A stretch of 64,000 nucleotides of DNA, from positions 248,001-312,000 of the forward strand of contig JADGEL010000004.1 of assembly GCA_016744415.1 (NCBI GenBank), written 5' to 3'. This DNA comes from Flavobacteriaceae bacterium (GTDB lineage: Bacteria; Bacteroidota; Bacteroidia; Flavobacteriales; Flavobacteriaceae). Each line of letters starts with the position of its first letter. Within the stretch, counting starts at the first letter, position 1. Below the pieces are notes generated by a model, which was not told the DNA's origin, searched no databases, and worked only from the letters and a program-made list of their open reading frames with translations. Shown here in pieces: positions 1 to 64,000 of the stretch. Position numbers and translations under genes: made by a program.

Positions 1-932
1 AATATAAAATATCTCTTAAAAGCGGAGCGGTAGTTTGCGACAATTTAGACAGCGAATTGTACTCAATTTATGCTATTCACATTTTTAAAAACAAATGGGT
101 CCTGGTTGAAAATGGAAATGAGTATCCTATTAATAAACATGATTTTTCAGCTATTGTTAACAATCAAAAAATCACTTTCGATTGTGTTTTTAATGCGATA
201 CACGGTGCTCCAGGTGAGGATGGGCAATTAATATCCTATTTTGAATTGCTAGGAATAAAACACACCTCTGCACCTTCTTATCAAATGGCAATTACTTTTA
301 ACAAACGAGATTGTTTGAGTATTGTAAAGGCTTACGGAATAAAAACAGCAGAATCTTATTATCTAAATTTAGGAGACCCTTTTGATGCTGATACTATCAT
401 CAAAAAAGTAGGGTTACCATGTTTTGTTAAAGCGAATAAAGCGGGTAGTAGTTTTGGAATTTCAAAAGTTCATGAAAAGAAATTATTGAAAGAAGCTATT
501 GAAAACTCGTTTAAAGAAGATGATGAAATAATTATTGAATCATTTTTAGACGGAACAGAAGTTTCTGTTGGAGTCATAAATTATAAAGGAAAAACCACTG
601 TTTTACCGATTACTGAAATAATTTCTGAAAATGATTTCTTTGATTATGAGGCAAAATATCAAGGAAAATCTCAAGAAATAACTCCAGCAAGAATAACCGA
701 AGCTGAAGAAAAAAGAGTGAGAGAGGTTGCTAAAAAGGTCTATGATGTTTTGCGAATGAACGGATTTTCTAGAAGTGAGTATATCCTTATAAATGGAGAA
801 CCTCATATGATTGAAATGAATACTGTACCCGGAATGACCACTGAAAGTCTTTTACCTCAACAAGCAAAAGAAGCTGGAATCAGCCTAAAAGAATTGTTTG
901 GCAATACAATTGAAATGGCACTTATAAATTAA
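1..932 (+). CDS. ddl: D-alanine--D-alanine ligase, 5' end cut by the window edge
   Basis: Joins two D-alanines with ATP to make the dipeptide used in peptidoglycan precursors (cytoplasm). The frame is open from base 3 with no start codon, and the residues before base 57 (ISLKSG, then SELYSIY) already resemble the family N-terminus. The true start therefore lies left of the window and the TTG at 57 is internal. ATP-grasp marks: HGAPGEDG in the N-terminal lobe, the glycine-rich loop KANKAGSSFGIS over ATP, and EMNTVPGMT near the C-terminus for metal and substrate. About 310 residues are visible, so only some 15-25 are missing if the gene has the usual family length. coaD follows 24 bases later on the same strand, probably in one transcript. 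Confidence 0.95.
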   Translation, partial: YKISLKSGAVVCDNLDSELYSIYAIHIFKNKWVLVENGNEYPINKHDFSAIVNNQKITFDCVFNAIHGAPGEDGQLISYFELLGIKHTSAPSYQMAITFNKRDCLSIVKAYGIKTAESYYLNLGDPFDADTIIKKVGLPCFVKANKAGSSFGISKVHEKKLLKEAIENSFKEDDEIIIESFLDGTEVSVGVINYKGKTTVLPITEIISENDFFDYEAKYQGKSQEITPARITEAEEKRVREVAKKVYDVLRMNGFSRSEYILINGEPHMIEMNTVPGMTTESLLPQQAKEAGISLKELFGNTIEMALIN

Positions 933-956
933 GAAGAATAGTTAAAAACCAACACT

Positions 957-1409
957 ATGAAACGAGCAGTTTTTCCAGGATCATTCGACCCAATCACCCT
1001 TGGACATGTAGATATTATCAAAAGAGCAATTCCTCTATTTGATGAGATTGTAATCGCAATAGGTATCAATGCCGATAAAAAATATATGTTTAGCCCAGAG
1101 CAGCGTCAAGAGTTTATACGGCAAACTTTTAGTAACGAACCAAAAATTAAAACAGCATCCTACAAAGGTCTTACGGTAGATTATTGTAAAAAAATTGATG
1201 CCACTTTCATTTTACGCGGATTGAGAAATCCTGCTGATTTTGAATTTGAAAAAGCTATAGCACAAACCAATAGAAAATTATCAGGCATAGAAACTGTCTT
1301 TCTTCTAACAAGTGCAGAAACATCATTTATCAGTTCTAGTATTGTTCGTGATATTCTAAGAAATAATGGCGATGTAAGTGTATTGGTTCCAAATACTGTT
1401 ATCAAATAA
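957..1409 (+). CDS. coaD: phosphopantetheine adenylyltransferase
   Basis: Transfers AMP from ATP to 4'-phosphopantetheine to give dephospho-CoA, the fourth step of coenzyme A synthesis. The 150 residues match the family length. The nucleotidyltransferase signature is at the start: FPGSFDPITLGH, with the T-x-G-H motif at about residues 14-17. The second signature, SETSFISSSIVR in its usual form, appears as AETSFISSSIVR near residue 120, and ILRGLRNPADFEFE is also present. ATG at 957 fits homologues and lies 24 bases after ddl. The next gene starts 4 bases after the stop, so ddl, coaD and the peptidase gene are likely cotranscribed. Confidence 0.97.
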   Translation: MKRAVFPGSFDPITLGHVDIIKRAIPLFDEIVIAIGINADKKYMFSPEQRQEFIRQTFSNEPKIKTASYKGLTVDYCKKIDATFILRGLRNPADFEFEKAIAQTNRKLSGIETVFLLTSAETSFISSSIVRDILRNNGDVSVLVPNTVIK

Positions 1410-1413
1410 TTTC

Positions 1414-3153
1414 ATGAAGAAATATATAATTGTACTTACATACTTCCTTCTCTGCACAACAATTTTAGCTCAAGAAGTTGAAGAAAATTTTGAAACTGTT
1501 TTTGAGCAATCCAAAAGTGATAGTACCGCTACCTATGAGCAAACTATTGAGTTTTATAAAAAGTTAGCAAAAAGCTATCCTGAAATAAAAATTCAAAAAG
1601 TTGGAATGACAGATGTCGGTACTCCCCTGCATTTAGTATTATTTGATACAGATAAAAACTTTAATCCCTTAGAAACAAGAAAAAACACTATCCTTATCAA
1701 TAACGGAATCCACCCAGGTGAACCAGATGGAGTTGATGCAAGTATGCTATTCTTGAGAGATTTGGCGCAAAGCGAAAAGCTTAAAAAAGAATATGAGCAA
1801 ATTATCATCGCTATTATTCCTATGTATAATATTGGTGGTAGTTTTAACAGAAATTCTACATCAAGAGTCAATCAAAATGGGCCATTAGAATATGGATTTA
1901 GAGGCAATACTCATAATTTTGATTTGAACCGTGACTTTATAAAAACTGACACAAAAAACACAGAGGCATTTACAAAAATTTTTCAGATGGTAAATCCTGA
2001 TGTTTTTATTGATAATCATGTAAGTAATGGCGCCGATTATCAATATACTCTAACGCATTTATTTACCCAACACAACAAAATGGGTGGTAGTTTGGGTGAA
2101 TTTATAGAGGAAAGTATGATTCAGAATATAGCGCGAAATTTAAAAAATAAAGATTTAATTATTACTCCATATGTAAATGTTTATAATCAAGTTCCAGAAA
2201 AGGGATTTACCCAATTTTTTGATTCACCAAGATACTCAACAGGATATACAAGTTTATTTAATTCGCTCGGGTTTATGGTAGAAACCCACATGCTTAAACC
2301 TTATAAAAACAGGGTTGAGCAAAATTACGAGTTACTATTCTCTACCTTAGATTTTTTAAAATTATATGGGTTTGAAGTAAAAGAACTTCGTCAAAAAGCT
2401 ATTGAAGAAACACTTGAAAAGGAAACCTACCCAATTCGATGGGAGGTGGATAGCACACAAACTTCTACTTTAAGTTTTCATGGATATCAGGGAGGCTTTA
2501 TTAAAAGTGACGTAACTGGATTAAAGCGTTTAAAATTCGACCGCTCAAAACCATTTACCAAAAGTGTTTCTTATTACAATTATTTTAAACCGACCAAAGA
2601 AATTAGTATCCCAAATTTTTATATTGTTCCAAAGCGATTGAAAAAAGTTGTGAGGCTTTTGCGTCAAAACAAAATTCAGATACTCCCTTTAAAAGAGGAT
2701 ACCGAAATACAAGTTGAAGGATATACGATTGATAGTTATGAAACGGTAAAATCACCGTTCGAAAATCATTATTTACACTACAATACTGAGGTCAGCTCTT
2801 CTACAGTTGTGCAACAATTTAAAAAAGGAGATTTCTTAGTTCCTACAAATCAACCTGGGTTAAAATATATTTTAGAGACTTTAGAACCAGAGGCTACAGA
2901 TTCTTTTTTTAACTGGAATTTCTTTGATATTATTCTACAGAGAAAAGAATATTTCTCGCCGTATGTATTTGAAGATATTGCAAAAGAAATTTTGGATAAT
3001 AATCCTGTTTTAAAAACAGAATTTGATCTTAAAAAAGAATACGATTCAGACTTTGCCAAAGACTCTTATGCGCAATTAGATTTTATTTATCAGCATTCAA
3101 AATATGCCGAAAAGGAGTTTATGCACTACCCTATTTATAGAATTTTAAAATAA
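1414..3153 (+). CDS. secreted M14-family zinc carboxypeptidase
   Basis: 579 residues, beginning with a signal peptide (MKKYIIVLTYFLLCTTILAQ), so the enzyme is exported. The M14 catalytic pattern is present: zinc ligands H and E in NGIHPGEPDG, substrate-binding arginine in FDLNRDF, third zinc ligand in FIDNHVSNG, and the catalytic glutamate probably in FMVETHMLKPY. The C-terminal 250 residues form an extra domain not recognised. The frame is open from 1378, but that would overlap coaD; the ATG at 1414 gives a clean signal peptide and is preferred. Substrate unknown; peptide or cell-wall peptide trimming is possible. It sits between coaD and xdhC without an obvious functional link. Confidence 0.88.
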   Translation: MKKYIIVLTYFLLCTTILAQEVEENFETVFEQSKSDSTATYEQTIEFYKKLAKSYPEIKIQKVGMTDVGTPLHLVLFDTDKNFNPLETRKNTILINNGIHPGEPDGVDASMLFLRDLAQSEKLKKEYEQIIIAIIPMYNIGGSFNRNSTSRVNQNGPLEYGFRGNTHNFDLNRDFIKTDTKNTEAFTKIFQMVNPDVFIDNHVSNGADYQYTLTHLFTQHNKMGGSLGEFIEESMIQNIARNLKNKDLIITPYVNVYNQVPEKGFTQFFDSPRYSTGYTSLFNSLGFMVETHMLKPYKNRVEQNYELLFSTLDFLKLYGFEVKELRQKAIEETLEKETYPIRWEVDSTQTSTLSFHGYQGGFIKSDVTGLKRLKFDRSKPFTKSVSYYNYFKPTKEISIPNFYIVPKRLKKVVRLLRQNKIQILPLKEDTEIQVEGYTIDSYETVKSPFENHYLHYNTEVSSSTVVQQFKKGDFLVPTNQPGLKYILETLEPEATDSFFNWNFFDIILQRKEYFSPYVFEDIAKEILDNNPVLKTEFDLKKEYDSDFAKDSYAQLDFIYQHSKYAEKEFMHYPIYRILK

Positions 3154-3154
3154 G

Positions 3155-3916
3155 ATGCAAAACTGGATTTCAAAATTAAAGGAATTTGAATCGACAAATA
3201 TTCCTGTTGCATTAATCACGGTTACCAAATGTTTGGGCTCAACTCCATGCAAAATTGGAGCTAGAATGCTAGTTGCTTTTGATAAAAAAATCTATGGAAC
3301 TATTGGTGGTGGAAAACTTGAATTCAATGTTATTAATGAAGCTCTTATTGCCATCAAAAAAAATAAAATTATTGAATATTCTTTTACTTTGGGGCCAGAA
3401 ACTGCTCAATGTTGTGGCGGAAAAGTGGAATTAATTATAGAACCTATGAATCAATTTCCAGAATTATATTTGTTTGGCGCAGGCCATATTGGTGTTGAGT
3501 TGTGCAACATTCTAAACGATACTCCTTTTAAAATTACTTTACTAGATGTGAGAAAAAATTGGCGGGATACACTCAACTTAAATGATACTATTTCTTTTTC
3601 TGACATTGATTTTGATTTGTACAAACAACATATCAATTGGGGTGCAAATTGTTATGTCGTGATTATGACGCACGATCATAAATTAGACTTTGAAATTACT
3701 GCTTTAGCGTTAGCATCTGAAACCAAGTACATCGGGCTCATCGGTAGTAAAACTAAAAAAGTTCGCTTTAATAATCTGCTAAAAAAAGAATTGAATATTG
3801 AGGATGGTATTTCAAAAGTTCATTGCCCAGTTGGATTAGCAATTGGTGGCAACACACCCAATGAAATTGCCATTTCTGTTGCTGCAGAGTTATTGCAAGT
3901 GTATTATAAAAAATAA
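3155..3916 (+). CDS. xdhC: XdhC/CoxI-family molybdoenzyme accessory protein
   Basis: XdhC proteins bind the molybdenum cofactor, promote its sulfuration and insert it into xanthine dehydrogenase-type enzymes. The 253 residues hold the N-terminal XdhC/CoxI part (GARMLV, GTIGGGKLEF, TAQCCGGKVELI with a Cys pair) and a C-terminal Rossmann-like part (LFGAGHIGVEL, YIGLIGSKTKK, CPVGLAIGGNTPNEIA). It starts one base after the peptidase stop, so it is translated from the same transcript. No xanthine dehydrogenase subunit genes are in the window, so the client enzyme must be encoded elsewhere. Family is clear; substrate of the client is not. Confidence 0.9.
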   Translation: MQNWISKLKEFESTNIPVALITVTKCLGSTPCKIGARMLVAFDKKIYGTIGGGKLEFNVINEALIAIKKNKIIEYSFTLGPETAQCCGGKVELIIEPMNQFPELYLFGAGHIGVELCNILNDTPFKITLLDVRKNWRDTLNLNDTISFSDIDFDLYKQHINWGANCYVVIMTHDHKLDFEITALALASETKYIGLIGSKTKKVRFNNLLKKELNIEDGISKVHCPVGLAIGGNTPNEIAISVAAELLQVYYKK

Positions 3917-3990
3917 AATTGTAGATTGTCATACTTGCAAAGACAGGTACCCAATACCCAAAGCTAACTCAATTATAATCACCTCATTTC

Positions 3991-4017
3991 TGGATTCCCA
4001 CCTCCGCGGGAATGACA
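3991..4017. repeat. short dispersed palindromic repeat (GGATTCCC...GGGAATGACA type)
   Basis: GGATTCCC at 3992-3999 and CGCGGGAATGACA at 4005-4017 form an inverted repeat in the space between convergent xdhC and the SulP gene. A related copy (TCATTCCCG...CGGGAATC) lies at 50948-50970. The hairpin could end transcription from either side, but there is no clear T tract. The rest of 3917-4099 shows nothing recognisable. Confidence 0.6.
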
Positions 4018-4099
4018 CTATAAAACACTCTTACACCTTTAGTCTAATAGCTTTAATTTATTCGAGGTGGCCTTATCTCTAAAAATTCAATTGAATTTT

Positions 4100-5713
4100 T
4101 TAATTCCCCAACACATCATATTCATCCAACCCCTTAGTAAATTTCTCAGGATTTTCTGCTAAATGATAACGCGGATCATCAATAGCCTCTACAATAATTT
4201 CATGGAATTTAGAATCAGCTTTGTATAGTAAATCTTTACAATCCTGACTTAAATGTTTTAAGTGAACCGTTTTACCTTCTGCTTCGTATTTTTTAACCAA
4301 GTTTAAAATTGCTTCAAATGCTGAGTGGTCACTAACACGAGACTCTACAAAGTCAATTTCTACACTTTGAGGATCTCCTTTTATATCAAACTTTTCGTTG
4401 AATGCAGAAATTGATCCAAAGAATAATGGTCCCCAAATTTCATATACTTTTGTTCCATCTTCCTTTACTCTTTTTCTTGCACGAATTCGTTTTGCGTTTT
4501 CCCAAGAAAAAACTAAGGCACTCACAATCACTCCAGAAATTACAGCGATAGCTAAATCAAAAATGACTGTTAATGACGATACTAAAATTAAAACAAACAA
4601 ATCTGTTTTCGGAATTTTATTAATAATCCTAAAACTAGACCAAGCAAAAGTTCCGATAACCACCATAAACATCACTCCAACTAATGCTGCTATTGGAACT
4701 TGCTCTATCAAGCCAGATGCAAATAAGATAAATCCTAACAATGTTAAGGCAGCGACGATTCCGGAAAGTCGGGTTCTACCACCTCCTTTTATATTGATAA
4801 TTGATTGACCAATCATAGCACAACCTCCCATACCTCCAAAAATACCTGTTACGATATTAGCGCCACCTTGTGCCATACATTCACGATTTCCATTACCACG
4901 AGTATCGGTTAATTCGTCAATTAAATTTAAGGTCATTAAAGATTCTATTAAACCAATAGCTGCCAAAATCAACGCATATGGACCAATAAACCAAAGTGTT
5001 TCTAAGGTCAACGGAATTTTAGAAAATGTTTCTAAATGCGGTACGGGGAAACCTCCCTTTAAACCTTCTCCTCCACCATCTCTAATGAATGATCCGACTG
5101 AAGCTACATCCAAATTTCCAATTATTACAATTCCTGAAACTACCAAAATCGCTATCAATGCTTCTGGAAATTTTGACATTGCTTTAATTTTAGGGAGCCC
5201 CCACATGATTAACATAGTTAAAGCTACAAGCCCTAACATCATCCAAAAACTAGTATCTTTTTCTTTAGGAAACATTCCTAATTGAGAAGTGAAAATTACA
5301 ATTGCTAATCCGTTTACAAACCCCATCATTACGGGGTGTGGAATTAACCTCACAAACTTCCCTAGTTTTAAAACCCCTGCCATCATTTGAATAAACCCCA
5401 TCAAGATTACGGTTGCAAACAAATAATATAGTCCAAGGTTTTCACCTTCAGCTCCCATCGCATTTCCTTCAGAAACTAAAGAAACCATCACTACTGCTAG
5501 TGCTCCAGTAGCTCCAGAAATCATGCCTGGTCTTCCTCCAAAAATCGAGGTAATTAAACCTACCATAAAAGCAGCATACAAACCAACTAAGGGGTCAACG
5601 CCTGCAACGAAAGCAAAAGCAACTGCCTCTGGAACCAATGCTAAAGCAACTGTGACTCCTGAGAAAATATCATTTCTCGCATTTGGCAATCTCTTTCTGA
5701 TAAATTTTTCCAT
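4100..5713 (-). CDS. SulP-family inorganic anion transporter with STAS domain
   Basis: Inner-membrane transporter of the SulP/SLC26 type, carrying sulfate, bicarbonate or similar anions, probably with Na+ or H+. 537 residues. The N-terminal 400 are very hydrophobic, with roughly 10-14 membrane segments; the signature region around VALALVPEAVAFAF and GLYAAFMVGLI is at residues 20-55. GNGNRECMAQGGANIVTGIF fits the conserved middle. A C-terminal STAS domain (about residues 415-500, SVEIDFVESRVSDHSAFEAI) faces the cytoplasm. The ATG at 5713 follows a -7 box at 5740-5747. It is a single-gene unit facing xdhC. The transported ion cannot be read from the sequence. Confidence 0.92.
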   Translation of the reverse strand: MEKFIRKRLPNARNDIFSGVTVALALVPEAVAFAFVAGVDPLVGLYAAFMVGLITSIFGGRPGMISGATGALAVVMVSLVSEGNAMGAEGENLGLYYLFATVILMGFIQMMAGVLKLGKFVRLIPHPVMMGFVNGLAIVIFTSQLGMFPKEKDTSFWMMLGLVALTMLIMWGLPKIKAMSKFPEALIAILVVSGIVIIGNLDVASVGSFIRDGGGEGLKGGFPVPHLETFSKIPLTLETLWFIGPYALILAAIGLIESLMTLNLIDELTDTRGNGNRECMAQGGANIVTGIFGGMGGCAMIGQSIINIKGGGRTRLSGIVAALTLLGFILFASGLIEQVPIAALVGVMFMVVIGTFAWSSFRIINKIPKTDLFVLILVSSLTVIFDLAIAVISGVIVSALVFSWENAKRIRARKRVKEDGTKVYEIWGPLFFGSISAFNEKFDIKGDPQSVEIDFVESRVSDHSAFEAILNLVKKYEAEGKTVHLKHLSQDCKDLLYKADSKFHEIIVEAIDDPRYHLAENPEKFTKGLDEYDVLGN

Positions 5714-5739
5714 GATTCAATTTTTATTTTTTCAAGCGG

Positions 5740-5747
5740 CAAAAATA
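5740..5747 (-). promoter_or_regulatory. -7 promoter element of the SulP gene
   Basis: Read on the reverse strand this is TATTTTTG, a perfect TAnnTTTG, 26 bases before the ATG. No TTG is seen at the expected -33 distance. Confidence 0.5.
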
Positions 5748-5798
5748 CAGTTTTTGATTTAAAGCTATCTTGTCTTTAACAGAAAAGGCATCATCGAA

Positions 5799-6389
5799 TT
5801 AATTTGTTAAAAACAAAAGCTTTACATTTTCATAAGAGTTCTCAAGAGCGCTGGTTGTTTCTTGTTGATTCTTAAAAACAGCTTCGGTAATTCCTTCTTC
5901 TAATTGCGGAGTTAAATCACCTTTAAAATCTGTTTTCATAGCATACCAATGTGTAATTTTTAAAACTTCTCGTTCTTTTCTTTGAAATATATGATATGTT
6001 TTTTGGAGTTTTTTTTCAATTCTCAATCTAGATATACCGCACTCTTCTTCTACTTCTCTTATAGCTGCTTCCTTTTTCTTTTCTCCTTTTTCAATTTTTC
6101 CTTTAGGCAAATCCCAAGTGTCAAATCGATAAATGAATAAGACATCTCCCGTTTTATTTTTCACCAATCCACCTGCTGCTTTTTCAATTTTAAAAAACCA
6201 TTTGAATTCTTTCCATAAAGTTTCTAAATCAACATGGAATAAAAATAGCTCAGTAAACTTTTTTGATTTTGCTATTTGCAAAACAGATTCAATCGTAACA
6301 TCATCCTTATAATAAAAACTGTCCTTTGTTAAATTCTTGATTTTATCTGTCAAATAAATGGGAATGTCATCAACAAAAATTGTATACAT
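5799..6389 (-). CDS. NUDIX hydrolase
   Basis: Hydrolyses a nucleoside diphosphate linked to another moiety; the substrate is unknown. 196 residues from the ATG at 6389. The Nudix box runs from GKIEKGE through REVEEECGI at about residues 100-122, with the metal-binding glutamates in REVEEE. Before it, WDLPKGK is typical of the fold. The N-terminal 75 residues are a separate small region seen in Bacteroidota homologues. An in-frame start further upstream (6410) would run through the pyrE start and is rejected. The gene diverges from pyrE with 7 bases between the two ATGs. Confidence 0.87.
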   Translation of the reverse strand: MYTIFVDDIPIYLTDKIKNLTKDSFYYKDDVTIESVLQIAKSKKFTELFLFHVDLETLWKEFKWFFKIEKAAGGLVKNKTGDVLFIYRFDTWDLPKGKIEKGEKKKEAAIREVEEECGISRLRIEKKLQKTYHIFQRKEREVLKITHWYAMKTDFKGDLTPQLEEGITEAVFKNQQETTSALENSYENVKLLFLTN

Positions 6390-6415
6390 TTGTAACATGA
6401 TTTTAAACAAAGATA
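6385..6415. promoter_or_regulatory. overlapping divergent promoters of the NUDIX gene and pyrE
   Basis: The forward -7 box TACATTTG (6385-6392) overlaps the first codon of the NUDIX gene and ends 4 bases before the pyrE ATG at 6397. The reverse -7 box TATCTTTG (6408-6415 on the complementary strand) lies inside pyrE codons 4-7. Both match TAnnTTTG perfectly. The pyrE transcript would begin at or next to its ATG, so it is probably leaderless. The two promoters occupy the same 31 bases and should compete for RNA polymerase. Confidence 0.6.
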
Positions 6416-7038
6416 CTGCAAAAAAAACTGCTGAATTATTGCTTCAAATAAAAGCAATAAAATTAAAACCAAACGACCCTTTCACTTGGGCATCTGGATG
6501 GAAATCTCCAATTTACTGTGACAATAGAACAACTTTATCTTTTCCTAAAATCAGAACTTATTTAAGGCAAGAACTTGCCAAAATAGTGATAGACAAATAC
6601 GGCAAACCAGATGTGATTGCTGGTGTTGCTACGGGAGCAATTGCAATTGGAGCTTTGGTAGCTGAAGAATTAGGAGTCCCTTTTATTTATGTACGCCCTG
6701 AGGCGAAAAAACACGGACGCCAAAATCAGGTAGAAGGCTTTTTAGAAAGTGGATCTAATGTTGTTGTCATTGAAGATTTGATTAGTACAGGCAAGAGTAG
6801 TTTAAATGCTATTAAAGCTTTGAAAAAGGAAAATGTAACTGTAAAAGGAATGGTAGCAATTTTTACTTATGACTTTGCACTTGCAGATGAAAATTTTAAA
6901 ACCGCCAATGTAGAGTTGACAACTTTGAGCAATTACAACGCCTTGTTAGAGCAAGCAAATGACACTAACTATATTTCTGAAAATGACTTAGAAACGCTTC
7001 AAAGTTGGAGAGAAAATCCGAGTCATTGGATGCAGTAA
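6397..7038 (+). CDS. pyrE: orotate phosphoribosyltransferase
   Basis: Makes orotidine 5'-monophosphate from orotate and PRPP, the fifth step of pyrimidine synthesis. 213 residues, the usual length. The PRPP-binding motif VVVIEDLISTGKSS sits at about residues 115-128 and the orotate-side segment FTWASGWKSPIYCD near residue 25. GVATGAIAIGALVAEEL is the conserved phosphoribosyltransferase core strand. The frame is open further left (6358), but those codons (IVYICN) are the promoter sequence read as protein; the ATG at 6397 matches family N-termini. An SRPBCC gene follows after 92 bases. Confidence 0.96.
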   Translation: MILNKDTAKKTAELLLQIKAIKLKPNDPFTWASGWKSPIYCDNRTTLSFPKIRTYLRQELAKIVIDKYGKPDVIAGVATGAIAIGALVAEELGVPFIYVRPEAKKHGRQNQVEGFLESGSNVVVIEDLISTGKSSLNAIKALKKENVTVKGMVAIFTYDFALADENFKTANVELTTLSNYNALLEQANDTNYISENDLETLQSWRENPSHWMQ

Positions 7039-7130
7039 AAAATTATTAATTATGAGTGTTGAGTTATAAGTTGAAAATCAATTTTAAATGAATCACCATC
7101 CTCAGTTAAACAGTTTTACATAATTTACAA

Positions 7131-7520
7131 ATGAATTTAGAAACACAAAAAATTACAGTACAAAAATCGGCTAAAGAAATATTTGAATTTTTAACCGACT
7201 TAAACAACTTTGAAAGCTTAATGCCAGAGAGTAAAGAAAAGTTTGAAGTTGATGGTGATTCCTTTCTTTTTGGATTAAAAGGAATGCCAGAAATCAGATT
7301 AGTCTTGAAAGAACAAGTTGAATATAGCAAAATAGTTTTAGCTGCTGCAAGTAGTAAATTACCTTTTACATTAACGCTAAATATTAATGCTATTGATGAC
7401 AGCTCAGTAGAAAGTCAATTGTTTTTTAAAGGTGATTTTAATCCAATGATGGCAATGATGATTAAAGGTCCTTTGCAAAAATTTATCAATACCCTATCAG
7501 AAAATATGGCAAGGCTCTAA
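7131..7520 (+). CDS. SRPBCC-family (START-like) small protein
   Basis: 129 residues. The start NLETQKITVQKSAKEIFEFLTD and the spacing of LNNFESLMP fit the START/Bet v1-like SRPBCC fold, in which a deep cavity binds a hydrophobic ligand. No catalytic residues or membrane segments are visible. Its function in flavobacteria is not known to me. It follows pyrE on the same strand and ends before a hairpin at 7541-7588, which probably terminates this transcript. Confidence 0.7.
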   Translation: MNLETQKITVQKSAKEIFEFLTDLNNFESLMPESKEKFEVDGDSFLFGLKGMPEIRLVLKEQVEYSKIVLAAASSKLPFTLTLNINAIDDSSVESQLFFKGDFNPMMAMMIKGPLQKFINTLSENMARL

Positions 7521-7540
7521 CTACTCATTTACTTATTCAT

Positions 7541-7588
7541 AAAAAAATCAGCATATAAAGATATAATTCTAAATAAGCTGACTTTTTT
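7541..7588. terminator. bidirectional terminator between convergent genes
   Basis: AAAAAAATCAGC (7541-7552) and GCTGACTTTTTT (7577-7588) can pair across a loop of 24 bases, leaving A/T runs on both sides. It lies between the SRPBCC gene (rightward) and the porin gene (leftward), where a shared terminator is expected. Confidence 0.6.
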
Positions 7589-7604
7589 ATTATGCCTTAT
7601 TTTA

Positions 7605-8882
7605 TTACTCTAGTGGTTTTTTCCAATTAAAAAGACTTGGTTTAAAAGTAACCATTACCCATGCCCAATTATTAGTTTCATTTACATCTCCGCCTTTAAT
7701 AAGTTGCATACTATCCGTAGCAAACATTTGCGAATAACCAACATTTAAATTGATACTTTTGTGCAATTTATAACCTACAACAAAATCAATCTCTGTACCT
7801 AAATAAGCATCCGCCTTTGTTGTATCAGGATTTAAAATTGTTCCTTCTGCAGAGAAAAAATGTGGTATTAATGCTGCTGAGAATTTATTTTTTGAAAAAG
7901 AAATGGGTACATTGATATCAATCAAACCTACACTATTCATATGACTACCTACATAAAAATAATCCATCCATCCGTTAAATTTATGATTGGTCCCATAAAA
8001 CGGTTTAAATGCATTATCAGTTGTAGTTGTTGCATCTTGATCATTACCTGATAACAATTCTAAACCTGCACCAACTTTAAACATATCAGTAATTTTAAAC
8101 TTCACATTTGCCGAAACATAATATGCTGACAAATCAGTTTTACCTACTGTAAGTGGAGTTCTCCCTTCTTGCAAATAAGAAGTTGCATCTGCAGATAATC
8201 TGCCTTTTTTAAAAGTTAATCTAGCGCCTAGTGTTTGACTATAAGTTATATTTTCATCGCCTTGAGTATTATGATAAGTCATACCATTATTTAAAAATAA
8301 AGCACTTAAACCTAAGGCATCATTGAATTTAGTATTATACCAAGCATATTGAAATGTTTTGTATTGGCTGACATTATAATCTTCTGCAACTAGGGTTTCT
8401 CCATTTGCGTTTAAAGCAAAACCAAACTGTAACTTTCCCTTTTCACCAGTTTTAAATTTCACTAACATCGCATCATGGCTTCGTGCTTGTTGTGCCCAAG
8501 CAACATTACCAAAAATACGGCTATCATCATAAATAATTTCTTGACGTCCTAATTTTATAGAAATTTTTGGGTTAATAAAATACTCTGCCCAAGCTTCGTG
8601 AAATACAATTCCGTTTTTAGAATTTGATGCCAAAGTTGATACATCTCCCCAAACATTTACATTTTGTATTGCTAAAAACAAGGTGTATTTTTCATCTTTA
8701 AATTTCATATTAAGCCTCGTTCTTTGAGAAACAAAATTTGCAGCATCATCTGAAGAGGAAATTGGTTTTTTAAATCCATGACGGTACTCATACCGAGGTC
8801 TTAACTCTGCGGTTACTCCAAACTCTTGTGCTGTAACTACAAAAGTTATAAATAATAAAATTGTGGTTAATAAATTTTTCAT
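7605..8882 (-). CDS. alginate-export-type outer-membrane porin of the nitrite/NO locus
   Basis: 425 residues with a signal peptide (MKNLLTTILLFITFVVTAQ) and alternating polar/hydrophobic strands to the end, typical of an outer-membrane beta barrel. The opening GVTAELRPRYEYRHG and segments such as RTRLNMKFKDEKYTLF, FINPKISIKLGRQEIIYDD and WAQQARSHDAML fit the alginate_exp (AlgE-like) barrel family. The name does not imply alginate: such porins are common beside respiratory genes in Bacteroidota and may pass anions. The gene starts 10 bases after ric, so both come from the ric promoter. A role in nitrite entry is an inference from context only. Confidence 0.78.
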   Translation of the reverse strand: MKNLLTTILLFITFVVTAQEFGVTAELRPRYEYRHGFKKPISSSDDAANFVSQRTRLNMKFKDEKYTLFLAIQNVNVWGDVSTLASNSKNGIVFHEAWAEYFINPKISIKLGRQEIIYDDSRIFGNVAWAQQARSHDAMLVKFKTGEKGKLQFGFALNANGETLVAEDYNVSQYKTFQYAWYNTKFNDALGLSALFLNNGMTYHNTQGDENITYSQTLGARLTFKKGRLSADATSYLQEGRTPLTVGKTDLSAYYVSANVKFKITDMFKVGAGLELLSGNDQDATTTTDNAFKPFYGTNHKFNGWMDYFYVGSHMNSVGLIDINVPISFSKNKFSAALIPHFFSAEGTILNPDTTKADAYLGTEIDFVVGYKLHKSINLNVGYSQMFATDSMQLIKGGDVNETNNWAWVMVTFKPSLFNWKKPLE

Positions 8883-8892
8883 AGTTATTGTT

Positions 8893-9609
8893 TTATTGAA
8901 ACTCTTTTTCTAATTCTATTGCTTTTGGGAATAAAATATTGTTTTCTAAATGAATATGTTGATGTAGGTCTTGTTCAAATTCTTCTAACTTTTCAAAAAA
9001 AGCTTTAAACGTATTACAAGCATCACTGGGGGCCGTATATTGATTGCTCAATCTTGCAATAGTTTTAAATATTTCGCCAGAAAATTCATGTTCATTCTCC
9101 ATCATTTTGATTGGATTATGTACTGTAACAAATTCTGGGAAATTTGGTTTTACACCTTCCCTTTTTGCTTTAACCAATTGCTTTACATACGGAAACAAAA
9201 TTAACTCTTCTTTTTTCATATGTGTTGTTAGCTCTACATCAACTTCTTTAATCAACTCATTTATGGTGATTAATTCTTCATGATGATCTCCATGAACTAT
9301 CGCAACTTTATCTGCATATTCTAACAATAAAGAAATATTTTCTTCCACATAACTATGATGGATATTTACAATATGATCAACTAAAAAATCTAATTCCCAA
9401 GCACTATAATTAAACGCTTTTGACACATTACCTACTATCCTTAAATCATTCTCTAAAACTGAATAATTTACACCGCTTTCTTCACAAGCTTCATCTATTG
9501 ACACTCCACCACCACAACAAAAATCAATGCCATGTTTTTTTAACACATGAGCTGCTTTGATGTTTTCAGCAACTATTGATGCTACTGTTTTTCCTTTTGT
9601 AATATTCAT
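8893..9609 (-). CDS. ric: iron-sulfur cluster repair di-iron protein (RIC/ScdA/YtfE)
   Basis: Repairs iron-sulfur clusters damaged by nitric oxide or peroxide, using a non-heme di-iron centre. 238 residues. The N-terminal ScdA domain (DUF542) is about residues 1-60 and carries the Cys pair in HGIDFCCGGG. The hemerythrin-like four-helix part follows, with candidate iron ligands in HIVNIHHSYVEE, HGDHHEEL, HMKKEELILFPY, NEHEFSGE and HQHIHLENNILFPK. The ATG at 9609 gives the conserved start. The promoter shares a long block with nirK, which fits a response to NO made by that enzyme. The porin gene follows after 10 bases. Confidence 0.94.
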   Translation of the reverse strand: MNITKGKTVASIVAENIKAAHVLKKHGIDFCCGGGVSIDEACEESGVNYSVLENDLRIVGNVSKAFNYSAWELDFLVDHIVNIHHSYVEENISLLLEYADKVAIVHGDHHEELITINELIKEVDVELTTHMKKEELILFPYVKQLVKAKREGVKPNFPEFVTVHNPIKMMENEHEFSGEIFKTIARLSNQYTAPSDACNTFKAFFEKLEEFEQDLHQHIHLENNILFPKAIELEKEFQ

Positions 9610-9624
9610 TTTAAATTGTTTTTA

Positions 9625-9715
9625 TTTGTTAGCTCTATAACAAAATTAGTTTTAAGAGAATGGCAAAACAATGATATTAGTCAGTTTATTAAAATAAAAG
9701 ACTGATTAGTCTTTT
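9625..9715 (-). promoter_or_regulatory. ric-porin promoter with operator block shared with nirK
   Basis: In reading order for the reverse strand: a 20-base palindrome AAAAGACT-N4-AGTCTTTT at 9696-9715 (it also covers the stop codon of the upstream SCO gene), an Fnr-like box at 9671-9684 (core TGATATTAGTCA on the + strand), a -7 box TAATTTTG at 9641-9648, and an inverted repeat TTTGTTA-N6-TAACAAA at 9625-9644. Palindrome centre to -7 centre is 61 bases; Fnr-like box to -7 is 33. The same two elements sit 62 and 34 bases from the nirK -7 box. Confidence 0.65.
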
Positions 9716-10422
9716 TATTGTAAATTTAAAATGGTATTTATAGTTTCTTTATTATCTACTCCCAGTCCTTCTTGCTGATGCATTAATTCTCCGTCAGAAT
9801 TAAATACACTTATAATGTTTGAGTGCGAGAAGTCTAAAGGTGTTATCTCTTTATATTTAACTGCTAGTACATTTGCAAATTCTCTCACTCCACTAACTGA
9901 TCCTTGTAAAAAAGTCCATTGCTCACCATCCATTACATTTTCAATTGCAAACTCTTTTAATCGTTTGGGCGTATCTGTTTCTGGGTCAATACTCACCATT
10001 ATAAAATTGATGTCCGCAATATATTTATCAGGAATCTGAGCTTCAATATTTCGCATATCTGCAACCAAACGAGGGCAAGCAGCTTTACATGTAGTATAGA
10101 TCATCACCATTACCAAAGTTTTCCCTTTTAAATCTTTTAACTCGATAGATTTTCCTTCTTCAGTATTCCACTTAGTAGTTAAATTAAAAATGGATGTTTC
10201 GGATATTTGTTCAGGGTTATGGTTTGCTTTAACTTTTTCTACAACCGGTTTAATATCCATATTACAAACTGGACAACTTCCCACTTCATTATACACTTTA
10301 TCTCCTTCACATTGCATCGGACATTGGTAGGTTATTGCTTCTTCTTGCTTCTTATCTGTTTTTGTACAGCTAAAACCTACTATAGAAAGCAAAATGAGCA
10401 CTAGTATGTTTTTAAATTTCAT
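9715..10422 (-). CDS. SCO1/SenC-type lipoprotein with N-terminal metal-binding domain
   Basis: SCO proteins hand copper to, or reduce, copper centres in the periplasm. 235 residues. A lipoprotein signal (lipobox LLSIVGFSC) is followed by a heavy-metal-binding segment with MQCEGDKVYNEVGSCPVCNM split across Cys and Met residues at about 30-60, then the thioredoxin-like SCO domain. That domain has the copper-binding CxxxC in CKAACPR and the distal histidine in LDFSHSN. The frame can start at a TTG (10431), but ATG 10422 gives the better signal peptide and avoids overlap with the preceding gene. As the last gene after nirK and the nirV-like gene, it probably serves copper loading of NirK. Confidence 0.9.
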   Translation of the reverse strand: MKFKNILVLILLSIVGFSCTKTDKKQEEAITYQCPMQCEGDKVYNEVGSCPVCNMDIKPVVEKVKANHNPEQISETSIFNLTTKWNTEEGKSIELKDLKGKTLVMVMIYTTCKAACPRLVADMRNIEAQIPDKYIADINFIMVSIDPETDTPKRLKEFAIENVMDGEQWTFLQGSVSGVREFANVLAVKYKEITPLDFSHSNIISVFNSDGELMHQQEGLGVDNKETINTILNLQ

Positions 10423-10423
10423 T

Positions 10424-11194
10424 TTATTCAATTTTATCTTTTACACATCTAAATCCAAGATTTCTCATGGTATATTTTGCTTTTACACTACCTCTAATAG
10501 CATATCTCATAAAAGCGGCATAGTTCATTAAATCGGTTGCTCCAATTGCAGCACTACCACAAAATAAATCACTATCATTATCTACATCTTTACGAGACTC
10601 ACCAGAAACCAAAACAGAATTAAAATCTAATGTCCATTCCCAAACCAAACCGTGTAAATCATACACTCCCCAATAATTTTTAAAGGTTGATCCTATTTCA
10701 TTATTAAACGTCTTTGGTTTTTCATACCAACTTAAAATGTATTCATTGTAGGTTTTTAATTGACGTGCATCAGGTAAATTTTCATTTGCCATTGCAACAT
10801 ATTCCCATTCATCAATTGACGGCAATCTCTTGTCTTGACATTCGCAATAAGCTTTAGCGGCAAACCATGAAATATTTGAAATGGCAGCTAAAGGGGATTG
10901 ATTTTTTCCTATGGCTGTATCAGATATCCAATCAATTAAATAACTATCATCAGCAAATAATTTGATTACATTAGATCTTTGCCACTTAGGGTATTGAATA
11001 ACAAAATCTAGGTATTCTTGATTCGTAACTGGATAAACATCCATGTCAAAATCTTGAATTGTTACTTTTAAAGAATCACGACCATACAAAGGAATGTATG
11101 TACCACCTTTAATAGAAACCATGTTAGACTGACCATTTGTATTGATTACAAAACTCATCATCACCCAAATTGTCAGTCTAAAAATAGTTTTCAT
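10424..11194 (-). CDS. nirV: NirV-like SUMF1/formylglycine-generating-enzyme-fold protein
   Basis: 256 residues with a signal peptide (MKTIFRLTIWVMMSFVINTNG), then an FGE-sulfatase/SUMF1 domain: SIKGGTYIPLYG, MDVYPVTNQEYLDFV, ISWFAAKAYCECQDKRLPSIDEW, GLVWEWTLDF and a final MRNLGFRCVKD. Proteins of this family called NirV are often encoded beside nirK; their exact role is not established. Context between nirK and a SCO gene argues for that assignment rather than sulfatase maturation, since no sulfatase is nearby. Its start codon is the end of a 93-bp intergenic repeat (11192-11284) that separates it from nirK. Confidence 0.8.
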   Translation of the reverse strand: MKTIFRLTIWVMMSFVINTNGQSNMVSIKGGTYIPLYGRDSLKVTIQDFDMDVYPVTNQEYLDFVIQYPKWQRSNVIKLFADDSYLIDWISDTAIGKNQSPLAAISNISWFAAKAYCECQDKRLPSIDEWEYVAMANENLPDARQLKTYNEYILSWYEKPKTFNNEIGSTFKNYWGVYDLHGLVWEWTLDFNSVLVSGESRKDVDNDSDLFCGSAAIGATDLMNYAAFMRYAIRGSVKAKYTMRNLGFRCVKDKIE

Positions 11195-11284
11195 GTGTCT
11201 ATAATTATTGTTTTAAACGGTCACATGCTGTTCGTATTTAGTCATCCCTTCAAGGAATAAACTTTTTTACATGCTCGTTTCATC
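11192..11284 (-). repeat. intergenic start-codon element, copy 1 (nirK / nirV-like)
   Basis: Fills almost the whole space between nirK and the nirV-like gene. Read on the reverse strand: GATGAAACGAGCATGT, a variable core with a small hairpin (ATTCC-TTGAA-GGGAT), then CGAACAGCATGTGACCG, TTTAAAAC and TATAGACAC-ATG, where ATG is the gene's start codon. Copies at 42991-43082 and 49225-49319 have the same order and also end at start codons. Confidence 0.8.
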
Positions 11285-11293
11285 CAGTTATAA

Positions 11294-12745
11294 TTAATGT
11301 GAATTTTTAACTTCACTAACCATATTTGCAGTAACATTGGTTTTGTTATTGCCCCAAGAATTATAAACGTACGTTAATACATCAGCAACCTCATCATCTG
11401 TTAAAGTCTGCTTTGTCATAACACTATTATACTTTTCTCCGTTAACTGTAATCTCACCTGTTTTACCATGTATTACAGTTGCGATAGCTCTTTTAACATC
11501 GGCATTTAAATAATCAGATTTAGCTAATGGCGGGAAAGCACTTGCAATACCTTCACCATTTGCTTGATGACAAGCAAAACATGTTTTTGTGTAAATATTT
11601 TTTCCTGATGCTATTTTTTCTGATAATGATTTATTGGTATTTACTATCACTTTTTTAGAATCATCAGTAGGCATCTCTTGAATCGTTCCTCCTTCTGGGT
11701 GATAAATTCCTTCTTGTTTAACACCAGAATATAGTTTCTTGTCTTCTTCACCTTTCACTTTCAACATTCCTAAAGCCCCTTTATTAAAAGCTCTAAAGAT
11801 TGAGTGATCTACCAAAATAAATGTTCCAGGAACGTCCACTTTAAACTCAACAATTGCTGCTCCACCAGCTGGCACTAAAGTAGTTTGTACATTTTCATTA
11901 ATTGTAGATCCGCCTTCTACATGTACTTTGTCAAAAATTTCTCCGATAACATGAAATGATGACACTAAGTTTGGTCCACCATTACCAACATATAAGCGTA
12001 TTGTCTCTCCAACATTTGCTGTAATAGCATTATCGCCAGTTAAAGAACCAACTTTACCATTAAATACTACATAATCTGCATCTTCATCTACTGCTTTATT
12101 CATGTCAAATGGTTGTAAACCTGGAGATCCATTTTCTCCTTTAGTATAAAAATCACCTTGCATGATATAATATTCTTTATCAACTTTAGGTAAGCCTCCT
12201 TCTGGCTCAACTAAAATTAATCCATACATACCATTTGCAATATGCATCCCAACTGGTGCTGTTGCGCAATGATACACGTACAAACCAGGGTTTAAGGTTT
12301 TGAATGAAAATGTTTTCTCATGACCTGGTGCAACAAATGATGATGTTGCTCCACCACCTGGGCCTGTTACTGCATGTAAATCAATGTTGTGTGGTAATTT
12401 ATTATCTGGATGATTAGACAAAGTAAACTCTACTTCATCACCAACTCTTGTACGAATAAAACTTCCAGGAACCGAACCACCAAATGTCCAATAAATATAT
12501 GTTGTTCCATCTGTCATGGTCCCTTCTTGTTCAAGAATTTCCATATTGACAATTAACTTTTTTGCTGGACGATCTCCAACCGAAGCCGGCACAAATGGTG
12601 GCGAAGTTAATTCTGCTTCCATCGTACCTGATACCGCAATTTTTGAAGCATCAACAACTTTTTTTTCTTGATTAATAGAATTGCAACTAGACAAAATAAG
12701 CGATGCAAATACAAGACTAAAACTGATAAATTTAATTCTTTTCAT
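11294..12745 (-). CDS. nirK: copper-containing nitrite reductase fused to a cytochrome c domain
   Basis: Reduces nitrite to nitric oxide in the periplasm. 483 residues, about 100 longer than plain NirK because of a C-terminal c-type cytochrome. A lipoprotein signal ends at Cys21 (LILSSC). Two cupredoxin domains follow. Likely type 1 copper ligands are His119, Cys160, His168 and Met173; likely type 2 ligands are His124, His159 and His314, with Asp122 and His265 as catalytic residues. The heme motif is C389-F-A-C392-H393. The fusion should bring electrons straight to the type 1 site. It heads a unit with the nirV-like and SCO genes. The promoter carries two operators shared with ric. Confidence 0.95.
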   Translation of the reverse strand: MKRIKFISFSLVFASLILSSCNSINQEKKVVDASKIAVSGTMEAELTSPPFVPASVGDRPAKKLIVNMEILEQEGTMTDGTTYIYWTFGGSVPGSFIRTRVGDEVEFTLSNHPDNKLPHNIDLHAVTGPGGGATSSFVAPGHEKTFSFKTLNPGLYVYHCATAPVGMHIANGMYGLILVEPEGGLPKVDKEYYIMQGDFYTKGENGSPGLQPFDMNKAVDEDADYVVFNGKVGSLTGDNAITANVGETIRLYVGNGGPNLVSSFHVIGEIFDKVHVEGGSTINENVQTTLVPAGGAAIVEFKVDVPGTFILVDHSIFRAFNKGALGMLKVKGEEDKKLYSGVKQEGIYHPEGGTIQEMPTDDSKKVIVNTNKSLSEKIASGKNIYTKTCFACHQANGEGIASAFPPLAKSDYLNADVKRAIATVIHGKTGEITVNGEKYNSVMTKQTLTDDEVADVLTYVYNSWGNNKTNVTANMVSEVKNSH

Positions 12746-12808
12746 TGTAGTTAATATTTAGTTAGATTATTAATTTGACGATTATTAAAATCTTCATCAT
12801 AAAATTAA

Positions 12809-12903
12809 TGTAACAAAAGTTACACAGCAAAAATATATGTTAAAAAGACTTCATAACATGATAAATATCAGTTTTTAAAAATAAAAGACTAATTAATCTT
12901 TTT
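12809..12903 (-). promoter_or_regulatory. nirK promoter with two conserved operators and a start-site palindrome
   Basis: In reading order: palindrome AAAAGACT-AATT-AATCTTTT at 12884-12903; Fnr/Crp-like box ATGATAAATATCAG at 12859-12872, centred 34 bases from the -7 centre (about -41, the usual class II activator position); -7 box TATTTTTG at 12828-12835; and a perfect inverted repeat TGTAAC-AAAA-GTTACA at 12809-12824 just past the -7 box, where a repressor would cover the start of transcription. The leader to the ATG is about 75 bases. The remaining bases to the tRNA terminator show nothing else. Confidence 0.65.
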
Positions 12904-12917
12904 ATTAAATTTACTTC

Positions 12918-12950
12918 ATAAAAAAACCGTTTGAAATTTCAAACGGTTTC
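12918..12950 (-). terminator. intrinsic terminator of tRNA-Lys
   Basis: A perfect 26-base palindrome, AAACCGTTTGAAA plus its complement, occupies 12924-12949. On the reverse strand a run of T follows. It begins 8 bases past the tRNA 3' end, as expected for a single tRNA unit. Confidence 0.85.
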
Positions 12951-12956
12951 CATATG

Positions 12957-13029
12957 TGACTTGGCTGGGGCTCGAACCCAGGACCACCTCCTTAAAAGGG
13001 AGGTGCTCTACCAACTGAGCTACCAAGTC
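12957..13029 (-). tRNA. tRNA-Lys (anticodon TTT)
   Basis: A 73-base cloverleaf on the reverse strand. The acceptor stem is GACTTGG paired with CCAAGTC, with discriminator A at 12957. The D arm contains AGCTCAGTTGGTAGAGC. The anticodon stem CCTCC/GGAGG encloses the loop CTTTTAA, giving anticodon TTT for lysine. The T arm holds GGTTCGAGCCC. CCA is not encoded. It has its own promoter and terminator. Confidence 0.97.
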
Positions 13030-13050
13030 TTCACTTTTTCTTAGCGGGTG

Positions 13051-13080
13051 CAAATATAAGTACTTGTTTTAAAAAAACAA
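13051..13080 (-). promoter_or_regulatory. promoter of tRNA-Lys
   Basis: Reverse-strand TTG (13078-13080), 19 bases, then TATATTTG (13051-13058): a complete Bacteroidota -33/-7 promoter. Transcription would start some 15 bases before the tRNA. The -33 part lies in a small hairpin (CTTG...CAAG) that may also end the upstream ABC transporter transcript. Confidence 0.75.
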
Positions 13081-13087
13081 GGGCTTT

Positions 13088-13858
13088 TTATAATTTACTT
13101 TCCTTTAAATAAATTTCTCTAACTTTTTTAAATAAATTAGAAGAATAAACAAAGTTAACAATGGCCTCATTATCTGTTACAACCATCTCTTTATTGGTAC
13201 CCTCCCACTCTTTAAGACCATCTTTTAAGAACACAATTTTTTCACCAATTTCCATTACCGAATTCATATCATGAGAGTTTATGATGGTAATCATTTCATA
13301 TTCTTTGGTAATTTCTTGTATAAGATTATCAATAACAGTTGCAGTATGTGGATCTAATCCTGAGTTGGGTTCGTCGCAAAATAAATATTTTGGATTCATT
13401 ACAATTGCTCTTGCAATAGCTACACGCTTTTTCATCCCACCAGAAAGTTCAGCTGGGAATTTTTGATTTGCTCCTGTAAGATTTACTCTATCCAACACTT
13501 CATTTACACGAAGTAACATTTCAGTATGCGATTGCTGGGTGAACATTTTAAGTGGAAACATTACATTATCTTGAACAGAAAGAAAATCATACAAAGCTGA
13601 TCCTTGAAAAACCATCCCAATTTCTGTTCTTAATTGACGTTTCTCATCTATTGATAAGTCAGAATAAATTCTTCCATCAAAAGAAATAGTTCCTTTATCA
13701 TGTTCATGCAATCCTAATAAACATTTTAAAAAAACTGTTTTACCTGATCCACTTTGTCCAATAATTAGGTTTGTTTTCCCTTTTTCGAAAGTTGTTGTAA
13801 TTCCTTTTAAAATATGTGCTTCACCAAAACTCTTATGTAAATTTGTAACTTCTATCAT
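13088..13858 (-). CDS. ABC transporter ATP-binding protein, MlaF type
   Basis: 256 residues. ATPase of a lipid-transport ABC system at the inner membrane. Walker A is GQSGSGKT, the signature is LSGGMKKR, and Walker B is YLFCDEPNSGLDP; the H-loop histidine is in NSHDMNS. The ATG at 13858 shares one base with the stop of the permease gene, so translation is coupled. An upstream in-frame start (13918) would overlap the permease by 60 bases and is not favoured. Similarity to MlaF is judged from the partner gene and motif spacing; the periplasmic MCE partner is not in the window. Confidence 0.88.
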   Translation of the reverse strand: MIEVTNLHKSFGEAHILKGITTTFEKGKTNLIIGQSGSGKTVFLKCLLGLHEHDKGTISFDGRIYSDLSIDEKRQLRTEIGMVFQGSALYDFLSVQDNVMFPLKMFTQQSHTEMLLRVNEVLDRVNLTGANQKFPAELSGGMKKRVAIARAIVMNPKYLFCDEPNSGLDPHTATVIDNLIQEITKEYEMITIINSHDMNSVMEIGEKIVFLKDGLKEWEGTNKEMVVTDNEAIVNFVYSSNLFKKVREIYLKESKL

Positions 13859-14598
13859 TATCCTAAGAGCATTTGAGTTAAGAAATAGTTTAAGGTGATA
13901 ATTGCAACACTTGTCCAAACAACTGCTTGTGTACTTGCCCTACCAACTTCTAACGAGCCTCCTTTAACATAATATCCATGGTATGCAGGAATCGTTGCAA
14001 TTAAAAAAGCAAACGCCACTATTTTTATCAAAGCATATTGTATAAAGAAGGGATCAAACTCTAGTCTAATTCCGTCAATATAATCTACTGAATAAAATAA
14101 ACCTGTTAAAACACCTGCTGCCCATCCTCCAAAAATTCCGAGGAACATGGCAATCATTCCTAACAAAGGATAAAAGAGTACTGTTGCAATAATTTTAGGC
14201 AATACCAAATAATTTAACGAGTTAACACCCATCACTTCTAAGGCATCAATTTGTTCAGTTACACGCATTGTACCTATACTTGAAGCAATATACGAACCCA
14301 CTTTACCTGCTAAAATAACAGAGGTAAAGGTTGGTCCAAACTCTAAAATCATAGAACGCTTGGTAGCAAAGCCAATTAGATATTTTGGTATAAAAGGACT
14401 ATCGACACTCAAAGCTGTTTGTATAGCTACAACACCTCCAATAAAAAAGGAAATAAACATGATAATTCCGAGTGATTTTAATCCTAAATCTTCAATTTCT
14501 CTAAACAACACTTCCCAAAATATTTTTCCTTTCTGAGGTCTTTTAAAGACCTGTTTCAACATCAAAAAATATTTCCCAATATGTTCTAGGTAATTCAT
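13858..14598 (-). CDS. MlaE-family ABC transporter permease
   Basis: 246 residues, about five or six membrane segments. The MlaE family moves phospholipids or other lipids between the inner and outer membranes. Diagnostic stretches are FFIGGVVAIQTAL, EFGPTFTSVILAGKVGS, GTMRVTEQIDALEVMG and GIFGGWAAGVLTG. The ATG at 14598 (MNYLEHIGKYF) is preferred; another lies three codons upstream (14607). It is the first gene of a two-gene unit with the ATPase and diverges from the pafA-like gene. Confidence 0.88.
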   Translation of the reverse strand: MNYLEHIGKYFLMLKQVFKRPQKGKIFWEVLFREIEDLGLKSLGIIMFISFFIGGVVAIQTALSVDSPFIPKYLIGFATKRSMILEFGPTFTSVILAGKVGSYIASSIGTMRVTEQIDALEVMGVNSLNYLVLPKIIATVLFYPLLGMIAMFLGIFGGWAAGVLTGLFYSVDYIDGIRLEFDPFFIQYALIKIVAFAFLIATIPAYHGYYVKGGSLEVGRASTQAVVWTSVAIITLNYFLTQMLLG

Positions 14599-14663
14599 CC
14601 AAATCATTTTTGCTAAAATATTAAATTAAAACAATGTAAAAAACCTATCAGCCCATAAAATCA

Positions 14664-14671
14664 TATATTTG
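14664..14671 (+). promoter_or_regulatory. -7 promoter element of the pafA-like gene
   Basis: TATATTTG, a perfect TAnnTTTG, 23 bases before the ATG. No TTG at the expected -33 distance. Confidence 0.5.
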
Positions 14672-14694
14672 CTTATTAAATAATAACAGCCCAA

Positions 14695-16356
14695 ATGAAA
14701 AATTATTTCTTCCCTCTGCTCTTTGCAATTCTAATTTCAAGTTGTAAAAGTGATACAATTACAAACTCATCAAACATAAAAAATACTAAACCAAAATTAG
14801 TTGTTGGTATTGTAGTTGACCAAATGCGATATGACTATTTAACTCGTTTTGAAGATCGTTTTGGTGAAGGTGGATTTAACCGAATCATAAAAAACGGATA
14901 CAATCTTAAAAATACCCATTTAAATTACACTCCATCAAAAACAGCAGTAGGTCATGCTTCTATTTATACAGGAACGACTCCAAGAAACCACGGAATTATG
15001 GGCAATGACTGGTATGATAAATACAAGCAAAAAAGTGTAAGTAGTGTTGATGATGAAAATTTTGAAACTGTTGGAATTGATTCTGATCAAGGACAAGGAT
15101 CACCAAATAAATTAATGACAACCACCATAGGAGATCAATTGCATTTAGCCCAAAACATGAATGGGAAAGTAATTGGAATTGGCTTTAAAGGCCGTGGGTC
15201 TATTTTACCAGTAGGTCATAGTGCCAATGCTGCTTATTGGTTTGTGAAAGGAAATTATGGAAAATGGATTACAAGCACCTACTATATGGATGAATTACCA
15301 TCATGGGTTTCAGAATTTAATGATGCCGGAATCGCAGCAGATTATTTAAACTCTACATGGGATACATATTATAATATTGAAACGTATACCGCTAGCGGTG
15401 AAGATGACAATGAATTTGAACAACTATTTGAAGGGAGAGAAAAACCTGTTTTTCCATACAATCTTGAAGAATTAAAAGACAAAAATAGATTTTTTGATTT
15501 ACTTTTAGACAGTCCTCAAGGTAATAGTTTAACTACCGATTTTGCGATGAAAGCAATTGAATCCGAGCAATTAGGCAAAAGTGAAACTATGGATTTTCTA
15601 GCAATTAGCTATTCTTCTACAGACGGAATTGGACATCAATTTGGCCCTAACTCTGTTGAGATTGAAGATACTTATATAAGAATGGATTTGGAATTAGAGC
15701 GTCTTTTAAATTTCTTAGATAACCAAGTTGGTAAAGATAATTACACGCTGTTTTTATCTGCAGATCATGGAGTTTCTCACATTCCTTATAATCTTGAAAA
15801 ATTAAGATTTCCTGCAGGATATAGACCTAGAAAAGAACTTTTAAAATATGTTGAAAATATTGTACAAGAGCATTATGGAAATGCAAAATTGATTGAACGC
15901 ATTGAAAACAACAATATCTTTATCAATGAAAAACAACTTAAAAAATCTAACTTAAAAAGAGAGGATGTTGCAGAAACAATTGCTACTGAATTGGTGAAAA
16001 ATAAAACAATACATAAGACAGCAACACACAAAACCTTGTCAACTAAAGAATTCACTGAAGGGATGATGGCAATGATGCAACGAGGGTTTAATCAAAAGAT
16101 ATCTGGTGATGTACTCTATTTACATATACCTTCTATGTTAGGTAGTTGGAACCAAGACAATGGTGGTACTAACCATGGTTCTGGTTATAATTATGACAAC
16201 CATGTGCCGCTACTGTTTTATGGATCGGGTATTAAAATTGGTAGCTCTAACCACTATTATTCTATTACAGATATAGCCTCTACTATTTGCACCTTGATGG
16301 AAATTGAATTCCCCAATGGAAATACGGGCAATGTGATTGAAGAAGTATTAAAATAA
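14695..16356 (+). CDS. pafA: PafA-type alkaline phosphatase, lipoprotein
   Basis: Releases phosphate from monoesters outside the cytoplasm. 553 residues with a lipoprotein signal (LLFAILISSC, Cys17). The alkaline phosphatase superfamily core includes VVGIVVDQMRYDYL with a metal-binding Asp42, the nucleophile Thr83 in TPSKTAVGHASIYTG, and Asn104 exactly 21 residues later, as in PafA of Elizabethkingia. Further metal ligands lie in SSTDGIGHQFGP, SADHGVSHIP and NHGSGYNYDNHVP. The enzyme is the phosphate-irrepressible type common in Bacteroidota. A decayed copy of its last 30 or so codons lies about 400 bases downstream (16764-16859). Confidence 0.92.
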   Translation: MKNYFFPLLFAILISSCKSDTITNSSNIKNTKPKLVVGIVVDQMRYDYLTRFEDRFGEGGFNRIIKNGYNLKNTHLNYTPSKTAVGHASIYTGTTPRNHGIMGNDWYDKYKQKSVSSVDDENFETVGIDSDQGQGSPNKLMTTTIGDQLHLAQNMNGKVIGIGFKGRGSILPVGHSANAAYWFVKGNYGKWITSTYYMDELPSWVSEFNDAGIAADYLNSTWDTYYNIETYTASGEDDNEFEQLFEGREKPVFPYNLEELKDKNRFFDLLLDSPQGNSLTTDFAMKAIESEQLGKSETMDFLAISYSSTDGIGHQFGPNSVEIEDTYIRMDLELERLLNFLDNQVGKDNYTLFLSADHGVSHIPYNLEKLRFPAGYRPRKELLKYVENIVQEHYGNAKLIERIENNNIFINEKQLKKSNLKREDVAETIATELVKNKTIHKTATHKTLSTKEFTEGMMAMMQRGFNQKISGDVLYLHIPSMLGSWNQDNGGTNHGSGYNYDNHVPLLFYGSGIKIGSSNHYYSITDIASTICTLMEIEFPNGNTGNVIEEVLK

Positions 16357-16367
16357 AATTATAGCAA

Positions 16368-16745
16368 TTGAATAAGAAAGCAATTTTACAGCCCAACAGC
16401 GAGTTTGAACGAAAGCAAGAATTAAATAAATACCTGCTGAAAGAAATTTCTGAAGAAGAAAAACAAATACTAAGACAATGTACAGCCGAAGATTTTGAAT
16501 CTATTGGGATAATTGGTTGTATTTTAAAAGAGGACTCACTAGAAAACAAAGCGCGGATTTTAATTGCTTCAAAAGATAGATATCATGAATCGCTTTCTGA
16601 TATTGCATTAGATTTATTAAAGTATATTGATATTGAAGAATTGATTGACAGCATATGTCATCGGTTTTTAGTAGAACAAGAAACACTCACACCCATCGAA
16701 GATAAGATTTATTATATTTTAATGGGAATACTAAGTGCTGAATAA
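16368..16745 (+). CDS. unrecognised small protein after pafA
   Basis: 125 residues, TTG start 11 bases after the pafA-like stop, so probably cotranscribed. I do not recognise a family. It is acidic and predicted mostly helical; LLKYIDIEELIDSICHRFL and EDKIYYILMGILSAE look like amphipathic helices, perhaps a short helical-repeat fold. No signal peptide or membrane segment, so cytoplasmic. No ATG is available near the start. Confidence 0.5.
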   Translation: MNKKAILQPNSEFERKQELNKYLLKEISEEEKQILRQCTAEDFESIGIIGCILKEDSLENKARILIASKDRYHESLSDIALDLLKYIDIEELIDSICHRFLVEQETLTPIEDKIYYILMGILSAE

Positions 16746-16763
16746 AAAATTCTGACCTTAATA

Positions 16764-16859
16764 CCTGATTTAAAGATTATTGCTACTACAATTTGTAAAC
16801 TGATAGGAATTAAATTCCTTAATGGAAATTGGATGTTATGATTGAGGAAGTGTTAGCCT
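16764..16859 (+). pseudogene. relic of the 3' end of a pafA-like gene
   Basis: Translates in one frame as IIATTICKLIGIKFLNGN, then after a frameshift VMIEEVLA. The intact neighbour ends DIASTICTLMEIEFPNGN and NVIEEVLK. Order and spacing agree, so this is the tail of a second pafA-like gene or a decayed duplication. Nothing of the rest of that gene is visible. Confidence 0.7.
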
Positions 16860-16934
16860 AGACAGTTGTCTGTTCGAGGACAGTAAATAACTAATATAGA
16901 TTCAAAGATTTCATTCAAATTATGAATTAACAAT

Positions 16935-17078
16935 ATGATTGTAAAACCAAAAATATGGTTAGCTACTTTTAAAGATTTAGCAGCCATTGTTAAGATTTAC
17001 AATCAGGCAATAAATTCTAAAAGAGCCATACTTCTGTTAACAATAAATTGTTTCGGACAAAATGGATACCGTATATAA
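16935..17078 (+). pseudogene. relic of a GNAT acetyltransferase N-terminus
   Basis: 47 codons from ATG 16935 to TAA. The part DLAAIVKIYNQAINSKRA is the typical N-terminal signature of phosphinothricin-type GNAT acetyltransferases (DL.AI..IYN.AI.S..A), after which homology is lost. The remainder of a normal gene (another 110 residues) is missing. Between the two relics and up to 17190 I see only a small hairpin CTACC-CTGA-GGTAG at about 17082. Confidence 0.65.
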
Positions 17079-17190
17079 TGAACTACCCTGAGGTAGAGTC
17101 ATCGAGGAATTCTTTAGGTTAAAAAGAAAAAAATGTAAGTAGTTTTTAATACTACGACCAAGTGATTTAATAAAATATAAAATCATAAAA

Positions 17191-18225
17191 ATGAATACAT
17201 TTAAAAATCTATTATCGCTTTTAGCATTAGCAACTGTTCTATTAGCATTCTCATCTTGTAACAATGACGATGACAATGGAGACAACAATAATAATACACA
17301 ATCTTATTTTGCAGTTGCAAATCGTGGAAGTAACACAATAACGTATCATAATACTAATGATTTAAGTGCGTTAGGAACTACATCTTTACCAGATGGGACA
17401 CAGCCAACCTATGTTGCTTATTCTTCAGAAAAAGATAAAATATATACTGGCGGATTAGAAAATGGAATGTTATATGAAATTAATGCGGAAACTTACCAAG
17501 TAGAGAGAAGTATTTCAGTAGGTTTAGGTGCTTTTCATTTATGGTTAAATGATACCAAAGATCAACTTTGGGTTAATAATATTAATAGCACAGTAAAAAC
17601 TACTACAGTAGTAGATCTAAATAGCTTTACTGTTATAGAAACGATTAACCTTCCTACAACTTTAGGGCTAAGTACAGATGCTGTACAACATGATGTGGTA
17701 ATCGCGCCAAGTGGAGGTCATGCTTATGTAACTATATTAGATGGACCAGACACTAGTTATGTAGTACATTATAATACAACTACTTTTTCAATTGTGAGTA
17801 CTGCTCAAATTGGTGGTGACGCTCATGTAGGTTTCTTTGGAGATCGTTTATATGCTTTATCTCAAAACGCTGGAGAAATTAAAGAATTTAGTTTTATTAA
17901 TTTAGGCTTAGAGTTAGACTCATTCCTTTTTAATGGTGTTCATGGTATAACGGCTAGTAATACTAATTTATTTGTAGCAGATCTACCAAACGGAAGATTG
18001 GGAGTTATTGATAATCAAAACAATATTATTTCAACTATTGACACAAATTTAAGTACAACACATAATTTAGTAGTTAATGATGAGGGCACTAAACTATTTG
18101 TAAGTTATTCAGGTGGTTCACAAACTAAAGTTCAATTATATGATATTGATAATAGCACTTTAACATTAAACACTACAGCTGATTCTGGTACAAATCCTTT
18201 TGGTGTAACTTTTATTAAAAGATAA
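17191..18225 (+). CDS. surface lipoprotein with YncE-like beta-propeller
   Basis: 344 residues. Lipoprotein signal with lipobox LLAFSSC (Cys23), then an Asp/Asn-rich linker (CNNDDDNGDNNNNT) that may be a lipoprotein export signal for the outer surface. The rest is a repeat protein whose blades have the pattern of YncE/DUF5074 propellers: SYFAVANRGSNTITYHN, KIYTGGLENGMLYEINAET, HDVVIAPSGGHAYVTILDG, KLFVSYSGGSQTKVQLYDID. No catalytic residues are known. The next gene starts one base after its stop, so the two are cotranscribed and may act together at the surface. Confidence 0.75.
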   Translation: MNTFKNLLSLLALATVLLAFSSCNNDDDNGDNNNNTQSYFAVANRGSNTITYHNTNDLSALGTTSLPDGTQPTYVAYSSEKDKIYTGGLENGMLYEINAETYQVERSISVGLGAFHLWLNDTKDQLWVNNINSTVKTTTVVDLNSFTVIETINLPTTLGLSTDAVQHDVVIAPSGGHAYVTILDGPDTSYVVHYNTTTFSIVSTAQIGGDAHVGFFGDRLYALSQNAGEIKEFSFINLGLELDSFLFNGVHGITASNTNLFVADLPNGRLGVIDNQNNIISTIDTNLSTTHNLVVNDEGTKLFVSYSGGSQTKVQLYDIDNSTLTLNTTADSGTNPFGVTFIKR

Positions 18226-18226
18226 T

Positions 18227-20293
18227 ATGAAGAAAATAACAAAACTAAGTAACTTACTGTTTTTAGGATTTATTTTTATAAATAATTTATCTGCTCAAAC
18301 AGTAAATTTAGAAGATTTAGAGATCACGAAACATTCTAGGATTTTTGAAAAAAATAATCAGTGGTGGTATTGGGATTATGAAAACAATATGAATGATCTT
18401 CCTCTAGTTTCTTCAGATGAAGGAGACACATGGAATACAATTACTCCTAATATTACCTTATTTAATTTTTCTAAAACAGGTTTTTTTAATGGCACATTTT
18501 ATTCTATCGGTGGTTATAACGGAAATAATCAAACAAGAACTAATCAAGTAGATTATTCTACAGATGGAATTAATTGGGCAACATATAATGCGCCTTTTTC
18601 TGGAAGAAGACAACATGCTGTATTTACACATAACAATAAATTATATGTAGTTGGAGGTGAGTCATCAGGAAGTACATCTTTTAAAGATGTGTGGTATACT
18701 GTCGATGGGTTGAATTGGACACAAGCAACCAATTCGATAACCAATAATGTATCCACATTCTATACACCATTGGTAGCATCTGTAAATAATAAAATCATCG
18801 TTTTTGGTGGGCAAGAATCTGAATTTGGTGGTAAAAACGATGATAAAGTTTATGTGTCTGATGATGACGGACAAACATTTACAGGACATCTATTCCCTTT
18901 TAACACAAGCTTAGGTGATGATGCAAAGTTTTTTGTTTATAACAACAAACTTTGGGTACATCAATTTATTGCAAGATATCATAGTAATCCTGTTGCAGGA
19001 CAAATTACTTTAACAGAAGGTCGTTTTTTTACTACTACTGATGGTGTTAATTGGAATCAAGAATCAGAGATTAATACGACTGCAGGAGCAGAATATTTTT
19101 TTACAGATATAGCCAATGGAAAAGTGCATAAATTTAAAGAAGAGGGTGGCTCAGTAGAAAGAACTATTTTTGAAGAAACAACGATTGTTGTGCCAGAAAT
19201 TAATAGTTTTATTAATAATCAAAATCAAACCAATATTAATATTCAATTTCCTATATCAGGAACTAATGGTAATTTAACTTATTGCATAACTTCTAGTAAC
19301 AATAGTATTTTAGCACCAAATGATATCCATATAGATAATGGAAATTTAACGATTACTCCAAACACTTTAACAGGACAAACTCAAATTTCTATTGAAGTAT
19401 CAGATAATACTAATACGGAATATGTTGATTTTTGGTTTTTTAATATGCCAGGAGAACAAGTTGCTATGTCTCAAATAAACAATCGTTTATACACTCAAGG
19501 ATCCAATCCATCAAGGATATTATTAGAGTTTGATCAATTAGATGGTTATGGAACTAATAACTATAACTTTACGTCTTCAGATAATTCATTTATTAACGAA
19601 ACCGAAATGTCTGTGTCTGTACTTCCTATTTTAAATTTTGAATTTTTAGGACTAGGTTCTACTTTTTCAACAAATAACTCAGGAGAATCACAATTAAGTG
19701 TTACTGCTACAGATGGTACATATAGTTCTACTTCTACGTTTTGGGTAAAAGTTGGAGATGATTTAGCACCTATTGCTAATGGCACTTTAATTGATTATGC
19801 ATTTAATAATAATCCATTTAGTTATCAATTGCCTACTACTGCTTTTACAGAACCAGAAGGGCAAGAAATGACTTATAGTTCACACAACCTGCCTTGTGGT
19901 TTAAGTATAAATCCACTTACAGGAGAAATTACAGGAATTATTGATTTTCAAGATGATTTTATGATAAATATTATTGCTACAGACCGTTACAGTAATACCG
20001 CAATGCACTCATTAACTGTTACAAACACAAGTTTATCAATTAATGATAATAGTCTTTTAGAGAATGAATTAGTTATTTACCCAAACCCTAGTCGTAACTA
20101 TTTTAATATTAAATCTACACAAATAGTAAACCGTGTGCTTTTGTATAATGTATCTGGTCGTTTAATTCGCAAGTTAGAATTAAACATCACAAAGCCTAAA
20201 ATACAGCATCAACTGTCATCTGGAATTTATTTTGTACAAATACTGTTAAATAATAATACAACAGTCACAAAAAAATTAATTATAAATCCATGA
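18227..20293 (+). CDS. secreted Kelch-like / cadherin-like protein with type IX sorting domain
   Basis: 688 residues with a signal peptide (LLFLGFIFINNLSAQ). Residues about 45-310 hold Kelch-like repeats (AVFTHNNKLYVVGGESSG, KIIVFGGQESEFGGK). Residues about 330-610 look like Ig/cadherin-like domains, including FTEPEGQEMTYSSHNLPCG and GLSINPLTGEITGIIDF, the pattern of dystroglycan-type cadherin repeats. The last 75 residues are a type A T9SS sorting domain (IYPNPSRNYFNIKS, LYNVSGRLIRKLE, SSGIYFVQILLNN, TVTKKLII), so it is exported across the outer membrane. It is paired with the propeller lipoprotein upstream. Function unknown; adhesion or glycan binding possible. Confidence 0.78.
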   Translation: MKKITKLSNLLFLGFIFINNLSAQTVNLEDLEITKHSRIFEKNNQWWYWDYENNMNDLPLVSSDEGDTWNTITPNITLFNFSKTGFFNGTFYSIGGYNGNNQTRTNQVDYSTDGINWATYNAPFSGRRQHAVFTHNNKLYVVGGESSGSTSFKDVWYTVDGLNWTQATNSITNNVSTFYTPLVASVNNKIIVFGGQESEFGGKNDDKVYVSDDDGQTFTGHLFPFNTSLGDDAKFFVYNNKLWVHQFIARYHSNPVAGQITLTEGRFFTTTDGVNWNQESEINTTAGAEYFFTDIANGKVHKFKEEGGSVERTIFEETTIVVPEINSFINNQNQTNINIQFPISGTNGNLTYCITSSNNSILAPNDIHIDNGNLTITPNTLTGQTQISIEVSDNTNTEYVDFWFFNMPGEQVAMSQINNRLYTQGSNPSRILLEFDQLDGYGTNNYNFTSSDNSFINETEMSVSVLPILNFEFLGLGSTFSTNNSGESQLSVTATDGTYSSTSTFWVKVGDDLAPIANGTLIDYAFNNNPFSYQLPTTAFTEPEGQEMTYSSHNLPCGLSINPLTGEITGIIDFQDDFMINIIATDRYSNTAMHSLTVTNTSLSINDNSLLENELVIYPNPSRNYFNIKSTQIVNRVLLYNVSGRLIRKLELNITKPKIQHQLSSGIYFVQILLNNNTTVTKKLIINP

Positions 20294-20437
20294 AAAATTA
20301 AAATCTAAAATATATTTTGTATAGCTATGTTTTAATTTGAATTAATATTTCCTAAAACAAGTGAAGCCATTTTCTAATGTAAAACAAGAATAGATATAGT
20401 AAATAATAGTATTGATTTTGATGGGGAAAATGTGTGA

Positions 20438-20559
20438 ATTAAAAAAATCACTAAAAATAATATCGTATAAAAATGATAGAAGAAAATCATTGTTATGAAA
20501 ATGTAATGACAGAAAGGGTTAACCGTATTTTAAAAATGGTATATAAATTAATAGTGTAA
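20438..20559 (+). pseudogene. relic of an IS3-family transposase (orfB)
   Basis: From ATG 20473 the frame reads EENHCYENVMTERVNRILK, the conserved block around the last catalytic glutamate of IS3-type transposases (usual form ENAMAERVNGILK). In another frame just upstream, IKKITKNNIV fits the preceding residues. A further degenerate piece may lie at 20583-20618 (FRTRRHSA). The element is dead and no ends are visible. The rest of 20294-20667 shows no gene. Confidence 0.7.
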
Positions 20560-20667
20560 AATCAATTTTAACATAACCATGTTTCAGAACGAGACATTCA
20601 GCTAAGGCTAATTTTGTATTAATAGTTATCCTCTAAAAATTTAGGCTTGATATTTGTTTTTTCGAAT

Positions 20668-21993
20668 TTAAAAAGCAGCATTCACATCCCAAGCCTCTAA
20701 ATATTCTTTAATAAACTTGATAAACATTCCGCCCATAGCTCCGTTTACAACTCTGTGGTCATATGAATGTGATAAGAACATTTTTTGACGGATACCTATA
20801 AAATCTCCTTCTGGAGTTTCTATAACCGCTGGCATTTTACGAATAGCACCCAAGGCTAAAATACCCACTTGTGGTTGGTTAATAATAGGGGTTCCCATTA
20901 CTGAGCCAAATCCACCAACATTGGTTACCGTATAAGTTCCTCCTTGAATATCATCAGGACTTAAATTATTATTTCTTGCTTTTAACCCTAAAGAATTCAC
21001 TGATTTTGCCATTCCAACTAAATTCAATTGGTCAGCATTTTTAATCACTGGTACAATTAGATTACCATCAGGTAAGGCAGTAGCCATTCCTAAATTGATG
21101 TTTTTCTTCTTGACTATTCTTTCTCCATCGGTAGAGATATTTATCATCGGAAATTCTTTCAACGCCAAAGACACTGCTTGCATAAATATTGGTGTGTACG
21201 TCAATTTTTCTCCTTCTCTTGCCAAGAATTGATCTTTCACTTTGGTACGCCACTTTACAATATTGGTAACATCTACTTCTATAAATGACTGTACATGTGC
21301 TGAAGTTTGTACAGAGTTTACCATGTATTGAGAAATCAATTTCCCCATACGTGTCATCTCAATAATTTCGTCATCGCCACTTGCAACAACTGGTGCTACA
21401 GTTTGTTTAATTGGAGCCGCGACAGGAGTTACTGCTGCTGTAACTTTTTCAGCAACTGGTGTTGCTGGTGCTTTAGATTTATTTTCAATAAATGCTAAAA
21501 TGTCTGTTTTTGTAACTCGGCCCTCTTTTCCTGAACCTTGAATGGTTTCCAATTCTGCCATCGAAATATTTTCAGCTTTCGCTATATTTCTAACTAAAGG
21601 AGAATAGAATTTTCCTGAAGCACTCTTTTTTTCAATTGGAGCTGCAACACTTTCTACAACCTTCTCTACAGATACTTCAATTTTTTGAGCAGATGTTTCA
21701 ACAACTGGTGCGACTTTAGTTTCAGCTACAGTAACTTCTCCACTATCGTCTCCTTCTATTTCAATTACTGCTAATGTTTCTCCAACTTTTACAACGTCAT
21801 TCTCATTAAAACGAACTTCAATTAAAGTTCCTTCCACTTCACTTGGCACTTCTGAATCTACCTTGTCTGTTGCAATTTCTACGACTGCATCATCCAATTC
21901 AATTCTATCACCAACTTCTTTGAGCCATGAAGTTATTGTTGCTTCTGCAACACTTTCGCCCATTTTCGGAAGTTTCAATTCAAATTTTGCCAT
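20668..21993 (-). CDS. dihydrolipoamide acyltransferase, E2 of a 2-oxoacid dehydrogenase
   Basis: Transfers the acyl group from E1 via lipoamide to CoA. 441 residues. One lipoyl domain (1-80) carries the lipoylated Lys44 in ATDKVDSEVPS. An Ala/Pro/Val/Thr-rich linker follows, then the subunit-binding domain (about 130-168; SPLVRNIAKAENIS, GSGKEGRVTKTDIL), a second flexible linker and the catalytic domain with the active-site histidine in SYDHRVVNGAMGG. The single lipoyl domain and overall type suit a branched-chain 2-oxoacid or pyruvate complex; these cannot be separated here. E1 and E3 genes are not adjacent. Confidence 0.93.
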   Translation of the reverse strand: MAKFELKLPKMGESVAEATITSWLKEVGDRIELDDAVVEIATDKVDSEVPSEVEGTLIEVRFNENDVVKVGETLAVIEIEGDDSGEVTVAETKVAPVVETSAQKIEVSVEKVVESVAAPIEKKSASGKFYSPLVRNIAKAENISMAELETIQGSGKEGRVTKTDILAFIENKSKAPATPVAEKVTAAVTPVAAPIKQTVAPVVASGDDEIIEMTRMGKLISQYMVNSVQTSAHVQSFIEVDVTNIVKWRTKVKDQFLAREGEKLTYTPIFMQAVSLALKEFPMINISTDGERIVKKKNINLGMATALPDGNLIVPVIKNADQLNLVGMAKSVNSLGLKARNNNLSPDDIQGGTYTVTNVGGFGSVMGTPIINQPQVGILALGAIRKMPAVIETPEGDFIGIRQKMFLSHSYDHRVVNGAMGGMFIKFIKEYLEAWDVNAAF

Positions 21994-22015
21994 TTTTATC
22001 TTTGTTTGATTGGCG

Positions 22016-22023
22016 CAAATTTA
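22016..22023 (-). promoter_or_regulatory. -7 promoter element of the E2 gene
   Basis: Reverse strand TAAATTTG, matching TAnnTTTG, 22 bases before the ATG. The space 22024-22161 between this and hemN shows nothing else. Confidence 0.5.
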
Positions 22024-22161
22024 CAAAAAGTATTGCTTTGAAAAGTTGAATCGCACCTAAATAAAGTAACCAAAATGAATTATTGTCAAATTTGCAACGA
22101 TTCAATTACATTATCTTTATTAAATTTAAAATGTTAGCTTGTTATACTGAGAATATTTCAA

Positions 22162-23523
22162 TCAAATTGTCGTTGAGAAAATTCTTGTATCTGGTTTATT
22201 CTCTTGCAATCTTAAATCAAATGCCATACATACATTTCTAACAAACATACGCCCTTCTTCTTTCACTTTTAGCTTGTTAGTTTCAACTATCAATAAATCA
22301 TCATCAATAATTTCTTGTAACTGGGCAAGAATTGCAGATTTAGTTTCATGTGATAATCCCTTGTTCCAAGTGGTTTCTAAATTACACATTAAATCTAAAA
22401 TATGCTTTCTGATAATCAAATCTTTTTCGGTTAACAAATGCCCTCTAAAGACAGGTAGTAATCCTTCATTAACTCTTTCTTGATACTCATCTACACTTTT
22501 TTCATTCTGAGCAAAAGCATACCAAGAATCACTAATAGACGACATTCCTAAGCCAATCATCAATTCTGTTTTGCCAGCAGTATATCCCATGAAATTACGA
22601 TGTAATTTCTTTTCTTCTAAAGCAATGTTTAGAGAATCTGAAGGCAAAGCAAAATGATCCATCCCTATTTCTATATAGCCGTTATCGAAAAATAATTGCT
22701 TTCCTAATTCATATAAATGACGCTTTTCTTCGTCTTTAGGCAAATCATTATCATCAAACCCACGTTGCCCTACTCCCTTAATCCATGGCACATGCGCATA
22801 ACTATAATAGGCAATTCTATCTGGTTTTAACTCAATAGTTTTTTTGATAGTATCTCTGATACTCTCCTCTGTTTGGAAAGGAAGCCCAAAAATTAAATCA
22901 TGACTAATTGATGTGTAACCAATCTTTCTTGACTGGTCATTTACTATTTTAACTTGCTCAAAACTTTGAACTCTATGGATAGCCTGTTGAACTTTAGGGT
23001 CATAATCTTGAATTCCAAAACTATTTCTACGAGAACCTAAATCATACAAAGTTTGTAACTGATCTTTAGATGTATGGTTTGGATGTCCTTCATAACTAAA
23101 TTCAAAATCAGTATGTTTTTCGGCTATAGTGAAGATTCCATTGATAAGTTTAGACAAGTTTTCTGAAGAGAAAAAAGTGGGAGTTCCTCCTCCTAAATGA
23201 ATCTCACGGATAGTTGGTTTTGCATTGAACAACTCACAATACAATTTCCATTCCTTTAAAACAGTTTCTAAATATGGCTCTTCAACAGAATGGCGTTTGG
23301 TAATTCTTTTATGGCAGGCACAAAAAGTACACAGACTCTCACAAAATGGCAAATGAATATAAACGCTGATTCCTTCAGAATCATTACTCTCGTTAAAAGA
23401 TTTTATAACAGATGTTTTCCAATCATTTATCAAAATTCCTTCTTTATTCCAAAAAGGTACCGTTGGATAACTTGTATATCTTGGTCCTGGAATATTGTAT
23501 TTTTGAATTAGATTGGTATTCAT
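22162..23523 (-). CDS. hemN: oxygen-independent coproporphyrinogen III oxidase
   Basis: Radical-SAM enzyme that decarboxylates coproporphyrinogen III to protoporphyrinogen IX without oxygen. 453 residues, typical of true HemN. The cluster motif CxxxCxxC lies in YIHLPFCESLCTFCACHK at about residues 55-70; EIHLGGGTPTF, ISHDLIFGLPFQT and IGMDHFALPSDSL are also family marks. It is the last gene of the leftward heme unit, 3 bases after the GNAT gene. Use of HemN suits growth at low oxygen, consistent with the nitrite reductase locus. Confidence 0.96.
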   Translation of the reverse strand: MNTNLIQKYNIPGPRYTSYPTVPFWNKEGILINDWKTSVIKSFNESNDSEGISVYIHLPFCESLCTFCACHKRITKRHSVEEPYLETVLKEWKLYCELFNAKPTIREIHLGGGTPTFFSSENLSKLINGIFTIAEKHTDFEFSYEGHPNHTSKDQLQTLYDLGSRRNSFGIQDYDPKVQQAIHRVQSFEQVKIVNDQSRKIGYTSISHDLIFGLPFQTEESIRDTIKKTIELKPDRIAYYSYAHVPWIKGVGQRGFDDNDLPKDEEKRHLYELGKQLFFDNGYIEIGMDHFALPSDSLNIALEEKKLHRNFMGYTAGKTELMIGLGMSSISDSWYAFAQNEKSVDEYQERVNEGLLPVFRGHLLTEKDLIIRKHILDLMCNLETTWNKGLSHETKSAILAQLQEIIDDDLLIVETNKLKVKEEGRMFVRNVCMAFDLRLQENKPDTRIFSTTI

Positions 23524-23526
23524 TAT

Positions 23527-24060
23527 TTATACTATTTTTATAAATTTTTCCATATCAATTGGAATGACTTCATTTACAGGAGTAAAACTTTTAAATTCAG
23601 TTTCACTCCAAACAAAACCTGTTTTTTCTGCAACTCTTACACTTGGTATGTTTGTTTTATGAACCAAGATAAAAAGTGATTTTAAATCACATTTTTCTTT
23701 AGCAAACTCACAAATCTTGTTGACTGATTTAGTCATCAATCCCTTTCCTCCAAAATCGACATCTAAACAATAAGCAGCTTCAGCGTCTGCAATTTCTCTG
23801 TTAATATTTTTTAGAATTACCAATCCTGCAATCTTTTCTGTCGAATTAACTTTTATTCCAAATGTATATTCTTCTTTCGAATCAATCAGTGATTTTTTCT
23901 TTAAAATATAATTTTTGGTCATTTCCAAATTTTGATTTTGCTCTAATGTTTTCGGAAAATAGCGTTGAAATCTTTTGGTATTTTTCAGCAACATAGAATT
24001 CAAATTTTCAACATCAGCTAAGTCTAAAACAACTATCGAAAAACCACCTAAACCAATCAT
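23527..24060 (-). CDS. GNAT-family N-acetyltransferase
   Basis: 177 residues. RimJ/RimL-like acetyltransferase fold: FGIKVNSTEKIAGLVILKNI and the acetyl-CoA loop region CLDVDFGGKGLMTKSVNKIC, followed by SLFILVHKTNIPSVRVAEKTGF, where NIPSVRVAEKTGF is the usual C-terminal signature. Substrate unknown (protein N-terminus or small amine). The ATG directly abuts the hemE stop and the gene ends 3 bases before hemN, so it is part of the heme transcript, though no role in heme synthesis is known. Confidence 0.88.
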   Translation of the reverse strand: MIGLGGFSIVVLDLADVENLNSMLLKNTKRFQRYFPKTLEQNQNLEMTKNYILKKKSLIDSKEEYTFGIKVNSTEKIAGLVILKNINREIADAEAAYCLDVDFGGKGLMTKSVNKICEFAKEKCDLKSLFILVHKTNIPSVRVAEKTGFVWSETEFKSFTPVNEVIPIDMEKFIKIV

Positions 24061-25080
24061 CTAATATTCTTTAACTGCGTCTATAAATGCTTTTGCATTA
24101 TCTAGTGGGATATTTGGCAAAATGCCGTGACCTAAATTCACAATATATTGATCCTTTCCAAAATCATCAATCATTTTCTTTACCATTTCCTTAATGGTTG
24201 CAGGAGTTGACAATAACCTTGATGGATCAAAATTACCTTGTAAAGTGATTTTATTCTGAGTTGCTTTACGTGCAAATTCTGGAGTTACCGTCCAATCTAC
24301 ACCCAAGGCTGAAGCATTTGAATTTGCCATATCTTCTAAGGCATACCAACATCCTTTTGCAAAAGAAATAACAGGTGCATCGTCTTTTAAAGCTTCTATA
24401 ATTTGATTGATGTATTTCCAAGAAAACTCTTGATAATCAACAGGAGAAAGCATACCTCCCCAAGAATCAAAAATTTGAACTACATGAACTCCAGCTTTCA
24501 CTTTTGCTTTTAAATAAGCAATTGTAGTATCCGTTATTTTTTGCAACAATTGATGTGCTGCCATCGGATTGGTAAAACAAAACTCTTTTGCTTTATCAAA
24601 AGATTTACTACCTTGTCCTTGCACACAATAACAAAAAACGGTCCAAGGTGAACCTGCAAAACCGATAAGAGGCACCTCATCATTCAACAATTCCTTAGTT
24701 GCTTTTATGGCTTGATATACATAATCTAATTCCACATTTACATCTGGAACAATTACATTATCAATATCTTGTTGCGTACGAACAGGATTTGGTAAATAAG
24801 GTCCAAAGTTTGGCTTCATTTGCACTTCAATATTCATGGCTTGTGGAATCACTAAAATATCAGAGAATAAAATAGCAGCATCCATACCAAATCTTCTAAT
24901 TGGCTGTACAGTAATTTCACTTGCTAATTCTGGAGTACGGCAACGGGTAAAGAAATCATATTTCTCTCTAATTTCCATAAATTCTGGTAAAAATCTTCCT
25001 GCTTGGCGCATCATCCATACCGGAGGGCGCTCGACTGTTTCGCCTTTTAAGGCTCTTAAAAATAAATTGTTTTTTATCAT
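24061..25080 (-). CDS. hemE: uroporphyrinogen decarboxylase
   Basis: Removes four carboxyl groups from uroporphyrinogen III to give coproporphyrinogen III. 339 residues, the usual length. The N-terminal signature [16 protein letters not shown] includes the active-site arginines; [14 protein letters not shown] and [16 protein letters not shown] follow, and [18 protein letters not shown] is near the C-terminus. It lies between the helical-bundle gene and the GNAT gene in the leftward heme unit. Confidence 0.97.
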
Positions 25081-25143
25081 ATTTAGCTGTTGGCTATTTG
25101 CTCTTGCTTTTAGTTGTTTTTATTATGCTTATTAGTCCATTAA

Positions 25144-25464
25144 TCATTTTCCCTCTTTTTCTACCAATTCAAAAATAGGTTTTAACTCTTCAGAGCTTAT
25201 TAAAGCTAATTCCTCAATAATAACTAATTGTGTTTCTACTCCAAAAAGAGAACCAATTGCAATTTCTAAAAAGCGTTTAAATTCAATCTCACTATTTCTA
25301 CTACATCCTTCGGCTATATTAGATGGAATGGAAATTGCTGCTCTAGTAATTTGACTTCTTAAACCAAATTTTTCTTCGGAAGGTAATTTGTTTGAAAGTT
25401 GATAAATTAACTTCACCAATTCAATTCCTTGATTCCAAATCTTAAGTTTTCTAAAATCTCTCAT
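25144..25464 (-). CDS. four-helix-bundle (S23-like) protein, C-terminus frameshifted
   Basis: 106 residues of the small four-helix-bundle family known from 23S rRNA intervening sequences: FRKLKIWNQGIELVKLIY, FGLRSQITRAAISIPSNIAEG and FLEIAIGSLFGVETQL are all typical. The family usually ends with a K-M-x-N-G-L-I helix. Here the frame stops at EKEGK, but the +1 frame continues [18 protein letters not shown] to a stop at 25094-25096. A single base lost from the A run at 25148-25151 would explain it. So the protein is probably a slightly truncated or decaying copy. Its place inside the heme unit, between hemL and hemE, suggests insertion. No role in heme synthesis is known. Confidence 0.8.
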   Translation of the reverse strand: MRDFRKLKIWNQGIELVKLIYQLSNKLPSEEKFGLRSQITRAAISIPSNIAEGCSRNSEIEFKRFLEIAIGSLFGVETQLVIIEELALISSEELKPIFELVEKEGK

Positions 25465-25490
25465 TTTATTCTTTTGCTAAGAGCTAAAAG

Positions 25491-26783
25491 CTAACTACTA
25501 ATCGCTACTTTCTTCATTGCAACATTAATTGCATTTTCTATTACTTTCAAATCTTCATCTGACAATGCTGATGATAAGAACCATGCTTCAAATTGTGATG
25601 GTGGTAGAAATACACCATTTTTAATCATCTCCCAAAAGAATACTCCAAATTTATCTGTATCACTTGTTTGAGCTGATTCAAAATTCGTCACATTTTCTTT
25701 TGTAAAAAATGGGTTAATCATAGAACCGAATCGGTTTACAACAACATCTACATTATGTTTCTTAGCAGCATTCAATAAATAACCTTCAATTTTCTCTGCA
25801 TTCTTATCAAAATATTGATAAGGATTTTGTTTTTTTAATTCTGTCAAGGTTGCAATACCAGAAGCCATTGCAATTGGATTACCTGACAATGTTCCCGCTT
25901 GATACATAGCTCCTAGAGGCGACACCATTTCCATAATTTCATTTCTAGCACCATAGGCTCCAACAGGAAAACCACCACCAATCACTTTACCTAAACAAGT
26001 AATATCAGCTTTAACATTAAATAGTTCTTGAGCTCCACCAAATTTAGATCTGAAACCTGTCATTACCTCATCAGCAATTAATAATATTCCGTTAGTTTCA
26101 CAAAGAGATTTCAACTCGCTCAAAAAATTATTTTGAGGAATCACAACGCCCATATTACCTCCAACTGGCTCAATAATTATTGCAGCTATATCCTTATTTT
26201 CATCAATATGCTTTTGAACAGAATCTAAGTTATTGTATTCAGCAATCAATGTATTTTTAACAGCATCATTAGGCACCCCCTTACTTCCAGGGATACTCAA
26301 CGTTGCCAACCCAGAACCTGCAGCTACCAACAAAGCATCAGAATGCCCGTGGTAACAACCAGCGAATTTTATAATTTTATCTTTACCTGTAAACGCTCTT
26401 GCTAAACGCAATGCACTCAACACTGCTTCTGTTCCTGAACTTACAAATCGAACTTTATCCATTCCAGAAAAAGCATCGCAAACAATTTTTGCTAATTTGA
26501 TTTCATTCTCGGTAGAAGCACCAAAAGTGTAACCGTTTTTTAAAGATTTTTTTATTGCTCTTTGCACTTTTTTATGCCGATGCCCTAAAATCATTGGGCC
26601 ATATGACAATACTAAATCGACATATTTGTTTCCGTCAACATCGATAATTTTTGACCCTTTTGCTTTTTTAATGAATAATGGATTACCACCAACTGATGCA
26701 AATGCACGTACTGGTGAATTAACAGCTCCTACAAGGTTTACAAGGCCCTTTTTATATAATTTTTCTGAATTTTTGAATTTCAT
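25491..26783 (-). CDS. hemL: glutamate-1-semialdehyde 2,1-aminomutase
   Basis: PLP enzyme that turns glutamate-1-semialdehyde into 5-aminolevulinate, following HemA. 430 residues from ATG 26783. Marks: GAVNSPVRAFASVGG, NKYVDLVLSYGPMILGH, RFVSSGTEAVLSALRLAR, LIADEVMTGFR and the PLP lysine in CLGKVIGGGFPVGAYG. An ATG seven codons upstream (26804) is part of a dispersed repeat (its end reads ATGACA), so it is not preferred. Third gene group of the leftward heme unit, after hemB. Confidence 0.96.
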   Translation of the reverse strand: MKFKNSEKLYKKGLVNLVGAVNSPVRAFASVGGNPLFIKKAKGSKIIDVDGNKYVDLVLSYGPMILGHRHKKVQRAIKKSLKNGYTFGASTENEIKLAKIVCDAFSGMDKVRFVSSGTEAVLSALRLARAFTGKDKIIKFAGCYHGHSDALLVAAGSGLATLSIPGSKGVPNDAVKNTLIAEYNNLDSVQKHIDENKDIAAIIIEPVGGNMGVVIPQNNFLSELKSLCETNGILLIADEVMTGFRSKFGGAQELFNVKADITCLGKVIGGGFPVGAYGARNEIMEMVSPLGAMYQAGTLSGNPIAMASGIATLTELKKQNPYQYFDKNAEKIEGYLLNAAKKHNVDVVVNRFGSMINPFFTKENVTNFESAQTSDTDKFGVFFWEMIKNGVFLPPSQFEAWFLSSALSDEDLKVIENAINVAMKKVAISS

Positions 26784-26798
26784 ATTTATTCTTTTTTT

Positions 26799-26872
26799 TG
26801 TCATTTCGAATGAAATGAAGCAATCCCTTTTTTGATATGTAGATTACTTCGTCATTCTTCCTCGTAATGACG
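26799..26872. repeat. dispersed repeat, GAAGCAATC...GATTACTTCG type, inside the heme unit
   Basis: Begins TGTCAT and ends ATGACG, with GAAGCAATC and GTAGATTACTTCGTC inside. The same parts in the same order occur at 57224-57308. Such MITE-like elements are common in Flavobacteriia genomes. This copy separates hemB from hemL within one transcript. Confidence 0.65.
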
Positions 26873-26888
26873 TAAACGATTTAACAAT

Positions 26889-27854
26889 TTAACTTTTCAA
26901 CAGTTTTCTCGCCACCTCTTTTGCAAAATAGGTGATGATAATATCAGCACCTGCTCTTTTCATCGATAGCAATGATTCCATCATAACTTTCTCACCATCT
27001 ATCCATCCTTTTTCATCAGCAGCTTTAATCATTGCATATTCTCCACTTACGTTATAACAAGCAATTGGTCTGTCAAAATTATTTTTTAAATCCCTAACAA
27101 TATCTAAATAAGATAGTGCTGGTTTTACCATTAAAATATCAGCTCCTTCTTCATCATCAAAAGTAGCTTCACGCATGGCTTCATCTCTATTGGCAGGATC
27201 CATTTGATATGTTTTGCGATCACCAAAACTTGGTGCCGAATCAGCAGCATCACGGAATGGGCCATAATAAGCTGATGAATATTTTACCGAATATGCCATA
27301 ATTGGCAAGTCTACAAAACCTGTATTATCTAATGATTCACGTACCATAGCAACCGTACCGTCCATCATTCCTGAAGGCGCAATCATATCTGCTCCTGCCT
27401 GCGCATGAGAAATGGCTTGTTTTGCAATATTGACCAAAGTGGTATCATTATCTACATCATTTTCGTGGATGATTCCACAATGCCCATGCGAGGTGTATTC
27501 ACAAAAGCACACGTCAGTAATCACATATAAACTCGGGTAATTTTTCTTGATGAATCGAACTGCTTGTTGAATAATTCCGTTTTCATTCCATGTTTCTGTT
27601 CCTTCATCATCCTTTTCTGATGGAATACCAAATAACAATACTGCTGGAATATTTAAAAAAACAACTTCATCTAATTCTGCAGAAATTTTATCTAAAGAAA
27701 AACGTTTTATTCCTGGCATGGAAACAATTTCAGTTTCTATATTCTTACCTTCCTCAATAAATAAAGGATAAATTAAATCATCAATAGATAATTTAGTTTC
27801 TCTAACCAATCTGCGAATATTTTCTGATTTCCGAAGTCTTCTTGTTCTATTCAT
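26889..27854 (-). CDS. hemB: delta-aminolevulinic acid dehydratase (porphobilinogen synthase)
   Basis: Condenses two 5-aminolevulinates to porphobilinogen. 321 residues. Zinc-type metal site in [14 protein letters not shown] (three cysteines); active-site lysines in [15 protein letters not shown] and [22 protein letters not shown] and [20 protein letters not shown] are conserved. The start overlaps the end of hemCD by 8 bases, so the two are translationally coupled. Confidence 0.97.
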
Positions 27855-29424
27855 AATATTGATTTACAGATTTAATCACTTGTTCTATAGAAGGTAGATT
27901 AGAAACTTCTACTTTTTCAAAATATTTTCTAGCTTCAGTTGCTGTGGTTTCACCAATACAAAATGCAACAGCGCTTTTGTCTGAGTTATCTTCAATATAA
28001 CTTTGAACACCAGATGGGCTATAAAATAGAATTCCATCAAATGTCTCTTCAAACTTACGTTCATTTAAAATAGTTCTGTAGGCTTCTACCTCATCAACAG
28101 TAATCTCATTCTTTGCTAAAATTAATGAGAAATCTTCTTGTTTTAAGTTGCCGCAGAAATAAGTGAGTTCTTTAATATTCTTCATCCTCACAATATGGTT
28201 TGCCAATTCTTTAGCAGAATTTTCCATGTGAGTGACTTTCCCTATTTTCTTTTCGATCAATCGTTTTGTTCTGCGCCCAACACAATAAATATTTTCAAAA
28301 TTTAACTCAATTGGAGCATAATTATTTAACAATGCTTCTACTCCATTTTGACTTGTTATAACGATATCGGCATGTGCATTTTTTAAAATAGACGGTTTCA
28401 TTCGATTAAAACGAATCGCAATAAAATCACTCATTTCAAATCCGATATCACCATTAAATAAATCAGTTTGTGAGGTTGCCAATTGTTTTGTAGAAAGCAC
28501 ATTGACTTTCTTAGCATCTGACGCCATTGAAATCATCAACTTTTTACCACCTCGCTGTAAAACATCCTCGGCACATTTCTTTCCAAGATCTATGGCATCT
28601 ACCATATAAGCCAATTTATCAATCTCTATTTTTCTCTTACCATCAAGGCTAAAAAGGGCTCCTTTAAAAACAATTCGTTCTTCTTTAAAAAATGCCAAAG
28701 CACCAATAGGAGCAGAACATCCTCCCTCTAAAGTATTTAAAAATTGACGCTCGATATGTGCACAAGTTTCAGTATCTTTATGATTGATTTCTTTACAAAT
28801 CTCTAACAATTCGGTCTTTGACTCTAAAGCAGTAATCATCACAATTCCTTGTGCTGGTGCAGGAATCATCCAATCTAATTTAATGTGGTTCTTAGAGAGT
28901 AATTTTACCCGGTGCAATCCTGCTTGAGCAAAAATTGCTCCGTTCCAATCGCTATTCTCTAGCTTTTCCATACGTGTCTGCATATTTCCTCGCAAGCCAA
29001 CAATAGTGTGATTTGGATAGTGATTTAACCATTGAGCTTTTCTACGCAAACTACCTGTAGCAATTGTTGCTTCTTTTTGCATTACTGATTCTACACTATC
29101 ATTATATACCAAAACATCTAACGATCCTGCTCGTTTTAATACAGCCGCCTGTACAATTTTTTCTGGCAAAACGGTTGGTACATCTTTCATAGAGTGTACC
29201 GCAATATCTATAGAATCATTTAACAATGCTTTATCTAAAGTTCTCGTAAAAACTCCAGTAATTCCCATTTCATATAAAGGGCTTTCTAAATCTAGATCTC
29301 CCTGTGAATCTATTTTTACAACCTCAACGTTGTGGCCTAATTCTTCTAATTGTATCGCAACAGTACGTGCTTGCCAAAGTGCTAACTTGCTGGAACGAGT
29401 TCCAATTCTTATTATTTTTTGCAT
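27847..29424 (-). CDS. hemCD: fused hydroxymethylbilane synthase / uroporphyrinogen-III synthase
   Basis: One 525-residue protein for two successive steps: four porphobilinogens to hydroxymethylbilane, then ring closure to uroporphyrinogen III. Residues 1-300 are Hem[34 protein letters not shown], and the dipyrromethane cofactor Cys236 in [11 protein letters not shown]. Residues about 305-525 are HemD, less conserved, with [23 protein letters not shown] and [15 protein letters not shown]. Separate genes are usual elsewhere; the fusion may channel the unstable bilane. It abuts hemA and overlaps hemB by 8 bases. Confidence 0.95.
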
Positions 29425-30675
29425 TTATTTTTCGGTATTAAGAGGGAATACTTTTTGCATAATTTCGATACTTTGAACTGCGGTAGTACTCTCATCTTTA
29501 AGATGTTTTACAAATTGAGTTGTAATTTTTTGTATAAAATGGGAAGTTATGGATTTTGCTTGTTCTTCGTTGAAGTTTTGAATCTTTTTTTTGTGAAAAT
29601 CAATTTCATTTTCTTGTATGATTTCTAAAGATTGTTTTAAAGCATTTATGGCAGGCGTAAATCTTCTGTGGTTTAACCATTCGTTAAACTCATCAATATA
29701 GATATCAATAATCAGCTCTGCTTTTGGGACTTCACTTTCTCTAACGGCCAAAGTTTCATCAGTAACCTCTGACAATTCATCTACATTAACTAATGTGATT
29801 TCATCCAATAGTTTGACATCCTCAGCTACGTTTTCGGGCATCGACAAATCTAAAATCAATAACTCCTTATTTGCAGGTATCATCTCTTTAGTAATGGTTG
29901 GTTTATCTGCGCCTGTTGAGACAATTAAGATATCTGTATTAGAAACTTCATTGACCAAATTATTATAATCTGCAACCCTAATATTATCATTTTCAACTGC
30001 AAATTCAATAGCCCTAGATTGAGTTCTATTCATTAAACTTACCTTTTTATTCTGCGTATATCCCGCTAAATTTTTACAGGTATGTTTTCCCATTTTACCC
30101 AAACCAAATACTAAAATATTTTTAAAACTATAATCTGATGAATTTTTAATAATATATTGTACAGCAGCATAAGAAACCGATGTTGTACCTGAACTTAACT
30201 TTGTTTTGTTTTTTACTTTTTTACTTGCCTGTAGCACTAAATTTAACAAACGTTCTAAATAAGCATTGGTAGCTCCCATGCTTTTTGCCTGTTTAAAAGA
30301 TTTCTTTAGCTGACCAACAATTTCATAATCTCCTAAGATTTGACTATCTAACCCTGTTGCTAACCTAAACAAATGATTGATTGCCTTTATTCCTTTATTT
30401 ACATTTGAAACTTTGATAAATTCATCAACTGTTCCTTGTGAATATTTACACAATAATTTTATCAACTGAAAAGGATGCTCTGCAAAACCAGTAATTTCTG
30501 TTCGGTTGCAAGTTGAAATCACAAATAAGCCTTCAACCCCAACTTCTTTTGCTTCTTTTATAAGTAAGATTTGGTTTTCTTTTGATATACTAAATTTTCC
30601 ACGTATAGACACATCAGCCTTTTTATAACTCAATCCTACATTGTATAATTTTTGTGTGGTCAATTTTTCTTGCAT
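29425..30675 (-). CDS. hemA: glutamyl-tRNA reductase
   Basis: Reduces glutamyl-tRNA to glutamate-1-semialdehyde with NADPH, the first committed and usually controlled step of the C5 heme pathway. 416 residues. The catalytic cysteine is in ISTCNRTEI; ATGLDSQILGDYEIVGQ is the diagnostic block and FGLGKMGKHTCKNL the NADPH-binding loop. A C-terminal dimerisation helix follows. It is the first gene of the leftward heme unit and diverges from araC-hemH across 288 bases that carry several regulatory signals. Confidence 0.97.
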   Translation of the reverse strand: MQEKLTTQKLYNVGLSYKKADVSIRGKFSISKENQILLIKEAKEVGVEGLFVISTCNRTEITGFAEHPFQLIKLLCKYSQGTVDEFIKVSNVNKGIKAINHLFRLATGLDSQILGDYEIVGQLKKSFKQAKSMGATNAYLERLLNLVLQASKKVKNKTKLSSGTTSVSYAAVQYIIKNSSDYSFKNILVFGLGKMGKHTCKNLAGYTQNKKVSLMNRTQSRAIEFAVENDNIRVADYNNLVNEVSNTDILIVSTGADKPTITKEMIPANKELLILDLSMPENVAEDVKLLDEITLVNVDELSEVTDETLAVRESEVPKAELIIDIYIDEFNEWLNHRRFTPAINALKQSLEIIQENEIDFHKKKIQNFNEEQAKSITSHFIQKITTQFVKHLKDESTTAVQSIEIMQKVFPLNTEK

Positions 30676-30690
30676 ATTTTAAGTCATCTA

Positions 30691-30743
30691 ATAAAACATC
30701 GCCAAAAGTACACTTATTGATTTCTATAAAACATCGCTAAAAG
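30691..30743 (-). promoter_or_regulatory. hemA promoter with a duplicated 18-base segment
   Basis: The hemA -7 box TACTTTTG (reverse strand, 30703-30710) overlaps an 18-base segment (30691-30708) that recurs with one change at 30726-30743, offset 35 bases. The second copy has a weakened -7 (TTCTTTTA). This is either a duplicated promoter or a paired protein-binding site. Confidence 0.5.
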
Positions 30744-30849
30744 AACTAATTATGTCGTTCGTGGTCTTTTTTAAATTTAGATTTACAGAAAATAAAAATG
30801 TAATCATCTTATTATCAGCAAATGCATAAGTAATTATGCATACTTAAAG

Positions 30850-30863
30850 TTGATAAATATCAT
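30850..30863. promoter_or_regulatory. Fnr/Crp-like box between hemA and araC-hemH
   Basis: TTGATAAATATCAT matches the Fnr/Dnr pattern TTGAT-N4-ATCAA at 9 of 10 fixed bases. Its core TGATAAATATCA is identical over 12 bases to the box at the nirK promoter. The centre is 66 bases upstream of the araC -7 box, about -73, near a class I activator position. It is 150 bases from the hemA -7 box. Confidence 0.6.
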
Positions 30864-30918
30864 GCGCACAAGAAAGAAATAAACATGTTTTAGCAACAAA
30901 ATAATTAGATTAAAACTG

Positions 30919-30926
30919 TATTTTTG
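30919..30926 (+). promoter_or_regulatory. -7 promoter element of araC-hemH
   Basis: TATTTTTG, matching TAnnTTTG, 37 bases before the araC ATG. No clear -33 TTG, which fits dependence on an activator. Confidence 0.5.
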
Positions 30927-30963
30927 CAATTGAATTACACAATTACAATACAAAAGTATCGCT

Positions 30964-31866
30964 ATGGAGATTCTTCCTATTACTAAAAAAAACAACGACA
31001 AAAGTCCTGATTCTTTTTACAATGAAATTGATCGGTTTTCAATTTTACACATCAAAAATGAAACGGAAATAGATCAGCGTTATTTTCATCATTTAGATGC
31101 TAATTATATTCAAATCTATTTTTGCTTTTCAAAAGGATGCACGATTGCTTTTAATATGGAGCATTGTAAAATTGAATTAACAAAAGATGAAACCGGTTTG
31201 ATTTATTATAAAGACACCACATCAAATTTGTTTTATGAGTTAAAAAAGGACGCTGAATTAGCTGTGATTTTAATTCCATTACAACATTTCCATTCTCTAT
31301 TTTCATCAGAAGATAATAGTTATTTTAATTTTGAAAATATCAAACTCGGCAAGCCAATTATTGAAGTTAGAAAAACAAAGACTTCAGTAAAAGCGATTAT
31401 TCATCAAATATTCAAACAAAAAATAAATGAATCATTAAGATCTCTTTACATAAGAGGAAAAGTTTATGAACTATTAAGCTTGTACCTAAATATGAGTGAT
31501 GATAATGATACCGAACAATGTCCGTTTATAGCGAATGAGGATACTGTTTTAAAAATAAAACAAGCTAAAGATATTATTATTGCTGAAATGGCTTCACCTC
31601 CGAGCCTTGACGAATTATCAAAAAAAGTAGGACTTAATATCAAGAAGTTAAAAATGGGGTTTAAAGATTTATATGGAATGCCTGTTTTTACCTTCCTGTT
31701 TAATTATAAAATGGATCAGGCCAAAAAGCTGTTATTGCAAAACGAGAATAATGTAAATGAGGTCGCATTACAAGTAGGTTATAGTACTTCGAGCCATTTT
31801 ATTGTGGCGTTTAAAAGAAAATTTGGTATTACTCCAAAACAATTTACCAAACAAGAAACTAACTAA
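30964..31866 (+). CDS. AraC-family transcriptional regulator
   Basis: 300 residues. The C-terminal 95 form an AraC/XylS DNA-binding domain with two helix-turn-helix units: PPSLDELSKKVGLNIKKLKM and EVALQVGYSTSSHFIVAFKR, ending FGITPKQFTK. The N-terminal 190 residues look like a cupin-type sensor or dimerisation part without known ligand residues. Its stop is immediately followed by the hemH ATG, so it is cotranscribed with ferrochelatase and diverges from hemA. That placement makes it a candidate regulator of heme or iron supply. Confidence 0.9.
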   Translation: MEILPITKKNNDKSPDSFYNEIDRFSILHIKNETEIDQRYFHHLDANYIQIYFCFSKGCTIAFNMEHCKIELTKDETGLIYYKDTTSNLFYELKKDAELAVILIPLQHFHSLFSSEDNSYFNFENIKLGKPIIEVRKTKTSVKAIIHQIFKQKINESLRSLYIRGKVYELLSLYLNMSDDNDTEQCPFIANEDTVLKIKQAKDIIIAEMASPPSLDELSKKVGLNIKKLKMGFKDLYGMPVFTFLFNYKMDQAKKLLLQNENNVNEVALQVGYSTSSHFIVAFKRKFGITPKQFTKQETN

Positions 31867-32886
31867 ATGAAGGGAATATTACTCATTAATCTCGGATCAC
31901 CCGATAGTACCAGTACTAAAGATGTACGTAAGTATTTGGATGAATTTTTAATGGACGAACGTGTTATTGACATGCCTTATTGGAAACGATTTATATTAGT
32001 TAAGGGTATTATTTTAAACACGAGACCAAAAAAATCTGCGGCGGCTTACAAGAAAATTTGGTGGAAAGAAGGTTCTCCTTTAGAAGTTATTTCTAAAAGA
32101 TTTACAACCAAACTAAAAAAGAAAATCAATATTCCAATTGCTTTAGGAATGCGGTATGGATCAATGAGCATGGAGAAATCTATTGACGAATTGCATCAAA
32201 AAGGAGTAACAGAAATATTGATGATTCCGATGTATCCGCACTTTGCAATGTCTAGTTACGAAACTGTTGAAGTGATGGCAAATGATATTTTAAGTAATAA
32301 ATATCCATTGATGAAATTAGAATCCTTTCCTGTTTTTTATAATGAACCAAATTATATAAAAGCAATGGTTTCTAATATCAAAAATCATTTAAAAGATGTG
32401 GATTTTGAGCATATTTTATTTTCATACCATGGATTACCGGAGCGACATATTTTATTGGCAGACACTACAAAATCACATTGCAAATTAGATGGTAGTTGTT
32501 GTGACACTAAATCAATTGCTCACAAAACTTGTTACCGACATCAATGTTTTGAGACTACCAAAGAGATTGTTAAATTGCTAGACCTAGAAGGAAAAACTTA
32601 TAGTAATTCTTTTCAATCAAGATTGTTAAAAGACCCTTGGTTAAAACCATATACTGATTTAGAATTAGAACGGTTTCCAAAAGAAGACATCAAAAAACTA
32701 GTTGTTATTACTCCCGCTTTTGTAACCGATTGTTTAGAAACTCTTGAAGAAATTGCAATGGAAGGAAAAATGCAATTTACAGAAGCTGGTGGCAAAAATT
32801 ACAAACATATTCCGTGTATGAATGATAATGATGATTGGGTAGATGTAGTTGCCGATTGGGCAAAGAAATGGAAATCTGCAAATTGA
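31867..32886 (+). CDS. hemH: ferrochelatase
   Basis: Inserts iron into protoporphyrin IX to give heme. 339 residues. LLINLGSPDSTSTKDVRKYL opens the protein; the catalytic histidine is in FSYHGLPERH and the conserved glutamate in CLETLEEIAMEG. A cysteine-rich segment, Cys205, 211, 212, 222 and 227, lies just after the active-site histidine and could hold an iron-sulfur cluster, as some bacterial ferrochelatases do with internal cysteines; this is inference. The ATG follows the araC stop with no gap. Confidence 0.96.
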   Translation: MKGILLINLGSPDSTSTKDVRKYLDEFLMDERVIDMPYWKRFILVKGIILNTRPKKSAAAYKKIWWKEGSPLEVISKRFTTKLKKKINIPIALGMRYGSMSMEKSIDELHQKGVTEILMIPMYPHFAMSSYETVEVMANDILSNKYPLMKLESFPVFYNEPNYIKAMVSNIKNHLKDVDFEHILFSYHGLPERHILLADTTKSHCKLDGSCCDTKSIAHKTCYRHQCFETTKEIVKLLDLEGKTYSNSFQSRLLKDPWLKPYTDLELERFPKEDIKKLVVITPAFVTDCLETLEEIAMEGKMQFTEAGGKNYKHIPCMNDNDDWVDVVADWAKKWKSAN

Positions 32887-32962
32887 TAACGAAAGACGGA
32901 AGGATTTACATTTTTACTTCAACAAAAATTGAATTACCTTTATATCTACTAAACTTAAACCT

Positions 32963-33505
32963 ATGGATTTCTTATACTTAAAATCGCTTCATCTTATTTT
33001 TGTAATCACTTGGTTTGCAGGATTATTCTATATCGTTCGTTTGTTTATTTATCAAACTGAAGCTGAGAAAAAAGAGAGTCCAGAAAAAGAAATTTTACAG
33101 AATCAATACAAAATAATGAGCCGTCGATTATGGTATATGATTACTTGGCCTTCTGCAATTTTAGCGACTACTTTTGCAGTTTGGATATTAATTCAAACCC
33201 CAAGCTATCTAACAATGTCTTGGATGCTTATCAAAATTGGATTTGTAGGATTACTCATTATTTATCATTTAGCTTGTCAAAAAATTTATTCTCAATTACA
33301 AAATGACATTATAAAATACTCATCTTTTAAGTTAAGAATTTGGAATGAAGTTGCAACAATTTTATTATTTGCAATCGTCTTTTTAGTAGTTTTAAAAAAT
33401 AGTATTAACTGGATTTGGGGTGTCGTTGGAATTGTATTGGTAGGTATATTGTTAATGTTAGGAATAAAACTTTATAAAGGCTTTAGAGAAAGAAATAACA
33501 ATTAA
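32963..33505 (+). CDS. hemJ: protoporphyrinogen IX oxidase, HemJ type (CopD-like)
   Basis: Membrane protein that oxidises protoporphyrinogen IX to protoporphyrin IX, the step between HemN and HemH. 180 residues with four or five membrane segments. The HemJ pattern is at the N-terminus, LKSLHLIFVITWFAGLFYI, with the conserved His10; the conserved lysine is probably Lys91 in MLIKIGFVGLL. Such proteins are often annotated as CopD family. It lies 76 bases after hemH on the same strand. No hemG or hemY is seen, so this completes the pathway from HemA to heme in the window. Confidence 0.88.
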   Translation: MDFLYLKSLHLIFVITWFAGLFYIVRLFIYQTEAEKKESPEKEILQNQYKIMSRRLWYMITWPSAILATTFAVWILIQTPSYLTMSWMLIKIGFVGLLIIYHLACQKIYSQLQNDIIKYSSFKLRIWNEVATILLFAIVFLVVLKNSINWIWGVVGIVLVGILLMLGIKLYKGFRERNNN

Positions 33506-33576
33506 TTACTCGTAAGGTTTATCAGCCTCATTGCTCTAATAAGTTAAACTATTCATATACAGCAAATTAATTTTTG

Positions 33577-33584
33577 TATATTTG
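33577..33584 (+). promoter_or_regulatory. -7 promoter element of the DOMON gene
   Basis: TATATTTG, matching TAnnTTTG, 17 bases before the ATG. Confidence 0.5.
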
Positions 33585-33601
33585 AGAAAACCTAACTTAT
33601 C

Positions 33602-34387
33602 ATGAAAAAACAACTATTCTTTATTTTCGCATTCTTTTTTAACATTATTACTTACGGCCAATTAATATCAACGGGCGATTTGGATTTTGGCACTCAAAAT
33701 ATAACATTAAACGCTACTGTAAATACAGGTACAGATGTAGTTACTTTAACAGTTACTGGTCCACAAACAAGATGGTTTGGCATTGGTTTTAACGCTAGTT
33801 TTATGAATGGCGCTTATACTATTATTTTTAAAGAAAATAGTGGCACAATAGAAGAACGACAATTGTCTGGACACACAAGTGGTACTATTTTAGCTACACA
33901 AGATATTAGTATAACAAGTGACACAAATGATGGAACAATTAGAACTGTTATTTTAACGAGACCAAGACTAGGAACTGATGCTAGCTCATACGATTTCCCA
34001 ACTACTGATGGATCAGACACAAATATTATTTGGGGGTATGGGCCAGCTGGAGGAAACTTTAATACTGCAACTTTTATGGGTGGACATAGCCCAGGCGGAG
34101 TTTTAATAACATTCAACACATCTTTATCTATCGAAAATTTTAACAATACCTTAAGCGCATCGATTTTTTATCCAAACCCAAGTACAGGGAAAATCAATAT
34201 AGAAAATGGAAGAGAGATTAATACTATTGAAGTTTATGATATGATGGGTAGGATTGTGAAAAAAATAAATTATCGTGAGCAATCTACAAATAGCATTAAT
34301 TTGTCTAATTTAAATACGGGTATGTATGCTGCACTTCTTTTAGGTGATAACAATCTAAAAGCCCTGAAACGAATTATCATTCAATAA
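33602..34387 (+). CDS. secreted DOMON-like protein with type IX sorting domain
   Basis: 261 residues with a signal peptide (QLFFIFAFFFNIITYGQ). Residues about 25-180 look like a DOMON-type beta sandwich, the fold that binds heme or sugar in some proteins: VTGPQTRWFGIGFNASFMNG and a later IIWGYGPAGGNF. The last 75 residues are a T9SS type A sorting domain (FYPNPSTGKINIEN, EVYDMMGRIVKKIN, LNTGMYAALLLGDN). It would be exported or surface-bound. It sits 96 bases after hemJ with its own promoter; a link to heme is possible but not shown. Confidence 0.75.
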   Translation: MKKQLFFIFAFFFNIITYGQLISTGDLDFGTQNITLNATVNTGTDVVTLTVTGPQTRWFGIGFNASFMNGAYTIIFKENSGTIEERQLSGHTSGTILATQDISITSDTNDGTIRTVILTRPRLGTDASSYDFPTTDGSDTNIIWGYGPAGGNFNTATFMGGHSPGGVLITFNTSLSIENFNNTLSASIFYPNPSTGKINIENGREINTIEVYDMMGRIVKKINYREQSTNSINLSNLNTGMYAALLLGDNNLKALKRIIIQ

Positions 34388-34403
34388 CTGATTTATTTCT
34401 TTT

Positions 34404-34922
34404 ATGAAAATAGTTTTCACTCTTGTTTTATGTCTAACCCTATTTACTGGATTTGGGCAGACTGATATTTTTAATGTTGCTAGAAATGGAACTGTTGAAG
34501 ATTTAATTGTTTTGGTTAACATTAATAAGGACACAGTTAATTCAATAAATAAAAGAGGAGATTCTCCATTAGTTTTAGCAACATACTACGGAAACAATGA
34601 CGTTGCCTTGTATTTGGCTGAAATTGCTGCAGACATTAATATACAATCTAAAAACGGCACACCATTAATAGCTGCCGTATATACAAGTAATTTTGTTTTA
34701 ACAAAAGGATTACTCCATTTAGGTGCAAATATTGAAGGAAAAGATTCAGCTGGAAAGACCCCTATTATGTATGCTGTTATTACAAAAGATATTGATTTAG
34801 TTAAATTATTAATATCCTTTAAAGCTAGAACAGATATTAAAGACAAAAATAATTATTCAGTGATTGATTATGCCAAACAAACAGGAGATGAAGAAATAAT
34901 TAATTTAATTAGAACTAACTAA
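34404..34922 (+). CDS. secreted ankyrin-repeat protein
   Basis: 172 residues with a signal peptide (IVFTLVLCLTLFTGFGQ). Four ankyrin repeats can be read, with helices such as RGDSPLVLATYYGNNDVALYL, NGTPLIAAVYTSNFVLTKGLL and AGKTPIMYAVITKDIDLVKLL. These bind protein partners; the partner is unknown. In other bacteria exported ankyrin proteins are found beside catalase or heme genes, but none is adjacent here. It follows the DOMON gene after 16 bases and overlaps the end of the convergent glycosyltransferase gene by 4 bases. Confidence 0.82.
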   Translation: MKIVFTLVLCLTLFTGFGQTDIFNVARNGTVEDLIVLVNINKDTVNSINKRGDSPLVLATYYGNNDVALYLAEIAADINIQSKNGTPLIAAVYTSNFVLTKGLLHLGANIEGKDSAGKTPIMYAVITKDIDLVKLLISFKARTDIKDKNNYSVIDYAKQTGDEEIINLIRTN

Positions 34923-36073
34923 AAGGTGATGACCTCTCCTCTACTTTCCGAATTATTACTACCAAAAAAATAGTTGCAATTTTTAGGTTTGATTTTAAAT
35001 GTCAAACCGATTTTTTTTAACACTAAAATATGAGCGATAATTTGATGGTAAGTAACATCATTATTATCAAAAATAACTTCTTTAATTTCTTTCTCTTTAA
35101 CGTATGCTTTAAATCTATTTATATTTTTGATATCACTATACTCAAAGAATTTCACCTTCGAAGCTACTTTTTTTATCTTATCAAAAACCTGTTTGTTTGT
35201 TCCAAAATAAACAATGGTAGCTGGCAACTCATCGGGTTTTACTTTTTTCTTTAGCCCAAAGAATTTTAGCAAATACCAAAACTCAATTCCAAGGCGCATA
35301 AAAAAATCATAAATCTTATTTATTTTAAAATGCTCTTTGTAAAATATTTCCATCGCTTCATGAAAATGACGTAAACTCAACGAATCCTTAATGGTGCTCT
35401 CTCCTTTATAATGAATGGTAAGTGCATCAGCATAATAATAGTTTTGATATCCTTTATTCAAGATTTTATAGCTCAAATCAATATCCTCACCGTACATAAA
35501 ATAACTTTCGTTAAAACCGTGAACTTCGTTATACACCTTACGTGTCATCAACATAAAAGCCCCAACAAGAATCTCAATAATTCCTGTTTCCTCTTCCTTT
35601 AAATGATTGGCATAATACTTTCCTGTACTCTTACTTGTAAACCCAATTAGTTTATAAAACGAAACGATTGGTGTTGGAATACCACGTTTACTTTCTGATA
35701 AAAACTCGCCTTTACCATCAATTAACTTTACCCCAAGTGCACCAAAATTATGTCTAGAACTTGCAAAATTTAATATTTTTACAAAAGTATCTTTATCAAC
35801 AATAGTATCAGGATTTAAAATCAATACATACTGCCCTCTTGCTTTTGATACTCCTTGGTTATTGGCTTTTGAAAAGCCATAATTTTCAGTATTCGCAATC
35901 AACGTCACATCAGGAAATCTATCTTCAACCATCTTACAACTATCATCTGGCGAATTATTATCAACCACAATAATTTCAGAATCAATATCTACAAGTGCAT
36001 CTTGCACACTTTGCAAACAAGGCTCCAAAAAATATCTGACGTTATAATTTACTATGATTATGGATAGTTTCAT
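34919..36073 (-). CDS. family 2 glycosyltransferase
   Basis: 384 residues. Transfers a sugar from an NDP-sugar in envelope polysaccharide assembly; acceptor unknown. The GT-A fold is clear: LSIIIVNYNVRYFLEPCLQS, the nucleotide-binding IIVVDNNSPDDS, ILNPDTIVDKDTF with the DxD-like region, and FNESYFMYGEDIDLSYKIL with the catalytic-base ED. Residues about 230-384 form a C-terminal region including hydrophobic and nucleoside-diphosphate-sugar-like parts that I do not recognise. recR lies just upstream on the same strand (5 bases), so cotranscription is likely. Confidence 0.88.
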   Translation of the reverse strand: MKLSIIIVNYNVRYFLEPCLQSVQDALVDIDSEIIVVDNNSPDDSCKMVEDRFPDVTLIANTENYGFSKANNQGVSKARGQYVLILNPDTIVDKDTFVKILNFASSRHNFGALGVKLIDGKGEFLSESKRGIPTPIVSFYKLIGFTSKSTGKYYANHLKEEETGIIEILVGAFMLMTRKVYNEVHGFNESYFMYGEDIDLSYKILNKGYQNYYYADALTIHYKGESTIKDSLSLRHFHEAMEIFYKEHFKINKIYDFFMRLGIEFWYLLKFFGLKKKVKPDELPATIVYFGTNKQVFDKIKKVASKVKFFEYSDIKNINRFKAYVKEKEIKEVIFDNNDVTYHQIIAHILVLKKIGLTFKIKPKNCNYFFGSNNSESRGEVITF

Positions 36074-36078
36074 TAAAA

Positions 36079-36690
36079 TTATAAGGAGTTTTCAAACGGA
36101 ATTCTGTTAATAATACTTCTTCCTAAAGTTACCTCATCAGCATATTGTAGTTCATCACCTACTGAGATTCCACGAGCTATAGTTGATGTTTTAATATTGT
36201 ATTTCTCTATCTGCTTAAAAATATAAAAGTTAGTAGTATCTCCTTCCATAGTACTACTCAGCGCAAAAATTATTTCTTTTACAAACCCAGATTTTACTGT
36301 TTTAATCAAACTATCTATCGTTAAATTTTGAGGACCTACACCTTCTATGGGCGAAATCTTACCACCTAAAACGTGGTACAACCCTTTATATTGCGCGGTA
36401 GATTCAATTGCCATCACATCTCGTACATCTTCTACAACACATATGATTTCTTCATTTCTTTTGGGGCTGGCACAAATTTCGCACAAATCAACATCCGAAA
36501 TATTATGACACTTTTCACAAAGTTTAATTTCATCAACTAGCATATTCAATGCACTAGCTAAATGATGGGTTTGTTCTTTAGGTCTTTTTAATAAATGTAA
36601 CACTAATCTCAACGCAGTTCGTTTACCAATTCCTGGGAGTTGAGAAACTTCATTTACAGCATTTTCTAAAAATTTCGAAGAAAAATTCAT
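36079..36690 (-). CDS. recR: recombination mediator protein RecR
   Basis: Works with RecF/RecO to load RecA on gapped DNA. 203 residues. Helix-hairpin-helix near the start ([17 protein letters not shown]), zinc finger [16 protein letters not shown], and Toprim domain from [14 protein letters not shown] to a C-terminal Walker-like [14 protein letters not shown]. The frame is open seven codons further up (36711), but those codons (NCYICR) are promoter sequence; ATG 36690 gives the normal start. The -7 box ends 4 bases before this ATG. Confidence 0.95.
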
Positions 36691-36694
36691 CCGA

Positions 36695-36702
36695 CAAATG
36701 TA
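36695..36702 (-). promoter_or_regulatory. recR -7 element 4 bases before the start codon
   Basis: Reverse strand TACATTTG, then TCGG, then ATG. Predicts a leaderless recR mRNA. The layout is the same as for pyrE and anmK. Confidence 0.6.
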
Positions 36703-36771
36703 ACAATTCAATAATGAACATACAGCTATTTTTTGTTTCTTTGTTGTTAAGATAACTTCAATTTTAATCTG

Positions 36772-37419
36772 ATGGATAAAGACCTAAGCAAGTATCGAAA
36801 AGTATATCAAAAAAGTGAATTATCAGAAAATTCGGTTTCTAGCAATCCGATGGAGTTATTTCAAAAATGGTTTTATGAATTAGAAGCTTCTGAAACTGTT
36901 GAAGAACCAAATGCTATGACCATTGCAACTATCGGTGCAGATGGATTCCCTAAAAGCAGAATTGTACTATTAAAAAAATTTACTTGGGAGGGGTTTATTT
37001 TTTACACCAATTACAACAGCGAAAAAGGAAAATCTATAGCTGAGAATCCGCATGTATGTTTGTCTTTTTTTTGGCATGGAGTTGAGCGGCAGATCATTAT
37101 CAAAGGAATGGCAGAAAAAATTATAAATAATTTATCTGATGGTTATTTTGAATCGAGACCTGACGGCTCAAAACTAGGAGCTTGGGCATCTAACCAAAGT
37201 GATGTTGTGCCCTCAAGAGAATTTTTAGATCAATCACTCAAAGACTTTGAATCAAAATTTAAAAACAAAGAAATACCACGACCAAATCATTGGGGAGGCT
37301 ATATTATAAAACCCATTTCTATCGAATTTTGGCAAGGAAGACCTAATAGAATGCACGATAGAATTCTTTATACTTTACAAGATAATTTTGATTGGAAAAT
37401 AGAACGATTAGCCCCATAA
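36772..37419 (+). CDS. pdxH: pyridoxamine/pyridoxine 5'-phosphate oxidase
   Basis: FMN enzyme that makes pyridoxal 5'-phosphate, the cofactor used for instance by HemL. 215 residues, full length. Typical stretches: [55 protein letters not shown] and the C-terminal [14 protein letters not shown]...WKIERLAP with the conserved arginines. ATG at 36772. Divergent from recR across 81 bases. Confidence 0.96.
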
Positions 37420-37448
37420 TTTTTTATATTTGAAATTCAATTCAACCA

Positions 37449-37937
37449 ATGAAGACACTTTATATTGTAAGACACGCAAAATCATCTTGGAAATATGAAG
37501 ACATTAGCGATTGTGATAGACCTCTAAAAAAAAGAGGTATTAATGATGCATATTTAATGTCAAAAATTTTGAAAGAAGAAATTGATCGCCCTGATGTTTT
37601 TGTATCTAGTAGTGCCAACAGAGCTTTGCATACTGCCATTATTTTTAGTAATGAGTTTAAATATCCACTTGCCAATTTAAAAATAAGCAAATCATTGTAT
37701 AGTTTTAGCGATGGCTACTTGGTAAAAACCATAAAAGCATTAGATAATGGTTTTGATTCTGCAATTATTTTTAGCCATAACCACGGTATCAATGATTTTG
37801 TAAATAGTTTTGGAAATAAATTTATTCATAATGTTCCTACTTGCGGAATTGTAGGAATTAAATTCGACACCAATCATTGGAAAAGCATTAAAAAAGGAAA
37901 GACTTTTTTAAGTAATTTTCCTTCGGATAATAAATAA
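37449..37937 (+). CDS. sixA: SixA-like histidine phosphatase
   Basis: 162 residues of the histidine phosphatase superfamily. The RHx motif is at the start (LYIVRHAKSSW; His9 becomes phosphorylated) and the second histidine is in IIFSHNHGIND. Short SixA-type members remove phosphate from histidine phosphotransfer proteins; the target here is unknown. It precedes the Ppx/GppA gene by 11 bases, an arrangement common in Bacteroidota, so the two are probably one transcript. Confidence 0.9.
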   Translation: MKTLYIVRHAKSSWKYEDISDCDRPLKKRGINDAYLMSKILKEEIDRPDVFVSSSANRALHTAIIFSNEFKYPLANLKISKSLYSFSDGYLVKTIKALDNGFDSAIIFSHNHGINDFVNSFGNKFIHNVPTCGIVGIKFDTNHWKSIKKGKTFLSNFPSDNK

Positions 37938-37948
37938 ACCTTTGCGCT

Positions 37949-38845
37949 TTGAAAATAAAAAAATATGCAGCAATTGATATCGGATCCAACGCCGTTAGAT
38001 TATTAATTGCCAATGTGATTGACAAGAAGAATAGTGGAAATCCACAAATAAAGAAGTCATCATTAGTTCGCGTTCCCATCCGTTTAGGGGCTGACACATT
38101 TGTAAAAGGAGAAATATCAGAAACCAATAAATCGCGTATGGTCGACGCGATGAAAGCGTTTAAATTGTTGATGAATGTACACAGGGTAGAGAAATATCGT
38201 GCTTGTGCTACATCTGCCATGAGAGAGGCTACAAACGGACAAGAAATTATCGATGATATTTGTAAACAATCAAACGTTAAAATTGAAATTATTGATGGCA
38301 AAACCGAAGCTGAAATTATTTTTTCTACAGATTTAGCTGAGTTAATTCAGGAAGATAAATCTTATCTATATGTTGATGTTGGTGGTGGTAGTACTGAGTT
38401 TACCGTTTTTTCTAATGGCAAACTCATCAATTCAAAATCATTTAAAATTGGTACCGTACGATTGCTAAACAAGACTGTCAATAAAAAAGAATTATGGACC
38501 GAAATTGAGAAATGGATTAAAGAGAATACCAATGGGATGAAACATATGACGCTAATTGGGTCTGGTGGAAACATCAATAAAATATATAAAATGTCTGGAA
38601 AATCTCCAGGCAAATCCCTTTCGTATATCTACTTAAATGCGCATTATAAGTTTTTAAAACAAATGACTTATGACCAACGAATTACTGAACTTGATTTAAA
38701 CCCAGATAGAGCCGATGTAATTGTACCTGCAACTAAAATTTATTTAAAGTCCATGAAATGGAGTCGCTCAAATAAAATTATCGTTCCAAAAATTGGACTT
38801 TCTGATGGAATCATTAAGACTTTGTATCAAAAGGAGAATTGCTGA
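37949..38845 (+). CDS. ppx: Ppx/GppA-family phosphatase (exopolyphosphatase)
   Basis: 298 residues, the short form with only the two-lobed actin-like catalytic core. AAIDIGSNAVRLLIANV is the first phosphate loop, RACATSAMREATNG the next block, and LYVDVGGGSTEFTVF the second loop; MTLIGSGGNINKIY follows. Acts on polyphosphate or guanosine pentaphosphate. The start is TTG at 37949 (KIKKYAAIDIGS); no nearby ATG fits. Confidence 0.9.
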   Translation: MKIKKYAAIDIGSNAVRLLIANVIDKKNSGNPQIKKSSLVRVPIRLGADTFVKGEISETNKSRMVDAMKAFKLLMNVHRVEKYRACATSAMREATNGQEIIDDICKQSNVKIEIIDGKTEAEIIFSTDLAELIQEDKSYLYVDVGGGSTEFTVFSNGKLINSKSFKIGTVRLLNKTVNKKELWTEIEKWIKENTNGMKHMTLIGSGGNINKIYKMSGKSPGKSLSYIYLNAHYKFLKQMTYDQRITELDLNPDRADVIVPATKIYLKSMKWSRSNKIIVPKIGLSDGIIKTLYQKENC

Positions 38846-38903
38846 ATTAAAAAATTATAATTATATATGAACACAGAGTTATTCCTCAACTAATATGTAA
38901 ATT

Positions 38904-39467
38904 ATGATAAAAAGAATAAAAATAATTAGCTTAATTATTGCCATAAGTTTTAGTTCATGCAGTAAAACTTCAACGCCAAAAGAATATCTTCACCAATCTA
39001 GAATTTCTTTTGATGAATATAAAAAAGATGTTCGTATTCTTGAAGAACTTACTTTAGCTAGATTGGATTCAATTCGTGATTATCGCAATGAAAAAGGGGT
39101 TTATAGTGCTAAATCTGTTAAGGTAATTATCGATACAATTTTTTATGAATCATCATCTAATAAAATTGTTTATCTATGTATTAAAAAAATAAAAAATAAA
39201 TATGCTACAATACAAGACTCTGAAAATAAAGAAGGAATTGAATATGATGGAGAGTGCTATATAGGAAAAAAAGATATAACTAATAATACATTTATTATAT
39301 TAAAGAATTTGAAATATAGTACAAGTACTCCTGGTATAGATGGATATCATTATGCCTTAAAAGCATTAAGGTTGATGTATTTTCGGGAAATGAATTATAT
39401 AGATAAAAAATATAATATTAATGACACTCGTTTTTGGGACAGTATTATATGGCAAGAAATTGATTAA
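38904..39467 (+). CDS. uncharacterised lipoprotein
   Basis: 187 residues with a lipobox (SLIIAISFSSC, Cys19). After the signal the protein is mixed alpha/beta with many lysines and tyrosines. I recognise no domain. It has an in-frame ATG and coding bias like its neighbours. It stands alone after ppx, with a convergent gene to the right. Confidence 0.6.
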   Translation: MIKRIKIISLIIAISFSSCSKTSTPKEYLHQSRISFDEYKKDVRILEELTLARLDSIRDYRNEKGVYSAKSVKVIIDTIFYESSSNKIVYLCIKKIKNKYATIQDSENKEGIEYDGECYIGKKDITNNTFIILKNLKYSTSTPGIDGYHYALKALRLMYFREMNYIDKKYNINDTRFWDSIIWQEID

Positions 39468-39511
39468 AACCTCACTACCACACGGATCCCTTCTTGTGAC
39501 AAATAAAAAAA

Positions 39512-40315
39512 TTACTTCGCTAACTCAGGAACAGTTTTATAAATAAAATCTCCATGTCCTTTAAATACTTTACTGAGTTCTTTAAAAAACACTTTACGCT
39601 CTTCTTCATCTGTCCAATGAGCTTCAGACAATCGTTGGTTTTCATCAAAGGCACTTTCTATATCTGCTAAATTTTCATACACACCCATCTCATAGGCATC
39701 ATTACTATCGGTTCCAAAAAAGTGCTTCATGGTAAAATATCCTTTAATGTATTTATTTTTCATAATAACATTGTCAAAATATTCTCCGTAACCGCCTCCT
39801 CCTTTTCCAACTTTATTTTTACGAACATAAATCAACAATGGGCCATCAGAGTCCGTTACAATTTTTTTATTAAAAGGCAATGTGCTAAGCATTTCTTCGC
39901 TATGAATGTCTTCATAATAATTACTTTGTTTTTCAAAAAAAGCAGCACGCACTTCTTCATCTGGCCAACCTTCTTCGATTAACTCCGCATTAATATTCAA
40001 AGCATCTTCAAAATCACTCCAAGAATCATATACAGTGATAAATAAAATTTCTGAACTATCTGGAGTTAGGTAATGTCTATAAACTCCTGAATGTAATATC
40101 AAATCATTCTTACTTGTAACCTTATCAAAATATTCTTCTTCGGTTTGTTTCCAATCCGAAAAATCAACTGATTCATCAGAACTCCAATGCATTTTTGTGA
40201 TGACTACATAGGCTGGTTCAAATTCTTCGTCACTTTCTTCTTGCCCAACTACTTGAGGTGAAATAAGTATTGAAAAAATAAATACTAGTACTAAAACTTT
40301 GTTGATTACTTTCAT
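39512..40315 (-). CDS. uncharacterised secreted protein with two similar halves
   Basis: 267 residues with a signal peptide (VLVLVFIFSILISPQVVGQ). Two halves match each other: WPDEEVRAAFFEKQSNYYED and WTDEEERKVFFKELSKVFKG, each preceded by an FITVYDSWSDFEDAL or EMGVYENLADIESAF type strand-helix. The pattern suggests two ferredoxin-like (dimeric alpha-beta barrel) units, so one chain may mimic a dimer. Function unknown. An open frame extends to 40372, but ATG 40315 starts the signal peptide. The -7 box is at 40353-40360. Confidence 0.65.
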   Translation of the reverse strand: MKVINKVLVLVFIFSILISPQVVGQEESDEEFEPAYVVITKMHWSSDESVDFSDWKQTEEEYFDKVTSKNDLILHSGVYRHYLTPDSSEILFITVYDSWSDFEDALNINAELIEEGWPDEEVRAAFFEKQSNYYEDIHSEEMLSTLPFNKKIVTDSDGPLLIYVRKNKVGKGGGGYGEYFDNVIMKNKYIKGYFTMKHFFGTDSNDAYEMGVYENLADIESAFDENQRLSEAHWTDEEERKVFFKELSKVFKGHGDFIYKTVPELAK

Positions 40316-40352
40316 AATATGGAAGATTCTATTTTTGAATTTTATTGAAAGA

Positions 40353-40360
40353 CAAATATA
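40353..40360 (-). promoter_or_regulatory. -7 promoter element of the duplicated-half secreted protein
   Basis: Reverse strand TATATTTG, 37 bases before the ATG. Confidence 0.45.
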
Positions 40361-40394
40361 ATAAATATTCAACTAAAAAAATGTTGTAGAAAAC

Positions 40395-41612
40395 TTAAAC
40401 AACCTCAGCTACAACAAATGTACTACCTCCTACAAAAATCAAATCTTTATCTGTAGCTTTTGCTTGGGCAGATTGAAGCGCCTCAAGTACTGATGTGTAA
40501 GCTCCACCTATCAAACCATAATCAGTAGCTTGCTCTTTTAAAGCGGATGCATCCAATCCTCTTGGGATATTTGGTCTACAAAAATAATAGCTGGCATTTT
40601 TAGGAAATAAAGGCAACACAGTTTTTAGATTTTTATCATTTACAACACCCATTACTATATGTAGATTTTCAAATTCTTCTTCTTGTAATTGCTCTAACAC
40701 AAATAGCAAACCTTCTTTATTATGAGCTGTATCACAAATAGTTTTAGGTGTGTCACCTAAAATTTGCCAACGTCCAAATAATCCTGTATTTCTTACTACT
40801 TGCAACAAACCATTTTTAATGTGATTATCTGAAACAACATATTCCAAATCATTTAAAACACAAATAGTTTGAACCGCAGTCTTTACATTTTTTTGTTGAT
40901 AGGTTCCTTTTAAATCTGAAGGATAGTTTTCTTTTATATTCTTATCAGCTAAAAACAAACTCGAACGATTCTCAAAAGCCTTCTGATAAAATACATTGTG
41001 CACATCTTCTTGATATTCACCAATAACAACAGGAATATTTTGTTTGATGATACCTGCTTTTTCAAAAGCAATTTCTGGCAAAGTTTCGCCCAGCATTTGC
41101 GTATGATCTAAACCAATGTTTGTAATCACCGAAATTACTGGAGAGATGATATTGGTTGAATCTAATCTCCCACCAAGACCAACCTCAACAATTGCAATAT
41201 CAATTTGGTGTTTTGCAAAACAATCGAATGCCAACCCTACAGTCATTTCAAAAAACGACAATTGATACATTTCAAAAAACGATTTGTTTTGGCCAATAAA
41301 ATCGGTTACCTCAATTTCTGAAATTGGAGTGCCATTTATTTTAATCCGTTCTCTAAAATCTTTTAAATGTGGCGATGTGTATAAACCAACTTTATATCCT
41401 GCTTCTTGCAATACCGAAGCTATCATATGACTTGTAGAACCTTTACCGTTAGTACCAGCAACATGAATAGATTTGAATTTTTTATGCGGATTATCAAGAT
41501 GTTGAGATAATAAGATACTATTATTTAGATCTTTTTTAAAAGCTGTTTTCCCTTGATTTTGATACATTGGGAGTTGAGAGAACATCCAATCTAAAGTGTC
41601 TTGGTAATTCAT
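40395..41612 (-). CDS. folC: folylpolyglutamate synthase / dihydrofolate synthase
   Basis: Adds glutamate to dihydropteroate and to folates with ATP. 405 residues of the Mur ligase family. P-loop VAGTNGKGSTSHMIASVL at about residues 50-68; GLYTSPHLKDFRERI, VEVGLGGRLDSTNII and ITNIGLDHTQMLG are diagnostic. The domain 2 mark is CDTAHNKEG. It is the last gene of exbB-exbD-tonB-folC, 3 bases after tonB, an order frequent in flavobacteria. Confidence 0.95.
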   Translation of the reverse strand: MNYQDTLDWMFSQLPMYQNQGKTAFKKDLNNSILLSQHLDNPHKKFKSIHVAGTNGKGSTSHMIASVLQEAGYKVGLYTSPHLKDFRERIKINGTPISEIEVTDFIGQNKSFFEMYQLSFFEMTVGLAFDCFAKHQIDIAIVEVGLGGRLDSTNIISPVISVITNIGLDHTQMLGETLPEIAFEKAGIIKQNIPVVIGEYQEDVHNVFYQKAFENRSSLFLADKNIKENYPSDLKGTYQQKNVKTAVQTICVLNDLEYVVSDNHIKNGLLQVVRNTGLFGRWQILGDTPKTICDTAHNKEGLLFVLEQLQEEEFENLHIVMGVVNDKNLKTVLPLFPKNASYYFCRPNIPRGLDASALKEQATDYGLIGGAYTSVLEALQSAQAKATDKDLIFVGGSTFVVAEVV

Positions 41613-41615
41613 TGA

Positions 41616-42518
41616 TTAATTAGATAGTGAAAAACGATATTTAATAATTCCTATTTGTTTCACTCCTGCATTAGAATCGGCTTGCCATGTTGTTTTTAAA
41701 GCAGCTTCTTTTGCCTTAGTTAACAAACAGGGAGCAGTATTTGTAGAACCCTTAGTACCTGCTGTAGCTTTGATCACTTTTCCACTTCGGTTTACTTCTA
41801 TAGTTACAATTACCAAACCTTCTTCATTACATTCATAGGCAGGTTTTGGTTTATTAATAGGTCTTCTACTTCCTAATTGATAGTCGCCTCCTCCTCCACT
41901 TCCACCAGTGCCATAGTAACCGGACGCGTTCGGATCTCCATTAACATTTCCTTTATCACCACTTACATTGTCATTGCCCTCTCCGCCAGTTGTGCCATCG
42001 CTATTATTTAAACCACCCATCATAGCATCGAGTTGGCGTTTTTTATCTTCTTGTTCTTTTACAATTCTATCTGCTTCTTCTTGTGCAATTCTTTCTTCCT
42101 CTTCTTTTTGTTTTGCTATTCTATCTGCTTCTATTTCTGCTTCTCGTTCAGCTTCTTCAATTTTTTTCTTTTTAGCTTCTTCCTCTTTTATTTTGATAGA
42201 TTCTTCCGATTCGCTTGTCAACACTTTTTCTGACGGTGAATCATCTGGAGCTGCTTCTTCCACTTTTTCCTCAACAACTTCTTCAGGAATAGTTTCTTCT
42301 TTTGTAACAACAGGTTTCTCAACAGTCTTTATCGGTTTTGTAGGCTGAGTATTTCCACTCCCCACATTCGATGTTCCAAAATTAACTGCAATCCCCGACT
42401 CAATAGGCGGATCTAAATACTTTAATCCAAAAAAGAAAATCAACAATAATAACAATATCATAATGATGGTTGTTATGGTTGCAGATTTACGTTTATGTAT
42501 GGTGTCTAAAAATTGCAC
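41616..42518 (-). CDS. tonB: energy transducer TonB
   Basis: Spans the periplasm and passes proton-motive energy from ExbB/ExbD to TonB-dependent receptors. 300 residues. One N-terminal membrane helix (TTIIMILLLLLIFFFGLKYL, about 15-35), then a Pro/Glu/Lys linker and a long charged coiled coil (about 95-165), a Gly/Asn/Ser-rich stretch (168-210) and the C-terminal TonB domain (GLVIVTIEVNRSGKVIKATAG ... IIKYRFSLS). The domain Cys residues differ from E. coli TonB. Located between exbD and folC. Confidence 0.9.
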   Translation of the reverse strand: MQFLDTIHKRKSATITTIIMILLLLLIFFFGLKYLDPPIESGIAVNFGTSNVGSGNTQPTKPIKTVEKPVVTKEETIPEEVVEEKVEEAAPDDSPSEKVLTSESEESIKIKEEEAKKKKIEEAEREAEIEADRIAKQKEEEERIAQEEADRIVKEQEDKKRQLDAMMGGLNNSDGTTGGEGNDNVSGDKGNVNGDPNASGYYGTGGSGGGGDYQLGSRRPINKPKPAYECNEEGLVIVTIEVNRSGKVIKATAGTKGSTNTAPCLLTKAKEAALKTTWQADSNAGVKQIGIIKYRFSLSN

Positions 42519-42606
42519 TGTCTTGTTATTTGTTGATGATTGTTAATTGACGTTTGTTTGCTATTTAGGTTTCTTTTCTAAAATCTATTATCTAAATACT
42601 ATCATC

Positions 42607-42993
42607 TTATTTCGGCCTCACCGCCAATATTACTTTAAAATGATTTCTATTGGCAATATCCATCACCAAAACAGCTTCTTCAATCGGCACACCTTCTTCA
42701 GCTCTTAATAAGATGGTTGGCTTATCTTGTCCTAGTAATAAAATTCTTAATTCTTCTTCAATATTCCCTTCTGCTACTTTTTTATTATTGATGTAAAATT
42801 TCGCATTCTTTTTAATGCTCACTGCTACATTTTTTGTGTTGGTCGATTTCCCTTTAGCTTTAGGTAAAATCATATCCAATGCATTTGGCGCATTAGAGGT
42901 CAACATAAAAAAGACCAACAATAAGAATACTATATCTGTCATAGAACTCATACTGAATTCTGGACTAACTTTATTTCTTCCTTTAAATTTCAT
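42607..42993 (-). CDS. exbD: biopolymer transport protein ExbD/TolR
   Basis: 128 residues. One N-terminal membrane helix with the functional aspartate in SMTDIVFLLLVFFMLTS, then a periplasmic domain (VAVSIKKNAKFYINNKKVAEG, ILLRAEEGVPIEEAVLVMDI). Forms the proton channel with ExbB and drives TonB. The start codon is the end of the 92-bp intergenic element (42991-43082), which separates it from exbB. tonB follows after 88 bases. Confidence 0.93.
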   Translation of the reverse strand: MKFKGRNKVSPEFSMSSMTDIVFLLLVFFMLTSNAPNALDMILPKAKGKSTNTKNVAVSIKKNAKFYINNKKVAEGNIEEELRILLLGQDKPTILLRAEEGVPIEEAVLVMDIANRNHFKVILAVRPK

Positions 42994-43082
42994 GTGTCTA
43001 TACTGTTTTTAAAATCGTTCACATGCTGTTCGCTATGAGACATCCCATTGGGTATGAAAAATTGAACATGCTCGTTTCATCT
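42991..43082 (-). repeat. intergenic start-codon element, copy 2 (exbB / exbD)
   Basis: Reverse strand order: GATGAAACGAGCATGTTC, a core with a hairpin CAT-A-CCC-AAT-GGG-ATG, then GCGAACAGCATGTGAACG, TTTTAAAAACA, TATAGACAC and the exbD ATG. The left and right flanks match copies 1 and 3; the core does not, but it also folds. Confidence 0.8.
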
Positions 43083-43089
43083 GAATAGA

Positions 43090-43770
43090 TTAAACTGGTT
43101 CGTTTAATAAATCTAAAAACTCTACAGCTTTTGCTTCCATTTTATGCACCACTTTATTGGTTTTAACTACCAAATGGTTGTAAGCGATGTAGGCAATAAT
43201 ACCAACTATTAGTCCTGCAACTGTTGTTGTCATTGCAACATTGATTCCTCCAGCCAAAGCACCCATATCTGCTTGCCCACCACTGGTTGCCATTTCATGA
43301 AAAGCTAAAATCATCCCAATCACCGTTCCTAAGAAACCAATCATAGGTGCAGCACCTGCCACAGTTGCCAAAATACTTACGTTTTTTTCTAACTTATAAA
43401 CTTCTAAAGTACCCGCACTTTCTATTGCTGTATTAATATCTTCTAAAGGTTTTCCTATGCGAGAAATTCCTTTTTCAATCAATCTTGCTTCGGGAGAATT
43501 TGTTTGGGCACACAACACTTTAGCTGCATCCAATTTTCCATTTATGACATTATCTTTAATTTGATTCATAAAATTTGAATCTGTTTTTGAAACTGCATTG
43601 ATTGCAAATACACGTTCAAAATAAATGTAAAGGGCTGTGATTAATAAAATTAATAAAATCAAAATAACTACTTGACCTCCGATACCACCATCCATAATTA
43701 AGTTATAGATTGATAATGTTTTTTCTTCTGACAAAGCTTCTTCTAAAACTTCTTGCGCTTTTTGTTGCAT
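43090..43770 (-). CDS. exbB: MotA/TolQ/ExbB-family proton channel protein
   Basis: 226 residues with three membrane helices (about 30-52, 135-160 and 178-200). GFLGTVIGMILAFHEMA and the following GGINVAMTTTVAGLIVGI are the family signature. With ExbD it uses the proton gradient to power TonB. It is the first gene of exbB-exbD-tonB-folC. The nhaD gene lies upstream on the same strand, separated by a terminator. Confidence 0.93.
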   Translation of the reverse strand: MQQKAQEVLEEALSEEKTLSIYNLIMDGGIGGQVVILILLILLITALYIYFERVFAINAVSKTDSNFMNQIKDNVINGKLDAAKVLCAQTNSPEARLIEKGISRIGKPLEDINTAIESAGTLEVYKLEKNVSILATVAGAAPMIGFLGTVIGMILAFHEMATSGGQADMGALAGGINVAMTTTVAGLIVGIIAYIAYNHLVVKTNKVVHKMEAKAVEFLDLLNEPV

Positions 43771-43840
43771 CTTATATAAAAGTTTAATTCTGTATTTGTA
43801 ACGGAATAAATTATTGGAAATTGTAAACCTTAATGGATAT

Positions 43841-43866
43841 TAAAAACCCGAGAAAAATCTCGGGTA
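43841..43866 (-). terminator. intrinsic terminator of nhaD
   Basis: Stem ACCCGAGA / TCTCGGGT (43846-43853 and 43858-43865) with an AAAA (reverse TTTT) loop; on the reverse strand a T run follows. It starts 11 bases after the nhaD stop. Confidence 0.85.
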
Positions 43867-43876
43867 AATTAAGTTC

Positions 43877-45241
43877 TTATAATATCGCTCTCATTCCTAA
43901 GAAAGCAATTGAACCGACAATAAAACCGGCCGCTGCCAACCATGCTATATTTTTAAAGTACCAAAAGAAGTTTATTTTTTCCATCCCCATAGCTACAACT
44001 CCAGCAGCAGATCCGATGATTAACATACTACCACCTGTACCTGCAGAAAATGCTACAAAATGCCATAGAGGATCATCGATTGGATATTGGAACATCCCCA
44101 TACTTGCTGCAACTAAAGGCACGTTATCTACTACTGCAGAACCAACTCCTAATAACATCACAACAATATCAGTATTTGGAATAATTGTTTTTAAAGATTC
44201 GGCACCAACAAATAATAACCCTAAAGATTCTAGTGCAGCAACTGCCATTAATATCCCGAAGAAAAATAAAACACTTGGCATTTCAATTTTGGCCAAAGAA
44301 GAATGAACAGGGCTATGATGTCCTACAGAATCATCTCCTTCTTGATCTACAACATTTGAGATACTAAACTGTGAACGACTGTACATTTCGGCAAAAACTC
44401 CAACAACCGATAAAGACAACATCATACCCACATAAGGAGGTAAATGTGTAATCGTTTTAAAGAATGGAACAAATATTATTGCGCCCAAACCAATATATAA
44501 CATCGTTGCCCCATACTTACTTGCTGATCCTTTAACATCCTTGACAGTTTCAATATCACCTTTAAAAGGTTTCATAAATGACGCTATAAAAACAGGTACA
44601 ATCATACATAACAATGAAGGGATTATCAGGTGTTTTATTAAACCTACAGTTGTAACTTTTTTACCAATCCATAACATCGTAGTTGTTACGTCACCTATTG
44701 GTGACCATGCTCCGCCAGCATTTGCTGCTATGATAATTAAACCTGCAAACCATAGACGTGTAGTTTTATCTTTAATTATTTTTTGAAGTATTGTTATCAA
44801 AACAATTGTAGCCGTTAAATTGTCAATAATTGCAGAAAGTATAAACGCCAAAATCGCAAAAATCCACAATAATTTTTTCTTGCTTTTTGTTTTAATATAA
44901 TTTTTAAATGTAGCAAAACCATCAAAATAATCAATGATTTCTACAATAGTCATGGCACCTAATAAGAAGAATAATATCTCAGCCGTTTTTCCTAAATGAT
45001 GCAGTAAGGTTTCTTCTAAAAGGTGAAGCTTTTCTTCGCTAGTAAAACCTGCAAACCCATCAATCAAACTATGCACACCAGAATCAAACCACATCTCAAA
45101 TTTATCTAATCCAAAAGCTACTAGAGCCCAAAGCATTGCCATCATTGCTAAGGCAGGAATTAATTTATCTATTTTTAAATTGTGCTCTAAAGTTATTGCT
45201 AAATAACCAATGATAAATATGATGATGATTAATGTTTCCAT
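43877..45241 (-). CDS. nhaD: sodium/proton antiporter, NhaD family
   Basis: 454 residues, about 12 membrane segments. Exports Na+ in exchange for H+, useful in salt water. LEETLLHHLGKTAEILFFLLGAMTIVEI, the region FILSAIIDNLTATIVL with a buried Asp, ANAGGAWSPIGDVTTTMLW and GVGSAVVDNVPLVAASMGM match the NhaD/ArsB-like ion transporter fold. Single gene with its own terminator. Confidence 0.93.
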   Translation of the reverse strand: METLIIIIFIIGYLAITLEHNLKIDKLIPALAMMAMLWALVAFGLDKFEMWFDSGVHSLIDGFAGFTSEEKLHLLEETLLHHLGKTAEILFFLLGAMTIVEIIDYFDGFATFKNYIKTKSKKKLLWIFAILAFILSAIIDNLTATIVLITILQKIIKDKTTRLWFAGLIIIAANAGGAWSPIGDVTTTMLWIGKKVTTVGLIKHLIIPSLLCMIVPVFIASFMKPFKGDIETVKDVKGSASKYGATMLYIGLGAIIFVPFFKTITHLPPYVGMMLSLSVVGVFAEMYSRSQFSISNVVDQEGDDSVGHHSPVHSSLAKIEMPSVLFFFGILMAVAALESLGLLFVGAESLKTIIPNTDIVVMLLGVGSAVVDNVPLVAASMGMFQYPIDDPLWHFVAFSAGTGGSMLIIGSAAGVVAMGMEKINFFWYFKNIAWLAAAGFIVGSIAFLGMRAIL

Positions 45242-45309
45242 ATAATTAGTTTTATGAAGTTTTTAAATATGTTTTACGGATAATTTTCAAAAGCAATGAC
45301 ACAAATATA

Positions 45310-46365
45310 TCAATTCGGAATATATATTACGCCACTACTGTGGTCTTTTTTTGCACCCGTTACAGATTGCAAACAATTCACTCTATTTTCCATTCTTAGC
45401 AAACCCAAAAATGCAAAAATCAAAGCTTCTTTATAATTGATAATTATAGTACTCGGAATCACAACCTCAGCCAAAGTTACTTTTTCTAACTCAGCTATCA
45501 TAAAAGAATTAAAAGCGCCTCCACCAGTGATTAATAGCTTTCCGCTTGATGTGATTTTTTTCGAAATTTGAAAAACTGTGTGCGCAATAAATGTTCGCAA
45601 AATATCTTTTACAGATAAATTGTATATATCTATTAATGGAAAAATTTCTGACACAACAAACTCATAACCCAAAGATTTAGGAACACTATCTTTGTAAAAG
45701 GGCAACTGATTTAATTCGCCCAATAGCTCACTATTAATATTTCCTTTGGATGCTAATTTGCCGCCATCGTCATATTCTAAGCCCAATTGATTTACATAAT
45801 GATTCATCACAATATTTACAGGACAAATATCAAAAGCGATGCGTTTATTTTCTTTTTCAAAAGAGATGTTGGCAAAACCTCCCAGATTTAAACAATAGCC
45901 ATATTCTGCAAATAACAATTGATCTCCTATAGGCACCAATGGCGCTCCTTGACCTCCTAACTTCACATCCTGCGTTCTAAAATCGCATACTACTTTTTGG
46001 TTTGTAATTGCGGCTATTGTTTTTCCATCTCCAATTTGAAGAGTATATCCTTCTTCTGGTTTATGAAAAATAGTATGACCGTGTGATGCTATAAAATCAA
46101 TTTTATCAATTGAATTCTTAGACACAAAGTTGTTAATCAACTCCCCTAGAAATTTACCATACTCAATATCTAGTTTTTTGATTTCTGGTTCCGATTGATT
46201 GAAAGCATTTTGAAGTTTTTGCTTCCACTTATCTGAATAAGGAAGTGTATCTGCATGAATAATATCAAATTTATAGTTGACATTAAAAGAAACATAAATA
46301 ATATCAACCCCATCTAATGAGGTACCACTCATCAATCCTATAATATGTGTTTTTCTATTTTGCAT
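45310..46365 (-). CDS. anmK: anhydro-N-acetylmuramic acid kinase
   Basis: Phosphorylates and opens 1,6-anhydro-MurNAc released during cell-wall turnover, for recycling. 351 residues. GLMSGTSLDGVDIIYV at the start is diagnostic; SHGHTIFHKPEEGYTLQIGDG, VCDFRTQDVKLGGQGAPLVP and LLITGGGAFNSFMI follow. The frame runs five codons further up (46380), but these read YICR and are promoter sequence; ATG 46365 is right. A -7 box ends 4 bases before it. Confidence 0.95.
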   Translation of the reverse strand: MQNRKTHIIGLMSGTSLDGVDIIYVSFNVNYKFDIIHADTLPYSDKWKQKLQNAFNQSEPEIKKLDIEYGKFLGELINNFVSKNSIDKIDFIASHGHTIFHKPEEGYTLQIGDGKTIAAITNQKVVCDFRTQDVKLGGQGAPLVPIGDQLLFAEYGYCLNLGGFANISFEKENKRIAFDICPVNIVMNHYVNQLGLEYDDGGKLASKGNINSELLGELNQLPFYKDSVPKSLGYEFVVSEIFPLIDIYNLSVKDILRTFIAHTVFQISKKITSSGKLLITGGGAFNSFMIAELEKVTLAEVVIPSTIIINYKEALIFAFLGLLRMENRVNCLQSVTGAKKDHSSGVIYIPN

Positions 46366-46369
46366 CCTA

Positions 46370-46377
46370 CAAATATA
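46370..46377 (-). promoter_or_regulatory. anmK -7 element 4 bases before the start codon
   Basis: Reverse strand TATATTTG, then TAGG, then ATG. Predicts a leaderless anmK mRNA. Confidence 0.6.
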
Positions 46378-46436
46378 CAACTGTATTTGGCGAATATTTT
46401 ATTGCAGAATACATATTTATCGTCCGTAAAAACTAG

Positions 46437-46444
46437 TATATTTG
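46437..46444 (+). promoter_or_regulatory. -7 promoter element of the acyl-CoA dehydrogenase gene
   Basis: TATATTTG, 37 bases before the ATG. It is divergent from the anmK promoter. Confidence 0.5.
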
Positions 46445-46481
46445 TGAGATATTTTAAAAAACCCCCTTAAAATTATAAACT

Positions 46482-47624
46482 ATGGATTTTAACTTGACCG
46501 AAGAACAAATCATGATTCGTGATGCAGCAAGAGATTTTGCACAAACAGAATTATTACCAGGTGTTATTGAACGCGATGAGCTACAAAAATTCCCACACGA
46601 GCAAATCAAAAAAATGGGAGAGTTAGGTTTTCTTGGAATGATGGTAGATCCAAAATATGGAGGCGGCGGAATGGATGCAGTATCTTATGTTTTAGCGATG
46701 GAAGAGATTTCTAAAGTCGATGCTTCTGCTTCTGTGGTAATGTCAGTAAACAATTCTTTAGTTTGTTGGGGATTAGAAACCTTTGGAACCGAAGAGCAAA
46801 AACAAAAATACTTAACCAAATTAGCAACTGGAGAAATCATTGGTGCCTTCTGCTTGAGTGAGCCCGAAGCTGGTAGTGATGCAACTTCACAAAAAACAAC
46901 TGCCAAAGATATGGGTGATTATTATTTGGTTAATGGCACTAAAAACTGGATTACAAATGGTAATACAGCTAGTGTCTATTTAGTAATTGCACAAACCGAT
47001 ATAGAAAAAGGACATAAAGGTATCAATGCCTTAATTCTTGAAAAGGACATGGAAGGATTTGTTGTGGGGCCAAAAGAAAATAAATTAGGTATCCGTGGTT
47101 CTGATACACACTCCTTAATGTTTACCGATGTTAAAGTACCCAAAGAAAATAGAATTGGTGAAGATGGATTCGGGTTTAAATTTGCGATGAAAACTTTGAC
47201 AGGTGGTAGAATCGGTATAGCATCGCAGGCATTAGGAATTGCATCTGGCGCATACGAATTGGCATTGCAATATTCTAAAGAACGCAAATCATTTGGAAAA
47301 GAAATTAGTCAACATCAAGCTATTGCTTTTAAATTAGCTGATATGGCAACTGAAATTGAAGCTGCAAGATTGCTCTGCTTAAAAGCCGCTTCTGATAAAG
47401 ACAATGGTAATGATTATTCTCAATCTGGTGCCATGGCAAAATTGTATGCTGCTGAAATGGCTATGCGGACTACAGTTGAAGCTGTTCAAATTCATGGAGG
47501 TTATGGTTTTGTTAAAGAATACCATGTAGAGCGTATGATGCGAGATGCTAAAATCACTCAAATCTACGAGGGCACTTCTGAAATCCAAAAGATTGTAATC
47601 TCGAGAGGAATCTTGAGAGATTAG
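46482..47624 (+). CDS. acyl-CoA dehydrogenase (short-chain/butyryl type)
   Basis: FAD enzyme that desaturates an acyl-CoA in fatty-acid or amino-acid breakdown, giving electrons to ETF. 380 residues, normal length. FCLSEPEAGSDATSQKTTA and NGTKNWITNG bind flavin; IHGGYGFVKEYHVERMMRDA is conserved; the catalytic glutamate is in QIYEGTSEIQKIVISRGIL. The 3'-terminal codons IVISRGILRD plus the stop are the first unit of a tandem repeat continuing to 47762. Single gene. Confidence 0.94.
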   Translation: MDFNLTEEQIMIRDAARDFAQTELLPGVIERDELQKFPHEQIKKMGELGFLGMMVDPKYGGGGMDAVSYVLAMEEISKVDASASVVMSVNNSLVCWGLETFGTEEQKQKYLTKLATGEIIGAFCLSEPEAGSDATSQKTTAKDMGDYYLVNGTKNWITNGNTASVYLVIAQTDIEKGHKGINALILEKDMEGFVVGPKENKLGIRGSDTHSLMFTDVKVPKENRIGEDGFGFKFAMKTLTGGRIGIASQALGIASGAYELALQYSKERKSFGKEISQHQAIAFKLADMATEIEAARLLCLKAASDKDNGNDYSQSGAMAKLYAAEMAMRTTVEAVQIHGGYGFVKEYHVERMMRDAKITQIYEGTSEIQKIVISRGILRD

Positions 47625-47762
47625 AAATAGTTTTGGATTGTAATCTCGAGAGGAATCTTGAGAGATTAGAAATAGGTTTCATTGTAATCTCGAGAGGAAT
47701 CTTGAGAGGAATCTTGAGAGATTAGAAATAGGCTTCATTGTAATCTCGAGAGGAATCTTGAA
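47592..47762 (+). repeat. tandem repeat of the 3' end of the acyl-CoA dehydrogenase gene
   Basis: Four units begin with ATTGTAATCTCGAGAGGAATC at 47592, 47637, 47681 and 47737. Unit 1 is coding (last ten codons and stop). Unit 3 has an extra 12 bases (a copy of GAGGAATCTTGA) and unit 4 breaks off after TCTTGA. Each full unit can fold as AATCTC-GAGA-GGAA-TCTT-GA-GAGATT, a hairpin with a GGAA loop, so the array may act as repeated 3' hairpins. Confidence 0.9.
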
Positions 47763-48115
47763 ATATATTTTCTATTGATTTATTTTCATCGTTTTTTAAT
47801 TTTTATTAAATTATATTTAACAATATTTGCTTTTTTATAAATATTATACTGATAAATAGATATTTTTTTAAAATATTTTTATTGAAAAGGCATTTTTGTG
47901 ATATTCTCAAAATATTCTCTTAAAATTATCAACCTATAATTTTGATAACCATATAAGAACTTCCTTTTTATCATAACCTTATTTTTACCCCTATTTTTTT
48001 AACAAGCACACTTCTAAAAATAACAGATTTTAAGCCGTAACACCTACTGTCATTAGGTTTTTGCTTTTTTTTATATATACATTTGTGGCATTATTAATCA
48101 ACACAATTTTATATT
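47763..48115. other. AT-rich intergenic region with the porin promoter
   Basis: About 350 bases with very low G+C and no plausible reading frame. A -7 box TACATTTG is at 48078-48085, 31 bases before the porin ATG. I see no strong hairpin or known motif in the rest. Confidence 0.5.
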
Positions 48116-49201
48116 ATGAAGAACAAAAAATTCCCGCTTATGGCGTATGTATTTTTAATCTGTACAAATACATTTTCTCAAGAAGTAGAAAAAAATGATG
48201 AAGAATCTAAAATTAATCAATTTTTAAAAAATGTTTCATTATCTGGAAGTGTTGACACCTATTTTAGACAAAACATTGGAGGACCAAATGGAGAAGATGC
48301 AATTGCTCCAAACACATCATTTGCAGACTTAAATGGTTTTGCTTTAGGTATGGCAAATCTAGTATTGGCATATGATGGAGAAAAAGTTGGATTCACTGCC
48401 GATTTAGCTGTAGGCCCTAGAGGTGAGGATGCTACTTTCTTATCTCCATTTTTAAGACCTGATGGCACATCAAGTATTATCAATCAACTATTTGTGTATT
48501 GGAATTTAACCGATAAGTTAAAATTAACCATGGGTAACTTCAACACCTTTTTAGGTTATGAAGTAATATCACCTGTAGGGAATTTTAATTACAGCACATC
48601 ATATATGTTCTCTTACGGGCCATTTTCTCATACAGGTATAAAAGCTGATTATAGTATTAATTATGATTGGTCTGTCTTATTTGCTGTAATGAATAATACA
48701 GATGCAACAGAATTTAATTTTGACAACAACTATACTTTAGGTGCTCAAGTAGGATTCAAAGGAACTTACTTAAACTTCCTTTACGGAAAACAAGGAGGGA
48801 GTCTAGAAGCTACTTTCCAAGTAGATATCATTACAGGGTTTAATCTAACCGACACTTTCTTTTTGGGGCTAAACTCAACCTATAACACTACAAACGATAC
48901 TACGTTTTATGGTGTAGCGTTATATCCTCAATATTCTTTTTCTGATCTATTTACCTTAGGAGCAAGGGCTGAATATTTTGCTGAAATTGAAGGAGGAGCT
49001 GGAGCAATTGGAGGTTACAACCCAGAAGGAGATGCTAATGTATTTGCATTTACACTTACAGGATCATACAATATTGCAGGCTTAACAATAAAACCAGAAT
49101 TAAGAATAGATTCTACAAGCGAAGAAACATTTTTGGATAGTGATTTAGATCCAAGTAAATCTCTTTCTTCTTTTGTACTAGCAGCCATCTATTCACTTTA
49201 A
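48116..49201 (+). CDS. outer-membrane beta-barrel porin of the ammonium locus
   Basis: 361 residues with a signal peptide (FPLMAYVFLICTNTFSQ) and a barrel that ends in an aromatic/hydrophobic strand (VLAAIYSL). Features such as SLSGSVDTYFRQNIGG, LTMGNFNTFLGYEVISPVGNFNYS and SYMFSYGPFSHTGIKADY match the OmpL-like BBP2 family of putative porins. It precedes the P-II and ammonium transporter genes, so it may let ammonium or small nitrogen compounds into the periplasm; that is inference. The intergenic start-codon element follows. Confidence 0.8.
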   Translation: MKNKKFPLMAYVFLICTNTFSQEVEKNDEESKINQFLKNVSLSGSVDTYFRQNIGGPNGEDAIAPNTSFADLNGFALGMANLVLAYDGEKVGFTADLAVGPRGEDATFLSPFLRPDGTSSIINQLFVYWNLTDKLKLTMGNFNTFLGYEVISPVGNFNYSTSYMFSYGPFSHTGIKADYSINYDWSVLFAVMNNTDATEFNFDNNYTLGAQVGFKGTYLNFLYGKQGGSLEATFQVDIITGFNLTDTFFLGLNSTYNTTNDTTFYGVALYPQYSFSDLFTLGARAEYFAEIEGGAGAIGGYNPEGDANVFAFTLTGSYNIAGLTIKPELRIDSTSEETFLDSDLDPSKSLSSFVLAAIYSL

Positions 49202-49224
49202 TCAACAATATAAAACTATTTTAT

Positions 49225-49319
49225 TATGAACGAGCTTGTTCAAAATATTAATTCAATGAGAAATTAATATTAGCGAACAGCATGTGAACAATTTAAAAAC
49301 AATAAAACACAAACACATG
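49225..49319 (+). repeat. intergenic start-codon element, copy 3 (porin / P-II)
   Basis: ATGAACGAGCTTGTTC, then a perfect 10-bp inverted repeat AATATTAATT (49244-49253) / AATTAATATT (49262-49271), then GCGAACAGCATGTGAACAA, TTTAAAAACAAT and ACACAAACAC-ATG, where ATG is the P-II start. Flanks agree with copies 1 and 2; the core sequence is different but again self-complementary. Confidence 0.8.
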
Positions 49320-49655
49320 AAAAAAGTAGAAGCAATTATCAGAAAATCAAAGTTTTCAGCTGTTAAAGAAGCCTTACACAATGTAGGTGTAAACTTCTTC
49401 TCTTATTGGGATGTTACCGGATTAGGAAATGAAAAAGAAGGACATGTATACCGTGGTGTATCCTATAGTACAAGTGATATTCAACGTAGATATATATCTA
49501 TAGTAGTGAATGATGATTTTGAAGCAGTGACTATCAATGCCATTCTAAAATCAGCAGGAACTGGTGAAGTTGGTGACGGAAAAATTTTTGTATCAAACAT
49601 CGAAGAGTGCTATAGAATTAGAACTGGAGAAAAAGGTGGAGACACACTTAACTAA
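49317..49655 (+). CDS. glnK: nitrogen regulatory protein P-II (GlnK type)
   Basis: 112-residue trimeric signal protein that senses ATP/ADP and 2-oxoglutarate and closes the ammonium channel AmtB. MKKVEAIIRKSKFSAVKEAL is the family start, the T-loop holds Tyr in GHVYRGVSYS, and SAGTGEVGDGKIFVSNIEEC is the second signature with the ATP-binding segment. The frame is open from 49284, but the ATG at 49317 is the true start and coincides with the end of the intergenic element. amtB follows 32 bases later, as usual. Confidence 0.95.
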   Translation: MKKVEAIIRKSKFSAVKEALHNVGVNFFSYWDVTGLGNEKEGHVYRGVSYSTSDIQRRYISIVVNDDFEAVTINAILKSAGTGEVGDGKIFVSNIEECYRIRTGEKGGDTLN

Positions 49656-49687
49656 ATCATTAACCTGACAATTTACAACACACAATT

Positions 49688-50902
49688 ATGGAATTACTTA
49701 CAATAAATAATGTATGGATGATGATCTGTACAGCACTCGTATTCTTTATGCATTTAGGTTTCTCTCTTTTAGAAATCGGACTGACGAGACAAAAAAACAC
49801 TTTAAATATTTTATTTAAAAATATCTTTATCATTACCGTTGGATTATTACTTTACTGCTTAGTTGGATTCAACTTAATGTATCCAGGTGATTTTAATGGC
49901 TACTTAGGATTTGCTGGTTTTGGATTGGATGCAGTTGCAGCGGCAGATTTAGCATATAACAAAGGATACACCTATTGGACAGATTTTCTATTTCAAGGAA
50001 TGTTCGCTGCAACGGCAGCAACCATTGTTTCTGGTGCAGTAGCAGAACGCATTAAATTAGTACCCTTTATGATTTTTGTAATCATATATGTTGGCGTTAT
50101 TTATCCAATTGCTGGATCTTGGAAATGGGGTGGTGGTTTTTTAGATAAATTAGAATTCTACGATTTTGCAGGCTCTACCTTAGTACACTCTGTTGGTGGA
50201 TGGGCAGCATTAGTAGCCGTTTGGCTATTAGGTTCAAGAATAGGAAAATTCAAAAATGGAAAGCCTCAAGCTATCCCTGGACACAATGTGCCATTAGCAA
50301 CTGTCGGAGTTTTAATTCTTTGGTTAGGTTGGTTCGGATTTAATGGTGGCTCTGTTCTATCTGCTGAACCTGGAGTAACTTCTTTGGTTTTAGTTACTAC
50401 TTGTTTAGCAGCTGCTGCAGGTGGAGTTGTCGCATTTTTAGCATCAACGATTTTGTACAAAAACTTTGATTTAACTATGTTCTTAAATGGGATTTTAGGA
50501 GGATTGGTTGGAATCACAGCTGGTGCAGATCAAATGAGTCCTACAGATGCAATCATCATTGGGGCTATTGCTGGAGCAATCATCGTATTTGCAGTATCAC
50601 TGATAGATAAATTAAAATTGGATGATCCTGTTGGTGCTATTGCTGTACACTTAATTTGCGGAATTTGGGGAACTTTAGCTGTTGGTATTTTCGGAGCCAT
50701 GGCTGGATGGAGTCAATTCGCAAGTCAGTTAATTGGAGTTTTAGCGTATGCAGTAATTTGTGTTAGCTCTTCATTTATCATTTTCTTTGTCTTAAAGAAA
50801 ACTGTCGGAATCCGAGTTTCGGAAAGAGAAGAATTAGAAGGTTTAGATGCACATGAACATGGAATGAGTGCGTACCCTGATTTTAGAATGAACGAACATT
50901 AA
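49688..50902 (+). CDS. amtB: ammonium transporter
   Basis: 404 residues, 11 membrane segments. Conducts NH4+/NH3 across the inner membrane and is blocked by the P-II protein encoded just before it. FFMHLGFSLLEIGLTRQKN, DFLFQGMFAATAATIVSGAVAERI, DFAGSTLVHSVGGWAALV with the first pore histidine and AVHLICGIWGTLAVG with the second are all present. The C-terminal tail (HEHGMSAYPDF) is the part that P-II contacts. A hairpin follows. Confidence 0.95.
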   Translation: MELLTINNVWMMICTALVFFMHLGFSLLEIGLTRQKNTLNILFKNIFIITVGLLLYCLVGFNLMYPGDFNGYLGFAGFGLDAVAAADLAYNKGYTYWTDFLFQGMFAATAATIVSGAVAERIKLVPFMIFVIIYVGVIYPIAGSWKWGGGFLDKLEFYDFAGSTLVHSVGGWAALVAVWLLGSRIGKFKNGKPQAIPGHNVPLATVGVLILWLGWFGFNGGSVLSAEPGVTSLVLVTTCLAAAAGGVVAFLASTILYKNFDLTMFLNGILGGLVGITAGADQMSPTDAIIIGAIAGAIIVFAVSLIDKLKLDDPVGAIAVHLICGIWGTLAVGIFGAMAGWSQFASQLIGVLAYAVICVSSSFIIFFVLKKTVGIRVSEREELEGLDAHEHGMSAYPDFRMNEH

Positions 50903-50911
50903 AACAAGTTT

Positions 50912-50932
50912 TCTCTGAGCAACGCTCAGAGA
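50912..50932. terminator. hairpin after amtB
   Basis: TCTCTGAGC-AAC-GCTCAGAGA, a perfect 9-bp stem with a three-base loop, 10 bases after the stop. No T tract follows, so it may act as an mRNA 3' stabiliser rather than a true terminator. Confidence 0.55.
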
Positions 50933-50947
50933 TATCCATTGAAATTG

Positions 50948-50970
50948 TCATTCCCGTGAAAACGGGAATC
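50948..50970. repeat. short dispersed palindromic repeat (TCATTCCCG...CGGGAATC)
   Basis: ATTCCCGT (50950-50957), GAAA loop, ACGGGAAT (50962-50969). Related to the repeat at 3991-4017. The rest of 50971-51149 holds no gene or clear motif. Confidence 0.6.
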
Positions 50971-51149
50971 TATTTACTCTTTCAGCTAAGATATTTAAAT
51001 CAATACCAAAACATCTATACGATTTGATTGTATGGATGTTTCTCATTTTTAGTAATATCTCAATTTAAGATTTAAAATTTATGCATATTAAATTATATTA
51101 ATCTAAATATTCATTTTATTGTATTTTTTTAGTCATAATACCCTTATTG

Positions 51150-51181
51150 TTGAATTATTTTTAACATATTATGTAACTTTG
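51150..51181 (+). promoter_or_regulatory. promoter of gltBD
   Basis: TTG (51150-51152), 21 bases, TAACTTTG (51174-51181): a complete -33/-7 pair, 20 bases before the gltB ATG. Confidence 0.65.
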
Positions 51182-51201
51182 CTACCAATATTACAATAAA
51201 T

Positions 51202-54200
51202 ATGATACAAAAACAAGGTTTATACTTACCAGAATTTGAGCATGAAAATTGCGGTGCAGGTTTTATTTGTAACCTAAAAGGCGAAAGAACAAACCAGATA
51301 ATACATGATGCCTTAGAAATTCTAGTAAAACTAGAACATAGAGGTGGAGTTAGTTCTGATGGTAAGACAGGAGATGGAGCAGGATTATTGATTGATATAC
51401 CTCACAACTATTTTGAAAGAGTTTGCGAATTTAATTTACCTGCCCAAAGAGAATATGCCGTTGGTATGGTTTTCTTGCCAAAGAATAGCAATCAATATAA
51501 ATTTTGTAAAGACACTTTTGAAAAAGAAATATTTGCGCAAGGCTTAACAATTTTAGGTTGGCGGGAAGTTCCTGTAGATTCTTCTCAACTCGGAGAAATC
51601 GCTTTGACTTCAGAACCAACTATTGAACAAATCTTTATTGGGAAAAACGAACCGATTGAAGAAAACATTTTCAAAGCAAAACTATATGCTGCTCGTAAAA
51701 TTACGGAGCATGCAATTGCAGCTTCTAAAATGTCTGAGAGTTCTTATTTCTATTTATCAAGTTTATCCAATACTACATTAATATATAAAGGTATCATCAT
51801 GCCTGAAGATATCGGACCATACTTTATCGATTTACAACAACCCGATTTGGTAACAAGATTAGCCTTAGTACATCAACGTTTTTCGACCAATACAATGCCA
51901 GCTTGGGAATTAGCACAACCGTTTAGATACATGTGTCAGAATGGTGAAATCAATACGCTGAGAGGAAATGTGAGTAGGATGCGTGTTCGTGAAGAAATCA
52001 TGAAGAGTGATGTTTTTGGACCTCAGATAGATAAATTATTTCCAATTATTTTACCGGAAAAATCAGATTCTGCCTCTATGGATATGGTGGTAGAATTGTT
52101 GACCGTAAGCGGACGATCATTACCTGAAGTTATGATGATGATGATTCCAGAAGCTTGGGAAAAACACAAAACAATGTCCGACGAAAGAAAGGCGTTTTAC
52201 GAATATAATGCTTGTATTATGGAACCTTGGGATGGTCCAGCATCAGTGCCTTTTACAGATGGAGATTATATAGGTGCTTTGTTAGATCGTAACGGATTAA
52301 GACCCTCGCGCTATACTGTAACTAAGTCTGGAAAAATTATTATGGCATCAGAAATTGGCGTTGTAGATATTGACCCAGAAGATATTGAACACCATGGTCG
52401 ATTAGAACCTGGTAAGATGTTTTTGGTGGATATGAATGAAGGTCGTATTATAAATGATGAGGAAATTAAAAGTAAAATTGTTTCGGAAAGACCCTATAAA
52501 AAATGGTTAGATAAAGCGAGACTACATTTAAAAGACCTGCCTTACAATGCAGATTATTGCCCTGTTGAGATAAGTGATTACAAAACTAGGCAGCGCTTAT
52601 TTAATTATACTTTAGAGGACATTCAAGAAATAATTACTCCTATGGCAATAGCCGGAAAAGAAGCATTAGGTTCTATGGGAACCGATACTCCTTTGGCAGT
52701 TTTATCTGATCGTCCTCAATTAATTTCTAACTATTTTAAACAATTATTTGCACAGGTTACGAATCCACCATTGGATGGAATTCGCGAAGAAATTGTAACA
52801 GATATTAGTTTGGCTTTAGGTAAGGATCGAAATATCTTTAGTATTACCGAGCGTCAATGTAGAAAATTGAGAATTCAGAATCCGGTGATTTCTAACAAAG
52901 ATTTAGAAAAAATACGGAACATTTCTGTAGGTACTTTTAAAGCAGAAACGATTGAGATATTGTATCCAAAAATAAAAGGGTTGAATGGATTGGAAGATGC
53001 TCTTGATGACATCATCATTCAAATAACCAAAGCGCTGGATAGAGGAACCAATATTATTATTTTATCTGACCGTGGAGTAAATAAAGAGTTTGCTCCTATC
53101 CCATCTTTATTGGCGTGTTCTTTTGTAAATCATCAAATGAATCGTTTGCGAAAGCGCTCTTATTTTGATATTATTATTGAATCAGCAGAACCTCGTGAGC
53201 CACATCATTTTGCTACCTTATTCGGATATGGTGCTAGCTCAGTAAATCCATACATGGTAAATGAAATTATCAAAAAGCAAGTACGAGAAGGATTTATTTC
53301 TGATTTAGATGAGCAGCAAGCCGTAAACAATTTTAACAAAGCAATTGGGAAAGGAATTTTGAAGGTAATGAACAAAATCGGAATCTCAACTTTACATTCA
53401 TATAGAGGTTCACAAATTTTTGAAATCGTTGGATTCAATTCTCAATTCGTAGAAAAATACTTTCCATACACAGCTTCAAGAATTGAAGGAATCGGTTTGT
53501 ATGAAATCGAAAAAGAAATTAATGAACGTTATAAATATGCATATCCAGATAAATTAATTGACAAAAGATTAGGATTAAATATTGGTGGAGATTACCGTTG
53601 GAGACGAAATGGAGAACGCCACATGTTTAATCCAACAACTGTCTCAAAATTGCAACAAGCAGTTCGCTTGAGCGACCAAGAAAGTTATAATGTCTATGCA
53701 AAAGCAATCAATGAGCAATCAGAAAATTTAATGACTATTCGTGGTTTGTTTGAATTTGACAATCTAGATCCAATTTCTATTGACGAAGTAGAACCGTGGA
53801 CAGAAATCGTAAAACGCTTTAAAACAGGTGCCATGTCTTACGGATCTATTTCCAGAGAAGCTCATGAAAACTTAGCAATTGCCATGAACAGAATTGGAGG
53901 TAAATCCAATTCAGGTGAAGGTGGTGAAGACAGAAAACGTTTCCAACCAGATGTAAATGGAGACAGCCGAAACTCAGCCATAAAGCAAGTTGCTTCGGGA
54001 AGATTCGGAGTTACATCTCACTATTTAACAAGCGCTAAAGAAATTCAAATAAAAATGGCACAAGGTGCCAAACCAGGAGAAGGTGGTCAATTACCAGGAG
54101 AAAAAGTACTGCCTTGGATTGCTTCGGCTAGAAATTCAACGCCTTTTGTAGGATTGATTTCGCCTCCACCACATCACGATATTTATTCTATCGAAGATTT

Positions 54201-55713
54201 AGCACAATTAATTTACGATTTAAAAAATGCCAATCGCGAAGCAAGAATCAATGTAAAGTTGGTTTCTGAAGTTGGTGTAGGAACCATTGCTGCTGGTGTC
54301 TCAAAAGCCAAAGCAGATGTTGTTTTAATTTCTGGGTACGATGGTGGTACGGGAGCATCTCCCCTAACCTCATTAAAACATGCAGGCTTACCTTGGGAAC
54401 TCGGTTTAGCCGAAGCACAACAAACTTTAGCACTTAATAATCTACGAAGTAGAATTGTTATTGAATGTGACGGACAATTAAAAACTGGACGTGATGTAGC
54501 AATCGCCGCTTTATTAGGTGCCGAAGAATTTGGATTCGCAACTGCTCCGTTAGTGGCATCGGGTTGTATTATGATGCGTAAATGCCACCTAAATACATGT
54601 CCTGTTGGTATTGCAACCCAAGATAAAGAATTGCGTAAAAACTTTAAAGGCACACCAGAACATGTTATCAATTTCTTTTACTATATCGCAGAAGAATTAA
54701 GAGCTATTATGGCAGAACTTGGTTTCAGTACTTTGGAAGAAATGGTGGGACAAACACATAAAATAAATGCCAACAAAGCTATTACACATTACAAAGCAAA
54801 AGGGTTGGATTTAAGTTCAATCTTACACAGACCAGAATCATATTCTAAAATGCCAATAAAGAATTCTGAAAAGCAGGATCACAATTTAGAGAATGTATTG
54901 GATTTTCAAATTTTAAAAGATTCACACAGAGCGATTTATCAAAAAGAAAAAATGACATTGAATTACCAAATCAACAATACCAACAGATCCGTTGGTGCAA
55001 TTGTGAGTAATGAAATTTCAAAAATATATGGTCATTTAGGATTGCCAGAAGATACCTTAAACATCAACTTTACAGGATCAGCAGGACAAAGTATCGGTGC
55101 ATTTAGCGCTCACGGATTGACATTTAATATTGAAGGAAACACCAATGATTATTTAGGAAAAGGATTGTCTGGAGCAAAATTAATTGTAAAAAAACCTGCA
55201 AAAGCTAATTTCTCAGCACAAGAAAATATCATTGTTGGGAATGTTTGTTTGTTTGGTGCTGTTGAAGGTGAAGCATATATCAACGGAATTGCAGGCGAAC
55301 GATTTGCAGTTCGTAACTCAGGAGCAATTGCAGTTGTAGAAGGTGTTGGAGATCATTGTTGTGAATATATGACTGGTGGAAAAGTAGTTGTATTAGGAGG
55401 TACTGGTCGAAATTTTGCGGCAGGTATGAGTGGAGGAATCGCATATGTATATGACCCAGAAAACAAATTTATTAATGGGTTATGTAATATAGAAACTATT
55501 GAGTTTGAAGAAATTTTAGCAGAAGATGCTAAAGAATTAAAAGCATTAATCAAGAAACACATTGCATATACCTACAGTGAGTTAGGTAAAAATTTACTTA
55601 AAAATTGGGAAACAAGTTTATCAAACTTTGTTCGTGTAATGCCAACAGAATATAAACGTGCATTGGAACGTATCGTTACAGAAGAACCACAATTTGAAGA
55701 ATTAACAGCATAA
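51202..55713 (+). CDS. gltB: glutamate synthase large subunit
   Basis: Makes glutamate from 2-oxoglutarate and the amide of glutamine, with GltD. 1503 residues, full length. Class II amidotransferase domain at the N-terminus; the mature catalytic cysteine is Cys17 (HENCGAGF), so 16 residues are removed. The FMN-binding synthase domain includes GAMSYGSISREAHENLA and NSGEGGEDRKRF; the 3Fe-4S cysteines are in CIMMRKCHLNTCPVG. The C-terminal GXGXG beta-helix holds EGVGDHCCEYMTGGKVVVLG. Follows amtB and is cotranscribed with gltD (4 bases apart). Confidence 0.97.
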   Translation: MIQKQGLYLPEFEHENCGAGFICNLKGERTNQIIHDALEILVKLEHRGGVSSDGKTGDGAGLLIDIPHNYFERVCEFNLPAQREYAVGMVFLPKNSNQYKFCKDTFEKEIFAQGLTILGWREVPVDSSQLGEIALTSEPTIEQIFIGKNEPIEENIFKAKLYAARKITEHAIAASKMSESSYFYLSSLSNTTLIYKGIIMPEDIGPYFIDLQQPDLVTRLALVHQRFSTNTMPAWELAQPFRYMCQNGEINTLRGNVSRMRVREEIMKSDVFGPQIDKLFPIILPEKSDSASMDMVVELLTVSGRSLPEVMMMMIPEAWEKHKTMSDERKAFYEYNACIMEPWDGPASVPFTDGDYIGALLDRNGLRPSRYTVTKSGKIIMASEIGVVDIDPEDIEHHGRLEPGKMFLVDMNEGRIINDEEIKSKIVSERPYKKWLDKARLHLKDLPYNADYCPVEISDYKTRQRLFNYTLEDIQEIITPMAIAGKEALGSMGTDTPLAVLSDRPQLISNYFKQLFAQVTNPPLDGIREEIVTDISLALGKDRNIFSITERQCRKLRIQNPVISNKDLEKIRNISVGTFKAETIEILYPKIKGLNGLEDALDDIIIQITKALDRGTNIIILSDRGVNKEFAPIPSLLACSFVNHQMNRLRKRSYFDIIIESAEPREPHHFATLFGYGASSVNPYMVNEIIKKQVREGFISDLDEQQAVNNFNKAIGKGILKVMNKIGISTLHSYRGSQIFEIVGFNSQFVEKYFPYTASRIEGIGLYEIEKEINERYKYAYPDKLIDKRLGLNIGGDYRWRRNGERHMFNPTTVSKLQQAVRLSDQESYNVYAKAINEQSENLMTIRGLFEFDNLDPISIDEVEPWTEIVKRFKTGAMSYGSISREAHENLAIAMNRIGGKSNSGEGGEDRKRFQPDVNGDSRNSAIKQVASGRFGVTSHYLTSAKEIQIKMAQGAKPGEGGQLPGEKVLPWIASARNSTPFVGLISPPPHHDIYSIEDLAQLIYDLKNANREARINVKLVSEVGVGTIAAGVSKAKADVVLISGYDGGTGASPLTSLKHAGLPWELGLAEAQQTLALNNLRSRIVIECDGQLKTGRDVAIAALLGAEEFGFATAPLVASGCIMMRKCHLNTCPVGIATQDKELRKNFKGTPEHVINFFYYIAEELRAIMAELGFSTLEEMVGQTHKINANKAITHYKAKGLDLSSILHRPESYSKMPIKNSEKQDHNLENVLDFQILKDSHRAIYQKEKMTLNYQINNTNRSVGAIVSNEISKIYGHLGLPEDTLNINFTGSAGQSIGAFSAHGLTFNIEGNTNDYLGKGLSGAKLIVKKPAKANFSAQENIIVGNVCLFGAVEGEAYINGIAGERFAVRNSGAIAVVEGVGDHCCEYMTGGKVVVLGGTGRNFAAGMSGGIAYVYDPENKFINGLCNIETIEFEEILAEDAKELKALIKKHIAYTYSELGKNLLKNWETSLSNFVRVMPTEYKRALERIVTEEPQFEELTA

Positions 55714-55717
55714 GACG

Positions 55718-57172
55718 ATGGGAAAAGTTACAGGATTTAAAGAATTTGAGAGAGCAAATGAATCGTACATCGCAGTAAAAGAACGCGTAGAAAACTACCA
55801 AGAATTTACGGTTCCATTAAACGATAAAAAAATTACAGAACAAAGTTCTCGTTGTATGGATTGCGGAATTCCATTTTGTCATAGTGGTTGTCCGTTAGGG
55901 AATTTGATTCCAGATTTTAATCACATGGTACATCAAGGTGAATGGCAAAAAGCCTCATGGATTTTACATTCAACAAATAATTTTCCTGAATTTACGGGGA
56001 GGCTATGTCCTGCTCCTTGCGAAAAAGCATGTGTACTCGGAATCATAGAAGACCCTGTATCAATTGAAAATATTGAAAAAAATATTGTAGAACGTGCTTT
56101 TAAAGAAGGGTGGATAAAACCTCAAATCCCAAAAACACGAACTGATAAAACCGTAGCTGTTATTGGGTCAGGTCCTGCAGGATTAGCAGCTGCTCAACAA
56201 TTAAATAGAGCAGGTCATTTGGTAACTGTTTTTGAACGTGATGATGCTATCGGTGGATTATTACGCTATGGAATTCCGAATTTTAAATTAGAAAAAGGAA
56301 TCATTGACCGACGTGTTGCTATTTTAGAAGCCGAAGGAATCACCTTTAAAATCAATGTAAATGTTGGAGTGGATTATAAAGTTTCAGAATTGGATAGTTT
56401 TGATGCTGTTGTTTTGTGTGGTGGTGCAACTACTAAAAGAAGTTTACCCACAAAAGGAATTGAAAGTAAGGGAGTAGAGCAAGCCATGGATTTTTTAACC
56501 CAACAAACTAAAGTAGTTTTTGGCCAGCAAATTGAAAATCAAATTTTAGCAACTGATAAAAATGTGATTGTAATTGGTGGTGGCGATACAGGTTCTGATT
56601 GTGTAGGCACATCTAACCGACAAGGAGCTAAATCAGTCACTAATTTTGAGATTATGCCAAAACCACCGATTTCTAGAAGTCATACAACTCCATGGCCATT
56701 TTGGCCTTTACAATTAAAAACTAGTTCGTCGCACGAAGAAGGCTGTGATCGTAATTGGTTGATTAATACCAAAGAATTCATTACTGATGAAAATGGAAAT
56801 TTAACCGGATTAAAAACCATAGAAATTGAATGGAAAATCATTCCTGGACAAAGACCTGAATTGATAGAAAAAGAAGGGACAGAAAAAATATGGCCTTGTG
56901 ACTTGGCGTTACTCGCGTTAGGTTTTACTGGTCCAGAAACTACATTGTCAGATAAATTAGGATTAATAGTTGATGCGAGAAGTAATTACCAAGCAACGAA
57001 TTACCAAACCAACAAGCCACACATTTTTACTGCTGGTGATATGCGTAGAGGGCAATCATTAATTGTTTGGGCAATATCAGAAGGACGTGAAGCAGCAAGA
57101 GCAGTAGATATTTATTTGATGGGGAAATCTGATTTACCAACCAAAGGGAATGGAGATATTTTGGGTGCTTAG
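55718..57172 (+). CDS. gltD: glutamate synthase small subunit
   Basis: Supplies electrons from NADPH through FAD and iron-sulfur clusters to GltB. 484 residues. N-terminal cluster cysteines in SRCMDCGIPFCHSGCPLGN and CPAPCEKACVLGI; FAD site AVIGSGPAGLAAAQQL; NADPH site VIVIGGGDTGSDCVG; IFTAGDMRRGQSLIVWAISEG near the end binds FAD. Directly behind gltB. Confidence 0.97.
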   Translation: MGKVTGFKEFERANESYIAVKERVENYQEFTVPLNDKKITEQSSRCMDCGIPFCHSGCPLGNLIPDFNHMVHQGEWQKASWILHSTNNFPEFTGRLCPAPCEKACVLGIIEDPVSIENIEKNIVERAFKEGWIKPQIPKTRTDKTVAVIGSGPAGLAAAQQLNRAGHLVTVFERDDAIGGLLRYGIPNFKLEKGIIDRRVAILEAEGITFKINVNVGVDYKVSELDSFDAVVLCGGATTKRSLPTKGIESKGVEQAMDFLTQQTKVVFGQQIENQILATDKNVIVIGGGDTGSDCVGTSNRQGAKSVTNFEIMPKPPISRSHTTPWPFWPLQLKTSSSHEEGCDRNWLINTKEFITDENGNLTGLKTIEIEWKIIPGQRPELIEKEGTEKIWPCDLALLALGFTGPETTLSDKLGLIVDARSNYQATNYQTNKPHIFTAGDMRRGQSLIVWAISEGREAARAVDIYLMGKSDLPTKGNGDILGA

Positions 57173-57223
57173 TTGGTGGTAGATAGTTGATAGTTTTTGG
57201 GAATTTAGTATTTAAAAAATTAC

Positions 57224-57308
57224 ATCTCTGCGAACGTAGTGAAGCAATCTCATGGTTGAAACTAAAAATAAACAGATTACTTCGTCCCTGCGTTCCTCGT
57301 AATGACGC
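57224..57308. repeat. dispersed repeat, GAAGCAATC...GATTACTTCG type
   Basis: Contains GAAGCAATCTC, CAGATTACTTCGTC and TCCTCGTAATGACGC, in the same order as the copy in the heme unit (26799-26872). Typical of MITE-like elements spread through flavobacterial genomes. Confidence 0.65.
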
Positions 57309-57364
57309 AAAAATTAAAGTATCTTATTTTCCCTCAAACAAGAGAATCTATACATCCTAAAAAT

Positions 57365-57391
57365 GGGTTCCGCATCAAGTGCGGAAAGACA
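57365..57391. repeat. short palindromic repeat TTCCGCA...TGCGGAA
   Basis: TTCCGCA (57368-57374), loop TCAAG, TGCGGAA (57380-57386), followed by AGACA. It resembles the GGATTCCGC...GCGGAATGACA group of dispersed repeats. Apart from this and the neighbouring element, 57173-57516 holds no gene. Confidence 0.55.
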
Positions 57392-57516
57392 ATAATATAG
57401 TTTATACATTTAAAATCACGACTCAACTTTAATATTTTATTTACAATTGCGTATTTGTATGGTAATGTAAAGAATACTATTTTTACATTAGCTATGTTAA
57501 TCTTTCAACAGCAACT

Positions 57517-58029
57517 ATGAAAAAATATTATTTCCTATTTATTATTGGTTTATTATTTACCTCTTGTGAATTCTTAATTGGTAAGGATGATGAACTTTCT
57601 ATTAATAGAGAAAACTATAATGGAATTGAATTAAAAATGAATGGCTATTATTATACTGGAGATTCTCTAATATCAATACTTTTTTTATATAAAAATGGTG
57701 TGGTTTTATCTGCTGGGTCTGTTCAGTTTGAAGAGTGGAAAAAGTATGAGAAATTATTTAATAATAATCATTTTAAAAAAAAACTACATAATAGTAGAAT
57801 GGGGTGGGGAGTTTTTAAAATAAATGAAAATGAGATAATGTACGAAAGATGGTATCCAAGTGAAAGACCACATCACACTGCTATAAGAAAGGGTAAAATA
57901 TTAAATGATACAACTTTTATAATTCTAAAATCAATTTCACATAAAGGAAAGGAAAAAAGCAGAAATGAAGTTTATCATTTTAAAAAATTCAAACACAAAC
58001 TAGATAGTGTTTCAAAGTTTATAAAGTAA
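57517..58029 (+). CDS. uncharacterised small lipoprotein
   Basis: 170 residues with a lipobox (FIIGLLFTSC, Cys17). The mature part is rich in Lys, Asn and aromatic residues; IELKMNGYYYTGDS and RKGKILNDTTFIILKSI suggest a small beta-rich domain. No family recognised. Codons are very AT-rich. Stands alone between repeat elements and a receptor relic. Confidence 0.6.
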   Translation: MKKYYFLFIIGLLFTSCEFLIGKDDELSINRENYNGIELKMNGYYYTGDSLISILFLYKNGVVLSAGSVQFEEWKKYEKLFNNNHFKKKLHNSRMGWGVFKINENEIMYERWYPSERPHHTAIRKGKILNDTTFIILKSISHKGKEKSRNEVYHFKKFKHKLDSVSKFIK

Positions 58030-58047
58030 GTCCCTTAATTTACCTTA

Positions 58048-58178
58048 CTAAAAAGCAACTCTAAAACTCACATTCGGTGTTAATCCCAAAGAATTTTGCA
58101 CAACTTCTTCAGCTGTATTATTATCAGAAACTCAGTACTATTTATTAATGATATTCTCAGTATATAATAAATTACGAA
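58048..58178 (-). pseudogene. relic of the 3' end of a TonB-dependent receptor gene
   Basis: Read on the reverse strand, one frame gives NLLYTENIINK, two in-frame stops (TAG where the intact gene has Tyr, TGA where it has Arg), then TAEEVVQNSLGLTPNVSFRVAF and a stop. The intact receptor at 61007-63520 ends NTVEEVVQTSLGLTPNVSLRIAF. So this is a decayed copy of the last 45 codons of a close homologue, in the same orientation, about 2.9 kb away from the intact 3' end. Confidence 0.85.
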
Positions 58179-58220
58179 AATTAAGTAAAGGTTAATTTTA
58201 TCTTATGATTGTTTAGTTCT

Positions 58221-58251
58221 TTGCTCACCCCTTATATTATAGCTATTTTTG
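58221..58251 (+). promoter_or_regulatory. promoter of mgsA
   Basis: TTG (58221-58223), 20 bases, TATTTTTG (58244-58251): a complete -33/-7 pair, 32 bases before the ATG. Confidence 0.65.
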
Positions 58252-58283
58252 TAATAGAATTATTAAAAATTAAATTCTGATAT

Positions 58284-58646
58284 ATGGAGATCGCAATTAT
58301 TTCTCACGATGGAAAAAAAGCTGAAATGGTTCAGTTTTTAAACGAACACAAAAGTGTACTAGAATCTAAAGGTATTCAGTTAATTTCTACAGGTACTACT
58401 GGTATTAAAGCTGAGAAAGCTGGATTTAAAATCACCAAAATGTTATCTGGTCCTTATGGAGGTGATGCGCAAATTGCTGCGCGTGTAGCTGAAGGTAAAA
58501 CAAATATGGTTTTATTTTTTAGAGATCCGCTAGAAAAGCATCCGCACGAACCAGATATTTTTATGTTAATGCGATTGTGTGATGTGTATGATGTACCATT
58601 AGCTACAAATCCTGCTACTGCTGAATTACTAATCAAAGCGATTTAG
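58284..58646 (+). CDS. mgsA: methylglyoxal synthase
   Basis: Turns dihydroxyacetone phosphate into methylglyoxal and phosphate, a bypass of lower glycolysis when phosphate is low. 120 residues, rather shorter than the enzyme of enteric bacteria but with the full MGS-like fold: IAIISHDGKKAEMV, STGTTG, LSGPYGGDAQIAARV, FFRDPLEKHPHEPDI with the catalytic aspartate, and PLATNPATAELL. It has its own promoter and stands alone between the receptor relic and two leftward unknown genes. Confidence 0.94.
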   Translation: MEIAIISHDGKKAEMVQFLNEHKSVLESKGIQLISTGTTGIKAEKAGFKITKMLSGPYGGDAQIAARVAEGKTNMVLFFRDPLEKHPHEPDIFMLMRLCDVYDVPLATNPATAELLIKAI

Positions 58647-58811
58647 AAAAGTTTTTTATTTAAAGAAACTTAAATCTTGATTGAAGTCATTTATATCTGA
58701 CAATTCTTTTGTAGTTTGACAAACTATATTCATACTAAAAACAAAGCTCTTAAATAAAAAATCTTCAATAGATTAACTCAAACAGATATTATATTGAGGA
58801 AGCCATCTATT

Positions 58812-59927
58812 TTAAAGCATCAAAAGTTTATCTATAATCATAATAATAATGGGCAAAATAACAGTTCCTAATACTGCAGTCAAACCTTTGGTATCAAAAG
58901 GCCAAGTATTCTGATTAGAGATAGAACTCTCTAAAACTCTTAACTCATTTAATTTTGAAAAGTTACTTGAACTTGGATCTTTATCAATATCACCTAATTT
59001 ATTTCTTATTTTTCTTTGAACTTTTGATTTTTGATTTTCAAGATCAAAAGTCATATAATTATGAATATTTATTATTGGCAAATAGATATAAAAAAGTATT
59101 GCTATTGCAAAAGAAACATACCACAAAACTATTGGCAAATCCCATGACCAATTACCAATTAATTTAGCTATAACACCCAAAAAAAATGGAATTACTGCTA
59201 ATACTGATGTTTTTAAATGTATACTTCCAATTTTATGAATTGATTGCTTTTGACTCAAAGACATTATTTCTCTTTTTGGACTTGTAGTTAATTCATTTAA
59301 AAAAATTGCAAAGTAAAAAATACTATACATTGCTGCTCCTGCAAAAAACATATAAATAAATTCAAATCCTGCAAATAAGAATTTGGCTTCCAATGTTTTA
59401 AATGGAGCTCCAACAATTAAATCTCCAACAGCAGCAATAAGCCCAATTACAACACCTGTTACTATTGCTTTTTTTGTATTAAACATTATTTTATTAAACT
59501 CATAAAACTTAGCTACTGCTTTTTCTTTGGTTAAAGATGAAACTTTTATAAAATAATTATAATTCTTATTGATAACTTTAGAAATCCATATTAAACATGA
59601 CCAAGCAATAATAAATTGAATTGCAAATGCTAAAAATGAAAATAAATATATTTCATCTTCGTCCAACTTGTACCAAGTCAATTGAATTATTGTAAATAAT
59701 AATATTCCAACAATAATAGTATTAATAAAATAGTGAAAAGGTAGTTTATTTATTAACGTGCTTTGAAATGGTATTTTTATCAATTCTTTTGTAACCTGTA
59801 ATTGTTTTATCTCAAGAGAGGTATTGATATTAATCTTATTATCTTCTTGCCACTCTAAGCAATATTTACATTTTAATGCTCTTTTTGGTATTTTACTTAA
59901 ACAACATTCACACTCTTTAACTTCCAT
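58812..59927 (-). CDS. uncharacterised membrane protein with N-terminal zinc ribbon
   Basis: 371 residues. The N-terminus has a treble-cleft or ribbon-like zinc site, CECC-x10-CKYC (Cys6, Cys9, Cys20, Cys23). About eight hydrophobic segments follow between residues 60 and 290, then a charged cytoplasmic stretch (about 300-340) and a last membrane helix (GTVILPIIIMIIDKLLML). No family recognised. The gene lies 7 bases after the hydrolase gene, so the two form an operon. Its codons are strongly AT-rich, and it lies between an intact receptor gene and the relic of a similar one, which suggests accessory DNA. Confidence 0.65.
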   Translation of the reverse strand: MEVKECECCLSKIPKRALKCKYCLEWQEDNKININTSLEIKQLQVTKELIKIPFQSTLINKLPFHYFINTIIVGILLFTIIQLTWYKLDEDEIYLFSFLAFAIQFIIAWSCLIWISKVINKNYNYFIKVSSLTKEKAVAKFYEFNKIMFNTKKAIVTGVVIGLIAAVGDLIVGAPFKTLEAKFLFAGFEFIYMFFAGAAMYSIFYFAIFLNELTTSPKREIMSLSQKQSIHKIGSIHLKTSVLAVIPFFLGVIAKLIGNWSWDLPIVLWYVSFAIAILFYIYLPIINIHNYMTFDLENQKSKVQRKIRNKLGDIDKDPSSSNFSKLNELRVLESSISNQNTWPFDTKGLTAVLGTVILPIIIMIIDKLLML

Positions 59928-59934
59928 ATTAATG

Positions 59935-60918
59935 CTAATTAATTGTTACATTTTTATTTGTTAACATTTGTGAATTTAAATTAATATCTAAATTAAATTC
60001 ATTTGCTAATAAATGTCCTAATTTTTTATGCTCAATAATTTCAAACTCATTATGCATTCTAAAATTTACAAGCATTTTTACCTTATTCCTTTTTAAAGAT
60101 TTAAGCAACCAGTCTTTACTACCATAATGTATTATAATTTGCTTATCCGTCAATACATTAGAAAGTTGAGTTTTTTCATTATTTTCAAAATATTGGTAAA
60201 GCTGAAAAATGGTTGTATAATTATATATATATTCAAAAAATGATTTAGTATCATTAATTTTCAAACCAAAATATTGAAGTTTACAATTTTTGCTCAGTTT
60301 AATTTTTACATATTTATACTTACCTAACTTGTTTATTATAAGCATTGGAAGGTTAACAAAAAAATTAAAAATAATTTTCAAGAAATATTCATTTAGTTTT
60401 GAAATTATTTTAATCACTTTTTTGGAAACGACAACTTCAAATTCATCTATTGGGGCGTAAAGTATTAATCTTGTAATTTTCTTTTTTTCTGTAAAAGTTT
60501 TTATAAAACCAATTGCCTTAGCTTTTTTAAAAATGATATTCTTATTTGATTCCTTAGCTAAATTATTAATAAAATAGTTTTCAATTTTTGAATTATAGTT
60601 GTACATAAAGGATAAGACTGCAATAGCTCCAGCACTATGACCAGCCAAATGAATTTCTTTAATTGAATCTCTATCTTTTTCTTTAATAAACTCCCTTAAA
60701 TTATCTGCCATTGTGCCAATTGTCCATTTTCCTTTTGACCCTTGTTCTGGTAGATCTAGTATATAAGTCTTATTATAATTTTGTGCAATTGATTTGGCAT
60801 AAACAAAATAATTTTCTTTAATTGCTCCAATACCAGGTAAGAATATTAATATTCGATTTTGATTATCATTTCCACGAATTGATAAATATTGAATTTTATT
60901 AGTTTCGAATTTTTGCAA
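59935..60918 (-). CDS. alpha/beta hydrolase
   Basis: 327 residues. The hydrolase fold is clear: oxyanion region IFLPGIGAIKENYF, nucleophile elbow LAGHSAGAIAVLSF with Ser95, acid Asp269 in HYGSKDWLL, and His302 in KKLGHLLANEF. The middle (about 165-235) is a hydrophobic, basic lid that may touch a membrane, so a lipid ester is a possible substrate. The start is TTG at 60918: an in-frame TAA stands directly before it and no ATG precedes the motif. It is the first gene of a two-gene unit with the zinc-ribbon membrane protein. Partners and role unknown. Confidence 0.75.
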   Translation of the reverse strand: MQKFETNKIQYLSIRGNDNQNRILIFLPGIGAIKENYFVYAKSIAQNYNKTYILDLPEQGSKGKWTIGTMADNLREFIKEKDRDSIKEIHLAGHSAGAIAVLSFMYNYNSKIENYFINNLAKESNKNIIFKKAKAIGFIKTFTEKKKITRLILYAPIDEFEVVVSKKVIKIISKLNEYFLKIIFNFFVNLPMLIINKLGKYKYVKIKLSKNCKLQYFGLKINDTKSFFEYIYNYTTIFQLYQYFENNEKTQLSNVLTDKQIIIHYGSKDWLLKSLKRNKVKMLVNFRMHNEFEIIEHKKLGHLLANEFNLDINLNSQMLTNKNVTIN

Positions 60919-61006
60919 TTAATAATTTCTATACTTAAGTTAAGTAATCTATAATAGCTTATAAATATATAATAATCCACTATCAAATCAAAATACACTT
61001 AAACTA

Positions 61007-63520
61007 CTAAAAAGCAATCCTTAAACTTACATTTGGTGTTAATCCTAACGAAGTCTGTACCACTTCTTCCACTGTATTAGAATCTGTAACTCGGTAATAC
61101 TTATTGATTACATTTTCAGTGTTTAATAAATTCCAAACTGAAATACTTGTAGTCCCTTTTACTTTTTTACCCAAGTTAAAATTGTAGTTTGCCGAGGCAT
61201 CTAAACGCAAATAAGAATCTAACCGACTACTATTGGCTATTTCATAATTAATTTCTCCACCAATAATTTGATTGCCATCAACTGGCTCAGTGGTTGGTTT
61301 TCCAGAATGCCAATTAAGTCCTGCAGAAATATTAAATTTTTTCAGTGCATATGAACTTGCAAAAGAGAGCGAATGTGTAATTTCTAAGTTGTTTGGAAAA
61401 TTGACTTCTGTCAAATCATCAAACGTATATTGATTATCAACATAGCTGTAACTCAACCAAGTATTCAAATCTACAAATCGTTTATTGATTAAAAAATCTC
61501 CACCATAAACCCTATAACTTCCTGTTGTATTTACATATTGATATTGGTTTTGAAACCCTTGACTTTTAGAGGTGATTCCATCAACTATTTTATAATAACC
61601 TTCGGCACTTACCAACCATCCTCTTTTGTGGTAATGTACACCAACAGATGCTTGCTTACTTTTTATTATTGGAATATCATCATTGTTAGACAAAATCCAA
61701 CGACGATTTTCGACTCCCAAAAAATCCTCTTGAAAATCTATAATTTGAGTGGAAGTTTGATGCTTTATTTCACCTAAAAATTCCAACGTAAAATTGTTTA
61801 AAAACTGTTGACTAAAACTTAAGCGAGGTTCTAACAAAAACTTGCCAAATTTTTCGATGTAGTTCAATCTGAGACCTACTCTGACATTTGTTCCTTTATT
61901 TTTAGATTGATACCCTACTTGTGATGACAGTCCATGAGCACGAATCACTTCTTTTGTTTTATTATAAAACAATGGGTTGTCAACATCCTGAATATTGGTG
62001 ATACCCGTTTCAAAATATTGATATCCGTTATACAAAGTCAGTTTATCGGTCAAGACATATTTGGTATCTAACTTAATTGATTCTTCTAAAACTTCATTTT
62101 GTTGAATCAATCTTTGGTTATTTAAAATATCATGGTTTGTAGATTTTAATAAATATTTTGTCAAATACGATTGAATTTCAGTTGAGAACCGATCTGTCCA
62201 AATTCGCTCATAAAAAACACTTACTGCTAGGTTATCCTGCTCAGCACTACTCTCTTTAAATTCTAGCTCATTCTGTACATCTGGATTCTCTAAAAATGCT
62301 ATATTGTTACTAAACTTTAATACATTTACTCTAATTTTATTATTATTTGTAATGTTATACAACCATCTAACATTGACATCATAAAATGAAAATTCTTCTT
62401 TAGAATTAATGATATCTCCAGAACCATCCACTACTTCGGTATCTTGAAAAGCTTTCTCAAAATACTGTTTGTAAGTTGGTGTTTTCCAAAAACCATTAAT
62501 CGATTTTCTTGCAGATAATTGTACTGATGATTTTTTGCCAATCGGCATATCTAATAACACATCAGCATTTATTAAATTCAGTCCAATCTCTGTTTTAAAT
62601 TTATTATTTAGCTCTGTATCAGTTGCCATTAAAATGGATCCTGAAACACCATCTGTATAATTGGCATTTGTTCCATTCTTAATCAAGATAGCATTATTTG
62701 TTAGAGAGGGGTTAAAGGCAGAAATTAATCCAAAGAAATGACCAGATTGATACATTTTAATCCCATCCCACAACAACAAATTTTCAGCATGCGAGCCTCC
62801 TCTAATATTGATGTTTGAAACTGTTTCATCAACACTTTGAATCCCAGGAAACGCTTGTATAGCTTGCAATACATCAGGTTCTATAAGCCCAGGTAGTATT
62901 CCAAAATTACTGTAGTCAATATCAAAACTCCCTGTGGTAGTTTTACGAATACCTTTTGCTAAATAATTGTGAATTACAATCTCACGAATCTGCTCAATAT
63001 TTGGGACTAAATAATGACTATTACAGTTATTATCAGTAAATTTTTGAGCAACATATCTCACCGTTTTATAGCTAATATGCTGCATAGAAACCAATTGATT
63101 TACTGGCACATCAACTAACTCAAAATACCCACTAGCATCGCTTATAGTATTTTGATTGTTTGTTTGAATTGCAACATTAGAAATTGCCTCACCAGTATCA
63201 ATATCTATCAAATATCCACAAATAGAAAAACTGCTTTTTTTATCGCTAACCGCTACAACATTGTCTTGTAAAAGTGTAAAATTTAAAGGTGTATTATCTT
63301 GTAAATAATTAACAACTTCTTCTAGTGTGGTTAAACTTGATGGAATCGCAATACTGATATTTTCAATGTTCTCATCGGCATAAGAAAAGCTACAATCAAA
63401 TTCTTGCTCTATTTGTAAAATTACAGCACGAAGTATCTGATTTTCTTTTTTAACTTGAGCGTAAAATACATGATAAAAAAGAAACAACAAACAGATGATG
63501 ATTCCTTTTTTTTTACTCAA
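61007..63520 (-). CDS. TonB-dependent receptor, FecA type
   Basis: 837-residue outer-membrane receptor that takes up a bound ligand with TonB energy. Signal peptide (IIICLLFLFYHVFYAQ), secretin/TonB N-terminal signalling domain (about 30-95, FDCSFSYADENIENISI), carboxypeptidase-like domain (about 100-190, GYLIDIDTGEAISNVAI), plug with PGIQSVDETVSNINIRGG, and a barrel ending SLRIAF. The signalling domain and the fecR gene upstream point to a FecI/FecR-type control. The start is TTG at 63520, overlapping the fecR end by 8 bases. The ligand (siderophore, sugar or peptide) is not clear. A decayed copy of its end is at 58048-58178. Confidence 0.92.
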   Translation of the reverse strand: MSKKKGIIICLLFLFYHVFYAQVKKENQILRAVILQIEQEFDCSFSYADENIENISIAIPSSLTTLEEVVNYLQDNTPLNFTLLQDNVVAVSDKKSSFSICGYLIDIDTGEAISNVAIQTNNQNTISDASGYFELVDVPVNQLVSMQHISYKTVRYVAQKFTDNNCNSHYLVPNIEQIREIVIHNYLAKGIRKTTTGSFDIDYSNFGILPGLIEPDVLQAIQAFPGIQSVDETVSNINIRGGSHAENLLLWDGIKMYQSGHFFGLISAFNPSLTNNAILIKNGTNANYTDGVSGSILMATDTELNNKFKTEIGLNLINADVLLDMPIGKKSSVQLSARKSINGFWKTPTYKQYFEKAFQDTEVVDGSGDIINSKEEFSFYDVNVRWLYNITNNNKIRVNVLKFSNNIAFLENPDVQNELEFKESSAEQDNLAVSVFYERIWTDRFSTEIQSYLTKYLLKSTNHDILNNQRLIQQNEVLEESIKLDTKYVLTDKLTLYNGYQYFETGITNIQDVDNPLFYNKTKEVIRAHGLSSQVGYQSKNKGTNVRVGLRLNYIEKFGKFLLEPRLSFSQQFLNNFTLEFLGEIKHQTSTQIIDFQEDFLGVENRRWILSNNDDIPIIKSKQASVGVHYHKRGWLVSAEGYYKIVDGITSKSQGFQNQYQYVNTTGSYRVYGGDFLINKRFVDLNTWLSYSYVDNQYTFDDLTEVNFPNNLEITHSLSFASSYALKKFNISAGLNWHSGKPTTEPVDGNQIIGGEINYEIANSSRLDSYLRLDASANYNFNLGKKVKGTTSISVWNLLNTENVINKYYRVTDSNTVEEVVQTSLGLTPNVSLRIAF

Positions 63521-64000
63521 TCTCTGATAAAGTTATGTGATTATTTACAATGATATATTCCAAGTTAAATGGAATGGTAATCGATTTTAATGCCAGCTCT
63601 TTGTTGGTATGCACAAACATTCCGGTAAACAGAATATCAGTATTATAATTGATTGAAACTTCAACATCATATTGGCGCTCAAACTCAGCGATTACTTCAT
63701 ATAATGGTACACTTTTAAAGCTACTTTCATTGGAAATCCAAGTTGGAAATGCTAGGTTAGTATTACTGTTTGTAATGTTTCCTTCAACAATTCTAAACGT
63801 ATCTCCAGCAGGCAGCATAGTCTCATTTCCATCAATTGTAACGCTAACCAGTCCTTCAAAACATTTTACTTCAAAATAATTTTCTCTATTCTTTACATTG
63901 AATTGCGTTCCGTGTACACTTACAATTCCTACTAATGTTTCTACTTCAAATTTAGACCCCTTAGCAACATTAAAATAAGCCTCTCCTTCTAAACCAACAG
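63513..64000 (-). CDS. fecR: FecR-family anti-sigma factor, 3' part only
   Basis: The reverse frame is open to the right window edge, so the gene continues beyond it; the ATG at 63818 is internal. The visible residues include GEAYFNVAKGSKFEVET, GIVSVHGTQFNV and YFEVKCFEGLVSVTIDG, the FecR domain, followed by the C-terminal domain FKSVPLYEVIAEFERQYDVEV that talks to the receptor's signalling domain. FecR holds an ECF sigma factor until the receptor binds its ligand; the sigma gene is expected further right. It overlaps the receptor gene by 8 bases. Confidence 0.93.
   Translation of the reverse strand, partial: VGLEGEAYFNVAKGSKFEVETLVGIVSVHGTQFNVKNRENYFEVKCFEGLVSVTIDGNETMLPAGDTFRIVEGNITNSNTNLAFPTWISNESSFKSVPLYEVIAEFERQYDVEVSINYNTDILFTGMFVHTNKELALKSITIPFNLEYIIVNNHITLSEIE

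What the first reader, a model, noticed from the sequence alone, without database searches (positions are those of the whole stretch)
49225..49319. A three-copy intergenic element whose end is the next gene's start codon
Copies at 11192-11284 (-), 42991-43082 (-) and 49225-49319 (+) are 92-95 bases long. Each lies between two genes of one transcript and ends exactly at the start codon of the downstream gene (nirV-like, exbD, P-II). The order is always GAACGAGC.TGT, a variable core, CGAACAGCATGTGA, TTTAAAAC, ACAC-ATG. The three host loci are unrelated in function. Either a mobile element inserts so as to supply a ribosome-binding region and start codon, or an RNA leader of a common regulatory system was copied to these genes. 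I do not recognise a named family for it.
Basis: seen in the sequence. Interest (0 to 1): 0.8.

Follow-up and report, generated by a model that had tools for sequence, protein, structure and literature searches.

The report
Mobile element that inserts at start codons
A roughly 90-base mobile DNA element of marine flavobacteria inserts next to the letters ATGAAA, mostly exactly at the start codon of a gene, and leaves that gene whole with a new leader in front of it.

Summary
The own genome holds 34 strong copies; the family is spread over many Flavobacteriaceae genera. In named genomes 116 of 122 non-tandem copies end at the start codon of an ORF of at least 60 codons, many of them core genes; about 48% of non-coding ATGAAA sites are start codons. 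Of 50 orthologs in four relatives, 49 lack it. One relative carries a fresh burst: 11 copies are identical, and identity stops at ATGAAA on both sides; there 18 of 25 copies lie at start codons.

Best reading: a small non-autonomous mobile element with target ATGAAA. It keeps the host's start codon and puts a short upstream ORF (often MKRAC*) and an A-rich leader before the gene. The enzyme that moves it was not found; the ends suggest an HUH (Y1) transposase, but linkage and co-occurrence do not support one. A structured RNA regulon is not supported. Ten paper searches showed no description of it.

The parts
11195..11283 (-). Element copy 1, 89 bp, between a 483-aa gene (stop 10 bases before the left ATG) and the NirV-like (FGE-sulfatase) gene
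   Evidence: sequence, R1 match, start-codon test, orthologs without it in G012 and G009
11192..11194 (-). right ATG = host gene start codon (ATGAAA)
   Evidence: ORF 10424-11194, PF03781
42994..43080 (-). Element copy 2, 87 bp, between the upstream gene (exbB by its place, not searched) and exbD
   Evidence: sequence, R1 match, exbD orthologs without it in G005, G006, G009, G012
42991..42993 (-). right ATG = exbD start codon (ATGAAA)
   Evidence: PF02472
49226..49316 (+). Element copy 3, 91 bp, between a 361-aa gene and the P-II gene (followed by an ammonium-transporter-like ORF, my reading)
   Evidence: sequence, R1 match, orthologs without it in G005 and G006, neighbouring ORFs
49226..49239 (+). 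left end of copy 3, ATGAACGAGCTTGT (ATGAA plus box 1; consensus ATGAAACGAGCATGT)
   Evidence: consensus of 127 distinct copies
49273..49288 (+). box 2 of copy 3, GCGAACAGCATGTGAA
49317..49319 (+). right ATG = P-II start codon (ATGAAA)
   Evidence: PF00543

Best explanation
It is a short (about 85-100 bp) non-autonomous mobile DNA element. SHOWN: it inserts next to the word ATGAAA, in one orientation relative to it. The target's ATGAAA lies at the right end and a second ATGAAA at the left end, so tandem insertions share one ATGAA. At a start codon this does little harm: coding sequence and start codon stay intact, and only a new leader is placed before them. INFERRED: it moves in trans through an enzyme that recognises box 1, box 2, a hairpin and the ATGAAA at each end. 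The likeliest kind is an HUH (Y1, IS200/IS605 or TnpA-REP type) transposase that cuts the bottom strand after TTTCAT; I give that step about 0.4. INFERRED: after insertion, ribosomes start at the old site on a 5-codon or longer upstream ORF (ATG AAA CGA GCA TGY TAA), and the host gene is translated by re-initiation or by direct entry on the A-rich 3' end of the element. INFERRED: selection removes many copies that sit elsewhere.
For: Copies: 34 strong matches in the own genome; 30 end at the start of an ORF of 100 aa or more, 2 at the next element, 1 at a 33-codon GTG frame, 1 is decayed. 22 of 60 genomes searched, own included, have matches, two of them only near the threshold; a complete same-genus genome has 0. 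At least 119 stretches lie in named genomes. Start codons: 116 of 122 non-tandem copies, against 48% of non-coding ATGAAA sites. Target: ATGAA in 130 of 133 copies against 273 of 712 gene starts. Sites without it: 49 of 50 orthologs. Recent activity: in G019, 11 copies identical and 8 at 99%; 18 of 25 near-full copies at start codons, 7 elsewhere. Tandems sharing ATGAA. The sixth base of the left ATGAAA is not a copy of the target: in 4 of 4 copies whose right hexamer is ATGAAT or ATGAAG the left is ATGAAA.
Against: No mobilising enzyme was found. Y1 transposase is absent from the own genome and from 6 of the other 15 genomes with five or more matches. None of the 30 Y1 loci fetched (not all Y1 matches) has an element beside it, and the two multi-copy IS200-like elements of G019 share no ends with it. 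The association of Y1 with the element is not significant (9 of 16 against 13 of 38, six genomes with 1-4 matches left out; p 0.22). Fresh copies in G019 are less tied to start codons (18 of 25) than the mixed set (116 of 122; p 0.0016), so part of the specificity is probably selection; against a background of 60% the 18 of 25 is not significant (p 0.15). The base before the target differs by subfamily: T or C in 80% of named-genome copies, A in 21 of 25 in G019. Of the 49 orthologs without the element, 17 do not begin with ATGAA, so the ancestral hexamer is not always known. Nothing on translation was measured.
Confidence: 0.87

Rival explanations
1. A cis-regulatory RNA leader: box 2 pairs either with box 1 or with the CACATG that holds the start codon, so the upstream ORF or a ligand switches translation of a dispersed regulon.
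For: CATGTG of box 2 is complementary to CACATG at the start codon; each of the six pairs is unchanged in 21-27 of 27 own copies. In subfamily B, box 1 and box 2 pair over 6-9 bp in 25 of the 26 rows that start with the B left end, many of them near-identical copies, and the letters differ between types, e.g. CATCCAT/ATGGATG and CTTCCAT/ATGGAAG. At Winogradskyella metF the element is 0.81-0.97 identical among four species while the 90 bases before it are 0.36-0.71.
Against: No compensatory change in the 27 own copies. In 127 named-genome copies only three adjacent pairs of a short central hairpin rank fairly high (9, 44 and 60 of 4278), the rest of that hairpin does not. No Rfam match. Hosts are unrelated, and the same genes mostly lack it in relatives. 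For trkA, a sulfatase gene and one more gene, orthologous copies change about as fast as their flanks or faster.
Confidence: 0.08
2. A retroelement: an RNA copy ending in AUGAAA anneals to nicked TTTCAT and primes reverse transcription at the target.
For: The ends fit such priming (sequence only).
Against: No RVT_1 match at E 1e-4 in 6 of the 8 element-rich genomes examined (G000, G006, G012, G018, G019, G037), including the one with the recent burst; the other two, G007 and G026, have one and two.
Confidence: 0.04
3. A classical MITE moved by a DDE transposase, with ATGAA as a 5-bp target duplication.
For: Short, non-autonomous, repeated, 5 bp repeated at the ends.
Against: The inner ends CGAGC and GACAC are not inverted repeats of each other, and the direct repeat is nearly always the same word rather than whatever the target was.
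Confidence: 0.04
4. Coincidence or shared ancestry of spacers.
For: None beyond three copies in one window.
Against: 34 copies, 119 or more stretches elsewhere, orthologs without it, identical copies at unrelated genes.
Confidence: 0.01

Closest known systems
REP/REPIN elements with their TnpA-REP (RAYT) transposases (PMC3116915 and PMC3733652 seen as search listings; PMC6006769 seen as passages)
   Same: short, non-autonomous, many copies per genome, conserved ends around a freer core, some hairpin tendency
   Different: no GTAG-type word noticed in the consensus (read, not searched), one weak central hairpin instead of two REPs, fixed target ATGAAA, no copy beside the 30 Y1 loci fetched, no Y1 match in the own genome
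IS200/IS605 family elements and their shortened derivatives (PMC6006769, passages)
   Same: target word of a few bases kept beside one end, no inverted repeats, one orientation, same word at tandem joints
   Different: no Y1 gene inside; a pair of subterminal hairpins not shown; Y1 elements of G019 have other ends
Rickettsia palindromic elements (PMC10969869, passages)
   Same: short elements that host genes tolerate because reading is preserved; carry a small ORF
   Different: nearly half of those lie inside genes in frame; this one lies at the start codon and usually outside the protein
Correia elements, RUP and BOX (PMC10969869 passages; PMC3049150 search listing)
   Same: short repeats, for Correia mostly immediately upstream of genes
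   Different: Correia elements carry promoters; here the joint is exactly the start codon and no terminal inverted repeats are present. What RUP and BOX look like is recalled only
TAACTGA direct repeats before start codons in Beggiatoaceae, Cyanobacteria and some Bacteroidetes (PMC4679880, abstract)
   Same: repeats placed within a few bases of start codons of unrelated genes
   Different: heptamer arrays of unrelated sequence, no ATGAAA at both ends

Membership tests
Non-autonomous mobile element (general) | many copies at unrelated sites, with orthologous sites lacking it | tested here: met
Non-autonomous mobile element (general) | near-identical recent copies at unrelated sites | tested here: met
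   G019, 11 identical copies
Classical MITE | terminal inverted repeats | tested here: not met
   ends CGAGC and GACAC (read)
REPIN/RAYT system | TnpA-REP gene in the genome, flanked by copies | tested here: not met
   no PF01797 match in G000; 0 of the 30 Y1 loci fetched with a copy nearby
REPIN/RAYT system | two inverted REP hairpins with a conserved tetranucleotide at the foot | tested here: inconclusive
   one weak central hairpin; a box 1/box 2 helix is clear only in subfamily B; no search for the tetranucleotide was made
IS200/IS605-derived element | insertion 3' of a short target word that insertion does not duplicate | tested here: inconclusive
   ATGAAA at both ends; in 4 of 4 informative copies the left sixth base does not follow the target; ATGAA itself could still be duplicated
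IS200/IS605-derived element | parent element with the same ends and a Y1 gene | tested here: not met
   no element ends on the G019 Y1 elements; no orphan halves around a gene in the loci fetched
Retroelement | reverse transcriptase available in the genome | tested here: not met
   no RVT_1 in 6 of 8 element-rich genomes
Known structured RNA (Rfam 15) | match to a family | tested here: not met
cis-regulatory RNA in general | covarying helices | tested here: inconclusive
   little in the main subfamily; a helix with changed letters in subfamily B

The most novel reading that the evidence does not exclude
A new class of mobile DNA whose recombination site is the start codon itself: both ends are ATGAAA, it is moved by an enzyme of an unrecognised kind whose preference for the base before the target changes with the subfamily, and after insertion the host gene is run by a mobile translation leader (short upstream ORF, box 2 pairing with box 1 or with the start codon). 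It spreads such leaders through core genes of a whole bacterial family.
Probability: 0.25. Interest if true: 0.92.

Novelty: new variant of a known kind. Interest (0 to 1): 0.76.

Why it matters
It is a natural case of an element that avoids harm by landing exactly on the joint between leader and protein. Genes that look like dnaN, pgk, metF, trkA, aroQ, ackA, hisB and glpK (my reading of their N-termini) begin behind such an insertion in some marine flavobacteria. This gives repeated natural experiments on how bacteria that make little use of Shine-Dalgarno sequences start translation, and points to an unknown mobilising enzyme with a target of about six bases. It also matters for annotation: the left ATG is a likely false start, and in some copies its frame runs on into the gene.

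Tried and rejected
Structured RNA: RNAalifold on the 27 own copies found 6 pairs without compensatory change. In a mutual-information ranking of 4278 column pairs, three adjacent pairs of a central hairpin rank 9, 44 and 60 (counted from 0), its other pairs far lower. The core folds slightly better than shuffles (mean z -0.62, 24 of 128 named copies in about the best 5%; own copies -0.67, 5 of 27), but in the named copies the A-rich part after box 2 does the same (-0.76, 46 of 128), so this is weak. A box 1/box 2 helix in subfamily A has no clear covariation.

Conserved peptide: the left ORF is MKRAC* or MNRAC* in 93 of 130 named copies, but in most own-genome copies it is longer or shifted. 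So the DNA rather than a long peptide seems to be kept.

Viral or plasmid origin: four viral contigs match a 16-base word, but none holds an element. The plasmid search gave two short matches in Leptospira, the phage search none.

Mobiliser: Y1; reverse transcriptase; TnpB zinc ribbon (0 of 17 genomes, control genomes rang); serine recombinase (absent in G012, G018, G019, G026 and G037, present in G000 and G006). The Y2 transposase search rang nowhere, not even in the control genomes, so it shows nothing. Tyrosine recombinases and DDE transposases were not tested.

Selection after insertion: mixed. At metF the element is kept better than its surroundings; at trkA, a sulfatase gene and one other gene it is not.

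In print: ten paper searches ran. None listed an element inserted at start codons of flavobacteria. No preprints and few subscription papers are held, so this is a weak negative.

Full report
What is in the window. Three copies lie at 11195-11283 (-), 42994-43080 (-) and 49226-49316 (+), each measured from the left ATG to the base before the right ATG. They precede a NirV-like sulfatase-modifying-factor gene, exbD and a P-II gene. The word CGAACAGCATGTGA occurs three times with up to 2 mismatches where shuffles give 0.22 on average.

Copies in the own genome. A word search with up to two mismatches gave 31 places. 30 came with loci; by eye I judged 27 to be copies and dropped 3, and one place without a locus was not looked at. 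Of the 27, 26 begin with ATGAA (one ATAAA) and 26 end at ATGAA (one GTGAA). A sequence-only model built from them found 34 strong matches and 2 weak ones. Of the 34, 30 end at the first codon of an ORF of 100 aa or more, 2 end at the next element of a tandem triple, 1 at a GTG frame of 33 codons, and 1 is decayed with both start codons lost. By my reading of the N-termini the hosts include trpE, ackA, aroQ, a formiminotransferase and an apbE-like gene, besides many secreted proteins and two response regulators.

Distribution. Of 60 genomes searched, own included, 22 have matches at E 0.01 or better, two of them only near that threshold. In the same genus, counts run from 0 in a complete 3.4-Mb genome to 73 (99 in the less strict search); two of 23 same-order genomes have 20 and 13 weaker matches. 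That pattern fixed box 1 and most of box 2, so conservation there cannot be judged on this set. The plasmid, phage and viral searches gave no true copy.

Position. In the 119 stretches, 149 profile hits were found. Weak, partial, repeated and edge hits were dropped; 133 remained. In 130 the right end reads ATGAA; in 3 it reads ATG with another continuation. Because the filter asks the match to reach model position 91, this share is somewhat favoured. Of the 130, 8 run into a further element, 116 into an ORF of 60 codons or more, and 6 into shorter frames, of which one looks to me like a site beside a terminator hairpin. In the same stretches 48% of non-coding ATGAAA sites are start codons under a simple ORF call (167 of 350), and 273 of 712 gene starts read ATGAA, 167 of them ATGAAA. 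The excess at start codons holds even against a background of 70%. The strongest further preference is T or C just before the target, 80% against 58%. In G019 (below), which carries another subfamily, that base is A in 21 of 25 copies, so this preference belongs to the subfamily or genome, not to the whole family.

Sites without the element. For 16 own genes I looked in four same-genus genomes, two of them rich in the element. 50 orthologs of 15 genes were found; 49 have no element before the start, and aroQ of G006 has a diverged copy. At one gene (g67) the upstream sequence can be followed to the last base before the start codon; at exbD, ackA and trpE the end of the upstream gene or terminator is recognisable to within about 20 bases. 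The start position is unchanged, so the downstream ATG belongs to the host. 32 of the 49 begin with ATGAA and 17 do not, so the hexamer before insertion is not known in each case.

Recent movement and exact ends. G019, of another genus, holds a second subfamily (ATGAAACATCC...GGATGTTACATGTGACC...ACACATGAAA). 11 copies are identical, 8 are at 99%, and 25 near-full copies are at 91% or more. Identity ends at ATGAAA on both sides. 18 of the 25 begin an ORF of 77 aa or more. Of the other 7, six lie in no open frame over 80 codons; the seventh has one across it that probably begins downstream. This lower share, against 116 of 122 in the mixed set (p 0.0016), suggests that the target is the hexamer and that selection does much of the rest; the two sets differ in subfamily and sampling. 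Against a 48% background 18 of 25 gives p 0.012, against 60% p 0.15. In 4 of 4 informative named copies the sixth base of the left hexamer does not follow a deviating target, which argues for an element that carries its own ATGAAA. Tandem arrays share one ATGAA at each joint: three units in the own genome, four before a glpK-like gene and at least five in a row elsewhere in G006.

Anatomy. Consensus of 127 distinct named copies: ATGAAACGAGCATGTTAAAA - core - AATAGCGAACAGCATGTGACC - A-rich stretch - ACACATGAAA. The left ATG opens MKRAC* or MNRAC* in 93 of 130 copies. In the own genome it is mostly longer, and in L052, L054 and L061 it runs into the frame after the right ATG. The A-rich end has A at -4, -6, -11, -12 and -14 in 77-96% of copies but C at -3 in 94%. 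In Flavobacterium johnsoniae, A at -3, -6, -12 and -13 favours initiation (PMC6847099, passages). So the element brings a fair but not ideal start context. In subfamily B box 1 and box 2 pair over 6-9 bp in 25 of 26 rows with the B left end, many near-identical (the whole parsed list of 56 rows, which includes misread A copies, has 30 at score 6 or more against 3.7% of shuffles). In subfamily A no such covariation is clear. The place of box 2 can be taken by unrelated palindromes, as in L165, L166, L195, L086 and L350.

Mechanism. A fixed word kept beside the element, no inverted ends, one orientation and a hairpin tendency resemble IS200/IS605 and TnpA-REP systems, where a guide at the hairpin foot interacts with a target tetranucleotide (PMC6006769, passages). 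On the bottom strand the target would be TTTCAT. Against it: no Y1 match in the own genome, no copy beside the 30 Y1 loci fetched, no shared ends with the Y1 elements of G019, and no significant co-occurrence. Reverse transcriptase is missing from 6 of 8 element-rich genomes, which speaks against a retroelement. I hold the mobile element as near certain and the HUH route at about 0.4.

Function for the host. Orthologous copies before trkA, a sulfatase gene and one more gene change about as fast as their flanks or faster, which fits a tolerated passenger. At metF of four Winogradskyella species the element is 0.81-0.97 identical while the 90 bases before it are 0.36-0.71, which fits either a useful leader or renewed insertion; random element pairs are already 0.78 alike on average.

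Novelty. Short non-autonomous elements are a known kind. A start-codon target with ATGAAA at both ends, in this family, I did not find in print (ten searches, listed under Tried and rejected), so I call it a new variant of a known kind.

Noticed in passing
L165, L166, L195, L203 (near 7854), L086, L350: In several copies box 2 is replaced or split by unrelated palindromes (TCCCGATA-type, CCTGCC-type, CACTGAGC-type) just before TGACC or its variant. The same place takes different hairpins in different genomes.
   Followed up: partly
L377, L378 (unnamed relative G006): Tandem arrays: four units before a glpK-like gene (L378) and at least five complete units in a row (L377).
   Followed up: partly
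L144, L146, L148, L151, L179, just before the metF-like elements: A small hairpin (CCTGC-TTTC-GCAGG or CCCAC-TTTC-GTGGG, with matching changes in several) lies about 10 bases before the left end of the element.
   Followed up: no
L100, L123, L361-L363, L365, L366, L368 (G019): Two IS200-like elements of about 590 bp, four copies each, 98-99.8% identical, unrelated to the start-codon element.
   Followed up: partly
L225 and L315; L223 and L348: Genes with matching N-termini carry subfamily A in one genome and subfamily B in another at the same start codon, which points to independent insertions at one site.
   Followed up: no
L309-L349 (G019) against the named-genome set: The base before the target is A in 21 of 25 subfamily B copies of G019 but T or C in 80% of subfamily A copies.
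   Followed up: partly
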